The notes beneath the pieces are model-generated. The model was not told the origin of the DNA and did no database searches. It was given only the letters and a program-made list of their open reading frames with translations. The position numbers and the translations under genes are program-made. Positions 1 through 42,431 of a stretch of DNA of 42,431 nucleotides are shown piece after piece. This stretch comes from Chitinophagales bacterium (GTDB lineage: Bacteria; Bacteroidota; Bacteroidia; Chitinophagales; UBA10324). The stretch spans positions 1 through 42,431 of the forward strand of contig JANWXQ010000032.1 of the NCBI GenBank assembly GCA_025057275.1, in the 5' to 3' direction. The number at the start of each line of letters is the position of its first letter. Position 1 is the first letter of the stretch.

Positions 1-228
1 CCGGAAGAACGGTACGTGCGGCAACAACGAAGAAAAATTTTGCGTGAGCTCATTGAGCGCATGAGCCCCAAGTACCGCCAGCTCATAGAACTGCGGTTCT
101 TTGAAGAGCTTTCCTACGAAGAGATTGCCGAACGAACCCAACTGCCGTTGGGAACGGTCAAAGCGCAGTTGTTTCGTGCAAAAAATCTGTTGTATCAGAT
201 CCTTAAGCCCCGCCTGGACAAGCTGTAA
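1..228 (+). CDS. RNA polymerase sigma-70 family factor, C-terminal part (5'-truncated by window)
   Basis: The reading frame is open from the first base and ends at a TAA at 226-228, so only the last 75 residues are visible. They form sigma region 4: a stretch around SPKYRQLIELRFFEELSYEEI followed by the helix-turn-helix that recognises the -35/-33 promoter element (IAERTQLPLGTVKAQLFRAK). The short spacing and the LPLGTVKAQLFRAK sequence are typical of ECF-like or Bacteroidota group sigma factors rather than the housekeeping RpoD. Region 2 lies outside the window, so the group cannot be fixed. rsmG begins 8 bases after the stop, so the two are probably co-transcribed. Confidence 0.85.
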   Translation, partial: PEERYVRQQRRKILRELIERMSPKYRQLIELRFFEELSYEEIAERTQLPLGTVKAQLFRAKNLLYQILKPRLDKL

Positions 229-236
229 GATCCGGC

Positions 237-962
237 ATGGAGGCGCTGTTGCGGTATTTCCCTGACCTGACTGACGCACAGCGCCGGCGTTTTGAGCACC
301 TGCAGGCCTTGTATGGTTTCTGGAATGCCCGCATCAATGTGATATCCCGCCGCGATCTGAATTATCTTTACGAGCGCCATGTACTGCATTCGCTGGCCAT
401 AGCCCGCTTTTGCACATGGGTGCCCGGCACACAGGTGGTGGATGTGGGCACCGGCGGAGGTTTTCCCGGCATTCCCCTCGCCATTTATTTTCCGGAAGTT
501 CACTTCACTCTGGTGGATTCGGTGCAAAAGAAAATTCATGTAGTGCAATCCATCATCTCGGAATTGACGCTGTCTAATGCTTCAGCCGTAGCCATGCGTG
601 CCGAAGAACTGAAGCAACGTTTTGACTTTGTTACGGCACGGGCCGTAGCCGACCTGAAGCAGCTGTACCAATGGACCCGCCATCTGGTGAATCCTCAAGG
701 TTTCAATTCCATCGCCAATGGCTGGTTGCTTTTGAAAGGCGGACACCTGGAGGACGAAATCCGCCGAAGCCGTTTACCCGTCATTCCGATTCCGTTGTCC
801 CGGTATTTTACGGAGTCTTTTTTTGCCGGAAAATTTTTGCTATACGTTCCATGCGCATCTGACCAATCAGAAACTCCTTCCGATGCCCACCACACACCGG
901 AACGCGATGGGAGCGCCTTCCCCGATGGCGGGCCAGGCCGCAACCGGAAAATCGGCTCGTAA
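237..962 (+). CDS. rsmG: 16S rRNA (guanine-527-N7)-methyltransferase RsmG, with abnormal C-terminal extension
   Basis: This enzyme methylates N7 of G527 in 16S rRNA using S-adenosylmethionine. The N-terminus (YFPDLTDAQRRRFEHLQALY, then NARINVISRRDLNYLYERH and VLHSL) and the SAM-binding loop VVDVGTGGGFPGIPLA are characteristic of RsmG. LVDSVQKKIHVVQ and the FVTARAVADL motif follow. The family is usually about 205-215 residues; here it is 241. The family-like part ends near FFAGKFLLYVP (about residue 205), and the remaining 36 or so residues are low-complexity and polar. That tail lies over the 3' end of the convergent peptidase gene (96-base overlap). A one-base shift near position 850 would instead end the protein at the TGA at 860-862, four bases short of that gene. 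Either a stop-codon bypass by mutation or a sequence error is likely. Function is certain; the C-terminus is doubtful. Confidence 0.93.
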   Translation: MEALLRYFPDLTDAQRRRFEHLQALYGFWNARINVISRRDLNYLYERHVLHSLAIARFCTWVPGTQVVDVGTGGGFPGIPLAIYFPEVHFTLVDSVQKKIHVVQSIISELTLSNASAVAMRAEELKQRFDFVTARAVADLKQLYQWTRHLVNPQGFNSIANGWLLLKGGHLEDEIRRSRLPVIPIPLSRYFTESFFAGKFLLYVPCASDQSETPSDAHHTPERDGSAFPDGGPGRNRKIGS

Positions 963-3900
963 GGTCAGCGGCTGCAGCTTGTCCCACATCAGCCATCGCC
1001 GGATGGTAAGGGCAATTCCCGGCCCGGCATCCGCATAGAAAGAGGAAAAGTTCATTCGCAACGGTGCGGCTTCTTCCGAAACCATTTCAGCCAGTTGGCC
1101 ACCGTCAACAAACAGGTACAGTTCAGCGCTCAGCCACTGTCGTGTGAAGGACGGGCGCATTCGGAACCATCCGCTAACATCCCACTCCGCATTCAGGGCA
1201 TAGCCGCTGGTGGCTGCAGGCAGCATCGATTCAGGACTTTCGTTAAACGCATAAAGCCAGCTAAACGCTCTGACGTTCAGTCCGCCACCAGCATGCAGGC
1301 GAATGGTAGGATCGCCGTCAGGAGCATACCAGTCAGGAGGAAACCAGCCCCGGCTGCGCAGAAAGCGGTTATCCATCAGCGACTCAGGAGCCGCTCCGCC
1401 CAGGTAGAGCAGGCTTTCGCGCGGGGCATCAGCGCCCGTTCCTGCGCGTACATAAGCACGCAGGCGCAGGATGGTCTTGCCGGTTTGCCATCGGTTGAAG
1501 GCTTCACCTGAAAGATAACTGTAAGCCTGCTGTGAACCGGTAAGCACCGGAGCCCGCAGCATAAGCTGCCACCATCCCGAGCCGCTGAAGTAACGAAACT
1601 GTTTGCGGAAGCTGAGCAGCACGAAGCTGTTCAGGTGGTCGTAGGTCCAATCTTCAGGCCGCAGCAGGTAGCAACTGTTTGTGCGAGGCCGGTAAAGCAA
1701 CTCATATCCCCATTGCCATTCGGTTGCCGTGCGTACAGGTAAGGATATGCGTGTTCGCAACTGATAGACGCCTTCGCCGGCTCGGGCCAATGCTGACCAG
1801 GAGGCGCCGGCAGCAAGGCGGGGGATGACGTTGGAATAGCTCAGCTCAGCATATACCGGCAACGTACGGCACGATGTGTTGCGCAGTACGGTTGCGAACA
1901 GCGGCAGCCCCGTATGACGGCCCGGCCCGGAGTGCAGCGGCTGGGAAAACAGACCGGTTCGGACCCATGCCGTCAGCGCAAATACATGCTTTTTTTCCAT
2001 ATAACTTCCCGACAGGTTAAAGCCGACCTTGAGGCCATCCGGCCCGTTGTACCAGACATCCGGTCTTCCATAAAGTTGATAGCGGGTCCAGTTGACAGGC
2101 TGCTGCAGCAAATAATCCCATCGCATCTGCGGCCGGAACGGCCGTATGTTATCGGGCATATATACATCGGCCATTCGCTGCGAAGGGTCAATGACCACCT
2201 GACGGATTCCCGATGGGATAAACACCTTCATGTCGTAAGCGGGATGCAGCCGGTCCCAACCGTACCACTTGGGCAGTACAGTGGATTCAGTGGATTTGAT
2301 ATACCAGGTATTGGGAATATGAAAGGAATAGCTGCGGTGGTCTTTGGCCATAACGGTTACATCCAGTGAGGATTGCATGCGGCCTTTCCGGCTTAATCGG
2401 ATGCGGTAGCAGTCTGTTTCACCGTTGCAGGGAATGCGGCTGGCGGCTCCATGAGTTCGCAGGGGCAGCGGTACATAGGCCGAATCCTGTTTGAGCGGAC
2501 GCACCGATCGGATTCCGTAATCCAGCTTTTTGGTGGTTTCCAGCCATTGATCAAAAAACCAGTTCAGGTCCATTCCGGTGCGTTCCGAGACGGCGAGGCG
2601 GAAATCTTCCGGGTAGGGATGGGCCAGTTTCCATTTATCGAAATAGTGCTGCATGACCACAAGAAACAGACTGTCGCCCAACACATATTGCAAATTGTAT
2701 AACATGGTCGCGGTCTTGAAATAGACCATGCGGTATCCGCCGCCATGCCCCAGGGCGCTGTTGAAGCCATCGCTGTGCTGGTTAACGGGCTCGTCGGTGC
2801 CGCTGATGGCTTCCAGCAGGTAGGGATGATACACGCGCTGATGATGCTGAATGAGGGGACTTCGGTGTTTGCGCAGGTAACGATTGTCCGGCGGCAGGGA
2901 AGGAAGTGTATCACCAAAAATGCGGCGCATGGCCCAGCTTTCCAGAAACTGGGTAAACCCTTCATCCAGAAAAGCCCGGTAGGTTTCGTTGTTGGCCACG
3001 TGACCAAAAAACCACATATGGCCTACCTCATGGGCAAGAAGACCAAAGTAGCCCGGAGAACGTCCGCCGTCCAGAGTGACCATAGGATATTCCATGCCAT
3101 CGGCAGCATCGGCAACAATGATCTTGGGCCACAGATAAGCCCCGAAGTCGCGCGAGTAAATGGTAATCAGCAGCGCGGCAAAGTCAGCAGCATCCTGCCA
3201 AAAGGCCGCATGCGGTTCCTGGGCCAATGCCTGACACAAGACCGTTCGTTCGGCGCCTGTGTGAGGATCAAATACGGTGGCATACGTTTCTCCGATGCGG
3301 TAGGTAGGGTCAGCAGTAAAGGCAAAGTCGTGCACGTTCTCCGCATAAAAGTGCCAGGTTTTTCGCTGCTTGGGATCATATGGAATGATTTCAGAAGCTT
3401 TGCTGTTCCAGGGTTTGTCAGCAAAATTTTTCAGATCCAGTTGCTGGCGCAAGGCGGCGGGCAACACTTCGGATTCGTTCAGCAACGTGCCGGTGGCCCC
3501 CACCACGTAGTGGGAGGCCAGGGTGAGCTGCACATCAAAAGTTCCGAAATTGCCGTAAAACTCCCGGCCCAGGTGTTGATCGGTGTTCCATCCGGCCCGG
3601 GCGTCGTAAACACAGATGCGGGGGTACCAATGCACCCCATCGTAATGCGTGTAGCCATTGACGGGAAATTTCTTCATGCGCCTGCGCTGCGAGCCGGAAT
3701 CAAAAAAGGTGGTAAAAACCAGATGAAACGTCATGGAATCCTCAGGCAGCAGGGGGCGAGGTAATTCCATACGCACAATGGAAAAATCCTGTTCCCATGT
3801 CAGGGGAATGCCGTCGGCGGTTACCTGCTCCAGCAAACAGCCTTTTCCGGCCGACTCATAGGGACCAAACTGTTGCTTGACCGCATTGGCCCGGTTGAGC

Positions 3901-4217
3901 GCCTCCAGATGCCCTCCTTTGACAAAGGCCTGCTGGTATAAATGAAAAAAAACCTCATGCAACGTGTCGGGGGAATTGTTCCAGTACACCAACCATTCCG
4001 AACCGGATATTTGATGCGTGCGCTCATCGACCGACGCCACAATGCGGTAATACACATCCTGCTGCCAATAAGCAGCATGCGGCATTCGGTTTTTCCAGTA
4101 GTAGGGATTGGCTTTGCTGCGGTAGTCGTTTGGCGGCCGGTTCGGGTCGTAGCCGGCCATTTGTGCCTCTGCCGCCAGAACGGCCAGGGTGGCAAGCAAA
4201 ACCAGTATCTTTAGCAT
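867..4217 (-). CDS. Secreted M1-family zinc metallopeptidase fused to a probable outer-membrane beta-barrel
   Basis: A 1116-residue protein starting at ATG 4217 with a clear signal peptide (MLKILVLLATLAVLAAEAQ); another ATG lies four codons upstream at 4229. The gluzincin motif is HEVGH at residues 396-400, with the third zinc ligand Glu419 in DEGFTQ, exactly HExxH-x18-E. GMEYPM upstream takes the place of the M1 exopeptidase GAMEN motif. The peptidase part ends near residue 570. From about residue 705 to the end the sequence changes to alternating aromatic/polar strands with turns (for example DGLKVGFNLSGSYMEKKHVF) and finishes in GIALTIRRW, LTLRADFPV and a terminal FRCVVGIGRSF. This resembles the C-terminal strands of Omp85/surface-antigen barrels and ends in the usual Phe. 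I infer a peptidase anchored by its own barrel. Peptidase class is secure; the barrel is an inference. Confidence 0.85.
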   Translation of the reverse strand: MLKILVLLATLAVLAAEAQMAGYDPNRPPNDYRSKANPYYWKNRMPHAAYWQQDVYYRIVASVDERTHQISGSEWLVYWNNSPDTLHEVFFHLYQQAFVKGGHLEALNRANAVKQQFGPYESAGKGCLLEQVTADGIPLTWEQDFSIVRMELPRPLLPEDSMTFHLVFTTFFDSGSQRRRMKKFPVNGYTHYDGVHWYPRICVYDARAGWNTDQHLGREFYGNFGTFDVQLTLASHYVVGATGTLLNESEVLPAALRQQLDLKNFADKPWNSKASEIIPYDPKQRKTWHFYAENVHDFAFTADPTYRIGETYATVFDPHTGAERTVLCQALAQEPHAAFWQDAADFAALLITIYSRDFGAYLWPKIIVADAADGMEYPMVTLDGGRSPGYFGLLAHEVGHMWFFGHVANNETYRAFLDEGFTQFLESWAMRRIFGDTLPSLPPDNRYLRKHRSPLIQHHQRVYHPYLLEAISGTDEPVNQHSDGFNSALGHGGGYRMVYFKTATMLYNLQYVLGDSLFLVVMQHYFDKWKLAHPYPEDFRLAVSERTGMDLNWFFDQWLETTKKLDYGIRSVRPLKQDSAYVPLPLRTHGAASRIPCNGETDCYRIRLSRKGRMQSSLDVTVMAKDHRSYSFHIPNTWYIKSTESTVLPKWYGWDRLHPAYDMKVFIPSGIRQVVIDPSQRMADVYMPDNIRPFRPQMRWDYLLQQPVNWTRYQLYGRPDVWYNGPDGLKVGFNLSGSYMEKKHVFALTAWVRTGLFSQPLHSGPGRHTGLPLFATVLRNTSCRTLPVYAELSYSNVIPRLAAGASWSALARAGEGVYQLRTRISLPVRTATEWQWGYELLYRPRTNSCYLLRPEDWTYDHLNSFVLLSFRKQFRYFSGSGWWQLMLRAPVLTGSQQAYSYLSGEAFNRWQTGKTILRLRAYVRAGTGADAPRESLLYLGGAAPESLMDNRFLRSRGWFPPDWYAPDGDPTIRLHAGGGLNVRAFSWLYAFNESPESMLPAATSGYALNAEWDVSGWFRMRPSFTRQWLSAELYLFVDGGQLAEMVSEEAAPLRMNFSSFYADAGPGIALTIRRWLMWDKLQPLTLRADFPVAAWPAIGEGAPIAFRCVVGIGRSF

Positions 4218-4312
4218 GCGACTATGCATTATTGCAGTGAATATACCCTGCCCGTGCTGATTCCCCTTCAGCGAATCGGCGGCTCCTTGTGGAAAAACCA
4301 CCCGCTCAGCCG

Positions 4313-5416
4313 ATGACTTCGGATCGCATGCGCATTTGCCAGATTGCCCTTACGCTGGTCGAGGGCATTGGGGATGTTTTGGCACGCAACCTGGTAAGCC
4401 ATTTTGGTGATGCGCAAAGCGTGTTCGGTGCATCCCTGAAAGCTTTAACCGCTGTGCCGGGCATCAGCCGCAAGCGGGCGGAGGCCATACGAAATTTTTC
4501 AGGTTGGCATCTTGCCGAGTCGGAGTGGAAGTTTGTTACCCGCCACCAGATTGATCTGCACTTTATTCAGGATAGCAGTTATCCCGGTCGGCTTCTCCAT
4601 ATTGCCGATGCGCCGGTAATACTGTACAGCCGGGGTCGAATGAATCTGAATGCCGAACGCTTCGTGGCTGTTGTCGGCACACGGCGCTGCACGGATGAAG
4701 GTCGCCGGTTTACCGAACAACTCATCCGGGGTTTGAAACCTTACGGGGCAACGGTAGTCAGCGGGTTGGCCTACGGCATTGATGGGGTCGCCCATCAGTC
4801 GGCCATGCAGGAGGGCCTGCCCACCATTGCCGTGCTGGCTCATGGGCTGAACCGCATTTATCCTTCGCGACACGCTGCGGTAGCGCGCCAAATGATGTGC
4901 AATGGCGGGTTGTTGACCGAATTTCGCCACACCGATCCGTTTGAAGCGCAGAATTTCCCCTTGCGCAACCGCATTATTGCCGGAATGTGCGATGCCACCA
5001 TTGTGGTGGAAACGCCGCGTGAGGGCGGAGCGCTGATCACAGCCCGACTGGCTGCCGGTTACAGCCGTGAGGTGTTTTGCGTACCCGGCCGCCCGTGCGA
5101 CCCTCAGGCGCAAGGTTGTAATGCCCTGATTCGCTCGCAACTGGCTACGCTGATTGAATCAGCTGACGATGTGGCGGAAGTCATGGGTTGGAAACAGCAT
5201 GAGTCCAGTCCGGTCCGACAGGCCCAGTTGTTTGATGAGCTGCCTGCTGAGGAGCAACAGGTGCTGCAGGCGCTGCGCAACAGCCAGCCCCAGCATGTGG
5301 ACGCGTTGGCAGCCAATACCCGCCTGTCGAGCAGCGCTTTGGCCATGGCACTTTTGCAACTGGAGCTGAAAGACCTCATTACGGCATTGCCCGGTAAGCA
5401 ATACCGATGCCGTTAA
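4313..5416 (+). CDS. dprA: DNA-processing protein DprA (Smf)
   Basis: DprA binds incoming single-stranded DNA and loads RecA during transformation. The 367-residue protein has an N-terminal helix-hairpin-helix region (TLVEGIGDVLARNLVSHFG, then VPGISRKRAEAI). The Rossmann-like core follows, with VVGTRRCTDEGRRFTEQLI at residues 120-138, VSGLAYGIDGVAHQSAM, LAHGLNRIYPSRH, FPLRNRIIAG and VVETPREGGALITARLA. A C-terminal winged helix (EQQVLQALRNSQPQHVDALA) closes it. ATG 4313 was chosen because the family begins a few residues before the QIALTLVEGIGD segment; in-frame GTG 4289 would add eight residues of unlikely sequence. It is divergent from the peptidase gene, with only 95 bases between the starts. 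Confidence 0.95.
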   Translation: MTSDRMRICQIALTLVEGIGDVLARNLVSHFGDAQSVFGASLKALTAVPGISRKRAEAIRNFSGWHLAESEWKFVTRHQIDLHFIQDSSYPGRLLHIADAPVILYSRGRMNLNAERFVAVVGTRRCTDEGRRFTEQLIRGLKPYGATVVSGLAYGIDGVAHQSAMQEGLPTIAVLAHGLNRIYPSRHAAVARQMMCNGGLLTEFRHTDPFEAQNFPLRNRIIAGMCDATIVVETPREGGALITARLAAGYSREVFCVPGRPCDPQAQGCNALIRSQLATLIESADDVAEVMGWKQHESSPVRQAQLFDELPAEEQQVLQALRNSQPQHVDALAANTRLSSSALAMALLQLELKDLITALPGKQYRCR

Positions 5417-5428
5417 GGAGTTCATCGA

Positions 5429-7357
5429 TCAGAACAGGTCGCAGCGTTGTACCCGTAGGGTATTCCCGTCAGGAAAAATTTTAATCTGTTTGATGGTTAA
5501 TGGCACTTCCTGGCCGCCTGTGTATTGCTGAACAACCTTTCCCGACTGTATGAGGCGACCCCGGTAAAAATTAAACCAGCACAGCTCGGTGCCATCAGGA
5601 AAATTGCGAAACGCTTGTGTGCGACGCAGTGTTACGTCTGACACAGCGTATTCAGGCAGTCGAAGTGGAATCAGCGAAAGGTCATTTAACGTACGCTGCT
5701 GAACAAAAAGTTTTACCTGCCACAGGCTATCGCTGTCAATAATGGAACTGTCCACCCAATCCAGATTGGCATGCAATGAGCCGATGGGGTCACCATTGTA
5801 ATAGGGAGGCACGGTGACGTTATCTGCTCCGGGATTGCCATTTAATATACTATGGGAAAAAGCAGGATAAGAGCGGGTCGTTGCAAATCGAAGTAATTCT
5901 GCAGGCGAAAGGGTAGGCCAGGCATTGTTGCTGCCGCCGCCATGTTCACGTAAATCCCACATGTACACGCCTCCGTGCCGGGTGGCAGTAACGCTGTCAT
6001 ACAACGTGAGTTTTTCCTGCCAGCAGGTGTTTTTGTCCTCCTTTCCGTTTACCGCCCTTAAAAAGGGCAGGGAACGAAACCGGTTGTAGGAAAGCATATA
6101 AGGCATATTGGTTAAATCATAAATTTTCCATGTGGAATCGCTGTTTGAACCCTTAGGAATATCCGTAGGCAGATTGGTCAGGTCTTCATGACCCCACAGG
6201 GCCCGTGTTTCTTTCCGGGCTGAGCCGTTGTTATTGAACTTGCAGTTTGGGTTGGTATCATCGGGTGCACTCACCCAGAAGCGGCTTTCACTCAGGTTTC
6301 CGGCAGCAAACCGGTGGGGCTCCAGCATGGCGAGCAGAATGACACCCGCACACCCCTGCGAGTTCCCCACCAGATAGATGCGTTGGGTGTCCAGGGTTCC
6401 GGGAAAGGTGCGCATCAGCCAATCCAGTTCCCATCGGATGCGATAGTAGGTATAGGCACGAATAACTCCGGTACTCGGGAAGGGATCGTTTTTCTTGCCC
6501 TTGTAGATATTAAAATTTTCACTGTAACCAAGCCATCGCGTATTGAAACCGGCTTTAGGGTCGAAATTGAAAGCAGGGATCCAGTCGTCGAATCCGATTT
6601 TCCAACTGTTGGGAATTTTGGTGGCAATCATGTTGTCAATGAAGTTGCCTTTTCCTCCATGAAACTTGAGGTAAACGGCATTGTTTCCGCCCACTGGTCC
6701 CGATTTCACCACGCTGAAGTGAAACGGCAGGCACCCTTCATTGGTCATGGCCGGATAGCCCGGAACGGATACGTTGGTGCCGTAATGCAGATACACGGCC
6801 ATCGTTTCACCCGAAGTGGACCCGGGCACCGGTACGCCGGTTTTCTGCAAATAACAGGTGATGGGTTCCATGTGCTGCACTACGGGTTGCGTGGTGGCGT
6901 TGGAATCGGGTACTACCTTGAACGGTTTGACTTTGCTGCAGCCGGCCCGCACGGCAAAATAGGCCAGTGCTCCTTCAACGGTGCAGTTGGTAACGAAAAG
7001 GTTGTGAAAGGTATCTACCAGCGTATATGGCGTGTCGTTGGTAATGAGAAACGAATTACTGTCCGGATCGCCAAGCGCGTAGGAAAGACGGAAATCCCAA
7101 CTGAAGTTGTAAGGAACGCGGCCCAGATACGTACTCTGAACCAGCGTCGCCGAATCCACAATAGGCGTGGGGCTCTGATATACATAGTAAAAGCCGGTAT
7201 CGCAGGAGGGGATGTTTTTCCAGGTGATAAACATCTGACCGTTGCGGTATTCGGCCTGGATGTTGGAAACAATCTGCGCTCTGGCGGGCAAAGTCATCAG
7301 GCCGATTAAACCTAAAGCGACAACGCGCAAACGGCACCACACAATTTTTGCTGTCAC
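5429..7357 (-). CDS. Secreted protein with fibronectin-III-like N-terminus and alpha/beta-hydrolase-like core, function unknown
   Basis: A 642-residue protein starting at GTG 7357 (in-frame GTG 7342 also fits) with a signal peptide ending ARAQ. Residues about 28-150 (IQAEYRNGQMFITWKNIP and a following Tyr/Thr-rich stretch) resemble a fibronectin type III sandwich. The middle contains YLVGNSQGCAGVILLAMLEP, a G-x-S-x-G nucleophile elbow after a beta strand, and later WDLREHGGGSNN, a possible catalytic His. That layout suggests an esterase or other alpha/beta hydrolase, but I do not recognise the family and see no T9SS sorting domain at the C-terminus (KIFPDGNTLRVQRCDLF). It is the last gene of the leftward run, 32 bases after pabB. 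Substrate and final location are unknown. Confidence 0.7.
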   Translation of the reverse strand: MTAKIVWCRLRVVALGLIGLMTLPARAQIVSNIQAEYRNGQMFITWKNIPSCDTGFYYVYQSPTPIVDSATLVQSTYLGRVPYNFSWDFRLSYALGDPDSNSFLITNDTPYTLVDTFHNLFVTNCTVEGALAYFAVRAGCSKVKPFKVVPDSNATTQPVVQHMEPITCYLQKTGVPVPGSTSGETMAVYLHYGTNVSVPGYPAMTNEGCLPFHFSVVKSGPVGGNNAVYLKFHGGKGNFIDNMIATKIPNSWKIGFDDWIPAFNFDPKAGFNTRWLGYSENFNIYKGKKNDPFPSTGVIRAYTYYRIRWELDWLMRTFPGTLDTQRIYLVGNSQGCAGVILLAMLEPHRFAAGNLSESRFWVSAPDDTNPNCKFNNNGSARKETRALWGHEDLTNLPTDIPKGSNSDSTWKIYDLTNMPYMLSYNRFRSLPFLRAVNGKEDKNTCWQEKLTLYDSVTATRHGGVYMWDLREHGGGSNNAWPTLSPAELLRFATTRSYPAFSHSILNGNPGADNVTVPPYYNGDPIGSLHANLDWVDSSIIDSDSLWQVKLFVQQRTLNDLSLIPLRLPEYAVSDVTLRRTQAFRNFPDGTELCWFNFYRGRLIQSGKVVQQYTGGQEVPLTIKQIKIFPDGNTLRVQRCDLF

Positions 7358-7389
7358 AAGCCAAAATTAGCCCAAAGCCGCCGAGCAGC

Positions 7390-8685
7390 TCAGGCATCAA
7401 CGGTGAGCTCAAAGCCCGGCAGAGCGTTGATCACTGAGCGTGCCTTGAGCAAACATTCGGCATATTCCGACTCCGGGCGGGCATACCAGGTGATGCCGCT
7501 TCCGGTCTGCAGCGACAGCGCTCCCGTTTGCGAATCATATAGGAAACTTCGAATAACTACATGGAAATCAAAATCACCTTCAGGGGTGATGTACCCGATG
7601 ATGCCGGAATACAAACCGCGGCGACGGGGCTCGTAACGCTCTATAAGCTCCATGGCTTTGATTTTCGGAGCACCGGTCATGGAGCCGGGCGGAAAAGCAC
7701 ATCGCAGCGCTTCGGTAAACGGAAGTTCCGATCGCAACTGGCCGCTGACGGTGGAAATCATCTGCAGCACCTGCGGAAAGGCATAGACGCCAAACAGTTC
7801 ATCTACCCGGACGGTTCCGGGTTGGGCACAGCGCATCAGGTCGTTACGCATCAAATCCACAATCATCACATTTTCTGCCTGTTCTTTCTGATCGTTAGCC
7901 AGCCGCGCCTTATCGGCAGCATGGTCCGCCTGACGGGGAGCAGTGCCTTTCATGGGCTGGGCCATAATTCGATCGCCGCACTTGCGCAGAAACCGCTCGG
8001 GGCTGGCTCCGATGCAGTACCGGAAATCGTGTCGCAGCAAACAGGCGAAGGGAGCGGGGGCCTGGCGGATGAGCTGCAGCATCATCCACCAAGGGTCCAA
8101 TCCCAACTGATGGGCGGCAAATTCGATACAATAATTTATTTCATAGAGATCCCCGTCGGCCAGATGGGTTCTCAGTTTGTTCCAGTTGCGGAAATACGTT
8201 TCGGCCGAGCAGCAGGCCTTAAGCGTTACCGGTAACAACGGTGGTTCCTCACTTGCGGGGGTGCGCATGATGCTCTGCCACACTGCCTCGGGATCCAGGT
8301 GGCTTTCCAGCAAAAGCGTATCACCGATTTTGCGCAATACATGCAAGGGGCGGAAGAAAAAGAAATCCTCAAAACAAACCTGCGTAGGTAACTGTGGCAA
8401 CCGGACGCTTTGAGGTTCCAGCACGGCACGATAATCATAGCTGAGGTAACCAAAATGCCAGTTGCCGTGTTGCCGATGACTGGCATACAATGAGTTTAGT
8501 GCATCAGCAGATGCAGGAACGGACTCATAACAGCCACAGGCCAGTAGCCAGTCCTCCGTACACTGAACGTGCGAATAATTGTTTCTATGAAAAAAAACAA
8601 CGTGTGAAAACTGATTGCACCACTGCTGCAAGCGGGGCAGCAGTTCGTCATCCTGCGGCGCAGGATGAAGATGCACTATGCGCAT
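7390..8685 (-). CDS. pabB: Aminodeoxychorismate synthase component I (PabB)
   Basis: This chorismate-utilising enzyme aminates chorismate to 4-amino-4-deoxychorismate for folate synthesis. The 431-residue protein carries the family's signatures in order: LADGDLYEINYCIEF, ASPERFLRKCGDRIMAQPMK, ENVMIVDLMRNDLMR, PQVLQMISTVSG, then AFPPGSMTGAPKIKAMELIE, RRGLYSGIIGYI and the C-terminal TGSGITWYARPESEYAE. The Lys in QPMKGT sits where PabB has its catalytic lysine; anthranilate synthase TrpE has Ala there, which favours PabB. The N-terminal lobe is divergent. The glutamine amidotransferase partner (PabA) and the lyase (PabC) are not in the window. It lies 18 bases after the histone-like gene. Confidence 0.92.
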   Translation of the reverse strand: MRIVHLHPAPQDDELLPRLQQWCNQFSHVVFFHRNNYSHVQCTEDWLLACGCYESVPASADALNSLYASHRQHGNWHFGYLSYDYRAVLEPQSVRLPQLPTQVCFEDFFFFRPLHVLRKIGDTLLLESHLDPEAVWQSIMRTPASEEPPLLPVTLKACCSAETYFRNWNKLRTHLADGDLYEINYCIEFAAHQLGLDPWWMMLQLIRQAPAPFACLLRHDFRYCIGASPERFLRKCGDRIMAQPMKGTAPRQADHAADKARLANDQKEQAENVMIVDLMRNDLMRCAQPGTVRVDELFGVYAFPQVLQMISTVSGQLRSELPFTEALRCAFPPGSMTGAPKIKAMELIERYEPRRRGLYSGIIGYITPEGDFDFHVVIRSFLYDSQTGALSLQTGSGITWYARPESEYAECLLKARSVINALPGFELTVDA

Positions 8686-8703
8686 GTATGTTTTAGAGAG
8701 GCA

Positions 8704-9147
8704 CTACTCGTCTTCGTCGAAGCGATCGTCGCCGTCGTCGGAGCGATCATTATCGTGCATGCGGTCGGTATCCGGGTCGTGTTCCGAAATGTCTTTCAGA
8801 TCACTTGTGTCGCGTCCACTCATGCGGCTGGCGGTCCGGGATTCTTCGGTACGCATCATAAATTCTTCCATATCTTTATCCACTGCACCGGCAGCGGGCT
8901 TGGTAGTGATTCGTGAGGAACGCGCTTTTTGGGGAGGCGCTTTTTTAGCCGCCTTTTTTACAGGTTTTTTCGCTGGTTTCTTGGCCACTTTTTTCACCGG
9001 CCGGGCTGCAACTTTCCGTGCTTTGGCGCCTTTGGCTTTTGCGGCTTTGGGCTTGGCCTTACGGGCAGCTTTTGCGGCAGCTTTTTTGGTTTTGCTGCCT
9101 TTCTTGGCGCTACGGTTTGCTGTAGATTTTTTCTTCTTGGCAGTCAT
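8704..9147 (-). CDS. Histone H1-like Lys/Ala-rich protein with acidic tail
   Basis: A 147-residue protein with two opposite halves. Residues 1 to about 75 are almost only Lys, Ala, Pro, Arg and Val in short repeats (AAKAARKAKPKAAKAKGAKA, KKVAKKPAKKPVKKAAKK), like the C-terminal tail of eukaryotic H1 and bacterial H1 homologues such as Hc1/AlgP. Residues about 85-147 are acidic, ending DRSDDGDDRFDEDE. No folded domain is evident. The basic half probably binds DNA or RNA; the acidic tail may shield it or bind partners. It sits between purA (69 bases upstream) and pabB. The gene is real: the composition fits no other frame and it has an ATG and a TAG stop. The exact role is not known. Confidence 0.8.
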   Translation of the reverse strand: MTAKKKKSTANRSAKKGSKTKKAAAKAARKAKPKAAKAKGAKARKVAARPVKKVAKKPAKKPVKKAAKKAPPQKARSSRITTKPAAGAVDKDMEEFMMRTEESRTASRMSGRDTSDLKDISEHDPDTDRMHDNDRSDDGDDRFDEDE

Positions 9148-9216
9148 GTGAATAAAATTTGATGGTAAATTTTGAACTAAGTTTTGACTTAAGCAAGATG
9201 GAATTAGGCTGATGCC

Positions 9217-10470
9217 TTAAGCCGGCAACGGGATCAACTGATTTCGTTCCGGTCCGGTAGAAACATGACTAACCGGCACCCCGACATGCCGGGCAATCAG
9301 GTCAAGAAAAGCATAAAGACAATCGTTGCCTTTTTCGTTCTTTCCCAGATGCCAGCCGGGTATGGTGTGATAAACGGGTTGGGGCTGCTGCCGTACAGGG
9401 TCAAAGGGAAACTCAGTAGTCTGACGGCCATTCCATTCGTAGGCCACACAAATACTCAGCGGGTCGAATCCGCTGAGCACATCGGCTTTGGTTACCATAA
9501 GCTGGCTGACGCCGCTGAGTAAAGCGGCATAGCGGACGGCCACCAGATCCAACCAGCCGCAGCGTCGTGGCCTGCCGGTGGTGGCACCGTATTCCTGACC
9601 GGCTTCGCGAAGCCGGTTACCCAACGTGTCGTCCAGTTCGGTGGGGAAAGGGCCGCTTCCGACCCGGGTGCAGTACGCTTTGATTACACCGAACACGGAT
9701 CGGACAGCCGATGGGGGAATGCCCAGCCCGGTGCAGGCGCCGCCGGCAATGGTATGGGATGACGTGACATAAGGATAGGTTCCAAAATCCACATCCAGCA
9801 TGGTGCCTTGAGCGCCCTCTGCCAAAACGCTTTTTCCTGCCGACAACACCTCATTTAAAAAGTATTCCCCGGCTACCAGGCGAAAGGAACGCAACGTGTC
9901 GATACCTTGCCACCAGGCAGCTTCCTGCTGGTTCAATTCGGCAGTATCGGCATCGTTCAACTGCTTCAGGTGCCTGTCGCGCAGCGATTCATACCGGCTT
10001 TGGAAATCGGGAAACCGAATGTCGCCCACCCGCAGTCCGTTGCGGGCGTATTTGTCAGTGTAAGCCGGACTGATGCCGCGCAGGGTGGAGCCAATCCGGC
10101 CTGTGCCTTTGCGCTGTTCACTGGCAGCATCCAAAAGGCGATGGGTGGGTAGGATCAGATGAGCCCGCTCAGACACCAGCACGTTTCGGTGCAGGTCTAT
10201 GCCCAGCGCAGCAAGGTGCATGACTTCATGATGGAACTGGGCGGGGTCCAGTACCACACCGTTGCCGATCAGGTTCAGCGGTCGTTCATGAAGGACGCCG
10301 GAGGGAATGCTGTGCAGCACCAGTTTTTGTCCGTTCACATACAACGTGTGTCCGGCATTGGGGCCGCCCTGAAAGCGCGCTACCACGTCATAGTCAGGCG
10401 CCAGAAAGTCCACTATCTTTCCTTTGCCTTCATCCCCCCATTGCAGGCCCAGCACCACATCTACCGGCAT
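9217..10470 (-). CDS. purA: Adenylosuccinate synthetase
   Basis: PurA joins IMP and aspartate with GTP hydrolysis to make adenylosuccinate, the first committed step to AMP. The 417-residue length is normal. The signature GLQWGDEGKGKIVDFLA lies at residues 8-24, followed by FQGGPNAGHTLYVNGQ, the IMP-binding segment KGTGRIGSTLRGISPAY, QGTMLDVDFGTYPYVTSSHT, the TGRPRRCGWLDLVA loop and the C-terminal GPERNQLI. All key residues, including the catalytic Asp in WGDEG, are present. The start at ATG 10470 matches the family exactly. It is 59 bases downstream of the STAS gene and probably belongs to the rel-fur transcription unit. Confidence 0.97.
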   Translation of the reverse strand: MPVDVVLGLQWGDEGKGKIVDFLAPDYDVVARFQGGPNAGHTLYVNGQKLVLHSIPSGVLHERPLNLIGNGVVLDPAQFHHEVMHLAALGIDLHRNVLVSERAHLILPTHRLLDAASEQRKGTGRIGSTLRGISPAYTDKYARNGLRVGDIRFPDFQSRYESLRDRHLKQLNDADTAELNQQEAAWWQGIDTLRSFRLVAGEYFLNEVLSAGKSVLAEGAQGTMLDVDFGTYPYVTSSHTIAGGACTGLGIPPSAVRSVFGVIKAYCTRVGSGPFPTELDDTLGNRLREAGQEYGATTGRPRRCGWLDLVAVRYAALLSGVSQLMVTKADVLSGFDPLSICVAYEWNGRQTTEFPFDPVRQQPQPVYHTIPGWHLGKNEKGNDCLYAFLDLIARHVGVPVSHVSTGPERNQLIPLPA

Positions 10471-10529
10471 AGCATCTGCGTTGTCAGTTGGTTCCGATTC
10501 GTTGCATCAGGGTGTTATGGCCCCGGCGT

Positions 10530-10868
10530 CTATTTAAGCATGGCCATGGCTTCGGCCGTGCGGTCGGCAGTGGCAAAGCAATCAGACAGTTTGGTGATTT
10601 CCAGCAATTGGCGTAGCTGAACAGGGACATTGCATAAAATGAGCTGGCCGTTGTTCTGTTGAATCAGATTCCGGGAGAATACCAGCAAATTCAAACAAGC
10701 ACTGTTGACAAAATCCACTCCTTTAAGGTCAAAAATTACCTTCAGGGTAGTTCCATTGAGCTGTTCGCGCAGCCATTGCCGGAGCTCGGCAGTGTCCTGC
10801 TCTTTCAGAATGCGGCCTTCGGGCATGATAATGAGCAGATCGTCAAGGCGCTGATTTCGGAAGGTCAT
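10530..10868 (-). CDS. STAS-domain protein, anti-sigma factor antagonist type
   Basis: A 112-residue single-domain STAS protein. The order of elements fits SpoIIAA/RsbV-like proteins: an N-terminal strand pair (LDDLLIIMPEGRI), then KVIFDLKGVDFVNSACLNLL. Ser56 in the VNSAC segment is at the usual phosphorylation site. GQLILCNVPVQLRQLLEITK and the closing helix follow. Such proteins bind an anti-sigma kinase and so release a sigma factor or other target; no partner kinase or phosphatase is in the window. The ATG at 10868 overlaps the end of the Fur-family gene by 26 bases, implying coupled translation. Confidence 0.85.
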   Translation of the reverse strand: MTFRNQRLDDLLIIMPEGRILKEQDTAELRQWLREQLNGTTLKVIFDLKGVDFVNSACLNLLVFSRNLIQQNNGQLILCNVPVQLRQLLEITKLSDCFATADRTAEAMAMLK

Positions 10869-11352
10869 TCACGGAAGATTTTGCAGAGGGCTTGGCATGG
10901 TGGTTTTGCGATTGGCAATTGCTGCAATAACCATACAATATTAGGGAATGACCGGAAATCCGATAACCGAACAACTCACCCATGCGTGTGGAAATGGCGT
11001 GAATGCGCGGATCGCAGAACTCCACCACTTGGCGGCAGTTAAGGCATATCAGGTGATCGTGTTGCCGCGAGCCGTAAGCCCGTTCGTAACGGGCCAGATG
11101 GGGCTCAAACTGGTGGCGGACCGCCAGCTCGCATTTAACCAACAGGTCAAGGGTGTTGTATACCGTTGCCCGGCTGATGGCGTAGCGGCGGCGACGCAGT
11201 TGCCGGTAGATCTCTTCGGCATCGGCATGGTTGTTGGTGCGGTAAAGCGTTTCCAGCACGGCAAACCGCTCGGGCGTACGACGTAGCCGGTGCGCCTTCA
11301 AGTAGTCGTCGAACAATTGGCGCGCCTGGCGCACCAGCGCATCGGTGTTCAT
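10843..11352 (-). CDS. Fur-family transcriptional regulator
   Basis: A 169-residue metal- or peroxide-responsive repressor. The winged helix includes LRRTPERFAVLETLYRTN, HADAEEIYRQL and ISRATVYNTLDLLVKCEL. The dimerisation/metal region follows with HDHLICLNCRQVVEFCD. A second Cys pair (YGYCSNCQ) near the C-terminus completes a structural four-Cys zinc site with CLNC. The subtype (Fur, Zur, PerR) cannot be decided by eye. It starts in an ATGA overlap with the rel stop codon and its own stop lies 26 bases inside the STAS gene. The tail after the last Cys pair (HHAKPSAKSSVNDLPKSAP) is not conserved-looking. Confidence 0.92.
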   Translation of the reverse strand: MNTDALVRQARQLFDDYLKAHRLRRTPERFAVLETLYRTNNHADAEEIYRQLRRRRYAISRATVYNTLDLLVKCELAVRHQFEPHLARYERAYGSRQHDHLICLNCRQVVEFCDPRIHAISTRMGELFGYRISGHSLILYGYCSNCQSQNHHAKPSAKSSVNDLPKSAP

Positions 11353-13649
11353 GGCTGCAAACCTAGGGTGGTGTGAGGGCTTTTTACCGAAGCAGCTAAA
11401 TCCTCCGTTCCATTGCCGTTTTCGGCGGCAAGATCCTCTTCTATGCGACTGACCTGAAGGATGCCCTCCAGTGCACGCAGTTTATCCAAAAGCTGATTCA
11501 AATGGGCTGTGTCGTTAACGAAGACTTTAATGATGCCATAAAACATGCCATCCTTAGTATCCAGACTGATGGATTGCATGTTGATTTTCAGATCTCCCGA
11601 AATAACATGCGTGATTTTATGAACTACACCCACATCATCCATTCCGCTGATCCGGATGCCGGTTAAAAAGGCAATTTGATGCTGACGCGTCCATTTGGTG
11701 CGAACGATGGGGTAGCCGTGCTTGGAAATGATGTTGATGGCCTTGGGGCAGTTGGTCCGGTGGATTTCCACTTCCTTGTTCTTGTTGACAAAACCAAAAA
11801 CCTCATCGCCCGGGATGGGCTTACAACAGCTGGCCAGATTATAGTCTACCGCTTCGGCATCTTTACCAAACACCCACAGGTTGGCGTTGGAGACCAGCTT
11901 GTTTTTAATGGCCAGTTCAATGTCGGCGGTGGTTTTTTCGCGTGGCCGCGACACCAGGCGTTCCCCGCGGAGTTCAAAATCCTCTATGGCGCTGAGTTTG
12001 AAGTTTCCTATTCCGATACTGTAAAACAATTCCTCGGCGGAGGTGAATCCGTAATGGTCCACAATGGGATTCAGGTTGGCGGCAGTGAATTCCACGTGTT
12101 TGCGGCGGAAGATCTGCTCCAGGGCATTGCGACCTATGGAAACAATCCGGCGCCGTTCGCTTTTGAGCATGGCTTTGATGATGGACTTGGCTTTGGCCGT
12201 TACCACATACTTCAGCCATTCTTCTGTCGGTTTTTGCTTGGCCGAGGTGATTACTTCCACCTGGTCGCCGTTCTGCAGGCGATAGCTGATGGGTTCAATG
12301 CGATGGTTCACCTTGGCCCCGATGCAGTTGCGACCTAAATCGCTGTGAATTTCCATAGCAAAATCCAATACGCTGGCTCCCCGCGGCATGACCTTGAGTT
12401 CCCCTTTGGGAGTGAACACATAGATTTCCTCATCAAACAGATTGAGCTTGAAATCGTCAATAAAATCCAGGGTATTGGTTTCGGGGTTTTCCAACACTTC
12501 GCGAATGCGCTTGAGCCATTCGTCAATGCGGCTATCGGAGCGGAAATATTCATTGCCTTTATAGAGAAAGTGGGCGGCATAGCCTCTTTCGGCAATAGCA
12601 TCCATGTGTTCGGAACGAATCTGAATTTCCACCCAGCGGCCATCGTGGCTCATCACCGTGGTGTGCAGTGCTTCGTAACCGTTGGCCTTGGGTGTGGAAA
12701 TCCAGTCACGCAGGCGGTCCGGATTGGGCCGGTAGATTTCACTGACGATGGAATACACCTTCCAGCAGTCGGATTTTTCCGTTTCGGCCGGGCTGTCCAC
12801 AATGATGCGGATGGCAAACTTGTCGTACACTTCCTCAAAGGAGACCTGCTGGGCTTTCATTTTTCTCCAGATGGAGGCAATGGATTTCAGTCGGCCGAAA
12901 ACTCTGGTTTTTAAACCGGAGCGGTCCAGCCGTTCTTTAATGGGGCGGATGAAATCCTGAATGAACTGTTCGCGTTCTTGACGCGATTCCCGGATTTTGC
13001 GTTCCAACATGCGATAGACCTTGGGTTCGCTGATCTTCAGCACCAGGTCTTCCAATTCGGTTTTGATCTGATTAAGCCCCAGCCGGTGGGCCAGAGGAAT
13101 GTAGAGGTAGGACGTTTCGGTTGCCGTTTTCAGTTGCTTGGATCGGGGCATGTGGTCCATGGTGCGCAGGTTATGCAGGCGGTCGGCCAGTTTGATGAGC
13201 ACCACCCGCACGTCCTTGGAAAGGGTAAGCATGATCTTGCGGATGTTTTCGGCCTGAATGTTGCCCCGCCGGTCAAAGATGACCGAGATTTTCGTCAGGC
13301 CGTCAATGATTTCCGCTACCGGCTTGCCAAATTCGCGTTCTATGTCCTGAAGCGTTACTTCCGTGTCTTCTACAGTATCGTGAAGCAAGGCGCAGATTAC
13401 GCCGATGGTGCCCAGGCCAATTTCGCTGGCTACCAGCTTGGCCACAGCCAAAGGGTGTAAGATGTATGGCTCACCGGATTTGCGGCGCATGCTACGGTGA
13501 GCGTCGTAAGCAATCTCAAAGGCAAGGCGGATGAGCCTGCGATCCCCTTTTTGCAGTTGCATCCGCATGGATTTCAACAGCTCCCGGTATTGGGTCAGGA
13601 TGACTTTTTTTTCCGCCTCAGTGATTTGCGCAGGAGCTTGCAGTGTCAT
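11349..13649 (-). CDS. rel: Bifunctional (p)ppGpp synthetase/hydrolase, RelA/SpoT family
   Basis: A 766-residue long RSH enzyme controlling the stringent response. The hydrolase HD domain shows HPLAVAKLVASEIGL, ALLHDTVEDTEVT (HDxxED) and LADRLHNLRTMDHMP. The synthetase domain shows FGRLKSIASIWRKMK, EEVYDKFAIRIIVD, STPKANGYEALHTTV and EIQIRSEHMDAIAERGYAAH. TGS (YVFTPKGELKVMPRGASVLD), a conserved-Cys region (NLASCCKPIPGDEVFGF) and a C-terminal ACT domain complete the usual layout. Both active sites look intact, so both activities are expected. ATG 13649 was preferred; a TTG at 13676 would add nine residues. It heads the leftward cluster and overlaps the Fur-family gene by four bases. Confidence 0.95.
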   Translation of the reverse strand: MTLQAPAQITEAEKKVILTQYRELLKSMRMQLQKGDRRLIRLAFEIAYDAHRSMRRKSGEPYILHPLAVAKLVASEIGLGTIGVICALLHDTVEDTEVTLQDIEREFGKPVAEIIDGLTKISVIFDRRGNIQAENIRKIMLTLSKDVRVVLIKLADRLHNLRTMDHMPRSKQLKTATETSYLYIPLAHRLGLNQIKTELEDLVLKISEPKVYRMLERKIRESRQEREQFIQDFIRPIKERLDRSGLKTRVFGRLKSIASIWRKMKAQQVSFEEVYDKFAIRIIVDSPAETEKSDCWKVYSIVSEIYRPNPDRLRDWISTPKANGYEALHTTVMSHDGRWVEIQIRSEHMDAIAERGYAAHFLYKGNEYFRSDSRIDEWLKRIREVLENPETNTLDFIDDFKLNLFDEEIYVFTPKGELKVMPRGASVLDFAMEIHSDLGRNCIGAKVNHRIEPISYRLQNGDQVEVITSAKQKPTEEWLKYVVTAKAKSIIKAMLKSERRRIVSIGRNALEQIFRRKHVEFTAANLNPIVDHYGFTSAEELFYSIGIGNFKLSAIEDFELRGERLVSRPREKTTADIELAIKNKLVSNANLWVFGKDAEAVDYNLASCCKPIPGDEVFGFVNKNKEVEIHRTNCPKAINIISKHGYPIVRTKWTRQHQIAFLTGIRISGMDDVGVVHKITHVISGDLKINMQSISLDTKDGMFYGIIKVFVNDTAHLNQLLDKLRALEGILQVSRIEEDLAAENGNGTEDLAASVKSPHTTLGLQP

Positions 13650-13715
13650 GATGAATTCTAATATTTTCAGAATCAATCAATTAAGCATATCTGCTTCTCC
13701 GCATCAGGCTAACAG

Positions 13716-13734
13716 GGCTTGCCATGGGCAAGCC
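13716..13734. repeat. Perfect inverted repeat in the divergent rel / response-regulator control region
   Basis: Two 8-base arms, GGCTTGCC and GGCAAGCC, are separated by ATG. The repeat lies 67 bases upstream of the rel start and 16 bases upstream of the putative -33 element of the response-regulator promoter. This position suits an operator for a dimeric regulator; a small hairpin in a transcript is the alternative. No regulator can be assigned. Confidence 0.5.
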
Positions 13735-13749
13735 ACCGGTAACGCGAAC

Positions 13750-13780
13750 TTTGTTTAAGAATTGCAATCTGTTTACTTTG
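13750..13780 (+). promoter_or_regulatory. Putative promoter of the response-regulator gene
   Basis: TTTG at 13750-13753 is followed after 19 bases by TTACTTTG at 13773-13780. The spacing fits the Bacteroidota -33/-7 promoter; the -7 box has one mismatch to TAnnTTTG. Transcription would start around 13784, giving a 5' leader of about 26 bases. Confidence 0.45.
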
Positions 13781-13809
13781 TAAGGCAAACTTTGTTGCTA
13801 TCACGCAGT

Positions 13810-14457
13810 ATGAGCCATACAAAAATACGGATTCTGATTGCCGACGACCATCGCATTTTCGTGGAAGGGTTGAAGCGATTGATTAGGCAGCAGAACCTTC
13901 ATTTGGCCGGAACGGCCTCATCCGGAGCGGAACTTTTGGATCTTCTGGAAAAGAAGGCTGCTGATCTGGTCATAATGGACATTCATATGCCAGATGCCAA
14001 TGGCATCAAGCTTACCGGTCAGATTATCCGAAAGTATCCCGGAGTTAAAGTTTTGGGATTGACCATGGTGGAAGATGGGCGGCAGATTGCGGCCATGATG
14101 CAGGCGGGTGCCAGCGGTTACTTGCTTAAAACATCTACTTCGGCTGAATTGCTGGAGGCCATACGTCGGGTGTGCAACGGCGAACGGTACCTGAGCCAGG
14201 ATGCTTCGCTGCGATTGCTGGAAGCAGAGCGTTCCGCCAAAAAGAAACCTCAGGCCCCAGCCATCCCACTGACCCGGCGTGAACAGGAAATTCTCCAGCT
14301 TATAGCCCGGGAGCTGACCAATAATCAGATTGCCCGCATGCTCAACAACAGCCCGATGACCATTGTCACGCACCGGAAAAACATTCTGCGCAAGCTGGGC
14401 GTGAAAAACACCGCCGGACTGATTCGTTACGCCATGCAGAACGGCCTGGTGGACTAA
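13810..14457 (+). CDS. NarL/LuxR-family response regulator
   Basis: A 215-residue two-component response regulator. The receiver domain (residues about 5-122) has the acidic pair ADD at 11-13, the phospho-acceptor Asp57 in LVIMDIHMPDANG and the conserved Lys in GYLLKTSTSAEL. The C-terminal HTH_LUXR domain reads LTRREQEILQLIARELTNNQ, IARMLNNSPMTIVTHRKNIL and RKLGVKN. ATG 13810 matches the family start (MSHTKIRILIADDH). An in-frame upstream start at 13762 would run through the predicted promoter. No histidine kinase is adjacent, so it is an orphan within this window. It is transcribed away from rel. Confidence 0.92.
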   Translation: MSHTKIRILIADDHRIFVEGLKRLIRQQNLHLAGTASSGAELLDLLEKKAADLVIMDIHMPDANGIKLTGQIIRKYPGVKVLGLTMVEDGRQIAAMMQAGASGYLLKTSTSAELLEAIRRVCNGERYLSQDASLRLLEAERSAKKKPQAPAIPLTRREQEILQLIARELTNNQIARMLNNSPMTIVTHRKNILRKLGVKNTAGLIRYAMQNGLVD

Positions 14458-14475
14458 AATATTTTTTACCACTTG

Positions 14476-14506
14476 TTGGTTAGTTAAAAATTACTACCTA
14501 CTTTTG
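14476..14506 (+). promoter_or_regulatory. Putative promoter of the structured RNA at 14511-14624
   Basis: TTG at 14476-14478, a 20-base spacer, then an exact TAnnTTTG box (TACTTTTG, 14499-14506). Predicted transcription starts at about 14510-14512, just before the first base of the closing stem of the downstream RNA candidate. Confidence 0.55.
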
Positions 14507-14510
14507 GGGA

Positions 14511-14624
14511 CACGAGAGGCTGAAGGCCGGCGTACGGATCGGAAAGTTTTTTTGGTGTTTTACTTTCCGGACTTGACCAACTCACGTTTCCCCTCAACCG
14601 ACGCCGCCCAGCCTCTTTTTTTTT
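14511..14624 (+). ncRNA. Candidate structured small RNA, family not recognised
   Basis: No convincing protein frame covers this region, but the two ends pair. AGAGGCTG (14515-14522) is the exact complement of CAGCCTCT (14609-14616). Inside it, GGC 14525-14527 pairs with GCC 14606-14608, GGCGT 14529-14533 with ACGCC 14601-14605, and CGG 14535-14537 with CCG 14598-14600. That makes 19 pairs interrupted only by small 5' bulges (AA, C, A). An inner hairpin, CGGAAAGT 14540-14547 with ACTTTCCG 14562-14569, has a 14-base loop. A T-run (14616-14624) directly follows the outer stem, as in a rho-independent terminator. An exact TAnnTTTG box ends four bases before the predicted 5' end. Expected RNA length is about 105-113 nt. 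6S-like or SRP-like identity was considered but the diagnostic motifs are not visible. Confidence 0.6.
14609..14624 (+). terminator. 3' arm plus T-run ending the candidate RNA
   Basis: The 3' half of the 8-pair outer stem runs straight into nine T residues (14616-14624). The pairing partner is about 90 bases upstream, so termination would depend on the folded RNA. Confidence 0.45.
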
Positions 14625-14651
14625 GGCTCAGACGGGCTGATCGGGGGTTTG

Positions 14652-14659
14652 TACCTTTG
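14652..14659 (+). promoter_or_regulatory. Putative -7 element for tRNA-Leu
   Basis: TACCTTTG matches TAnnTTTG exactly and lies 29 bases before the tRNA. The nearest TTTG upstream (14622-14625) is 26 bases away, longer than usual, so the -33 element is uncertain. Confidence 0.45.
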
Positions 14660-14688
14660 CCGGCGATACGGGGCAGGCAGCCCACAAT

Positions 14689-14770
14689 GCGGATATGGCG
14701 TAACTGGCAGCCGCGCAAGACTTAGGATCTTGTGCCGAAAGGCGTGGGGGTTCGAATCCCTCTATCCGCA
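14689..14770 (+). tRNA. tRNA-Leu (anticodon UAG)
   Basis: Acceptor arms GCGGATA (14689-14695) and TATCCGC (14763-14769) pair fully, with discriminator A at 14770. The anticodon arm is CAAGA-CTTAGGA-TCTTG, giving anticodon TAG. A long class II variable arm follows, then the T arm GGGGG-TTCGAAT-CCCTC (one G-T pair). Length 82, no CCA encoded. It reads CUA/CUN leucine codons. The trigger factor gene follows 84 bases later. Confidence 0.96.
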
Positions 14771-14854
14771 CGGCGTGGCGCAGGCATCTTTTGTATGCAG
14801 CGGTAGCCCTTGCCAGTTGTTCCGTGTCAACAAGTGCATCCTAAACCAAGTCCT

Positions 14855-16204
14855 GTGCTGATCACCCATCAACCTCTTGGCAGTAACCACCTGAAAATTT
14901 CCGTCAGTCTGGAACCAGCCGATTACCTGCCTCAGGTAGAATCAGAAATCCGTTCGCTGAGCAAAAAAATTTCGGTGCCCGGGTTTCGGCCCGGTAAAGT
15001 GCCGGCCGGCATTACCCGAAAGATGTACGGCAATGCGGTTTTGTTTGAAGTGCTCAACCGCATCGTATCCGATAGGCTTCATGCATATGTTAAGGAGCAG
15101 CAGTTCCATCTGTTCGGCGAACCGATTCCCGTCACAACAATGCAACAGCAGATGGACGTGGAAACCCCAACTGCTTTGGTCTTTGATTTTGAAATCGGCT
15201 TGGTTCCTGACCTTCAATTGCCGGAGCCTTCCTCAGCCCACCTGGTTAAGCGGCGGCTGGATGTAACTGATGAAATGGTGGATCGTGAAGTAGAACGGCT
15301 TCGCTTGCGGTACGGTCACCGTACTCCAGTCCAGACGGCTGCTGAAGGCGATGTGCTGGTTGGCCAATTCACCGAACTGGATGCGGAAGGCCAGCCTGCA
15401 GCCGGAGGAGTTCATGCTTCTGCTTCGTTCAGCCTGCGACGCATCAAAGATCCTGAAACAGCAGCCCGCCTCATGCAATTAAAACCGGAAGACTCGCTGA
15501 CGCTGAACCTGCTTCAGGCCTTCGGCGACGACAAAGAATTTTTGATTCACCATTTGCTCCAGCTGGATCACGATCGCGAGGCGGCCCTGCAAAGCCCCTA
15601 CCGGTTTTCTCTGACTGAAATTGTGCGGATTGAAAAAGCAGAGCTGAACCAAGAGTTTTTTGATCGGGTGTTTGGTGCCGGCCGGGTGACCTCAGAAGAG
15701 CACATGCGGCAATGGCTGCGTGCTGATCTGGAAAACGACAGCTCACGAAGCTCGGTATCCCGGCTACATGCCGATCTGCGTAATTTCCTTTTGGAGCATA
15801 CCCAAATGGATTTACCCGAAGCGTTTATCCGCAGGCTGCTGGACGAGCGGCGCGAGCCCGACGAACCACCCCTGACGGATGAACAGTTCCCTCAGGCGCT
15901 GCAACAGGTAAAATGGGAATTTATCGTCTCTGGCATAGCCCGCCAGCAGCAACTGGAAGTGACGCAGGAAGAGCTGCAGCAGGAAGCGCAGCAGGAGGTA
16001 TTAAACTACTTTGGTGTTCCTGCCGATTTCTTTGCCAGTGAACCCGAAAGGCTTCAGCGGTTGACCGATTCGGTGCTGGCCCGGCCGGAAAACCGCAGGC
16101 GATTGCATACGCGTTGCTTACACCGTAAGGTCCTGGAATGGTACACGGCGAAGACCTCCATTACCGAACAAACAGTCAGCGAAGAAGAATTCTTTTACCA
16201 TTAA
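14855..16204 (+). CDS. tig: Trigger factor
   Basis: A ribosome-associated chaperone that meets nascent chains at the exit tunnel. The 449-residue protein starts at GTG 14855; no in-frame ATG lies near the conserved beginning (LKISVSLEPADYLPQVESEI). The ribosome-binding signature is VPGFRPGKVPAGITRKMYG (GFRxGK, residues about 40-50). The central region aligned with the PPIase domain (EGDVLVGQFTELDAEG) is short and degenerate, as is common in Bacteroidota. A long helical C-terminal substrate-binding region follows (FDRVFGAGRVTSEEHMRQWL, VLNYFGVP). It precedes clpP and clpX in the classic tig-clpP-clpX order; the gap to clpP is 14 bases, so they are likely one operon. Confidence 0.93.
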   Translation: MLITHQPLGSNHLKISVSLEPADYLPQVESEIRSLSKKISVPGFRPGKVPAGITRKMYGNAVLFEVLNRIVSDRLHAYVKEQQFHLFGEPIPVTTMQQQMDVETPTALVFDFEIGLVPDLQLPEPSSAHLVKRRLDVTDEMVDREVERLRLRYGHRTPVQTAAEGDVLVGQFTELDAEGQPAAGGVHASASFSLRRIKDPETAARLMQLKPEDSLTLNLLQAFGDDKEFLIHHLLQLDHDREAALQSPYRFSLTEIVRIEKAELNQEFFDRVFGAGRVTSEEHMRQWLRADLENDSSRSSVSRLHADLRNFLLEHTQMDLPEAFIRRLLDERREPDEPPLTDEQFPQALQQVKWEFIVSGIARQQQLEVTQEELQQEAQQEVLNYFGVPADFFASEPERLQRLTDSVLARPENRRRLHTRCLHRKVLEWYTAKTSITEQTVSEEEFFYH

Positions 16205-16218
16205 ACTTCCACGATATC

Positions 16219-16914
16219 ATGAACGAATCGGAATTTCTTAAATACGCTACCCTCCATCACGGTTTGGGCCGTTTGCACCTGGAGCGGTACATGAAGCGCT
16301 CGCTTACCTCCCTGACTCCGTACATCATCGAAGAACGCCCGCTGAACGTGGCCCAACTGGATGTATTCAGCCGCCTGATGATGGATCGAATCATTTTTCT
16401 GGGCGATCCCATCAACGACTATGTGGCCAACGTGGTTCAGGCTCAGTTGCTGTTTCTGGAGTCGGTAGATGCCCGCCGCGACATTCAGATTTACATCAAC
16501 AGTCCAGGCGGCTCGGTATATGCCGGTTTGGGGATTTACGACACGATGCAGTATGTACAGCCCGATTTGTCGGTAATCTGCACGGGGATGGCGGCCTCCA
16601 TGGCTGCTGTATTGCTCTGTGCAGGAACCAAAGGCAAGCGATATGCCCTGCGTCATGCCCGCGTTATGATCCATCAGCCCATGGGCGGAGCCGAAGGGCA
16701 GGCCAGCGACATTGAAATTATTGCCCGCGAAATCGTACGGATGAAAAAAGAGCTGTACGAAATCATTGCCCTCCACTCCGGCCAGCCATACGAACGCGTA
16801 GAAAAAGACGGCGACCGCGATTTCTGGATGATGGCCGAAGAAGCCAAGGCTTACGGCATGATTGACGAAGTGCTCTACCGGCCCAAAGGCAAGAAAAGCG
16901 ACGAAAGCAAATAA
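16219..16914 (+). CDS. clpP: ATP-dependent Clp protease proteolytic subunit
   Basis: The serine protease core of ClpXP/ClpAP. The 231-residue protein begins at ATG 16219. The catalytic Ser127 is in GMAASMAAVLL, His152 in VMIHQPMGG, and the Asp lies in EKDGDRDFWM (Asp201 by position). DRIIFLGDPINDYVANVVQA and YINSPGGSVYAGLGIYDTMQ are standard family blocks. About 25 residues precede the mature-type sequence (a propeptide region containing SLTPYIIEE). It is between tig and clpX; clpX has its own likely promoter in the 143-base gap downstream. Confidence 0.97.
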   Translation: MNESEFLKYATLHHGLGRLHLERYMKRSLTSLTPYIIEERPLNVAQLDVFSRLMMDRIIFLGDPINDYVANVVQAQLLFLESVDARRDIQIYINSPGGSVYAGLGIYDTMQYVQPDLSVICTGMAASMAAVLLCAGTKGKRYALRHARVMIHQPMGGAEGQASDIEIIAREIVRMKKELYEIIALHSGQPYERVEKDGDRDFWMMAEEAKAYGMIDEVLYRPKGKKSDESK

Positions 16915-16933
16915 GGGTCTGCCGGTACTGCTG

Positions 16934-16941
16934 TAATTTTG
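16934..16941 (+). promoter_or_regulatory. Putative -7 element for clpX
   Basis: TAATTTTG in the 143-base clpP-clpX gap matches TAnnTTTG exactly. No clear TTG lies at the ideal distance upstream, where the sequence is the end of clpP. A start here gives a leader of about 110 bases. The rest of the gap shows no gene. Confidence 0.4.
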
Positions 16942-17057
16942 GGTCAGTAGCTGTGCATGCGTGGATAAAGCGCAATCTTGTCGTCAGCGTGATAGGCAGC
17001 AAACGGTAAGCTTTGCGTTGCAACCGAAAGCATCGCATTATAGAAAACGTTGATTCC

Positions 17058-18290
17058 ATGAAAAAACAGACTGAACGTTGCTCTTTCTGCGGAAAGAAGA
17101 AAGAGGAAACGTTCATTCTTATTTCCGGTCAGGATGCCTACATCTGCGAGCATTGCGTGGAGCAGGCCCGAAGCATTATTGAGGAAGAGCTGGGCGAACG
17201 CCGCCTTTCGGTTCCTCACTTAGTGCAGCCGGCCTACAAAACCCCTGCAGAAATCAAATCTTATCTGGATCAATATGTCATCGGTCAGGAAGAAGCCAAA
17301 AAGGTACTGTCCGTAGCCGTTTACAATCACTACAAGCGGCTTAATTATTCCGGAAAGGATGATGTGGAAATTGATAAAAGCAACATTCTGATGGTCGGGG
17401 AAACGGGCACTGGCAAAACCCTGTTGGCCCGCACCATAGCCCGGTTCCTCAATGTGCCGTTCACGATTGTTGATGCCACTGTATTTACCGAAGCCGGCTA
17501 TGTGGGGGAAGACGTGGAAAGCATTTTGTCGCGTCTGCTTCAGGTGTGCGATTACAATGTCAAGGCAGCCGAACAGGGTATTGTTTATATTGATGAGATC
17601 GATAAAATTGCCCGCAAGAACGACAATCCGTCCATTACGCGGGATGTGAGCGGAGAAGGGGTCCAGCAAGCCCTGCTCAAGTTGCTGGAAGGAACCGAGG
17701 TTCTGGTGCCGCCACAAGGCGGGCGCAAACATCCGGAGCAGAAAATGGTTAAGGTGAACACCACGCAGATTCTGTTCATCTGCGGGGGCGCCTTTGAGGG
17801 GCTGGAGCGCATCATTGCCCGGCGGCAGAATACCAACGTCATTGGATTTAAGGCCGAAGCCGCAGAGCCCCAGCAGGATCGTTCCTCGCTCGTGCGTTAT
17901 GTAACCCCTCATGATGTTCGCTCCTTTGGTTTAATCCCGGAGCTGGTCGGCCGGCTGCCGGTCATCACCTATCTGGAGCCACTGGACCGGCAAGCTTTGC
18001 GCACCATTCTCACCGAACCAAAAAACGCACTCATCAAACAGTACCGGCGCCTGTTTGAGCTGGAGGGGGTCAAGCTGACCTTTGAACCGGAAGCCATTGA
18101 CTTTATTGTAGACAAGGCTATGGAATACAAGCTGGGGGCCAGAGGTCTTCGATCCATTTGCGAAGCCATAATGACCGATATCATGTTTGAACTGCCTTCA
18201 CGCAAGGACCTGAAACAGTTTACGGTTTCTGCTGCGCTGTGCCATGAAAAACTTACCGGAGCGAGGTTGGCCATGCTCAAAGTGGCCTGA
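17058..18290 (+). CDS. clpX: ATP-dependent Clp protease ATP-binding subunit ClpX
   Basis: The AAA+ unfoldase that feeds ClpP. In the 410-residue protein the N-terminal zinc-binding domain has Cys8, Cys11, Cys30 and Cys33 (CSFC and CEHC). The Walker A motif GETGTGKT is at residues 114-121 and Walker B is [10 protein letters not shown]. The pore loop region contains [11 protein letters not shown], and sensor 2 lies in [15 protein letters not shown] 17058 was chosen since it starts just before the zinc finger; the frame is open further upstream but reads unlike the family. SsrA-tagged proteins are a main substrate, and smpB is in the same window (26674-27126). Confidence 0.97.
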
Positions 18291-18306
18291 TCAAAAACTG
18301 GTTGCC

Positions 18307-18711
18307 ATGCGGTGGTGGTTTCTCTTTGTACTTTTCATAGCGGGCCCTGCTGCTGCGCAAAAGGCCATTCACCTTCCCTCAGTGAAAACCAAAAACCTTA
18401 CGGATGGGGTGGTGGTTCAGAAATTGTTCGGCGATTCCACGGTTTCCAGCAATTTGTTGTGGATCCGGGAAGAAGTGCGGCCGCACTTTCATTCCTTCCA
18501 CAGCGAGCACGTCTATGTTGTAGAAGGAACGGCGCAGATGTTGTTCAATCATGAAACGCTTTTTTTGCGCGCCGGCGATTTGGTATTCATTCCTGCCGGA
18601 ACGGTGCATGCCGTTCGCCCCACGGGCAAAGATCCCTTGCGGGTCCTGTCCATACACAGTCCGGCATTTGACGGCAGCGATCGCGTGTTGGTAGAAAAGA
18701 CCGGCTGGTAA
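18307..18711 (+). CDS. Small secreted cupin-domain protein
   Basis: A 134-residue protein starting at ATG 18307 with a signal peptide ([18 protein letters not shown]). The rest is a single cupin barrel. Motif 1 is perfect: [15 protein letters not shown] supplies His-x-His-x4-Glu-x6-Gly. Motif 2 is [14 protein letters not shown], giving the third His. These four ligands normally hold one metal ion (Mn, Fe, Zn or Ni). The substrate is not predictable. It begins 16 bases after clpX and may be cotranscribed with it, but a functional link is not evident. The mature protein should act in the periplasm. Confidence 0.82.
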
Positions 18712-18725
18712 CCGGTCGTCAGGCC

Positions 18726-18755
18726 TTTGTTCCGGGCACTTTTCGCTTATCTTTG
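18726..18755 (+). promoter_or_regulatory. Promoter of tRNA-Glu
   Basis: TTTG at 18726-18729, an 18-base spacer, then TATCTTTG (18748-18755), an exact TAnnTTTG box. The predicted transcription start is about 10 bases before the tRNA. This is the best-formed promoter in the window. Confidence 0.65.
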
Positions 18756-18768
18756 CCGGCGCAAATCC

Positions 18769-18840
18769 GGCGAGTTCGTCTAGGGGTTAGGACGTCTCTC
18801 TTTCACGGAGAAAACACGGGTTCGATTCCCGTACTCGCTA
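18769..18840 (+). tRNA. tRNA-Glu (anticodon UUC)
   Basis: Acceptor arms GGCGAGT (18769-18775) and ACTCGCT (18833-18839) pair with one G-T at the end; discriminator A 18840. The anticodon arm TCTCT-CTTTCAC-GGAGA gives anticodon TTC. The T arm is ACGGG-TTCGATT-CCCGT. Length 72, no CCA encoded. A terminator-like hairpin follows, then gap. Confidence 0.96.
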
Positions 18841-18844
18841 CCAG

Positions 18845-18870
18845 GGCGCCACAGGGCGCCATGTTTTTTT
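18845..18870 (+). terminator. Rho-independent terminator-like hairpin after tRNA-Glu
   Basis: GGCGCC at 18845-18850 and again at 18855-18860 (self-complementary) form a 6-pair GC stem with loop ACAG, followed by ATG and seven T residues (18864-18870). It lies between tRNA-Glu and gap; gap starts only 24 bases after the T-run. Confidence 0.65.
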
Positions 18871-18893
18871 CGCCACAAACCAATCATCAACCC

Positions 18894-19907
18894 ATGTCAG
18901 TCATCAACGTTGCCATTAATGGTTTTGGCCGCATAGGCCGCCTGGTGTACAGGAAAATTTATCAGCTGGAGGGGATGGAAGTTGTTGCCCTCAACGACCT
19001 CACCAGCCCCCGTATGCTGGCGCATCTGCTCAAGTACGACTCCGCTCAGGGGCGTTTTAACGCTGAAGTGTCGCATACCGATGATTCTCTGGTAGTCAAT
19101 GGAGAAACCATCCGCGTCTATGCGCAGAAAGATCCTTCGCAGATTCCATGGGCAGACCATCAGGTGGATGTGGTTCTGGAATGCACGGGCTTGTTTACCG
19201 ACAAGGCCAAGGCAGAAGCCCACCTGAAGGCCGGTGCCAAACGCGTGGTGATTTCTGCTCCGGCCACCGGCGATCTGAAAACCATCGTATTCAATGTCAA
19301 TCACGACACGCTGAATGGCAGTGAAACGGTTATTTCCTGTGCTTCCTGTACGACCAATTGCCTGGCTCCCATGGCCAAGGTGCTGGACGATTCCTTCGGC
19401 ATAGAAATCGGACTGATGACCACCATTCATGCCTACACCAACGATCAGGCCACGCAGGATTCCCCTCACCCCAAAGGCGACCTGCGACGGGCCCGGGCTG
19501 CAGCCCAAAACATTGTGCCCAATAGCACAGGAGCTGCCAAAGCCATCGGCCTGGTATTGCCTAGACTGCAGGGCAAACTGGATGGTGCTGCGCAGCGCGT
19601 GCCTACCATCACCGGCTCGCTCACCGAATTAACCTGCATGTTGAGCCGACCCGTTACGCGTGATGAAGTGAATGCAGCCATGAAAGCTGCAGCCAACGAG
19701 TCGTTTGGCTATACCGAAGATGAAATCGTCAGCACCGATGTGATCGGCATGGAATACGGCTCTCTGTTTGATGCCACCCAAACCAAGGTCATGCAGGTCG
19801 GCAACCGGCAGATGGTGCGAACGGTGGCCTGGTACGATAACGAAATGAGCTACGTAGCCCAACTGGTGCGCACCATCCGGTATTTTGCCCAATTGATTTC
19901 CCGTTGA
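18894..19907 (+). CDS. gap: Glyceraldehyde-3-phosphate dehydrogenase, type I
   Basis: Oxidises glyceraldehyde-3-phosphate to 1,3-bisphosphoglycerate with NAD in glycolysis. The 337-residue enzyme begins [18 protein letters not shown] at ATG 18894. The catalytic Cys152 is in [12 protein letters not shown], with the conserved [11 protein letters not shown] segment and the C-terminal [23 protein letters not shown] at the cofactor site fits NAD specificity. The frame is open upstream through the tRNA-Glu and its terminator, but that part is not coding. No TAnnTTTG box is seen between the tRNA terminator and the start, so transcription may come partly from tRNA-Glu read-through. pgk follows 32 bases later. 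Confidence 0.97.
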
Positions 19908-19939
19908 AACCGCAACAGCCCTGAACCCCTCCGCAGCAT

Positions 19940-21148
19940 ATGAAATCGTTGCCCACTGTTGACCGTTTCTCCTTTAAAGGAAAACGAGCGCTGATTCGCG
20001 TGGATTTCAACGTGCCGCAAGACAAAAGCACCGGAGCCGTTAAAGACGATACACGTATCCGGGCTGCTTTGCCGACCATTCAGAAAGTCCTCAACGACGG
20101 AGGCAGCGTCATCGTGATGTCGCATTTGGGGCGACCTAAAGGCAGGCGGGAGGAAAAATATTCTCTGGCTCCGGTACGTCAGCGGCTCAGTGACCTTCTG
20201 GGCCGTGAGGTATTGCTGGCTCCTGACTGCGTGGGCCCTGAAGTGGAAACGCTGGCTGCAGGCCTGCAACCCGGTCAGGTACTTCTGCTGGAAAACCTGC
20301 GCTTTCATCCCGAAGAAGAAAATGGCGATCGCCATTTTGCCAGCCAGTTGGCCGACCTGGGCGACGTCTATGTCAACGATGCCTTTGGGGCCGCTCATCG
20401 CGCCCATGCATCCACCGCGGTGGTGGCGGGCTTCTTTCCGTCAGACCGGAAATGTTTTGGCTATCTGATGGCCACTGAACTGGCAAATGCCAACCGGGTG
20501 CTTCATCAGTTTACCCGGCCTTTCACAGCCATTATTGGCGGGGCTAAGGTTTCCGACAAGATCCTGATTCTTGAGCGGCTTCTGGAGCGTGCCGATCACA
20601 TTCTGATTGGCGGGGGAATGGCCTATACTTTTTTCAAGTCATTGGACGGCAACATCGGCAAGTCGCTTTGCGAAGATGACCGGCTGGAGGTGGCCCGCCA
20701 GTTGCTGGAATCAGCCCGGGCCAGAGGCGTTAACGTCGTTTTGCCGGCTGACAGCATTACGGCCGTTGAACCCAGCAACGAGGCTCAAACCGGCATTTGC
20801 CCCAGCCATCAGATTTCCGATGGCTACATGGGTCTGGACATAGGTCCGCAGGCCATTAAGGAATTCCGGGACGTGATCGTACAATCGCAAACCCTGCTAT
20901 GGAACGGACCGATGGGAGTTTTTGAGTTCGAACCGTTTCAGGCAGGTACACGTGCGGTTGCCGAAGCAGTAGCCGAGGCTACAGATCGTGGAGCCTTTTC
21001 CCTGATCGGTGGCGGCGATTCCGTAGCTGCCATCAACCGGTTTGGTTTGGCCGACCGCGTCAGTTTTGTTTCCACCGGCGGGGGAGCGTTGCTGGAATAT
21101 TTTGAAGGAAAATCCTTACCGGGGGTGGAAGCCATTCTGGGGTCTTAA
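19940..21148 (+). CDS. pgk: Phosphoglycerate kinase
   Basis: Makes ATP from 1,3-bisphosphoglycerate, the step after Gap. The 402-residue length is normal. Signatures in order: ALIRVDFNVPQD, DDTRIRAALPTI, SHLGRPKGRREEKYSLAPV, LLENLRFHPEEENGD, YVNDAFGAAHRAHAST, IGGAKVSDKILILERLL, DHILIGGGMAYTF, LLWNGPMGVFEFEPF and the nucleotide-binding SLIGGGDSVAAINRFG. ATG 19940 gives the normal N-terminus. Together with gap it is most likely a two-gene glycolytic operon. Confidence 0.97.
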   Translation: MKSLPTVDRFSFKGKRALIRVDFNVPQDKSTGAVKDDTRIRAALPTIQKVLNDGGSVIVMSHLGRPKGRREEKYSLAPVRQRLSDLLGREVLLAPDCVGPEVETLAAGLQPGQVLLLENLRFHPEEENGDRHFASQLADLGDVYVNDAFGAAHRAHASTAVVAGFFPSDRKCFGYLMATELANANRVLHQFTRPFTAIIGGAKVSDKILILERLLERADHILIGGGMAYTFFKSLDGNIGKSLCEDDRLEVARQLLESARARGVNVVLPADSITAVEPSNEAQTGICPSHQISDGYMGLDIGPQAIKEFRDVIVQSQTLLWNGPMGVFEFEPFQAGTRAVAEAVAEATDRGAFSLIGGGDSVAAINRFGLADRVSFVSTGGGALLEYFEGKSLPGVEAILGS

Positions 21149-21189
21149 GCAGTGAAGCTTTCATTCCGGTAGCAGCCGCTCTATTCCTT

Positions 21190-21197
21190 TAGTTTTG
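21190..21197 (+). promoter_or_regulatory. TAnnTTTG box almost touching the 21202 start codon
   Basis: TAGTTTTG matches the -7 consensus exactly and ends four bases before the ATG at 21202. If used, the transcript would begin at or next to the start codon, implying a leaderless mRNA. A chance match is possible. Confidence 0.35.
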
Positions 21198-21201
21198 CTG
21201 C

Positions 21202-22632
21202 ATGATCAGCTTTGTTGCCAGCCTGACTCCGCTATTGTGGCTTGCTTCGGGGTGTGCTTCCGGTCAGTCAGCTCAAAAGCCTGCCACAGATGCTGCTTCA
21301 GCGGCCCTGAGCCTGGCAGAAGGTCCCGGTGTGTACATCACTACTTCGCAAGCTGTGCCTGTGCATCGCGATGTGCACGCTGCCTGTGCGGTGGATATTT
21401 TTTTTGGTAAAGGCATGACGCCGCGCGATGTGCTGGCCGATTCTTATGTCGGCTTTGTTCAGAGCATGAACTTTTATTCCCTGCAATACAGTGGCGGAAG
21501 CACGGCCGACCACGATCACGTTATCGTAGGCGATACGCGAATCACCGGCGGCCGGGGCGATGGCTACAACATCAACGCCGATGACGTCAAAGCCCGGGGG
21601 GAAGACATCCGCACCATTCTGGACGGAGTAGGCACCGTCCGATTCAATAAAGATTTTTTCAATGAGTATTGTGCTTTGCTGCGGCGGCTGGGCATCCGGG
21701 GTGATGTGATCGCCAATGTGCAGAGCGGCACGTTGGAAGAGCTTATGTGGAAGATTGAACAGGCCCGTGCGCGTCGCGTCATTTTCGGTATGGAGCAAAA
21801 TCTGGCCAGCAACGCAAAAGTTTTTCCTGACGGCAAAGCCTACAGGCAGAAAATAGAGGAATGGATCAGTGCAGTTAAGCGGCGGTACCCGGAAGTGATC
21901 TGTGTAATTGATGCCGCTCCGGTTTTCGTGGCCAAGCCCCGGGCTGTGGAATGGAATCGCCAGATCAGCGGCATGGCAGGAGATGAAGCCCGTCTCTACA
22001 TGTGGGATAAGGATCTGACCATCTGGTCAGACGACTGGACGGCCAACCAAAAAGCCATGGATCAGATTTTTTCCACCACCTTGCCCGGCTGGCTGCAAAC
22101 ATTTGCCCAACAATTCCCCGACAAGAAAGTGGCCGTTTGCCAGTGGGGGTTGAAACCCAAAACCCCCCTGTACAACACCATGGGGGCCTGCATATACATA
22201 GCCCGGTTTTATCAGTTCCTGCTGGATTACAACAAGCGCAACAATAACCGAATCGGTTATGCCTGTTACATGTCGCTGAAAAGCCTCAACCGCGGCGACG
22301 GCGTGGTGCTTAATCATGCAGCCGCACTGCAGCAATGCGGAAAATTGTTTGAGCGGGAAGGGCAGCTTGCCGATTTGCGCGTGAATGGCTTGGCCGGAAT
22401 CAGCGGAACCGCCGTGATTTGTGATCAGCAGGTGATGCTGCTTCTGGTTAACGTCACGGGCAGTGAGGTGCAGGTGCCGGTGGTGGTTCGCGACGGCAAA
22501 CCGGTAACCGAAACTTTTGAAGTGCAATCCCTGTTTGCGGCTTCGGCGCTCTCGCAGCAGGTCCAGCAGCAGAACCGACGTCAGGAGCGCATTTCCCTTC
22601 CGCCCTATTCGGTTAATGTGGTGTCCTATTAG
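21202..22632 (+). CDS. Exported glycosidase-like protein of unknown function
   Basis: A 476-residue protein whose start (MISFVASLTPLLWLASGC) looks like a short lipoprotein-type signal with Cys18, although the -3 position is Ala rather than Leu. The middle (about 60-390) reads like a TIM-barrel glycoside hydrolase: FFGKGMTPRDVLADSYVGF, FNEYCALLRRLGIRGDVIAN, RVIFGMEQNLASN, EVICVIDAAPVF, KVAVCQWGLKPKT and IARFYQFLLDY. The last 90 residues (AVICDQQVMLLLVNVTGSEV to SLPPYSVNVVSY) resemble the C-terminal beta-sandwich seen in arabinofuranosidase-type enzymes. GMEQN may hold the acid/base Glu. I cannot assign a family. The next gene (RDD protein) begins three bases after the stop. Confidence 0.65.
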   Translation: MISFVASLTPLLWLASGCASGQSAQKPATDAASAALSLAEGPGVYITTSQAVPVHRDVHAACAVDIFFGKGMTPRDVLADSYVGFVQSMNFYSLQYSGGSTADHDHVIVGDTRITGGRGDGYNINADDVKARGEDIRTILDGVGTVRFNKDFFNEYCALLRRLGIRGDVIANVQSGTLEELMWKIEQARARRVIFGMEQNLASNAKVFPDGKAYRQKIEEWISAVKRRYPEVICVIDAAPVFVAKPRAVEWNRQISGMAGDEARLYMWDKDLTIWSDDWTANQKAMDQIFSTTLPGWLQTFAQQFPDKKVAVCQWGLKPKTPLYNTMGACIYIARFYQFLLDYNKRNNNRIGYACYMSLKSLNRGDGVVLNHAAALQQCGKLFEREGQLADLRVNGLAGISGTAVICDQQVMLLLVNVTGSEVQVPVVVRDGKPVTETFEVQSLFAASALSQQVQQQNRRQERISLPPYSVNVVSY

Positions 22633-22635
22633 CCC

Positions 22636-23178
22636 ATGGAACCACGTCTTGCTTCCGGCAATGAATTTGTTGACCGTCTGCTGCAGCGCATTGGCTGGCA
22701 GACCGTGGCTGAGGACGAACGCAATCTGGCCACCTTCCTGCAACGAGCGATAGCGCGTCTGGTGGATACGGCGCTGGTTCTGGCCGTGGCCTGGTTGTTT
22801 CAGGAAGTAGCTATTTATTTCATCAGGCAGGGAAATGTGGTCAATGAATCCTATGTCATCACCAGTATTAAGCAGGCCATGCCTGCACTGGCACTGATTC
22901 TTTGGGTGATAGTCTATTCACCGGTCATGGAAAGTACCGGAGGAACCGTAGGCAAGCGCCTGATGGGTATCCGGCTGGTAGAGCTGAAAAGCGGCCGGGT
23001 GCCTCAGTTCCGGATCGCAGCGGCTCGGGCCTGGATCTATCTCATATTTGTGGTATTGTTTTTTGTGCCGGCTGTTTTGAGTTGTCTGGCCTATTTTTTT
23101 TCCGATTACCGTCAAACCTGGCACGATAAGCTTACGGGTCTGATTTGTGTGAAATGGTCCCGCATTAGGCAGGCTTAG
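22636..23178 (+). CDS. RDD-family integral membrane protein
   Basis: A 180-residue inner-membrane protein. It contains the RDD signature IARLVDTALVLAVAWLF and then the conserved GGTVGKRLMGIRLVELKSG loop. Three hydrophobic segments are evident: about 43-58, about 78-95 (ALALILWVIVYSPV) and about 130-155 (IYLIFVVLFFVPAVLSCLAY). The QTWHDKLTGLICVK motif closes it. A soluble stretch of about 35 residues precedes the first helix (RLLQRIGWQTVAEDERNLAT). RDD proteins are poorly understood; some act in ion or solute transport. It is three bases after the glycosidase-like gene, so the pair is cotranscribed. Confidence 0.88.
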   Translation: MEPRLASGNEFVDRLLQRIGWQTVAEDERNLATFLQRAIARLVDTALVLAVAWLFQEVAIYFIRQGNVVNESYVITSIKQAMPALALILWVIVYSPVMESTGGTVGKRLMGIRLVELKSGRVPQFRIAAARAWIYLIFVVLFFVPAVLSCLAYFFSDYRQTWHDKLTGLICVKWSRIRQA

Positions 23179-23234
23179 CTGGAGCGGCGCCTACAAAAGC
23201 CTGCAACTGCAACTGGCGGTGTCGGTCAAAATGG

Positions 23235-23242
23235 TACCTTTG
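23235..23242 (+). promoter_or_regulatory. Putative -7 element of the T9SS cargo gene
   Basis: TACCTTTG, an exact TAnnTTTG match, 27 bases before the ATG at 23270. A good -33 TTTG is not obvious upstream. Confidence 0.45.
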
Positions 23243-23269
23243 TTAGACAGCAAAACCATCAGCCTTTTC

Positions 23270-25294
23270 ATGAAACAGTTAGCCGTTTTCGTTTTGATTT
23301 TTGCCTGGCATTCAGCCAGTGCACAGGCGTTTAAATACCCCTTGTTTGAACACTTTACCCAGGCCAGTTGCGGACCCTGCGCTTCACAGAATCCGGGATT
23401 TCAGTCCACCATCCTGGATCCGAATCCGCACAGCGTCCGGCACATTGCTTACCATACTTCCTGGCCGGGCGTTGATCCGATGTACACCGAAAACCAGGCG
23501 GCCAACAATGCCCGGGTGAGTTATTACAGCATTACGGGCGTGCCCACTATTGTGCTGCAGGGCAATTACAAGAAAGGACAACCTGGCGCCATGACCATGG
23601 GCGACGTGAACTACATCATCAGCCAGACCAGTCCTGTAAAAATTACCGTTACCGACACTGACAACGGCAGCACGCACGACGTTACCGTCCGGATAAAAAG
23701 TATTGGTACGCCGCCTTCGGGTAGTTTTCGCCTCATGACAGTCATTATTGAGCGCAACATTTGGTACACCAACCCACCCGGAAGCAATGGAGAAAAGTAT
23801 TTTCCCAATGTCATGCGCTACATATTGCCCACCAACAACGGGGAATTGATTACGCTGCCGGCACAGGGCAACGAAGCGGTTTATACCTACACTTACACCG
23901 AAGATCCGGACTGGAACATGGCAGAAATTGGGGTGGTGTCGTTTTTGCAGCACAGCACCACCAAGGAAGTCATCAATGTAGGTTCCAGCTTTGATCAAAT
24001 TCAGAATGCGCTGCTGCAGGCCCCTGCGGTAACTGCCCAGCAGGCTCAGGCAGGACAATCGGTAAGCTTTTCCCTTCAGGTAGGCAATGGCGGTTATGCC
24101 GATGAAGATTTTGTCATTGCATTTTCTTCCGATGCTCCGGCCGACTGGTCAGCTGATCTGCTCATCGATGGCAACGTGGTAAGCAATCCGGCTACGGTTT
24201 CGTTGGCTGCTGATGTTTGGAAAGGTTTTTCATTGCAGGTTCAGGTAGGCAATTCTCCGGCTCTGGCAACGTATGAAATCAGCATCAGTTCGGCAGCCAA
24301 TCCGTTGGCGCCCCAGATGAAGGCGCTGTTGTATGTGATCAGCGGCATCACCGACCTGGTGATCAACAATGCTGCAGGCAACGGCGTAACTCCGGGCGAT
24401 GCTTCAGCATGGGAGGATGATTTTCTCAACGGCCTTGCTTACAGCGGCAATACAACCTATGCTGCTGCCATGCATCCGGCAGCACTGGCGGTTTGGCAAC
24501 AGGGTGCACTGCAGGGTGTGCAGCACATCTATCTCAATGTGGGCTGGACGTTTCCCGGTTTGCCGGAAGAAATGGTTACCATGCTGAAATCCTTTATGGA
24601 TCAGGGCGGTAACGTTTTGATCACCGGACAGGATGTGGCCTGGGAATCATTTGATAATAATTATTCCCCCTATGCGTCCGTTAACAAACAGAACTTTCTG
24701 AAAGATTATTTCAAGGTGGATTTTGTCAGCGACGGCAATTCATCCAACAAGCCTCTGACGGCCAACATGAACGACATCTTCACCAGTGTGCCCTCGGCGA
24801 CTATCAACGCTTATTATGGCACTTCCTACTTTTACCCGGATCAGCTCAAACTGGTCAGCGGAGGCATTCCCGTCTTTTACTACAATAACAACACCGCCAA
24901 AATCGCAGGCATTCGTGCCGAAAGCGGAGGACATAAGACGGTGTTTCTGGGCGTTGGCCTGGAAATGATCGGTACGGCAACAGATAAGAATAACATTATC
25001 AAAACCACGCATGACTGGTTTCATGGACTGATCTCTTCAGCAGAATGGGAAGCAGTTCTTTTAGGCTTTTCGGCCTATCCCCAGCCGGCCTCGTCGGTGC
25101 TGACGCTGCAGGTGCCGCGCGCCGGCTTGCTGGAAGCATATGATCTCTGCGGCCGCAGGGTGCACAGCCAGCAAGTCAGCGGAAATGGGCTAACCGTGCA
25201 TTGGAACGTTTCCGGATGGGCTGCAGGACACTATGTCGTTCGCTTTACCGATGCAGAAAGGCAACATGCGTTGTTGATCAGCGTGCTGCCGTAA
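23270..25294 (+). CDS. T9SS-exported Omp28-like protein with thioredoxin-type CGPC motif
   Basis: A 674-residue secreted protein. The signal peptide (MKQLAVFVLIFAWHSASAQ) is followed by a thioredoxin-like domain beginning YPLFEHFTQASCGPCASQNP, with a CGPC redox motif, and GVPTIVLQGNY, where the conserved cis-Pro of the fold is expected. This layout is that of Omp28-related proteins. A middle domain of about 115 residues has repeated beta strands (VGNGGYADEDFVIAFSSDAP), and another covers YSGNTTYAAAMHPAALAVWQ to the KTTHDWFHGL end. The last 80 residues (YPQPASSVLTLQVPRAGLLE, YDLCGRRVHSQQVSG, AAGHYVVRFTD) are a type A T9SS sorting domain. It should be moved across the outer membrane and attached or released. 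Convergent with the methyltransferase gene, 10 bases apart. Confidence 0.88.
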   Translation: MKQLAVFVLIFAWHSASAQAFKYPLFEHFTQASCGPCASQNPGFQSTILDPNPHSVRHIAYHTSWPGVDPMYTENQAANNARVSYYSITGVPTIVLQGNYKKGQPGAMTMGDVNYIISQTSPVKITVTDTDNGSTHDVTVRIKSIGTPPSGSFRLMTVIIERNIWYTNPPGSNGEKYFPNVMRYILPTNNGELITLPAQGNEAVYTYTYTEDPDWNMAEIGVVSFLQHSTTKEVINVGSSFDQIQNALLQAPAVTAQQAQAGQSVSFSLQVGNGGYADEDFVIAFSSDAPADWSADLLIDGNVVSNPATVSLAADVWKGFSLQVQVGNSPALATYEISISSAANPLAPQMKALLYVISGITDLVINNAAGNGVTPGDASAWEDDFLNGLAYSGNTTYAAAMHPAALAVWQQGALQGVQHIYLNVGWTFPGLPEEMVTMLKSFMDQGGNVLITGQDVAWESFDNNYSPYASVNKQNFLKDYFKVDFVSDGNSSNKPLTANMNDIFTSVPSATINAYYGTSYFYPDQLKLVSGGIPVFYYNNNTAKIAGIRAESGGHKTVFLGVGLEMIGTATDKNNIIKTTHDWFHGLISSAEWEAVLLGFSAYPQPASSVLTLQVPRAGLLEAYDLCGRRVHSQQVSGNGLTVHWNVSGWAAGHYVVRFTDAERQHALLISVLP

Positions 25295-25304
25295 AAGCGC
25301 ACCT

Positions 25305-25901
25305 TCAGCGATTCGGTTTTTTCAAGAGGACAAAAAGTTCTCTGCCCAGGCGTGGTGCTATGGAATGTTCCGTCCGTTCCAGGGTCAGGATCTGAAACCT
25401 TGGGCTGAATAGCTGAAGGTATTCGTCGCGTCGGCCGCCAAAGGGCGGTCCGGGCTGATCGGTCATCGGGTCGTCAAAAAGTAATCCGGCCAACAGCCCG
25501 CCAGGCGCCAGCAGGTTGAACATTTGTTCTGCATAAGCGCTGCGTAGGGAAGGATGCAGTGCGCAGAAAAACGTATGCTCCACAATCAGATCGTACTCAC
25601 CCCGGTGATCAAAAAAATTGCCGCAGACGATCTGGCTTTCGGGGAACTGAGGCATGCGTTGCCTGAAAGCTTCTATGGCCGCAGGAGCAATATCCAGCAC
25701 AACAAGCTGCCTAAATCCTTTATCCCATAAGTACTGGGCCTCATAGCCGCTGCCCGCACCCGGAACGAGAATGCGCAGGGAGGATTGCGGCAGCTGGTCA
25801 AAAAACTGCTGAAGGGGAGGAGCCACCTGTCCGATATCCCAGCCAGTGGCACCTTGTTGCCAGCGTTCTTGCCAATAAGCCGCATCGAGTGAGAAAGCCA
25901 T
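25305..25901 (-). CDS. TPMT-like SAM-dependent methyltransferase
   Basis: A 198-residue class I methyltransferase. It starts MAFSLDAAYWQERWQQGATG, then WDIGQVAPPL, as in the thiopurine S-methyltransferase family. Motif I is RILVPGAGSGYEAQYLWDKG, and VVLDIAPAAIEAFRQRM holds the acidic ribose-binding residue. FDHRGEYDLIVEHTFFCALH and the Arg/Asp pair PPFGGRRDEYL, typical of the TPMT group, follow. Substrates in this group range from thiols to halides, selenium or tellurium compounds; nothing here decides. ATG 25901 fits the family; the frame stays open upstream to 25970, but that extension is not homologous-looking. Confidence 0.87.
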   Translation of the reverse strand: MAFSLDAAYWQERWQQGATGWDIGQVAPPLQQFFDQLPQSSLRILVPGAGSGYEAQYLWDKGFRQLVVLDIAPAAIEAFRQRMPQFPESQIVCGNFFDHRGEYDLIVEHTFFCALHPSLRSAYAEQMFNLLAPGGLLAGLLFDDPMTDQPGPPFGGRRDEYLQLFSPRFQILTLERTEHSIAPRLGRELFVLLKKPNR

Positions 25902-26031
25902 TTCTATCGTCTTGCAGTATGTATGAGCCGTAAGGGGAATCGCAAAATAGTTGTCAAAAAGGCAGGTCATACGGCATCATGCAGCAGTAATGGGAAACTT
26001 TTTTGTTATGAAATACGAATAAATTTTCGTT

Positions 26032-26039
26032 TAACTTTG
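26032..26039 (+). promoter_or_regulatory. Putative -7 element of the lipoprotein gene
   Basis: TAACTTTG, an exact TAnnTTTG match in the 173-base divergent gap between the methyltransferase and lipoprotein genes, 35 bases before ATG 26075. The nearest TTTG upstream (26002-26005) is 26 bases away. Confidence 0.45.
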
Positions 26040-26074
26040 GCCGCGCCCCAAGGGGGTGCCATAACACAGTCAAC

Positions 26075-26662
26075 ATGAAAGAGTTAAAAATAGTTGCATT
26101 CGTTCTGATTGCATTTTCTTTTGTATTGCCCTGGGGCGGTTGCAAGCGTGGACCGGAAGATCCGTTTTTCTCCATCTGGTCACGCAAAAGCCGGGTAGTC
26201 GGAGACTGGAAAATAGTCGAGTATAAAATTAATTTTCAAGACTCGCTGCGCCGGGTCATTGACAGCATGGTGGTTAATGGTCCTTGCGGCATAGAGACCA
26301 CCAAGGTGGTTCATTACTACAATTACCGTTGGAGTTTTACTGAAGAAGGAAACTTTACGGAGATTCTGAAGATTCTTGAAGAAACTTCCACCGACATTCA
26401 AAATAACAACGTCAATTGTCCTGACGAGCTGCTGTTGGACAGCGTCACCACCACCACGGTGTTAAAATGGAATTTTACCGGCAATGTAGGCGATTACCAG
26501 AACAAAGAGCAACTATTACTATACGATCCGGAAACGCAGGAAACAGCTATTTACGATATCATTATGTTGCGATCCAAAGAGATGAAGTTGAAGAACACGC
26601 TGGTGGATCCGTTGACCAACATAGCCACCGTTCGCGAGATCCGTTTGGAAACCATCAAATAA
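26075..26662 (+). CDS. Putative lipoprotein, lipocalin-like, function unknown
   Basis: A 195-residue protein with a lipoprotein-type signal (MKELKIVAFVLIAFSFVLPW, then GGC; Cys23 as lipidation site). The mature part has a lipocalin-like beginning (VVGDWKIVEYKINFQDS), strands with Trp/Phe (NYRWSFTEEGNFTEIL), VLKWNFTGNVGDYQNKEQLL and a final MKLKNTLVD...REIRL strand. Similar short lipoproteins that start GDW are common in Bacteroidota, with unknown ligands. Its base composition looks lower in GC than its neighbours. It is convergent with smpB, whose stop is 11 bases downstream, and its likely promoter is at 26032. Confidence 0.7.
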   Translation: MKELKIVAFVLIAFSFVLPWGGCKRGPEDPFFSIWSRKSRVVGDWKIVEYKINFQDSLRRVIDSMVVNGPCGIETTKVVHYYNYRWSFTEEGNFTEILKILEETSTDIQNNNVNCPDELLLDSVTTTTVLKWNFTGNVGDYQNKEQLLLYDPETQETAIYDIIMLRSKEMKLKNTLVDPLTNIATVREIRLETIK

Positions 26663-26673
26663 GTTCTTGTTCT

Positions 26674-27126
26674 TCAGGATTCCGGTGCGGAGCGGGAGCG
26701 GCGCTTGGCTTCGCGTTCCAGCAGGGTCTGACGCTTGTCGTACAGTTTTTTTCCTCGGGCCAGGGCAATTTCCAGTTTTGCGTAGCCGGAAGGAGCGATG
26801 AACAGGCGCACCGGCACCAGCGTCAGGCCTTTTTCCTTGATTCTGCTTTGAAGCTTTGCCAGTTCGCGGCTTTTCAGCAGCAGCTTGCGTGGCCGCAATG
26901 GTTCGTGATTGAATCGTCCGGCATTAGGGTAGGGGGCAATGTTGAGGTTTTTCACCCACAGGGCACCATGGGAAAAATAGCACCAGGCATCGTTGAAAGC
27001 CACTTTTCCCTGACGAATGCTTTTGATCTCTGTACCGGTGAGCACCATGCCGGCCGTGTAGCGATCCAGCAGTTCATATTCAAAACCTGCCTTACGGTTT
27101 CGGATTTCGACGTCCGGTTTCATCAT
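26674..27126 (-). CDS. smpB: SsrA-binding protein SmpB
   Basis: SmpB binds tmRNA and brings it to stalled ribosomes in trans-translation. The 150-residue protein includes EIRNRKAGFEYELLDRYTAG, VLTGTEIKSIRQGKVAFNDA, LWVKNLNIAPYPN, RPRKLLLKSRELAKLQ, GLTLVPVRLFI and the basic C-terminus KLYDKRQTLLEREAKRR. ATG 27126 overlaps the thioesterase stop by one base (TGATG). A second ATG follows directly, so either may be used. Tagged proteins are degraded by ClpXP, encoded at 16219-18290. Confidence 0.95.
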   Translation of the reverse strand: MMKPDVEIRNRKAGFEYELLDRYTAGMVLTGTEIKSIRQGKVAFNDAWCYFSHGALWVKNLNIAPYPNAGRFNHEPLRPRKLLLKSRELAKLQSRIKEKGLTLVPVRLFIAPSGYAKLEIALARGKKLYDKRQTLLEREAKRRSRSAPES

Positions 27127-27533
27127 CAGGGGGAAACAGCGGCATTTATTCGGTGACGGTCCAGAAGCTTTCGAAGCTTTTTGACGGGCAGCAACAACTG
27201 GCCGGTCTGTCCGGTAGCAATGAGTCGTTTGCCGACATATGCGCGAAAACTGCATCGCAGATGACCGTTCCGATAGCTGGTAATCCGGCCTTTTATAGTA
27301 ACGCATTCTCCAACGAAAGCAGGGGCTTTGTGCCGGACACTAACCATGGTGCCTATTCCTTCCTGACCGGGGCGTCTGTTACGTAAAATGAACTGTCGGG
27401 TTGTCCATTCGGCATCGCGGGCCAGGGCAAAGGTGCTGTACACGGCATGTACGGTGCCGGTGGCAAAGGTGGCTGTATCGGCTTCGGTAACCACAAAGTC
27501 AAGTGAAACGATTTCACCGATTCGGAAAGGCAT
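27126..27533 (-). CDS. Hotdog-fold thioesterase resembling fluoroacetyl-CoA thioesterase FlK
   Basis: A 135-residue hotdog protein. It begins MPFRIGEIVSLDFVVTEADT and aligns by eye with FlK across its whole length. Thr34, Glu42 (in TFALARDAEW) and His68 (VSVRHKAP) lie exactly where FlK has its catalytic Thr42, Glu50 and His76, all at a constant offset of eight. So an acyl-CoA thioesterase activity is likely. The natural substrate need not be fluoroacetyl-CoA; many bacteria carry such homologues without fluorometabolite genes. ATG 27533 fits the family; upstream residues to 27563 look unrelated. It is 38 bases downstream of mntH on the same strand. Confidence 0.8.
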   Translation of the reverse strand: MPFRIGEIVSLDFVVTEADTATFATGTVHAVYSTFALARDAEWTTRQFILRNRRPGQEGIGTMVSVRHKAPAFVGECVTIKGRITSYRNGHLRCSFRAYVGKRLIATGQTGQLLLPVKKLRKLLDRHRINAAVSP

Positions 27534-27571
27534 AAATGCAAAGAATGTGCAATGCGTATGCAAAATACGGG

Positions 27572-29458
27572 TTAGCGGGCTGCCAGCACGGGAATGTTTA
27601 CCCGATGGCGAACCGCATTGATGGTTTCGCCAAAGATCAGGTCTTTGATTCCGGAGTGACCGTGAGCACCCATGACCAGCAATTCAGCCTTCCACAGGCC
27701 TACGATTTGCGGTATAACCTTGCGGGGACTGCCAAATCCCAAATGGGTTTCTACAACAAATCCGGCTTCACTGAGCTGAAGGGCGTATTCGTCCAGTTGC
27801 TGCCGGTCGAGCAGGGTTTCCGGTTCATGGGTTTCTCCCTCCACCAGGCGGGCCCCGGCGGTTTCCACAACATGAATCAGCAGGTAGCGGCTTTTGGGGT
27901 TGCCTACCTGCAGGGCAGCTTCGATCGTCTGTTGGTCCTTGGCCGTAAAGTCAACTGCGATGGCTATTCGTTCAAAGCTCCGCCGCTGACCGAAATGCAG
28001 GCGGCCTACTGCCTGATGCAGCGTGCGGTAAGGAGACAATTTTTTTACATACAAGGGCCAGAAGGTAATAAACAGCAACAGCAACAGCAGGGCAAGGGCC
28101 AGCGGCAGCATCAGGCCAAACACCACCCATTGCGGGGTGTTCGGATCATGCTGCAAACGCATCAGTTCATTTATCACCATGCGCAGGTTGAGCGCTACGA
28201 TGATCAGCGCAGCCGTCCACGATGCCAATCGGCTCCACAGACCAATGGCAAACGAACCCATACGTTCCCGATCACTGACGAAATGAATCAGGGGAATAAT
28301 GGCAAAACCCAGTTGTAGACTCAAAATCACCTGCGACAGGATCAACAGATTGCCCAGCTCGGATTCACCCTTAATCCAGATGACCAGGAAAGCAGGTACC
28401 ACGGCAATCAACCGGGTCATCAGGCGGCGCAGCCAGGGCGTAATGCGCAGGTTCAGAAAGCCTTCCATTACAATTTGTCCTGAAAGGGTGCCGGTAATCG
28501 TTGAAGCCTGTCCGGAAGCGATGAGGGCTATGGCAAATGCCAAAGGAGCCAGGGTTGTGCCCAGCAGGGGTTCCAGCAGATTGTAGGCATCCTGGATTTC
28601 GGTGATTTCGTGAAAGCCGTTCTTAAAAAACACCGTTCCGGCCAAGACCAGAATAGAAGCATTGACCAAAAAAGCAATGTTGAGCGCCACCACGGAATCC
28701 AACAGGTTAAAACGGATTGCCCGCTTTTTGCCTGCATCGGAAGGATCGATTTTTCGGGTCTGCACCAGAGCAGAGTGCAGGTAGAGGTTATGGGGCATTA
28801 CGGTGGCACCAATAATGCCGATGGCAATGTAAAGAGCGAGTTCGTTGGGCAAGGAAGGAATAAAGCCGGAAGAAACTTCTTTCCAGTCAGGCTGCGCGAT
28901 GAAAATCTCCAGGAAAAAACAGAAGCCAATAACGGCCACCAGCGAAATGATGAAAGCCTCCAGTTTGCGGATGCCGAAGTGCATGAGCATGAGCAACAGC
29001 AGGCTGTCCAGCACGGCAATGGCTACGCCCCACAGCAAAGGCAGGCCAAACAGCAGATGAAGGCCCAGGGCAAAACCCAACACTTCAGCGAGATCGGTGG
29101 CTGCTATGGCTATTTCGGCAAGAAACCAGAGCGGCAATTGAACGGCGCGCGGATAGCTTTCTTTGCAGGCCTGCGCCAAATCACGGCCGCGCACGATCCC
29201 TAGTCGGGCGCAATGGCTTTGCAGCAGGATGGCGATCAGGTTAGACATGAGCAACACCCAGATCAGGGAATAACCGAACGCACTACCACCTGCAATGTCG
29301 GTAGCCCAGTTGCCCGGATCCATGTAACCCACGCTGACCAGATAAGCCGGTCCCAGAAAGGCCAAAAACGATCGCAGCCCGCTGCGGCGCTGGGTGGTAT
29401 CCACCGAGCTATGCACATCGTCGAGCGAACGGGTCGAAGCCTTACCGAACCACTTCAT
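27572..29458 (-). CDS. mntH: Nramp-type divalent metal transporter fused to a UspA domain
   Basis: A 628-residue proton-coupled Mn(II)/Fe(II) importer. The metal site is visible: DPGN at residues 47-50 (VGYMDPGNWATDIAGGSAFG) and MPH at 221-223 (GATVMPHNLYLHSALVQTRK). About eleven membrane helices occupy residues 30-470. From about residue 490 a universal stress protein domain follows (FERIAIAVDFTAKDQQTIEA, then LLVMGAHGHSGIKDLIFGET). The Gly-rich GxHGHSG segment suggests an ATP-binding type UspA. The domain is cytoplasmic. The start codon lies in an ATGA overlap with mntR, so translation is coupled, and expression should follow mntR control. Confidence 0.93.
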   Translation of the reverse strand: MKWFGKASTRSLDDVHSSVDTTQRRSGLRSFLAFLGPAYLVSVGYMDPGNWATDIAGGSAFGYSLIWVLLMSNLIAILLQSHCARLGIVRGRDLAQACKESYPRAVQLPLWFLAEIAIAATDLAEVLGFALGLHLLFGLPLLWGVAIAVLDSLLLLMLMHFGIRKLEAFIISLVAVIGFCFFLEIFIAQPDWKEVSSGFIPSLPNELALYIAIGIIGATVMPHNLYLHSALVQTRKIDPSDAGKKRAIRFNLLDSVVALNIAFLVNASILVLAGTVFFKNGFHEITEIQDAYNLLEPLLGTTLAPLAFAIALIASGQASTITGTLSGQIVMEGFLNLRITPWLRRLMTRLIAVVPAFLVIWIKGESELGNLLILSQVILSLQLGFAIIPLIHFVSDRERMGSFAIGLWSRLASWTAALIIVALNLRMVINELMRLQHDPNTPQWVVFGLMLPLALALLLLLLFITFWPLYVKKLSPYRTLHQAVGRLHFGQRRSFERIAIAVDFTAKDQQTIEAALQVGNPKSRYLLIHVVETAGARLVEGETHEPETLLDRQQLDEYALQLSEAGFVVETHLGFGSPRKVIPQIVGLWKAELLVMGAHGHSGIKDLIFGETINAVRHRVNIPVLAAR

Positions 29459-30117
29459 AAACTGTTGACTAAAATTTGATCGGCCGTCTGGCGGCTGATG
29501 GTGAGAGGTTGTGATGGGTCGATGAGCAAGTCCATGCTGCCGTCGTATTCCGAAATCTGCCTGACCTGCAATCGGGTACCGCGGTGCAGGTTCAGGCGCT
29601 CCAGATGGTGCAGGAATGCCGGATGTTGTTCGGTCACTCCGGTTATGATGGCCTGGGCAGGAGGCCGCAGGGAAGAAAGCAGCAAAAATCCGGTGGCGGG
29701 AACATGTCCGTTTTCATCGGGAATGGGGTCGCCATGCGGATCCAGTTTGGGATAGCCCAGATAGGCATCCAGCCGGTGAATGAGCAGGTCGGAATCCACA
29801 TGCTCCAGCAGGTCGGCTACGGCATGCACCTCATGCCAGCGAAATTTGAGTTTTTCCACCAGAAAATATTCCCATAGCCGGTGTTTTCGAATAACGGCCA
29901 GGGCGCGCAGGCGCCCTTTTGGGGTAAGCTGAACGCCTTGATAGGGGCGGTAGTGCAGCAGACGCTGTGCAGCCAGCCGCTGCAGCATGCCGGTTACGGA
30001 GGCAGGACGAAGTCCGAGGGCCTGCGCCAATTCGTTGGTAAATACCGGCTTCCTCTTTTTGCGGCTGGTCAGGTGGTAGATGCTTTTCAGGTAATGGTCT
30101 TCCGATATTGAAGGCAC
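29455..30117 (-). CDS. mntR: DtxR/MntR-family metal-dependent repressor
   Basis: A 220-residue regulator starting at GTG 30117. The winged helix shows SEDHYLKSIYHLTSRKKR, ELAQALGLRPASVTGMLQRL and GVQLTPKGRLRALAVIRKHR. The metal-binding/dimerisation domain includes EVHAVADLLEHVDSDLLIHR and DPHGDPIPDENG. A C-terminal SH3-like FeoA-type domain follows (LHRGTRLQVRQISEYDGSM). It shares an ATGA overlap with the Nramp gene and has a perfect palindrome at 30150-30163 in its promoter, so autoregulation of mntR-mntH in response to Mn(II) or Fe(II) is expected. Which metal cannot be told from sequence. Confidence 0.93.
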   Translation of the reverse strand: MPSISEDHYLKSIYHLTSRKKRKPVFTNELAQALGLRPASVTGMLQRLAAQRLLHYRPYQGVQLTPKGRLRALAVIRKHRLWEYFLVEKLKFRWHEVHAVADLLEHVDSDLLIHRLDAYLGYPKLDPHGDPIPDENGHVPATGFLLLSSLRPPAQAIITGVTEQHPAFLHHLERLNLHRGTRLQVRQISEYDGSMDLLIDPSQPLTISRQTADQILVNSL

Positions 30118-30133
30118 AAAAAAATTTTTTGTC

Positions 30134-30141
30134 TAAAGGTA
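30134..30141 (-). promoter_or_regulatory. Putative -7 element of the mntR-mntH operon
   Basis: On the minus strand 30141-30134 reads TACCTTTA, one mismatch from TAnnTTTG. The operator palindrome sits 8 to 22 bases upstream, over the place of the -33 element. The GTG start codon is 16 bases downstream. Confidence 0.4.
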
Positions 30142-30149
30142 AAAAAAAG

Positions 30150-30163
30150 TTAGGTATACCTAA
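30150..30163. promoter_or_regulatory. Palindromic operator upstream of mntR-mntH
   Basis: TTAGGTATACCTAA is a perfect 14-base palindrome in an otherwise A/T-homopolymer-rich stretch. The half-site TTAGGTA resembles DtxR/IdeR-type boxes (TTAGG-start). It is 33 bases from the mntR start codon and overlaps the expected -33 region, so metal-loaded MntR bound here would block the polymerase. Binding is inferred from position and family. Confidence 0.75.
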
Positions 30164-30212
30164 AAAGAAAAAAAACTGGTATTTGGCGAACAGATGGTTT
30201 GCTGGAATCGCC

Positions 30213-30503
30213 TTAGTAAACGACCACTTCTTTAACGGCCTGTGCCGAAAGCGCTTCGTTGATGCGCTGCATCAATTGGTCCTTTCGGAACCAGATTTCC
30301 TGACGGAGGGGGGCCGAAGTGATGTGCAGGTGAAGCTTCTGATGGCGTAGTCGGATGGAATGGGTGTATTTGCCGAAAGCCGGGCCGAACCATTGGGCCC
30401 AATGCTGACGAATCTGTTGTTCAAACAGTTTTTCTTCCAGCTTCAGTTCCTTAAACAAAAGTGATAGGGCTTCGCCTAATGTGTATTCGTTTTTCGGAAT
30501 CAT
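30213..30503 (-). CDS. DUF721 (DciA-like) domain protein
   Basis: A 96-residue basic protein. It begins MIPKNEYTLGEALSLLFKEL with ATG 30503, then IRQHWAQWFGPAFGKYTHSI, LHLHITSAPLRQEIWFRKDQ and LMQRINEALSAQAVKEVVVY. This order (helices, then W/G pattern, strand with LxxxxxxAPLRxEI) is that of DUF721. In other bacteria such proteins (DciA) help load the replicative helicase, but short Bacteroidota members have not been tested as far as I know. It lies upstream of mntR on the same strand, and is divergent from sdhC with 119 bases between the starts. Confidence 0.82.
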   Translation of the reverse strand: MIPKNEYTLGEALSLLFKELKLEEKLFEQQIRQHWAQWFGPAFGKYTHSIRLRHQKLHLHITSAPLRQEIWFRKDQLMQRINEALSAQAVKEVVVY

Positions 30504-30558
30504 CAGCAAATCAAAGGTATGGGCAATTCGTCGTTAACCAACATGTGGCGGCGCATCT

Positions 30559-30566
30559 TAGCTTTG
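30559..30566 (+). promoter_or_regulatory. Putative -7 element of the sdhCAB operon
   Basis: TAGCTTTG, an exact TAnnTTTG match, 56 bases before the sdhC ATG at 30623 in the divergent gap with the DUF721 gene. No convincing -33 TTTG at 17-23 bases upstream. Confidence 0.45.
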
Positions 30567-30622
30567 CTGCCCGTCGGAGCCGTACGGCTGATGAGCCGTT
30601 GCGGCGGTAAAAGCTGGAAGGC

Positions 30623-31303
30623 ATGGGTTGGATGTCGCAATGGCTTTTTTCCTCTGTGGGCAGGAAATGGGTGATGGCCGTTACCGGCTTGTTCCTGTGC
30701 ACTTTTTTGGTGGTGCATTTGTCCGGCAACCTGCTTACGCTGATTCCGGATGAGGGCAAAACCTTCAATGCCTTTGCTCACTTCATGTCGCACAACTGGA
30801 TAATTCGCTTTTTGGAAGTGGTGTTGTTTTCCGGTTTTCTCCTGCACATTATTCAGGGTCTGGTGTTGATGGTACGCAACCGAAAGTCACGGCCGGTTCG
30901 CTATGCTGTACATGCGGCGGCGCCGTCGGTGTCGTGGTCGTCGTTGAACATGGGATTACTGGGTACTTTATTGCTCGTGTTTTTGGTAGTACACGTTGGT
31001 GATTTTTTTGTTGAATCGCGTTTTACTCCTGAGAAGCTGGGAACCGATGCCCAGGGTTATGTCAATCTGTATGCAGAGGTGGTACATTCATTTTCCAGCC
31101 TGCCTTACACGCTGTTTTATGTTCTGGCCATGGTGGCTTTGGGCTTTCATCTGTGGCATGGCTTTCAGAGTGCTTTTCGTTCGCTGGGCCTGATGCACAG
31201 CCGCTACACGCCTGCAGTCATCTGGACGGGAAAGGTGTACACGGTGGTGATTACGGCCGGCTTTTTGTTCATACCCCTGTACTGGTATTTCATGCAGTTG
31301 TAA
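30623..31303 (+). CDS. sdhC: Succinate dehydrogenase/fumarate reductase cytochrome b subunit
   Basis: The single fused membrane anchor of complex II, 226 residues. Five hydrophobic segments are visible: about 15-38, 62-84, 108-128, 158-180 and 198-222. Histidines on these helices ([41 protein letters not shown]) should bind two b-type haems. [15 protein letters not shown] is characteristic of the Bacteroidota/B. subtilis-type fused anchor. ATG 30623 was chosen; ATG 30632 is equally possible. It is the first gene of sdhCAB, likely transcribed from the box at 30559. Confidence 0.94.
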
Positions 31304-31316
31304 TTTTTTGATGTGT

Positions 31317-33233
31317 ATGAAACTGGATGCGAAGATTCCCGCCGGCGATTTGGAAACCAAGTGGACGCGCTACCGATCCACCGTGCCCCTGGTCAGTCCA
31401 GCCAACAAACGCAAGCTGGATGTTATTGTGGTAGGCAGCGGTTTGGCCGGCGCTTCAGCAGCGGCTTCGCTGGCAGAGTTAGGGTACCGGGTCAAAGTGT
31501 TTTGCTTTCAGGATTCGCCGCGGCGGGCGCATTCCATTGCTGCGCAGGGCGGAATCAATGCCGCCAAAAATTACCGTAACGATGGCGACAGCGTATATCG
31601 GCTTTTTTATGATACGATCAAAGGAGGTGACTATCGCTCCCGCGAAGCCAATGTGTACCGTCTGGCAGAAGTCAGTACCAACATTATTGACCAATGCGTC
31701 GCTCAGGGCGTGCCGTTTGCCCGCGAATACGGAGGTCTGCTGGCCAACCGTTCGTTTGGCGGCACGCAGGTTGAGCGCACGTTTTACGCCCGGGGGCAAA
31801 CCGGTCAGCAGTTGCTGCTGGGCGCTTACCAGGCATTGCAGCGTCAGGTAGGGTTGGGTCAGGCCCACGTGTTAGCCCGTCATGAAATGCTGGAATTGGT
31901 GGTGCGCGACGGTCGGGCAGTCGGCATCATTGCCCGCGATCTGGTGACCGGTCGGCTGGAGCGGCACAGCGCTCATGCCGTGGTGCTGGCCACCGGCGGG
32001 TACGGCAACGTGTTTTACCTGTCCACCAATGCCATGGGCTGCAATGTAACGGCCATCTGGAAGGCCTACAAAAAAGGGGCAGCATTCGGCAATCCCTGTT
32101 TTACCCAGATTCACCCCACCTGTCTGCCCCAGCACGGCTCGTACCAGAGCAAGCTGACGCTGATGAGTGAATCGCTGCGAAACGACGGACGTGTTTGGGT
32201 ACCCAAGGCAAAAGGCGATAAGAGAAAACCTGCCGACATTCCCGAAAGCGAACGGGATTATTTTCTGGAACGCAAATATCCCGCCTTCGGCAACCTGGTA
32301 CCCCGAGATATCGCTTCGCGGGCGGCCAAGGAAGTTTGTGATGAAGGTCGTGGGGTAGGGCAGACGGGATTAGCCGTATATCTGGATTTTTCTGATGCGA
32401 TTCGCCGATTGGGCCGTTCCGTCATTGAAGCCCGCTACGGCAATCTTTTTGAAATGTATGAAAAGATAACCGGCGACAATCCCTACGAAACGCCCATGAT
32501 GATTTACCCTGCCGTGCACTACACCATGGGAGGACTTTGGGTGGATTATCAACTCAGCACCACCATACAGGGACTGTACGCGATTGGGGAATGCAACTTC
32601 AGCGATCACGGGGCTAACCGCCTGGGGGCCAGCGCTTTGATGCAGGGTCTTGCCGACGGGTACTTCATTCTGCCCTATACCATAGGAGAATACCTCAGCG
32701 GTTTGATTCGCTCAGGTGTCGTGCCGACTACATACGGCGAATTTGATGAAGCCGAACGGGAAGTGGCCGCGCGCATTGAGCGATTGTTGTCGATCAAAGG
32801 AGGGCACAGTGTGGATCATTTTCACAGGGAACTGGGCAAGGTGATGTGGGATCACTGCGGCATGGCCCGGAGCCGCGAATCCCTAGAACATGCAGGCAGG
32901 CAGGTTGCTGCCCTCCGCGAGGCATTCTGGCATGATGTGCGTGTGCCCGGTACGGCGCACGAGCTGAATCCCGAATTGGAAAAGGCCGGTCGCGTGGCCG
33001 ATTTTCTGGAACTGGCATCACTGATCGTGCAGGATGCGCTCCACAGGGAGGAAAGCTGCGGTGGCCATTTTCGTACGGAATACCAGACGGAAGATGGCGA
33101 AGCCTTGCGGCGTGATGATGCCTTTATGTACGTGGCGGCCTATACCTACGCCGGTCCGGATGCCCCGGCCGTTTTGCATAAAGAACCTTTGCAATACGAA
33201 GTGGTCAAGCCCGCGCAAAGAAGCTACAAATAG
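31317..33233 (+). CDS. sdhA: Succinate dehydrogenase/fumarate reductase flavoprotein subunit
   Basis: The 638-residue catalytic subunit, oxidising succinate to fumarate. ATG 31317 ([16 protein letters not shown]) fits the family; ATG 31311 would add two residues. The FAD dinucleotide-binding motif is [20 protein letters not shown]. The covalent FAD His is in [17 protein letters not shown]. Active-site segments [28 protein letters not shown] and [19 protein letters not shown] hold the catalytic His and Arg residues. The C-terminal helical and capping domain is complete ([19 protein letters not shown]). The stop is 26 bases before sdhB. Confidence 0.97.
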
Positions 33234-33259
33234 CCCGATGACATTTTAAAAATTTTTGC

Positions 33260-34009
33260 ATGCGCTTAACCTTGAAAGTTTGGAGGCAGAAAAATAGCCA
33301 GGACAAGGGGCGATTTGAAGTCTATCATCTTAACGACTTGGACGAGCATGCCTCCTTTCTGGAAATGTTTGATGTGCTGAACGAGCAATTGATCCGGGAA
33401 GGAAAGGATCCTGTTGCTTTTGACCACGACTGTCGGGAAGGCATTTGCGGCATGTGCTCGATGGTGATCAACGGCAGGCCGCATGGTCCCCTGACGCACA
33501 ACACCACTTGCCAGTTGCATCTGCGTCACTTCCGCGACGGGGAAACCATTACCGTAGAGCCGTGGCGGGCCAGTGCGTTTCCTGTGATCAAGGACCTGGT
33601 CGTAGATCGTTCGGCTTTTGACCGCATCATAGCTGCCGGAGGCTTTATCTCGGTCAACACGGGTCAGGCGGTGGAAGCCAACAGCATACTTGTGCCCAAG
33701 GAAAATGCCGACCAGGCCATGAATGCTGCGGTGTGCATCGGTTGTGGTGCCTGCGTGGCTGCCTGTAAGAATGCATCGGCCATGTTGTTCGTGGCAGCCA
33801 AGGTGTCGCATTTATCGCTTTTGCCACAGGGAGAACCCGAGCGCTACCGGCGCGTCAAAAACATGGTGGCGCAGATGGATAAGGAGGGTTTCGGGGCCTG
33901 CACCAACACCAATGCCTGTGAGGCGGCCTGCCCGAAAGGCATTTCGGTGACCCATATTGCCCGCTTGAACCGCGAATACCTGAAGGCTACATTCCTGCAG
34001 GAAGAATAA
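33260..34009 (+). CDS. sdhB: Succinate dehydrogenase/fumarate reductase iron-sulfur subunit
   Basis: Carries electrons from the flavin to quinone, 249 residues. The [2Fe-2S] cluster Cys residues are in [14 protein letters not shown] with a later Cys in NTTCQLHLR. The [4Fe-4S] motif is [13 protein letters not shown], and the remaining Cys residues for the 3Fe-4S and 4Fe-4S centres are in [15 protein letters not shown]. All expected ligands are present. It is the third gene of sdhCAB. The 71 bases after it to the next start carry a weak TAATTTG box at about 34060, one base short of the consensus spacing. Confidence 0.97.
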
Positions 34010-34080
34010 CCACGGCGCTTAGCTTTTTTATGCCGCTCAGGTTGAGGGCGGATTTGTGCTAATTTGCGGAAGCTTCTTTC

Positions 34081-36783
34081 ATGCGCAGTTTATTTCCCCG
34101 CTGGATCAGGTCCGTTGTGTTGAAGCGCACCCTATTTTTTGCGAACATTGCCGCTCTGTACATGCCACCGGCACAGGCTACCCATAACCGCGCCGGGGAA
34201 ATCATCTACCAGCATGTTCAGGGCTTCACTTATAAGGTGACCATCATCACTTATACCAAACAGAGTTCCGTTTCTGCTGACCGCGACAGCCTGGAAATCA
34301 ATTGGGGCGACGGCCGTTCGGATACATTGCCCCGCGTAAACGGCAACGGCAACGGCGTGCCGCTGGGAAATGATATCAAATACAACGAATATGTTGGGTA
34401 TCACACCTATCCGGCCCTCGGCACGTATGTAATTTCGGTAACCGACCCCAACCGCATTGCCGGCATCATTAACATCAACGGAGGCAACAGCGTAAACGAG
34501 CCGTTTTACATTGAGGATACCTTACAGATTCTGGACCCTGCGTTTTACGGATACAACAATTCCCCGATTCTGCTGAATCCCCCCATTGATTTTGCCAACA
34601 TCAATGTGCCTTTCATACACAATCCCAACGCCTATGACCCCGACGGCGATAGTTTAAGTTTTTCGTTCATAGTTCCCCGCAAGGCGCCGAATGTTGCTGT
34701 AGCCAACTATCTGGATCCCCACCTGCTGCCGGGAACGCCTTCGGATAAAACATTTACTATTGACCCATACACCGGGGAGGTGGTCTGGGATGCGCCGTAC
34801 TATTCCGGCACCTACAACTTTGCCATTCTCATTCGCGAATACCGCAACGGATTGTGCATTGGCACGATGGTCCGGGATATGCAGGTGATTGTGGATAATG
34901 TCAACAACCTTCCGCCGGTGGTGGTGCGGCCCAATGATACCTGTGTTGTTGCCGGCACCACGTTGACAATCACGGTAACGGCTACCGACCCCAATTCCGG
35001 TCAGAAGGTGATTTTAACTTCCAATGGCGGACCTTACGAAGTGCCCGTCAGCCCGGCTACGTTTACTGCCATCAGCGGAACGCAGGAGGCCACCGGTTTT
35101 TTTGAATGGAAAACCGACTGCAGCCACATCCGCCCCCAATTTTATCAGGTGATTTTCAAGGCTACGGACAATTACTTTTTTCCGCTGGCCGATTTGAAAA
35201 ATTGGCTCATCCAGGTGGTTGGCCCGGCACCGGAGAACGTGCAGGCTATCGCTGAGGATAACCAGATCCGGATCAGCTGGCAGGCGCCGTATGCCTGCGC
35301 CGCCACCTCGCGGTTTATTGGCTTTTCGGTATGGCGCAGGGAAGGCAGTAATCCGTTTGTCCCCGGTCAGTGCGAAACCGGACTTTCCGGAAAAGGATAC
35401 GAGAAGATCGCCGAATACCTGACGAATTATGAATTCATAGATCAGAACGTAATCAGGGGCAGACAGTATTGCTATCGCATCCTTGCTGAATTTGCTGACA
35501 AGGCGCTTTCTCAAAACATTCCCATTTACTATAACAATGTGTACAGTTTACCCAGCGCAGAAGCCTGCGTTCAGTTGCGCAAATCAGTGCCGGTGATTAC
35601 CCAGGCAAGTGTTGTGGTTACCGACGGGCAAAACGGGAAAATCCGTATCGGATGGTCGCCTCCGCTGGCCGCTGAACTGGACACCGTGCAAAACCCACCT
35701 CCTTACCGGTATGTGTTTTGGCGCAGCCTCACGGGTGGAGGGTTTGATCGGCTGGATTCGATTTCGGCTCCTGCTTTTTATCTGCTGACCGACAGCGTTT
35801 ATGACGACTCCGGGCTGAATACGGTAGCGCAGGGATATACCTATAAAATCGGATTTTACTCCGGACAGAACTTCATCGGTGAATCCGAACCGGCAGCCAC
35901 CCTGTTTCTGGTGCCGGTAGGCAAAGATGGCCGCGTGGAGCTGAGCTGGTCAGTGAATGTTCCCTGGACCAATCAGTATTACGTCGTATACCGTAAAAAT
36001 TCCAGTGGCAACTTTGATAGCATCGGCACCAGCCTGACGCCCTTTTATGTAGACGATTCCTTGCCCAACGATGTAGCGCAATGCTACCTGGTCAAAAGCG
36101 TGGGCAGCTATTCGGCGAGCGGCTTGCCTAAGCCGCTGATCAATTTCTCGCAGGAAGCGTGTGCCGTTCCGGTGGATTCGGTGGCACCCTGTCCGCCCGT
36201 ATTGGAGGTGTACAACTCCTGCAATTCCGCCGATTTCCCGTATGACGATTTTGTTAATGAATTGATCTGGGAGCCCGGAGGAGCCGAATGCGCAGCTGAC
36301 GTGGTCGCCTATGTTGTTTACTATGCACCCAACCCGCAATTGCCGCTGGTGCCGCTTGACACCGTGCCGGCGGGCCTATCGCTTAGTTACCTCCATCAGC
36401 TGGAAACCGGCGTAGCAGCTTGCTATGCGTTGACAGCTGTGGACGATAAAGGCAATGTCAGCGGTTTCTCCAACCGCGTTTGTACGGAAAACTGTCCGTT
36501 TTACGAACTGCCCAATGTATTTACACCCAATAACGACGGCCATAACGATACCTACCATCCTTTTCTTCCCTATCGTTTTGTCGACCGGGTAGATATGAAA
36601 ATTTTTGATCAATGGGGAACGTTGGTTTACGATACCACCGACCCGATGATCCGTTGGGATGGCCGTAATTCCCGGACGGGCAGTGTGCTCCCAGAAGCGG
36701 TATACTATTATGTGTGCGAGGTGTACAGTAACAACCGCAGGGTAGGCGACACCCGCTCTGGATATATTCACCTGTTTCGGTAG
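34081..36783 (+). CDS. Large surface protein with T9SS type B (gliding-motility C-terminal) sorting domain
   Basis: A 900-residue protein. The N-terminal signal is long (MRSLFPRWIRSVVLKRTLFF to the PAQATHNRAGE cleavage region). THNRAGEIIYQHVQGFTYKV starts a conserved extracellular domain. PKD/cadherin-like (NAYDPDGDSLSFSF) and several fibronectin III-like repeats follow (DNQIRISWQAP, KIRIGWSPPL, RVELSWSVNV). Fixed cysteines are spread through it. The last 90 residues (NVFTPNNDGHNDTYHPF, MKIFDQWGTLVYDTTD, WDGRNSRTGSVLPEAVYYYV) are the type B sorting domain that directs export through T9SS. Likely a cell-surface adhesin or structural protein; the partner is unknown. ribE follows 34 bases later. 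Confidence 0.9.
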   Translation: MRSLFPRWIRSVVLKRTLFFANIAALYMPPAQATHNRAGEIIYQHVQGFTYKVTIITYTKQSSVSADRDSLEINWGDGRSDTLPRVNGNGNGVPLGNDIKYNEYVGYHTYPALGTYVISVTDPNRIAGIININGGNSVNEPFYIEDTLQILDPAFYGYNNSPILLNPPIDFANINVPFIHNPNAYDPDGDSLSFSFIVPRKAPNVAVANYLDPHLLPGTPSDKTFTIDPYTGEVVWDAPYYSGTYNFAILIREYRNGLCIGTMVRDMQVIVDNVNNLPPVVVRPNDTCVVAGTTLTITVTATDPNSGQKVILTSNGGPYEVPVSPATFTAISGTQEATGFFEWKTDCSHIRPQFYQVIFKATDNYFFPLADLKNWLIQVVGPAPENVQAIAEDNQIRISWQAPYACAATSRFIGFSVWRREGSNPFVPGQCETGLSGKGYEKIAEYLTNYEFIDQNVIRGRQYCYRILAEFADKALSQNIPIYYNNVYSLPSAEACVQLRKSVPVITQASVVVTDGQNGKIRIGWSPPLAAELDTVQNPPPYRYVFWRSLTGGGFDRLDSISAPAFYLLTDSVYDDSGLNTVAQGYTYKIGFYSGQNFIGESEPAATLFLVPVGKDGRVELSWSVNVPWTNQYYVVYRKNSSGNFDSIGTSLTPFYVDDSLPNDVAQCYLVKSVGSYSASGLPKPLINFSQEACAVPVDSVAPCPPVLEVYNSCNSADFPYDDFVNELIWEPGGAECAADVVAYVVYYAPNPQLPLVPLDTVPAGLSLSYLHQLETGVAACYALTAVDDKGNVSGFSNRVCTENCPFYELPNVFTPNNDGHNDTYHPFLPYRFVDRVDMKIFDQWGTLVYDTTDPMIRWDGRNSRTGSVLPEAVYYYVCEVYSNNRRVGDTRSGYIHLFR

Positions 36784-36817
36784 ATTCGCAGCTCCGCTAT
36801 AGGGTGATCGGCACAAC

Positions 36818-37423
36818 ATGTTTACGGGAATCGTGGAATGCGTCGGTCGTATTGCTGACCTGCAGCGGGAAGGAAGCTCCATTCGCTTTCGGGTGACTTC
36901 ACCGCTTGCAGAAAAGCTGCAGACCGGACAAAGTCTTTTGCACGATGGTGTCTGCCTTACGGTGGAGCGCACCGGCACCGACTGGCATGAAGTCGTTGCG
37001 GTGAACGAAACACTGAAGCGGAGTACTCTTGGGCTGAAAGGTGCAGGCTCCGGAATCAATCTGGAGCGGGCGCTTTCCATTCAAGGCCTGTTGGAAGGTC
37101 ATCTGGTGCAAGGGCATGTAGACACGGTGGCCCGATGCCTCAGCATCCGTGAAGACGATGGCAGCTGGGAGATAACGTTTGGTATTCCCAGAAAAAAGTT
37201 TGCCCCCCTGGTGGTGCCTAAAGGCTCTGTATGCATTGACGGCGTCAGCCTGACTGTTTGCTCCTGTACGAGCAAAAAATTTTCCGTAGTGATTGTCCCC
37301 TACACCTACGAACACACCACGTTTCAATGGCTTAAAGAAGGAGGATGGGTGAACGTGGAATTTGACGTAGTGGGGAAATACCTGAAGCGATTTGCAGAGA
37401 AGTATGGCCGCAAAAGGAAATAA
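36818..37423 (+). CDS. ribE: Riboflavin synthase, alpha subunit
   Basis: Dismutates two 6,7-dimethyl-8-ribityllumazine molecules to riboflavin. The 201-residue protein starts with the hallmark MFTGIVECVGRI and has two lumazine-binding repeats: residues about 1-90 (LLHDGVCLTVERTG, NETLKRSTLG) and about 91-190 (LVQGHVDTVARCLS, CIDGVSLTVCSCTSKKFSVV). KFAPLVVPKGSVCIDG and the C-terminal VEFDVVGKYLKRF are standard. No other rib genes and no FMN riboswitch-like structure are visible upstream. It is 20 bases before the YkgJ-like gene. Confidence 0.96.
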   Translation: MFTGIVECVGRIADLQREGSSIRFRVTSPLAEKLQTGQSLLHDGVCLTVERTGTDWHEVVAVNETLKRSTLGLKGAGSGINLERALSIQGLLEGHLVQGHVDTVARCLSIREDDGSWEITFGIPRKKFAPLVVPKGSVCIDGVSLTVCSCTSKKFSVVIVPYTYEHTTFQWLKEGGWVNVEFDVVGKYLKRFAEKYGRKRK

Positions 37424-37443
37424 GGCGCTATCTTTTCTGCTTA

Positions 37444-37971
37444 ATGGCAGCTTCATCGGCATATCGCTCGCTGCTGCGTCGTATAGCGCAACAGGCCGAG
37501 CGGGATAAACACCGCATTCGCCGGTTTTTTCGCTGGCTCAAAAAGGAGCGACCTGCCGGCATGACCCAATCGTTCCGAACGGCCCACGATGAAGCCTTCG
37601 CGCACATTGACTGTCTGCAATGCGCCAACTGCTGCCGCACGGCCATGGCCGTTTTTGAAAAACCCGATATCCGTCGTATTTCCCGTCATTTCGGAATGAG
37701 TCAGCAGGAATTTATCAAAAAATACCTGCGGCCTCATCCCGATTATGAATATCTGATTCGCAAGCTGCCTTGCGCCTTTTTAACCGATGACAACCGGTGC
37801 AGCATCTATGCGATACGGCCGACAGGGTGCCGTACCTATCCGCCGGCACGCCTGCGGCTGACGGATGAGCAGCTCGACGTGCTGTACGATAACGTACATA
37901 TCTGCCCAGCAGTGAGCCGAATGGTGAAACGGGTGCAGGAGCGTTTTGCTGCTAATTGGCCAGGCACGTAA
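37444..37971 (+). CDS. YkgJ-family cysteine cluster protein
   Basis: A 175-residue protein of the putative zinc- or iron-chelating YkgJ family. The cluster is IDCLQCANCCRTAMAVF, then CAFLTDDNRCSIYAIRPTGC and a final VHICPA; these Cys residues at family positions would bind metal. The N-terminal 55 residues are basic and helical (LLRRIAQQAERDKHRIRRFF). Members have been linked to metal centres or to modification of other proteins, but no activity is established for this branch. It is convergent with the ABC-F gene; only 20 bases separate the stops. Confidence 0.88.
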   Translation: MAASSAYRSLLRRIAQQAERDKHRIRRFFRWLKKERPAGMTQSFRTAHDEAFAHIDCLQCANCCRTAMAVFEKPDIRRISRHFGMSQQEFIKKYLRPHPDYEYLIRKLPCAFLTDDNRCSIYAIRPTGCRTYPPARLRLTDEQLDVLYDNVHICPAVSRMVKRVQERFAANWPGT

Positions 37972-37991
37972 GGTTGCAGCGCCCGGTCAGG

Positions 37992-39899
37992 TTAACGGGA
38001 ACCTTGGGCAGCTTCCAGTTGATGCTGCAACTCGGCCCATTGGGAAAAGGCCTGATCGCGTTGCTCGCGGGTTTGCTGGTAGCGCGTAAATAATTCGGTA
38101 TCCGACGCCAGGGCAGCATCGGGAGCGGCAAAGCGTTGTTCCAGTTCGGCCAGCAACTGCTCCAATTGGGTAATACGCTTTTCAGCGGCCTGAATTTGCC
38201 GCTGCAGTTTTTTGATATCGGCAGCAGGAAGCGCAGGGGGCTTGGCCGGAGCCCCACGCCGGGAGGTGGGCTGCTCCAGTTGCTGCAGCGTATTTAATTG
38301 CCGGCGTTCCAGAAATTCACTGATCGTGCCCGGATAAACTTCCAGCTTTCCGTGATGCAGATAAAAGACGGTATTGACCAGGCCGTCCAGAAAACTGCGG
38401 TCGTGCGACACCACAATGAGCGTGCCCGTAAAGTCGCGTAGGGCTTCGTGAAGCACGGCCTTGGAAGCCAGGTCCAGATGATTGGTAGGCTCATCCAGAA
38501 TAAGCACATTGTAAGGGCGGAGCAACAAGGCCGCCAATGCCAGCCTGGATTTTTCGCCACCACTTAACACGTTCGTCTTTTTGTAAATGGCATCCCCTTG
38601 GAATAAAAAGGCGCCAAGCAAACTGCGCAGGCGGGGCTCCAGGTCGGGGGGTGCGATACGTTGCAAGGTCTCGTAGACGGTGTCGTCCCCATTGAGCCGG
38701 TCGGCCTGCAACTGCGCATAGTAGCCGATACTGAGGTTGTGACCGTTACGCAGGGTTCCCTGCAGCGGCTTTAATTCGCCGGCCAGCATGCGGCCCAGCG
38801 TGGTTTTGCCCTCACCGTTGCGGCCCACTATGGCGATCCGTTGTTGCCGCAGAATCTCAAACGACAGCCCGCTGGCCAGAGGCTTTCTGCCGTAACCTAT
38901 GGCAAGCTGCTGCGCTTCAAACACCAGACGCCCACTGTGGGGTGCTTCGGGAAAGGTGAAGCGAATGGTGGGGGCCTCCGTTTCCACTTCAATGCGCGGA
39001 AGGCGTTCCAGTTTCTTGATCAGCGACTGGGCAAATCGGGCTTTGGTGGCTTTATACCGAAAGCGGTCAATGAGTTGCTGGGTATGAGCAATCTGCCGCT
39101 CCTGGTTCTTTTTTCGCGCCAGCAAATGCTGTTGGTGTTCCTCCCGGAGCGATACATATTCGGAAAAAGGACATGGAAAATCCAGCAGCCTGCGGTTGAA
39201 CAGTTCCAACGTTCGGGTGGTGATCCGGTCCAGAAAGGTCTGGTCGTGTGAAACGAGGATGACGGCCCCGGAATAGCGTTCCAGAAATTGTTCCAGCCAG
39301 ATGATGGAATCCAGATCCAGATGATTGGTAGGCTCGTCGAGCAACAACAGGTCAGGTTGCTGCAACAGCAGGCGGGCCAGTAGAATGCGCATCTGCCAGC
39401 CCCCGCTCAGTTCCGATGCGGGCCGGGAAAAGTCGGACCGCTGGAAACCCAGGCCCAGCAGAATCTTTTCCAGCTGCTGCGGCAGCTTGTCCACCCCCAG
39501 GTTTTGCAAATGATCCGACAGGGCCTGGAATTCTTCCAGAATGCGCATGTAATGCGCGCTGCTGGTGTCCGTGGCAGCAGCCATTTGTGCGGTGAGGCGC
39601 TGCAGGTGTTCTTGCTGTTGTTTGATGTCGGCAAATGCTTCTTCGGCTTCTTCCAGCACCGAGCGGCTTGCTTGAAATGCCAGCTCTTGCGGCAGATAAC
39701 CGATGCGTCTGCCCCGAGCAAGGGTAATCTGGCCTTCGTCGGGCTGTTGCCGGCCGGCCAGCAGACGCAGCAGCGTGGTTTTGCCCGATCCGTTTCTTCC
39801 TATCAGCCCGATCCGCTCGCCTGCATTCACGACAAAGCTGACCTTGCGGAACAAATCGTCGCCGCCGATCCGCACGCCCACCTCATCAACTATCAGCAT
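37992..39899 (-). CDS. ABC-F family ATPase (Uup/EttA-like ribosome-associated)
   Basis: A 635-residue protein with two ABC nucleotide-binding domains and no membrane segments. Walker A motifs are GRNGSGKTT and GRNGEGKTT. Signatures are LSGGWQMRILLARLL and LSGGEKSRLALAALL. Both Walker B motifs read LDEPTNHLD. The linker between the domains (RFRYKATKARFAQSLIKKLE) is rich in basic residues, as in ribosome-binding ABC-F proteins. A C-terminal coiled coil of about 80 residues (KKLQRQIQAAEKRITQLEQL) resembles Uup. ATG 39899 was chosen; GTG 39905 would add two residues. The role is likely in translation or DNA-associated quality control, not antibiotic resistance by sequence alone. Confidence 0.92.
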   Translation of the reverse strand: MLIVDEVGVRIGGDDLFRKVSFVVNAGERIGLIGRNGSGKTTLLRLLAGRQQPDEGQITLARGRRIGYLPQELAFQASRSVLEEAEEAFADIKQQQEHLQRLTAQMAAATDTSSAHYMRILEEFQALSDHLQNLGVDKLPQQLEKILLGLGFQRSDFSRPASELSGGWQMRILLARLLLQQPDLLLLDEPTNHLDLDSIIWLEQFLERYSGAVILVSHDQTFLDRITTRTLELFNRRLLDFPCPFSEYVSLREEHQQHLLARKKNQERQIAHTQQLIDRFRYKATKARFAQSLIKKLERLPRIEVETEAPTIRFTFPEAPHSGRLVFEAQQLAIGYGRKPLASGLSFEILRQQRIAIVGRNGEGKTTLGRMLAGELKPLQGTLRNGHNLSIGYYAQLQADRLNGDDTVYETLQRIAPPDLEPRLRSLLGAFLFQGDAIYKKTNVLSGGEKSRLALAALLLRPYNVLILDEPTNHLDLASKAVLHEALRDFTGTLIVVSHDRSFLDGLVNTVFYLHHGKLEVYPGTISEFLERRQLNTLQQLEQPTSRRGAPAKPPALPAADIKKLQRQIQAAEKRITQLEQLLAELEQRFAAPDAALASDTELFTRYQQTREQRDQAFSQWAELQHQLEAAQGSR

Positions 39900-39929
39900 G
39901 GCCACAAAAGATAACGAAGCGTTTAGCTT

Positions 39930-41381
39930 TTAACGCTGCAGCGCCAAACGGTCAATTTTTCCCATGGCATTCCGCGGTAACGAATCATAAAATTCCACCA
40001 CTGCCGGCTTCTTGTAGGAGGCCAGATGGCTCCGGCAATGGGCTATGACATCCTCAGCCGAAAGGGGTTGTGAAGCCACTACACAGGCTTTGATGCGCTC
40101 ACCAAATTCCGCATCAGGAATTCCGACCACTGCGCAATCGCTGATGCCGGGCATCTGCAGCAGCGCCTGTTCAATTTCAGAGGGGAATATCAATACGCCG
40201 CCCGATTTGATGACATCCCTGATCCTGCCTACCAGGTAGTAATTGCCATCAGCGTCGCAGCGGCCCAGATCGCCGGTGCGAAACCAGCCGTCAGTGAACG
40301 CCTCGGTTGTGGCTTCCGGATCATTCCAGTAACCCCGAAACAGATAAGGGCTTTTGATCCAAATTTCCCCTATGCCAAAAGGGGAAACATCCTGACCCCG
40401 TTCATCCACCAACCGTACCTGAATGCCGGGCAAGGGTTTGCCTACGCTGCCGGTGGTTAGCGGTCTTTCGGATGAATTAGAAAAAATCATTAAGGCTTCT
40501 GTCATGCCGGCCCGCTCCAGCAGATGCATGCCGAAGCGTTGGTAAAATGCATGGGCCAGGCTGAGTGGAAGGGGAGCGGAGCCCGAAACAAACAACCGCA
40601 TGGCAGGAAAGCGGGACGGGCCATCCTGCTGCACCAGGCGGTAGTACATCGTCGGCACACCCATGAACAAGGTGATGGGCTGCGTGGCAAGGGCATGCAG
40701 CACGACAGCGGCATCGAAGCGCTCGTGAAAGACCAATGTGCTGCCGGCCAGCAGCGATCCGGCCACACTGACCAGCAGGCCATGCACGTGGTGCAGCGGC
40801 AAGGTATGCAACACCACATCGGCTGAAGTCCATTGCCATAACCCGTGCAGGGCGGTCAGGTTACTGAAGATGGCCTGGTGGGTGTGAGCAACGCCTTTGG
40901 GCCGACCGGTTGTTCCGCTGGTGTGCACAATGAGGGCCGGTTGCATTTCGTCCGGATAGTTTCCCTCATAAGATTCATTTGCCGGACCATCCGTGAATAC
41001 ATCGGCTGGACTTTGCACGATGACCGCAGGCAAATCCAGGCCGTTCAGGCGGCTGAGATGTTCTTGATCAGCGAACAGGCCGGCACACGATGTGTTGCGC
41101 AGCACCGGCGCTACTTCGCCGGCAAGATGATGGCTGTTAATGGGCACGGCGATTATGCCGGCGCGGAAACAAGCCCAGACGGTAATGAGGTAGTCCACGG
41201 AGGGTGCGGCATACAAAGCGAGACAATCACCTGAACGAAGTCCCTGTTGAGTCAGCCAGAGGGCGCGGCGATGAATCTGCTGCTGCCATTCATGAAACGT
41301 AAAGCGCTGCCCGTGGGCGTCCACCGCGATTTTGTCGCCATGCCGTGAAGCAATGCGTTCCAGTTCCCGGGCAAGACCCAT
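39930..41381 (-). CDS. Acyl-CoA synthetase, malonyl-CoA-synthetase (MatB)-like
   Basis: An adenylate-forming enzyme of 483 residues. The phosphate-binding loop is HTSGTTGRPKGVAHTH at about residues 153-168. The region LPLHHVHGLLVSVAG is typical of MatB-like enzymes. The A5 motif is ERAGMTEALM, where MatB usually has ERYGMTE. YRTGDLG is replaced by FRTGDLGRCDADGNY. The catalytic Lys is in RNAMGKIDRLALQ at the C-terminus, with a SGGVLIFPSEIE hinge. So it should activate a small acid, possibly malonate or methylmalonate, to a CoA thioester; the substrate needs testing. It lies 15 bases downstream of the ALDH7 gene and is probably cotranscribed with it. Confidence 0.87.
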   Translation of the reverse strand: MGLARELERIASRHGDKIAVDAHGQRFTFHEWQQQIHRRALWLTQQGLRSGDCLALYAAPSVDYLITVWACFRAGIIAVPINSHHLAGEVAPVLRNTSCAGLFADQEHLSRLNGLDLPAVIVQSPADVFTDGPANESYEGNYPDEMQPALIVHTSGTTGRPKGVAHTHQAIFSNLTALHGLWQWTSADVVLHTLPLHHVHGLLVSVAGSLLAGSTLVFHERFDAAVVLHALATQPITLFMGVPTMYYRLVQQDGPSRFPAMRLFVSGSAPLPLSLAHAFYQRFGMHLLERAGMTEALMIFSNSSERPLTTGSVGKPLPGIQVRLVDERGQDVSPFGIGEIWIKSPYLFRGYWNDPEATTEAFTDGWFRTGDLGRCDADGNYYLVGRIRDVIKSGGVLIFPSEIEQALLQMPGISDCAVVGIPDAEFGERIKACVVASQPLSAEDVIAHCRSHLASYKKPAVVEFYDSLPRNAMGKIDRLALQR

Positions 41382-41396
41382 GCCCTGTGGATCGAA

Positions 41397-42431
41397 TCAA
41401 ATGTTGAACTGAATGCCCTGAGCCAGAGGCAGGGCAGAGCCGTAGTTGATCGTATTGGTCTGGCGGCGCATGTATTGTTTCCAGGAATCGCTGCCGCTTT
41501 CGCGCCCGCCGCCTGTTTCCTTTTCTCCTCCGAAAGCGCCGCCGATTTCTGCGCCGCTGGTGCCGATGTTCACGTTGGCAATGCCGCAATCACTGCCTTC
41601 CACAGAAAGAAAGAGTTCCATTTCCCTTACGCTGTCGGTAAAAATGGCTGATGACAATCCCTGGGGCACGCCGTTGTGCAGGGCAATCGCTTCTTCCATC
41701 GTTCGGTATTTCATCAGGTATAAAATGGGAGCAAACGTTTCCTGTTGCACTATAGGCGTGTTGCCAGGCATTTCAATAATGCAGGGGGAAACGTAACAGC
41801 CGCTTTCGTAGCCGGGGCCCTGTAATACCTCGCCGCCCGTCAGCAGGTTACCGCCCTGCTGCCTTGCCGCGCTGATGGCTTCGGTAAATTCCTTGACCGC
41901 GCCCTGATCAATGAGCGGGCCGACATGGTTGCGTGCATCGAGCGGATTGCCAATGTTCAGTTGCCGGTAAATCGCCACAAGGCGTTGGGCTACTTCATCA
42001 TAAACCTCTTCGTGTACGATGAGCCGGCGGGCCGTGGTGCAGCGCTGGCCACAGGTGCCAACCGCTCCAAAGGTCGTGGCCCGCAAGGCCAGATCCAGAT
42101 TGGCATGGGAAGAAATGATTATAGCATTATTGCCGCCCAGTTCCAGAATGGTACGCCCCAGGCGGGCTGCTACCCGCTGAGCCACCTGTTTGCCCATGCG
42201 CGTAGATCCGGTGGCGGATATCAGCGGAATGCGTACATCATCCAGCATGACATCGCCTACTTCGCGCGAACTGCCGGCAATCAGATTGATGACGCCTTCC
42301 GGCACGTTATTGCGCTGCAATACCGGTGCCATCAGCTTGTGGACGGCGATGGCACACAACATCACCTTGGAGGAAGGTTTCCAGACCACCACATCGCCGC
42401 AAACCAGGGCGATCATCGCATTCCAGCTCCA
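41397..42431 (-). CDS. ALDH7-type aldehyde dehydrogenase (aminoadipate-semialdehyde dehydrogenase-like), 5'-truncated by window
   Basis: The frame runs off the right edge; 344 residues of the C-terminal two-thirds are visible, beginning WSWNAMIALVCGDVVVWKPS. The coenzyme-binding region is ISATGSTRMGKQVAQRVAAR, the catalytic Glu lies in ILELGGNNAIIIS, and the nucleophile is in GTCGQRCTTARRL. The C-terminus NVNIGTSGAEIGGAFGGEKE, TGGGRESGSDSWKQYMRRQT is diagnostic of ALDH7 (antiquitin), which oxidises alpha-aminoadipate semialdehyde to aminoadipate in lysine breakdown. Related bacterial forms act on other semialdehydes, so the substrate is probable but not certain. Confidence 0.93.
   Translation of the reverse strand, partial: WSWNAMIALVCGDVVVWKPSSKVMLCAIAVHKLMAPVLQRNNVPEGVINLIAGSSREVGDVMLDDVRIPLISATGSTRMGKQVAQRVAARLGRTILELGGNNAIIISSHANLDLALRATTFGAVGTCGQRCTTARRLIVHEEVYDEVAQRLVAIYRQLNIGNPLDARNHVGPLIDQGAVKEFTEAISAARQQGGNLLTGGEVLQGPGYESGCYVSPCIIEMPGNTPIVQQETFAPILYLMKYRTMEEAIALHNGVPQGLSSAIFTDSVREMELFLSVEGSDCGIANVNIGTSGAEIGGAFGGEKETGGGRESGSDSWKQYMRRQTNTINYGSALPLAQGIQFNI

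Follow-up and report, generated by a model that had tools for sequence, protein, structure and literature searches.

Our computations show that one gene in the window (the whole stretch of DNA analysed, 42,431 nt of contig JANWXQ010000032.1 from the Chitinophagales bacterium assembly GCA_025057275.1) encodes an M1 metallopeptidase fold with all catalytic residues, joined in the same chain to an Omp85 barrel with both signature motifs, and that this fusion is conserved. We consider it probable, with odds of roughly two in three, that the protein is an outer-membrane-anchored, periplasm-facing M1 zinc aminopeptidase that trims peptides and in which the barrel replaces domain IV. The features of the gene are as follows.

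867..4217, minus strand: whole gene, M1 peptidase plus Omp85-type barrel (1116 aa plus stop)
4164..4217, minus strand: putative signal peptide, residues 1-18 (AEA, then Q19; predicted helix 2-19)
2493..4085, minus strand: M1 domains I and II, residues 45-575 (PF01433 at 393-558 and M1 fold match)
3018..3032, minus strand: zinc-binding and catalytic motif HEVGH, residues 396-400 (H396, E397 and H400 invariant, 78/78)
2961..2963, minus strand: third zinc ligand E419 of HEVGH-x18-E (invariant, 78/78)
2148..2492, minus strand: M1 domain III (beta domain), residues 576-690 (all-beta in the predicted model; occupies the POTRA position of Omp85 proteins)
2079..2147, minus strand: short linker, residues 691-713 (from the full and barrel-only predicted models)
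882..2078, minus strand: 16-strand Omp85-type transmembrane barrel, residues 714-1112 (AlphaFold2 models and fold matches)
1209..1436, minus strand: loop L6, the long one joining strands 11 and 12, residues 928-1003 (more conserved than is usual in a loop)
1263..1289, minus strand: lid motif of L6, GGGLNVRAF at residues 977-985 (GGGLNLRGY in the family consensus)
1098..1112, minus strand: strand-13 motif FVDGG, residues 1036-1040 ((F/G)xDxG signature inside predicted strand 1029-1046)
870..872, minus strand: C-terminal Phe, residue 1116 (F in 75/78, L in 3)

The open reading frame runs on the minus strand from an ATG at 4217 to a stop at 869-867. An alternative GTG start upstream would lengthen it to 4301, but it is the ATG that has the signal peptide straight after it. 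By inspection, the signal peptide appears to be of the signal peptidase I type and is presumably cleaved, and no lipobox cysteine was found in this region in the same way. Q19 is kept in 71 of the 78 aligned sequences.

It is evident that the N-terminal half is an M1 enzyme. The Pfam scan places it in the M1 family through PF01433 (E = 1.6e-13; 51.2 bits against a cut-off of 27.7), and the whole model is matched by M1 structures in VIA-align (best Z 27.4, rmsd 2.9, 460 aligned residues). The gluzincin site HEVGH-x18-E claimed in the original prediction is complete, with exactly 18 residues separating HEVGH from E419 as in M1 zinc sites, and the presumed catalytic Y499 is likewise invariant (78/78). 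The exopeptidase motif of the M1 family is GxMEN. Its position reads DGMEY here (residues 373-377), with the Met and Glu kept (E376 in 78/78) and Tyr as the last residue; because the motif is GMEY, strict aminopeptidase activity is not certain. Domain III aligns with the tails of soluble M1 relatives (hhalign Prob 99.5, versus 0.1 for Omp85 proteins including their POTRAs), and the linker behind it is predicted as ordered when the whole protein is modelled (blocks with pLDDT above 90), an order that is lost in the barrel-only model. In most M1 enzymes a helical domain IV closes the active site, and the barrel would stand in for that domain.

The C-terminal barrel of the original prediction is upheld as to its 16 strands and its Omp85 matches, but its first strand lies at 714 rather than 705; the terminal Phe that was also pointed out is present. 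AlphaFold2 predicts 16 strands both in the full protein and in the barrel alone (pLDDT 85.9 and 83.8; pTM 0.86 and 0.83, respectively). Since the whole-model VIA-align search was filled by M1 structures, the barrel was modelled and searched separately. Against the PDB, the best 50 matches listed by Foldseek are BamA and TamA only (E = 2.9e-8), and the best 50 listed by VIA-align are all BamA, TamA or Sam50 (Z 18.6-20.4). The barrel profile gives an hhalign Prob of 91.6 to Omp85, versus 0.1 to FadL-type barrels and 1.5 to DUF5686, the E-values of these single comparisons carrying no database calibration. DUF5686, which we take to be a carboxypeptidase-plug family with a C-terminal barrel, was rejected as the nearest barrel on that score. 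Prediction thus confirms that the modelled barrel belongs to the Omp85 superfamily, for which PMC4104836, as excerpted, gives 16 strands.

Pfam and NCBIfam scans of the protein found nothing in the barrel half, Pfam detecting the peptidase only. PF01103, the family by which the barrel was to be recognised, gave no match in the protein at E up to 1, which is a test of detection and not of definition; in two orthologues it does give matches, below its cut-off (E = 2.6e-4 and 9.9e-4 per genome), and these speak for an Omp85 barrel. The barrel profile, run against PDB sequences, found no Omp85 chain and one chance match (E = 0.13). It took a fold search and a comparison of profiles with profiles to place the barrel. 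The blank scans would also suit a soluble beta domain, or a fusion created by annotation or assembly. A soluble C-terminal fold (immunoglobulin or the like), named at the outset as what would overturn the barrel, was not seen, and the models show a barrel. The 16-strand models and the Omp85 matches speak against this reading, as do the 15 of 16 strands whose hydrophobicity alternates by at least 1.9 (Kyte-Doolittle), a figure with no null distribution behind it. Furthermore, the identical fusion is colinear in 77 of the 80 fetched relatives; the other three loci were left out of the alignment (two are truncated at contig ends and one contains N). As these relatives come from independent assemblies, the fusion is not an assembly accident. 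The soluble-domain or artefact reading, to which we give almost no weight, is regarded as refuted by the models, the fold matches and the recurring fusion.

Both Omp85 signature motifs are found in the barrel. Mean conservation is 0.63 in L6, compared with 0.20 in L2 and 0.25 in L7. Within its lid motif, R983 and Y/F985 are kept in 78/78 sequences and G984 in 76/78, being A here; the motif is of the (V/I)RG(Y/F) type with the family consensus LRGY, although the window protein itself reads VRAF and not VRGF/Y. The strand-13 motif conforms to (F/G)xDxG (F1036 and D1038 in 78/78, G1040 in 77/78), and the lid-lock pair R983 and D1038 is invariant in all 78 aligned sequences. A regular-expression test for the motifs also matches 59 of 1560 shuffled sequences, which is its background, and the pair occurs in 0 of 15 soluble M1 tails, which are too short for a fair negative. 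A long and conserved L6 that bears the lid motif makes a closed lumen probable. The L6 motif is defined, and the pairing of strand-13 (F/G)xDxG with the L6 arginine described, in an excerpt of PMC4490367; F. johnsoniae BamA also carries LRGY, according to part of PMC12611786.

The short-turn side of known outer-membrane barrels faces the periplasm. In the model the two alternate sets of loops total 176 and 43 residues, and this pattern of short turns and long loops would place both termini, hence the M1 domain, in the periplasm; the placement of M1 relative to the barrel was read from pTM alone. In PlpD, the type Vd prototype, the enzyme domain was shown in 2024 to be kept in the periplasm (PMC11116518, in part). 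Loop lengths, the L6 lid and the PlpD precedent together suggest that the M1 domain is periplasmic and not on the surface, where the original prediction had placed it.

Surface display, in which a type Vd-like barrel would put the M1 domain outside, attached or released, is unproven and the less likely placement; we hold it to be unlikely. It would fit the enzyme-then-Omp85-barrel plan of PlpD, long regarded as a secretion system (PMC6555100, in part), in an organism rich in surface and secreted proteins. Against it, besides the periplasmic enzyme domain of PlpD itself, a 16-strand barrel cannot let through an M1 domain of about 650 residues in its folded state, and L6 with the invariant lid-lock pair should shut this barrel. 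The type Vd label does not hold either: type Vd proteins (PlpD, FplA) have a patatin-like passenger and a single POTRA between passenger and barrel, and Pfam scans of the protein and its relatives found neither, PF01433 being the only domain in the protein and M1 domain III (by hhalign and the model) standing at the POTRA position. T9SS, moreover, already serves surface enzymes. The organism is indeed a T9SS organism, as had been supposed, with 138 TIGR04183 matches (T9SS cargo tails) in the genome; one of its M1 reading frames bears a T9SS tail. The window protein has no T9SS C-terminal sorting domain (Pfam and NCBIfam, E up to 1), its C-terminus being a barrel strand.

Several known systems share part of this plan. 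Like PlpD and other patatin-like Omp85 proteins, the window protein is a single chain that begins with an enzyme and ends in a 16-strand Omp85 barrel, but its enzyme is an M1 peptidase and not a patatin lipase, and the POTRA is absent; type Vd passengers described so far are only lipases or esterases in the part of PMC6555100 cited. The 'Metallo' subfamily of Omp85 (Heinz and Lithgow 2014; PF00149) also has a non-POTRA enzyme domain preceding the barrel, and occurs in Bacteroidota genomes near the source genome as well (L290), but PF00149 was not found in the window protein by the Pfam scan. By its Pfam name PF00149 is a calcineurin-like phosphoesterase; an excerpt of PMC4104836 calls it a metalloprotease. 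The 'noNterm' subfamily and the stand-alone barrels likewise lack POTRA, but have no peptidase domain, whereas soluble bacterial M1 metallopeptidases have the same three domains and catalytic residues but no barrel. BamA and TamA share the barrel fold and both lid-lock motifs; unlike the window protein, they carry POTRA domains in place of the enzyme (canonical BamA, TamA and FhaC having at least one), and barrel identity in structural alignments is only 9-14%.

Under our preferred reading, the periplasm-facing peptidase, Sec would export the protein and the signal peptide would be cleaved off, BAM would insert the barrel, and M1 domains I to III would be suspended from it, facing the periplasm, at the position of the POTRAs in BamA and TamA. 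Given the full set of catalytic residues in the sequence, the domain is expected to be an active peptidase. Its most likely substrates, at a guess, would be peptides appearing on the inner side of the outer membrane, either imported oligopeptides or fragments of exported proteins that are unfolded. M1 enzymes usually act on peptides from a free N-terminus. This general preference argues against a quality-control device, in which the peptidase would clear stalled or misfolded outer-membrane proteins at an insertase- or translocase-like barrel, and so do the lack of a POTRA to receive substrates and a patchy distribution, the fusion being absent from 12 of 40 relatives. The Omp85 fold with intact signature motifs would agree with such a device, the zinc peptidase BepA has such a role at BAM in E. 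coli (excerpt of PMC8423444), and Heinz and Lithgow proposed a periplasmic one for the enzyme-Omp85 class (PMC4104836, in part). On balance we see quality control as a minor possibility.

We then consider the parts. In the other 28 of those 40 relatives the match extends into the barrel, so the fused form recurs; the fusion occurs across a large part of one order and has relatives throughout the phylum. Soluble M1 relatives (about 610-660 aa) end after domain III without a barrel, and the barrel's closest kin are stand-alone barrels, 399-472 aa long (hhalign Prob 100). That the latter, which come from other families, are split genes with an adjoining M1 was rejected, as the M1 profile found no M1 gene in the 13-kb stretches around them (16/16 loci). 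A second M1-barrel family, a paralogue, is present in the same genome (hhalign 25.6 to Omp85; motif pair in 4/30) and is linked to other barrels (Prob 98.0 to group O); judged by sequence, its assignment to Omp85 is less certain than that of the window protein. These three kinds of relatives indicate that the parts are modular. One could imagine that Bacteroidota have a 'protease-gate' class, ancient and modular: a POTRA-less barrel with an openable lid at whose periplasmic mouth M1 would cut peptides entering or proteins leaving, with two diverged versions in one genome and the modules elsewhere being separate proteins that may cooperate; we regard this as improbable.

Omp85 barrels are mostly known for inserting or moving proteins. 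PlpD showed that the scaffold can bear an enzyme too, and the M1-Omp85 protein adds an enzyme-Omp85 architecture whose membrane half is invisible to Pfam. Our open-access searches listed no published M1-Omp85 fusion, most subscription papers lying outside their scope. Bacteroidota proteins of about 1000-1100 aa annotated as plain 'M1 family metallopeptidase' may be outer-membrane proteins, which bears on surface proteomics and on models of bacterial peptide use. The architecture is testable in cultured species, and Taibaiella soli and T. helva carry the fusion.

The neighbourhood was surveyed in 81 sequences (the 80 loci and the window's first 14 kb), many loci being cut by contig ends, so that all counts are lower bounds. 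No conserved neighbour indicating a pathway was found among them, and the frequent neighbours look like two regional backgrounds rather than partners. The commonest is a BrkB/YihY-type gene (at least 17 loci, mostly directly upstream on the same strand), followed by an rlmH-like SPOUT methyltransferase (at least 15) and nadC (at least 14). A divergent dprA is found in at least 14 loci, and the same arrangement is seen in the window.

The minus-strand gene encodes an M1 peptidase fused to an Omp85-type barrel, with the following features in the window and in its product.

4217 to 867, minus strand: M1-Omp85 open reading frame, encoding 1116 residues
Residues 396-400: zinc site HEVGH in the sequence, with E419 18 residues downstream

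The N-terminus carries a signal peptide ending in AEA, followed by Q19, which is conserved in 71 of the 78 aligned relatives. The M1 peptidase is the sole domain recognized by a Pfam scan (E = 1.6e-13), and H396, E397, H400, E419, E376 and Y499 are invariant in all 78 aligned sequences. Solved structures of M1 peptidases match the N-terminal two thirds of the whole-protein model (pTM 0.86, pLDDT 85.9), the best with Z 27.4 and rmsd 2.9 over 460 aligned residues. These results confirm the original prediction of an M1 metallopeptidase with a complete HEVGH-x18-E site. The zinc site is intact, as is E376, presumably the glutamate that reads the free N-terminus of the substrate, and Tyr occupies the final position of the GxMEN motif. 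The gene and the rsmG (GidB) reading frame overlap tail to tail by 96 bases (867-962); the latter encodes 241 amino acids, with the Pfam match stopping at 178 and leaving an additional C-terminal tail. An exported-looking frame of 642 amino acids (5429-7357, minus strand), without a Pfam match at E 0.001, adjoins dprA.

In the whole-protein model, the C-terminal 400 residues contain 16 strands (residues 714-1112), and the same count is obtained when residues 691-1116 are modelled alone (pLDDT 83.8, pTM 0.83), provided that two brief interruptions are treated as in that first model. Foldseek returned 101 PDB matches to the barrel at E up to 0.001, and all 50 of those listed are BamA or TamA; the 50 VIA-align matches listed (Z 18.6 to 20.4) are all BamA, TamA or Sam50, F. 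johnsoniae BamA among them. In profile-profile comparison, the barrel profile matched 30 Omp85 proteins from related genomes at Prob 91.6, versus 0.1 for the FadL-type and 1.5 for the DUF5686 proteins of the same genomes. The C-terminal Omp85/surface-antigen barrel is thus supported, as is its expected number of strands. The Pfam scan gave no PF01103 match in the window protein itself. Among 40 relatives, sub-cut-off PF01103 matches were found in two orthologs at the same profile region (G002 contig 215, E = 2.6e-4; G028 contig 6, E = 9.9e-4).

Two motifs characterize Omp85 barrels, (V/I)RG(Y/F) at the L6 loop tip and (F/G)xDxG in strand 13, and their Arg/Asp pair locks the lid (PMC4490367). 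In the window barrel, the 76-residue loop between strands 11 and 12 contains GGGLNVRAF (family consensus GGGLNLRGY), and strand 13 carries FVDGG. R983, F1036 and D1038 are invariant (78/78), and Ala replaces Gly in the first motif in the window protein and one other sequence among the 78. F. johnsoniae BamA has LRGY at this motif (PMC12611786). The motif pair is present in 77 of the 78 window-family proteins, 14/17 stand-alone barrels, 3/9 other long proteins (group O) and 4/30 members of a second family, against 29/30 Omp85 controls and 59/1560 shuffled sequences.

Long loops of outer-membrane barrels face outside. Since loops 1, 3, 5 and so on from the first strand total 176 residues versus 43 for the alternate turns, the prediction places both ends of the chain, and with them the M1 domain, on the periplasmic side. 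The barrel lumen would be occupied by L6 and its lid-lock pair. The linker from M1 domain III to strand 1 (residues 691-713) is modelled confidently in the whole protein but not in the barrel alone, which suggests that the two halves are in contact. In PlpD, the type Vd prototype, the enzyme domain stays in the periplasm (PMC11116518). The original prediction had the barrel placing the protease at the surface; exposure of the M1 domain is possible, but the loop sums, the predicted filling of the lumen by L6 and the PlpD precedent make it the second-best reading, and we favor the periplasmic location.

In most M1 enzymes, a helical domain IV follows domain III. In the window protein, the position of domain IV is occupied by the barrel. 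The segment preceding it (residues 576-690) is entirely beta-structured and corresponds to the final domain of soluble M1 relatives (Prob 99.5); profile comparison with Omp85 proteins, including their POTRAs, gave no match (Prob 0.1). For Heinz and Lithgow, the barrel is what defines the Omp85 superfamily, of which they list ten bacterial subfamilies, some without POTRA (PMC4104836). We class the window protein as an M1 peptidase and, under this definition, also as a POTRA-less Omp85 member, with a domain order that none of the ten shows. The 'Metallo' class of these authors has PF00149, named calcineurin-like phosphoesterase in Pfam, whereas only M1 is recognized in the window protein; the word "peptidase" is absent from their text (PMC4104836). 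Type Vd passengers described by 2019 are only lipases or esterases (PMC6555100). The window protein has neither a patatin domain nor a POTRA in the scans made, and we reject the earlier view of an unusual patatin-type autotransporter. Open-access searches found no M1-Omp85 protein in the literature. Other large Omp85 fusions occur in same-order relatives, one with a PF00149 domain (L290:2186-6103, minus strand, 1306 amino acids) and one with C-terminal PF01103 behind an unassigned N-terminal part (L289:2248-5958, minus strand, 1237 amino acids). Another relative has a different zincin-Omp85 architecture (L286:64-3162, plus strand; G009, contig 167), in which HELVH...WFIEGLAEY at the N-terminus is followed by a PD40 beta-propeller and by a barrel carrying VRGY and FFDGG; it resembles the published WD40-Omp85 class, extended at the front by a peptidase-like domain.

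Among the 40 relatives, 38 have some match (E 1e-10) and 28 a match reaching the barrel. Scanning genome contigs by pattern yielded at least 593 stretches, with a relative present in 557 among the matches listed. The best 80 of these 557 are labelled Bacteroidota except two (Azovibrio and a Phycisphaerales MAG), which are probably mislabelled or contaminated; 77 hold a full-length, colinear fusion, the other three being cut or holding N. Taibaiella soli and T. helva, two cultured species, are included in the 80. Of 296 genomes sampled across the phylum, 52 were matched by the barrel profile, many matches being stand-alone frames of 399-472 amino acids. Eighteen such loci were fetched with 11-13 kb, of which 16 hold a stand-alone barrel and two a fusion; no M1 gene lies near the barrel in any of the 16 stretches, and the stand-alone barrels tested have no Pfam or NCBIfam match. 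These 16 barrels (L238-L251, L254, L255) are about 400-440 amino acids long and in several genomes adjoin greA, a NUDIX gene, ackA and pta.

The window organism encodes a second M1 protein of 1054 amino acids (contig 95, L037:130-3291, minus strand), whose M1 half is 34% identical to that of the window protein and whose C-terminal part of ~400 residues is barrel-like and weakly linked to Omp85. Many genomes of the phylum have frames of such length; M1 matches at E 1e-30 occur in 192/296 genomes, mixing frames of ~1000 amino acids with soluble ones of ~640. Group O aligns with the window barrel family over 372 columns (Prob 100) and with the second family over 394 (Prob 98.0). Direct Omp85 matches are at identical Omp85 columns in group O (Prob 92.7), stand-alone barrels (93.4) and the second family (only 25.6). 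On these comparisons, the second family, linked through group O but with a low direct Omp85 score and few motif pairs, probably has the window protein's architecture in a drifted form. In a tree of 69 M1 domains (careful search completed, bootstrap not settled, root for drawing only), long forms lie on both sides, and 15 soluble forms sit in one clade of 16 that includes one long form; three label changes are enough, versus 26.7 in shuffles. The tree is most simply read as an early fusion followed by barrel loss, though barrel gains may instead have occurred.

We give a probability of about two in three to the window protein being an anchored aminopeptidase on the periplasmic side of the outer membrane, where it would trim peptides; the physiological role is the weakest step. 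No conserved partner gene was found among neighbors at the 80 loci and in the first 14 kb of the window. The organism has other routes for placing M1 enzymes outside, since a 653-amino-acid frame on its contig 20 (35615-36601) combines M1 and T9SS tail matches and is probably a soluble M1 peptidase and T9SS cargo. Two plus-strand window genes also encode likely T9SS cargo, an Omp28-domain protein with a weak sorting tail (23219-25294) and a 900-amino-acid protein with a CHU_C signal (34081-36783).

Follow-up and report, generated by a model that had tools for sequence, protein, structure and literature searches.

Few small RNAs (sRNAs) of the Bacteroidota have, to our knowledge, been characterised. 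GibS and FopS, Bacteroidota sRNAs with known targets, both come from Bacteroides, and Shine-Dalgarno sequences are mostly absent from Bacteroidota mRNAs. The binding sites of FopS and GibS are in translation initiation regions, among them those of SusC homologues (PMC11697453, PMC7366714), and in the case of the FopS RNAs binding is near the start codons of the SusC homologues (PMC11697453). The locus described here lies in a window of 42 431 nt (the whole stretch of DNA analysed), which is contig 35 of a Chitinophagales draft genome of 2.48 Mb in 108 contigs. The predicted small RNA is present in one copy in this genome and, where the gene order was read, is preceded by rel (minus strand) and a LuxR-type response regulator and followed by tRNA-Leu and trigger factor. 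The features of the locus are listed in Table 1. Two mechanically called reading frames, 14504-14725 (+) and 14560-14718 (−), overlap the RNA and are without sign of being genes.

Table 1. Features of the small RNA locus, in window coordinates.
Feature	Position	Strand	Basis
Small RNA gene (transcript predicted, with inferred ends)	14511..14624	+	Fold z −4.8; syntenic homologues; covariation
Putative −33 element TTGTTG, 20 nt 5' of −7 box	14473..14478	+	Sequence; consensus PMC7366714
−7 promoter box TACTTTTG (TAnnTTTG)	14499..14506	+	Exact match; 4 bases before 14511
Closing stem P1, 5' arm AGAGGCTG	14515..14522	+	Family alignment covariation
Outer helix inner part P2, 5' arm, small bulges	14525..14537	+	MFE fold; covariation
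Apical hairpin P3, 5' arm CGGAAAGT	14540..14547	+	Family alignment pairing
Apical loop UUUGGUGUUUUAC, almost invariant, proposed as seed for pairing	14551..14563	+	Kept in 12 syntenic homologues, two structural forms
Apical hairpin P3, 3' arm ACTTTCCG	14562..14569	+	Family alignment pairing
Bubble 3' side, unpaired, with conserved C-run (UUUCCCCU)	14570..14597	+	CCCC in 7/7 long-form sequences
Outer helix inner part P2, 3' arm	14598..14608	+	MFE fold
Closing stem P1, 3' arm CAGCCTCT	14609..14616	+	Family alignment covariation
T-run 3' of closing stem, probable terminator	14616..14624	+	T-rich tract in 12/12 homologues
Separate tRNA-Leu promoter box TACCTTTG	14652..14659	+	TAnnTTTG between RNA and tRNA, 12/12 genomes

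A previous sequence-only reading of this DNA had described two ends exactly complementary over 8 bases, further outer pairing with small 5' bulges, an 8-pair inner hairpin, a T-run after the outer stem and a TAnnTTTG box four bases before the start of the RNA. All of these were recovered: the arms of P1 are exact reverse complements, P1 and P2 together form the bulged outer pairing in the predicted fold, and P3, the T-run and the box stand where they had been placed. The interval 14511-14624 folded at −42.7 kcal/mol (z −4.8), a value that was equalled or bettered by 0 of 200 shuffled sequences. When the frame was moved by 6 bases z fell to −2.6, and the folding energy alone is therefore only moderately unusual.

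The RNA was kept in 12 of the 16 genomes examined from one Chitinophagales family, in every case directly upstream of tRNA-Leu(UAG). Among 100 related genomes, a search at the DNA level recovered a copy of 81% identity in the single genome of the same genus, together with short but real matches upstream of tRNA-Leu(UAG) in four genomes of the same family (G003, G007, G008 and G011). A covariance model run against 398 genomes of the order returned the same loci only, plus G004. A shorter form, missed by this and by a second covariance model, was found in five sister-genus genomes (G006, G010, G012, G014 and G015) by inspecting the region upstream of tRNA-Leu(UAG); it has the closing stem AACCGCC/GGCGGTT, a T-run and a hairpin with the same loop as the long form. 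Four short-form loci (L073, L077, L078 and L079) carry an extra conserved 5' hairpin, GTTTGTAGAAGACCTCAAAC, which lies upstream of the closing stem and after a promoter-like AACCTANNTT; the short-form transcript may be about 150 nt long.

The second model, which was built from all seven long forms, gave nothing convincing in 395 genomes of the class and no nearby new member, and two weak matches from that search in other members of the class (L135 and L136, E ~0.05) were taken as chance. Two syntenic matches, L095 and L104, were returned by a 19-mer pattern scan, and among its other matches the ones checked showed no more than a chance resemblance to the hairpin loop. A search of contigs via trigger factor found no relatives. 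A weak copy at the same place in G009 (L062, 1244-1330; E 0.07), which shares its genus with two intact copies, has apparently decayed. The RNA represents a genuine new small RNA family that is ordinary in kind and, within the genomes searched, confined to a single family of the Chitinophagales, a distribution in keeping with the specificity to a Bacteroidota lineage that had been suggested from the sequence.

The sequence-only reading had named a lack of compensatory changes in the stem across relatives as grounds for its refutation, and it passed this test. Of the 24 pairs in the alignment of the seven long forms, 15 showed changes on both sides, compared with a mean of 5.9 after shuffling, and 0 of 500 shuffles reached this number. 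Pairing held in 90.4% of cells, against 77.1% in shuffled alignments and 34-47% when the alignment was slid by 1-3 columns, and the covariation score was 0.454 against 0.200 shuffled, figures to which the fitting of the seven-sequence alignment to the covariance model is somewhat favourable. Both-side changes were seen in 8/10 pairs of P1 (95.6% of cells paired in the family alignment) and in all column pairs of P2 (74% of cells paired), and 94% of the P3 cells were paired in the family alignment. Even with a model-fitted alignment, it is difficult to account in any other way for the result of the sliding control and for a closing stem that has been exchanged wholesale. These data show that the structure is kept by compensatory change at a fixed position.

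The consensus promoter of the Bacteroidota consists of TTTG at −33 and TAnnTTTG at −7 (PMC7366714). An exact TAnnTTTG box was present 9-28 nt 5' of the closing stem in 7/7 long forms, most of which have a TTTG/TTG word ~20 nt further upstream; the box is less clear in the short form. A T-rich tract follows P1 in 12/12 homologues and is shortest in G007 and G011. By this pattern the RNA is shown to possess a putative primary-sigma promoter of its own, and a closing stem followed by a T-run. Promoter, terminator-like 3' end and compensatory change, the marks of an independent small RNA gene, were all present on sequence evidence, and the complete gene that had been proposed between the response regulator and tRNA-Leu, with promoter, closed fold and terminator-like T-run, is supported. 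A cis-acting element, either a leader or attenuator of tRNA-Leu/tig or a terminator in the 3' UTR of the response regulator, would also account for the fixed position between these genes and for the large terminator-like structure. We regard this as improbable, as the RNA has its own box in all long forms and a T-run after the stem, and a plain terminator would not preserve a loop sequence. Moreover, a separate TAnnTTTG box for tRNA-Leu was found in 12/12 genomes, and the RNA is therefore not a leader of the tRNA.

Comparison with Rfam 15 gave only tRNA above the gathering score in the window, and the locus and its homologues otherwise scored at chance level. The earlier judgement that the RNA is neither SRP RNA nor tmRNA was borne out, with no match at the locus to small SRP RNA (RF00169) or to tmRNA at E up to 10, and only tRNAs found in the window by ARAGORN. 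The vague resemblance to 6S RNA that had also been drawn did not hold. RF00013, with which E. coli and B. subtilis give matches as controls, did not match the locus and scored above its cut-off in 0/10 genomes of the family; a search of the RNA's own genome with 6S-Flavo (RF01685), admitting E values of up to 10, gave no match, and the ACTCAAC core of that family is absent. The 21 matches to 6S-Flavo in the phylum that were compared are unrelated to the RNA in sequence and context.

A further region, L052 (1501-1649, minus strand, in G032 of the same order), scored 38 bits against 6S-Flavo, below the cut-off; it contains a ACTCAACACT core, and its flanks hold an outer stem of 11 pairs. L052 is likely to be a divergent 6S-Flavo RNA, which suggests that RF01685 misses 6S RNA in much of the Chitinophagales.

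It may still be asked if the RNA is a lineage-specific RNA of 6S type, a mimic of an open promoter that holds RNA polymerase. The closed stem, asymmetric bubble, apical hairpin and length of about 105 nt agree with this, and, with no 6S RNA detected in the RNA's own genome, the 6S post is vacant as far as RF00013 and RF01685 see. However, conservation does not fall on the bubble, which on its 5' side measures only ~5 nt, the form in the sister genus is much shorter and lacks the C-run bubble, neither 6S model matches the RNA, and the 6S-Flavo candidate L052 in the same order lies elsewhere in its genome. A 6S-type function is accordingly judged unlikely.

The most conserved part of the RNA is the apical loop and not the stem. 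The sequence-only reading, which offered no mechanism, had not singled out this element. UUUGGUGUUU was found in 12/12 homologues of both structural forms, G004 departing from it by a single U-to-A change and G001 by an additional U just after it. Around this constant sequence P1 varies between GAGGCUG/CAGCCUC, GCCGCUCA/UGAGCGGC and AACCGCC/GGCGGUU, and P3 between GGAAAG and UAGG, while the conserved C-run, which lies in the bubble on its 3' side, is confined to the long form and absent from the short form. A loop that is constant while its stem changes would be the signature of a contact site, with either RNA or protein. The conserved loop also contains a GTG, from which a small peptide could be encoded (GTG TTT TAC TTT CC...). 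This is hardly credible, as the length of the reading frames is not constant, those of G001 are shifted, and substitutions track base pairing rather than codons.

We estimate a probability of about one half that the RNA is a single-copy trans-acting sRNA of one Chitinophagales family, the loop of which pairs with leaders near start codons. Targets were sought with pattern scans. All perfect occurrences of AAACACCAAA, the 10-mer complementary to the loop, were collected from eight genomes of the family, nearly all of them with their surroundings, and were compared with those of one permuted 10-mer of the same composition, AAACCACAAA, in the same eight genomes. Sites 8-45 nt before the ATG of an open reading frame numbered 12/126 for AAACACCAAA and 3/131 for the control (Fisher p 0.014; p 0.04 with three ssb orthologues counted once), and most of the 12 sites end 3-12 nt 5' of the ATG. 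As evidence of pairing this near-start excess is suggestive only. Among the genes concerned are one for a TonB-dependent receptor (L155, with the Pfam domain Plug) and several for proteins with signal-peptide-like starts. Many of the candidate targets are probably secreted or outer-membrane proteins, in parallel with the FopS RNAs of Bacteroides. The ssb site was present in all three sister-genus genomes searched, inside a fully conserved stretch of the leader.

Other comparisons were negative. No near-start site complementary to the loop was found in the RNA's own genome, total counts of the loop complement gave no genome-wide enrichment (a 13-mer scan against its control, and the 10-mers in the eight genomes), and no orthologous set of targets recurred apart from ssb within one genus. 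Leaders from which the selected sites had been removed were no more complementary to the loop than shuffled sequences (13 against 14.7 for 7-mers, 7 against 4.3 for 8-mers). A preference of leaders for ACACC, unrelated to the RNA, may lie behind the near-start excess, but no such preference was seen in a small, underpowered set of leaders from outside the family. A recurring GTAAAACACCACA site was rejected as a common target, since the one clear case (L115) falls in a GKTPH-coding stretch and L131 has a different context; an 8-mer at 14405 in the response regulator gene was likewise set aside, as it falls within the stretch coding for VKNTAGL and relatives do not retain it. Partial loop complements were noted in the leaders of genes resembling the primary sigma factor (MRQLKI...), AAAACACC in L327 of the RNA's own genome and TTAAAAACAC in L372 of G012, and are possibly due to chance.

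The loop might instead be a binding site for protein, either an RNA chaperone of RbpB type or a sequestered regulator, with the RNA serving as a decoy or scaffold and no base pairing involved. The conserved unit, a small hairpin with a fixed loop, is typical of protein sites, the masked leaders show no excess of complementarity, and RbpB binds sRNAs in Bacteroides (PMC11697453). On the other side, the stem below the loop is free to change in sequence and variable in length, and a protein site does not predict that the loop complement should be enriched near start codons. Protein binding appears possible but doubtful, and antisense pairing is the leading, unproven, mechanism.

Under antisense pairing, the closing stem would protect the ends of the RNA and double as its terminator, and the P3 hairpin would display the U-rich loop UUUGGUGUUUU as a seed. 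This seed could start to pair, in kissing or linear fashion, with A-rich leaders (AAACACCAAA) directly 5' of start codons, and the RNA would then cover the leader; with Bacteroidota mRNAs mostly devoid of Shine-Dalgarno sequences, such coverage would block translation. The broader proposal, of a family-wide sRNA whose apical loop holds a seed suited to leaders that are A-rich and free of Shine-Dalgarno sequences, and which in this way controls secreted and outer-membrane proteins, is put forward tentatively. For the switch of the RNA, the adjoining response regulator is a candidate by position only. In the Chitinophagales this is a well-delimited new RNA family that covaries strongly, keeps a fixed place and has a clear candidate for its active site. 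Pairing of the loop with A-rich leaders, if it occurs, would show how antisense control operates in bacteria whose ribosomes are not dependent on Shine-Dalgarno pairing.

Set beside known RNAs, the family resembles 6S-Flavo (RF01685) in size (108 positions in that model), in its closed outer stem and in its occurrence in the Bacteroidota, but lacks the conserved ACTCAAC/GGAGTTT core and occupies a different genomic place. With 6S RNA (RF00013) it shares the outline of closed stem, bubble and apical hairpin, and differs in that conservation lies in the loop instead of the bubble. Like FopS and GibS it would be a trans-acting sRNA of the Bacteroidota with a seed covering translation initiation regions, as is proposed here, and its putative promoter is of the sigma-ABfr kind that FopS also have; the targets of FopS include outer-membrane transporters. 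Membership of the FopS or GibS groups was rejected, as the fold closes both ends, the gene is single copy and no Rfam match provides a link. FopS RNAs are about 65-70 nt long, occur in 14 copies and carry a 5' seed that is single-stranded together with a terminal hairpin, whereas the present RNA is encoded once, has both ends closed off by a long stem and is proposed to bear its seed in the apical loop, a design unlike that of the 5'-seed GibS and FopS of Bacteroides.
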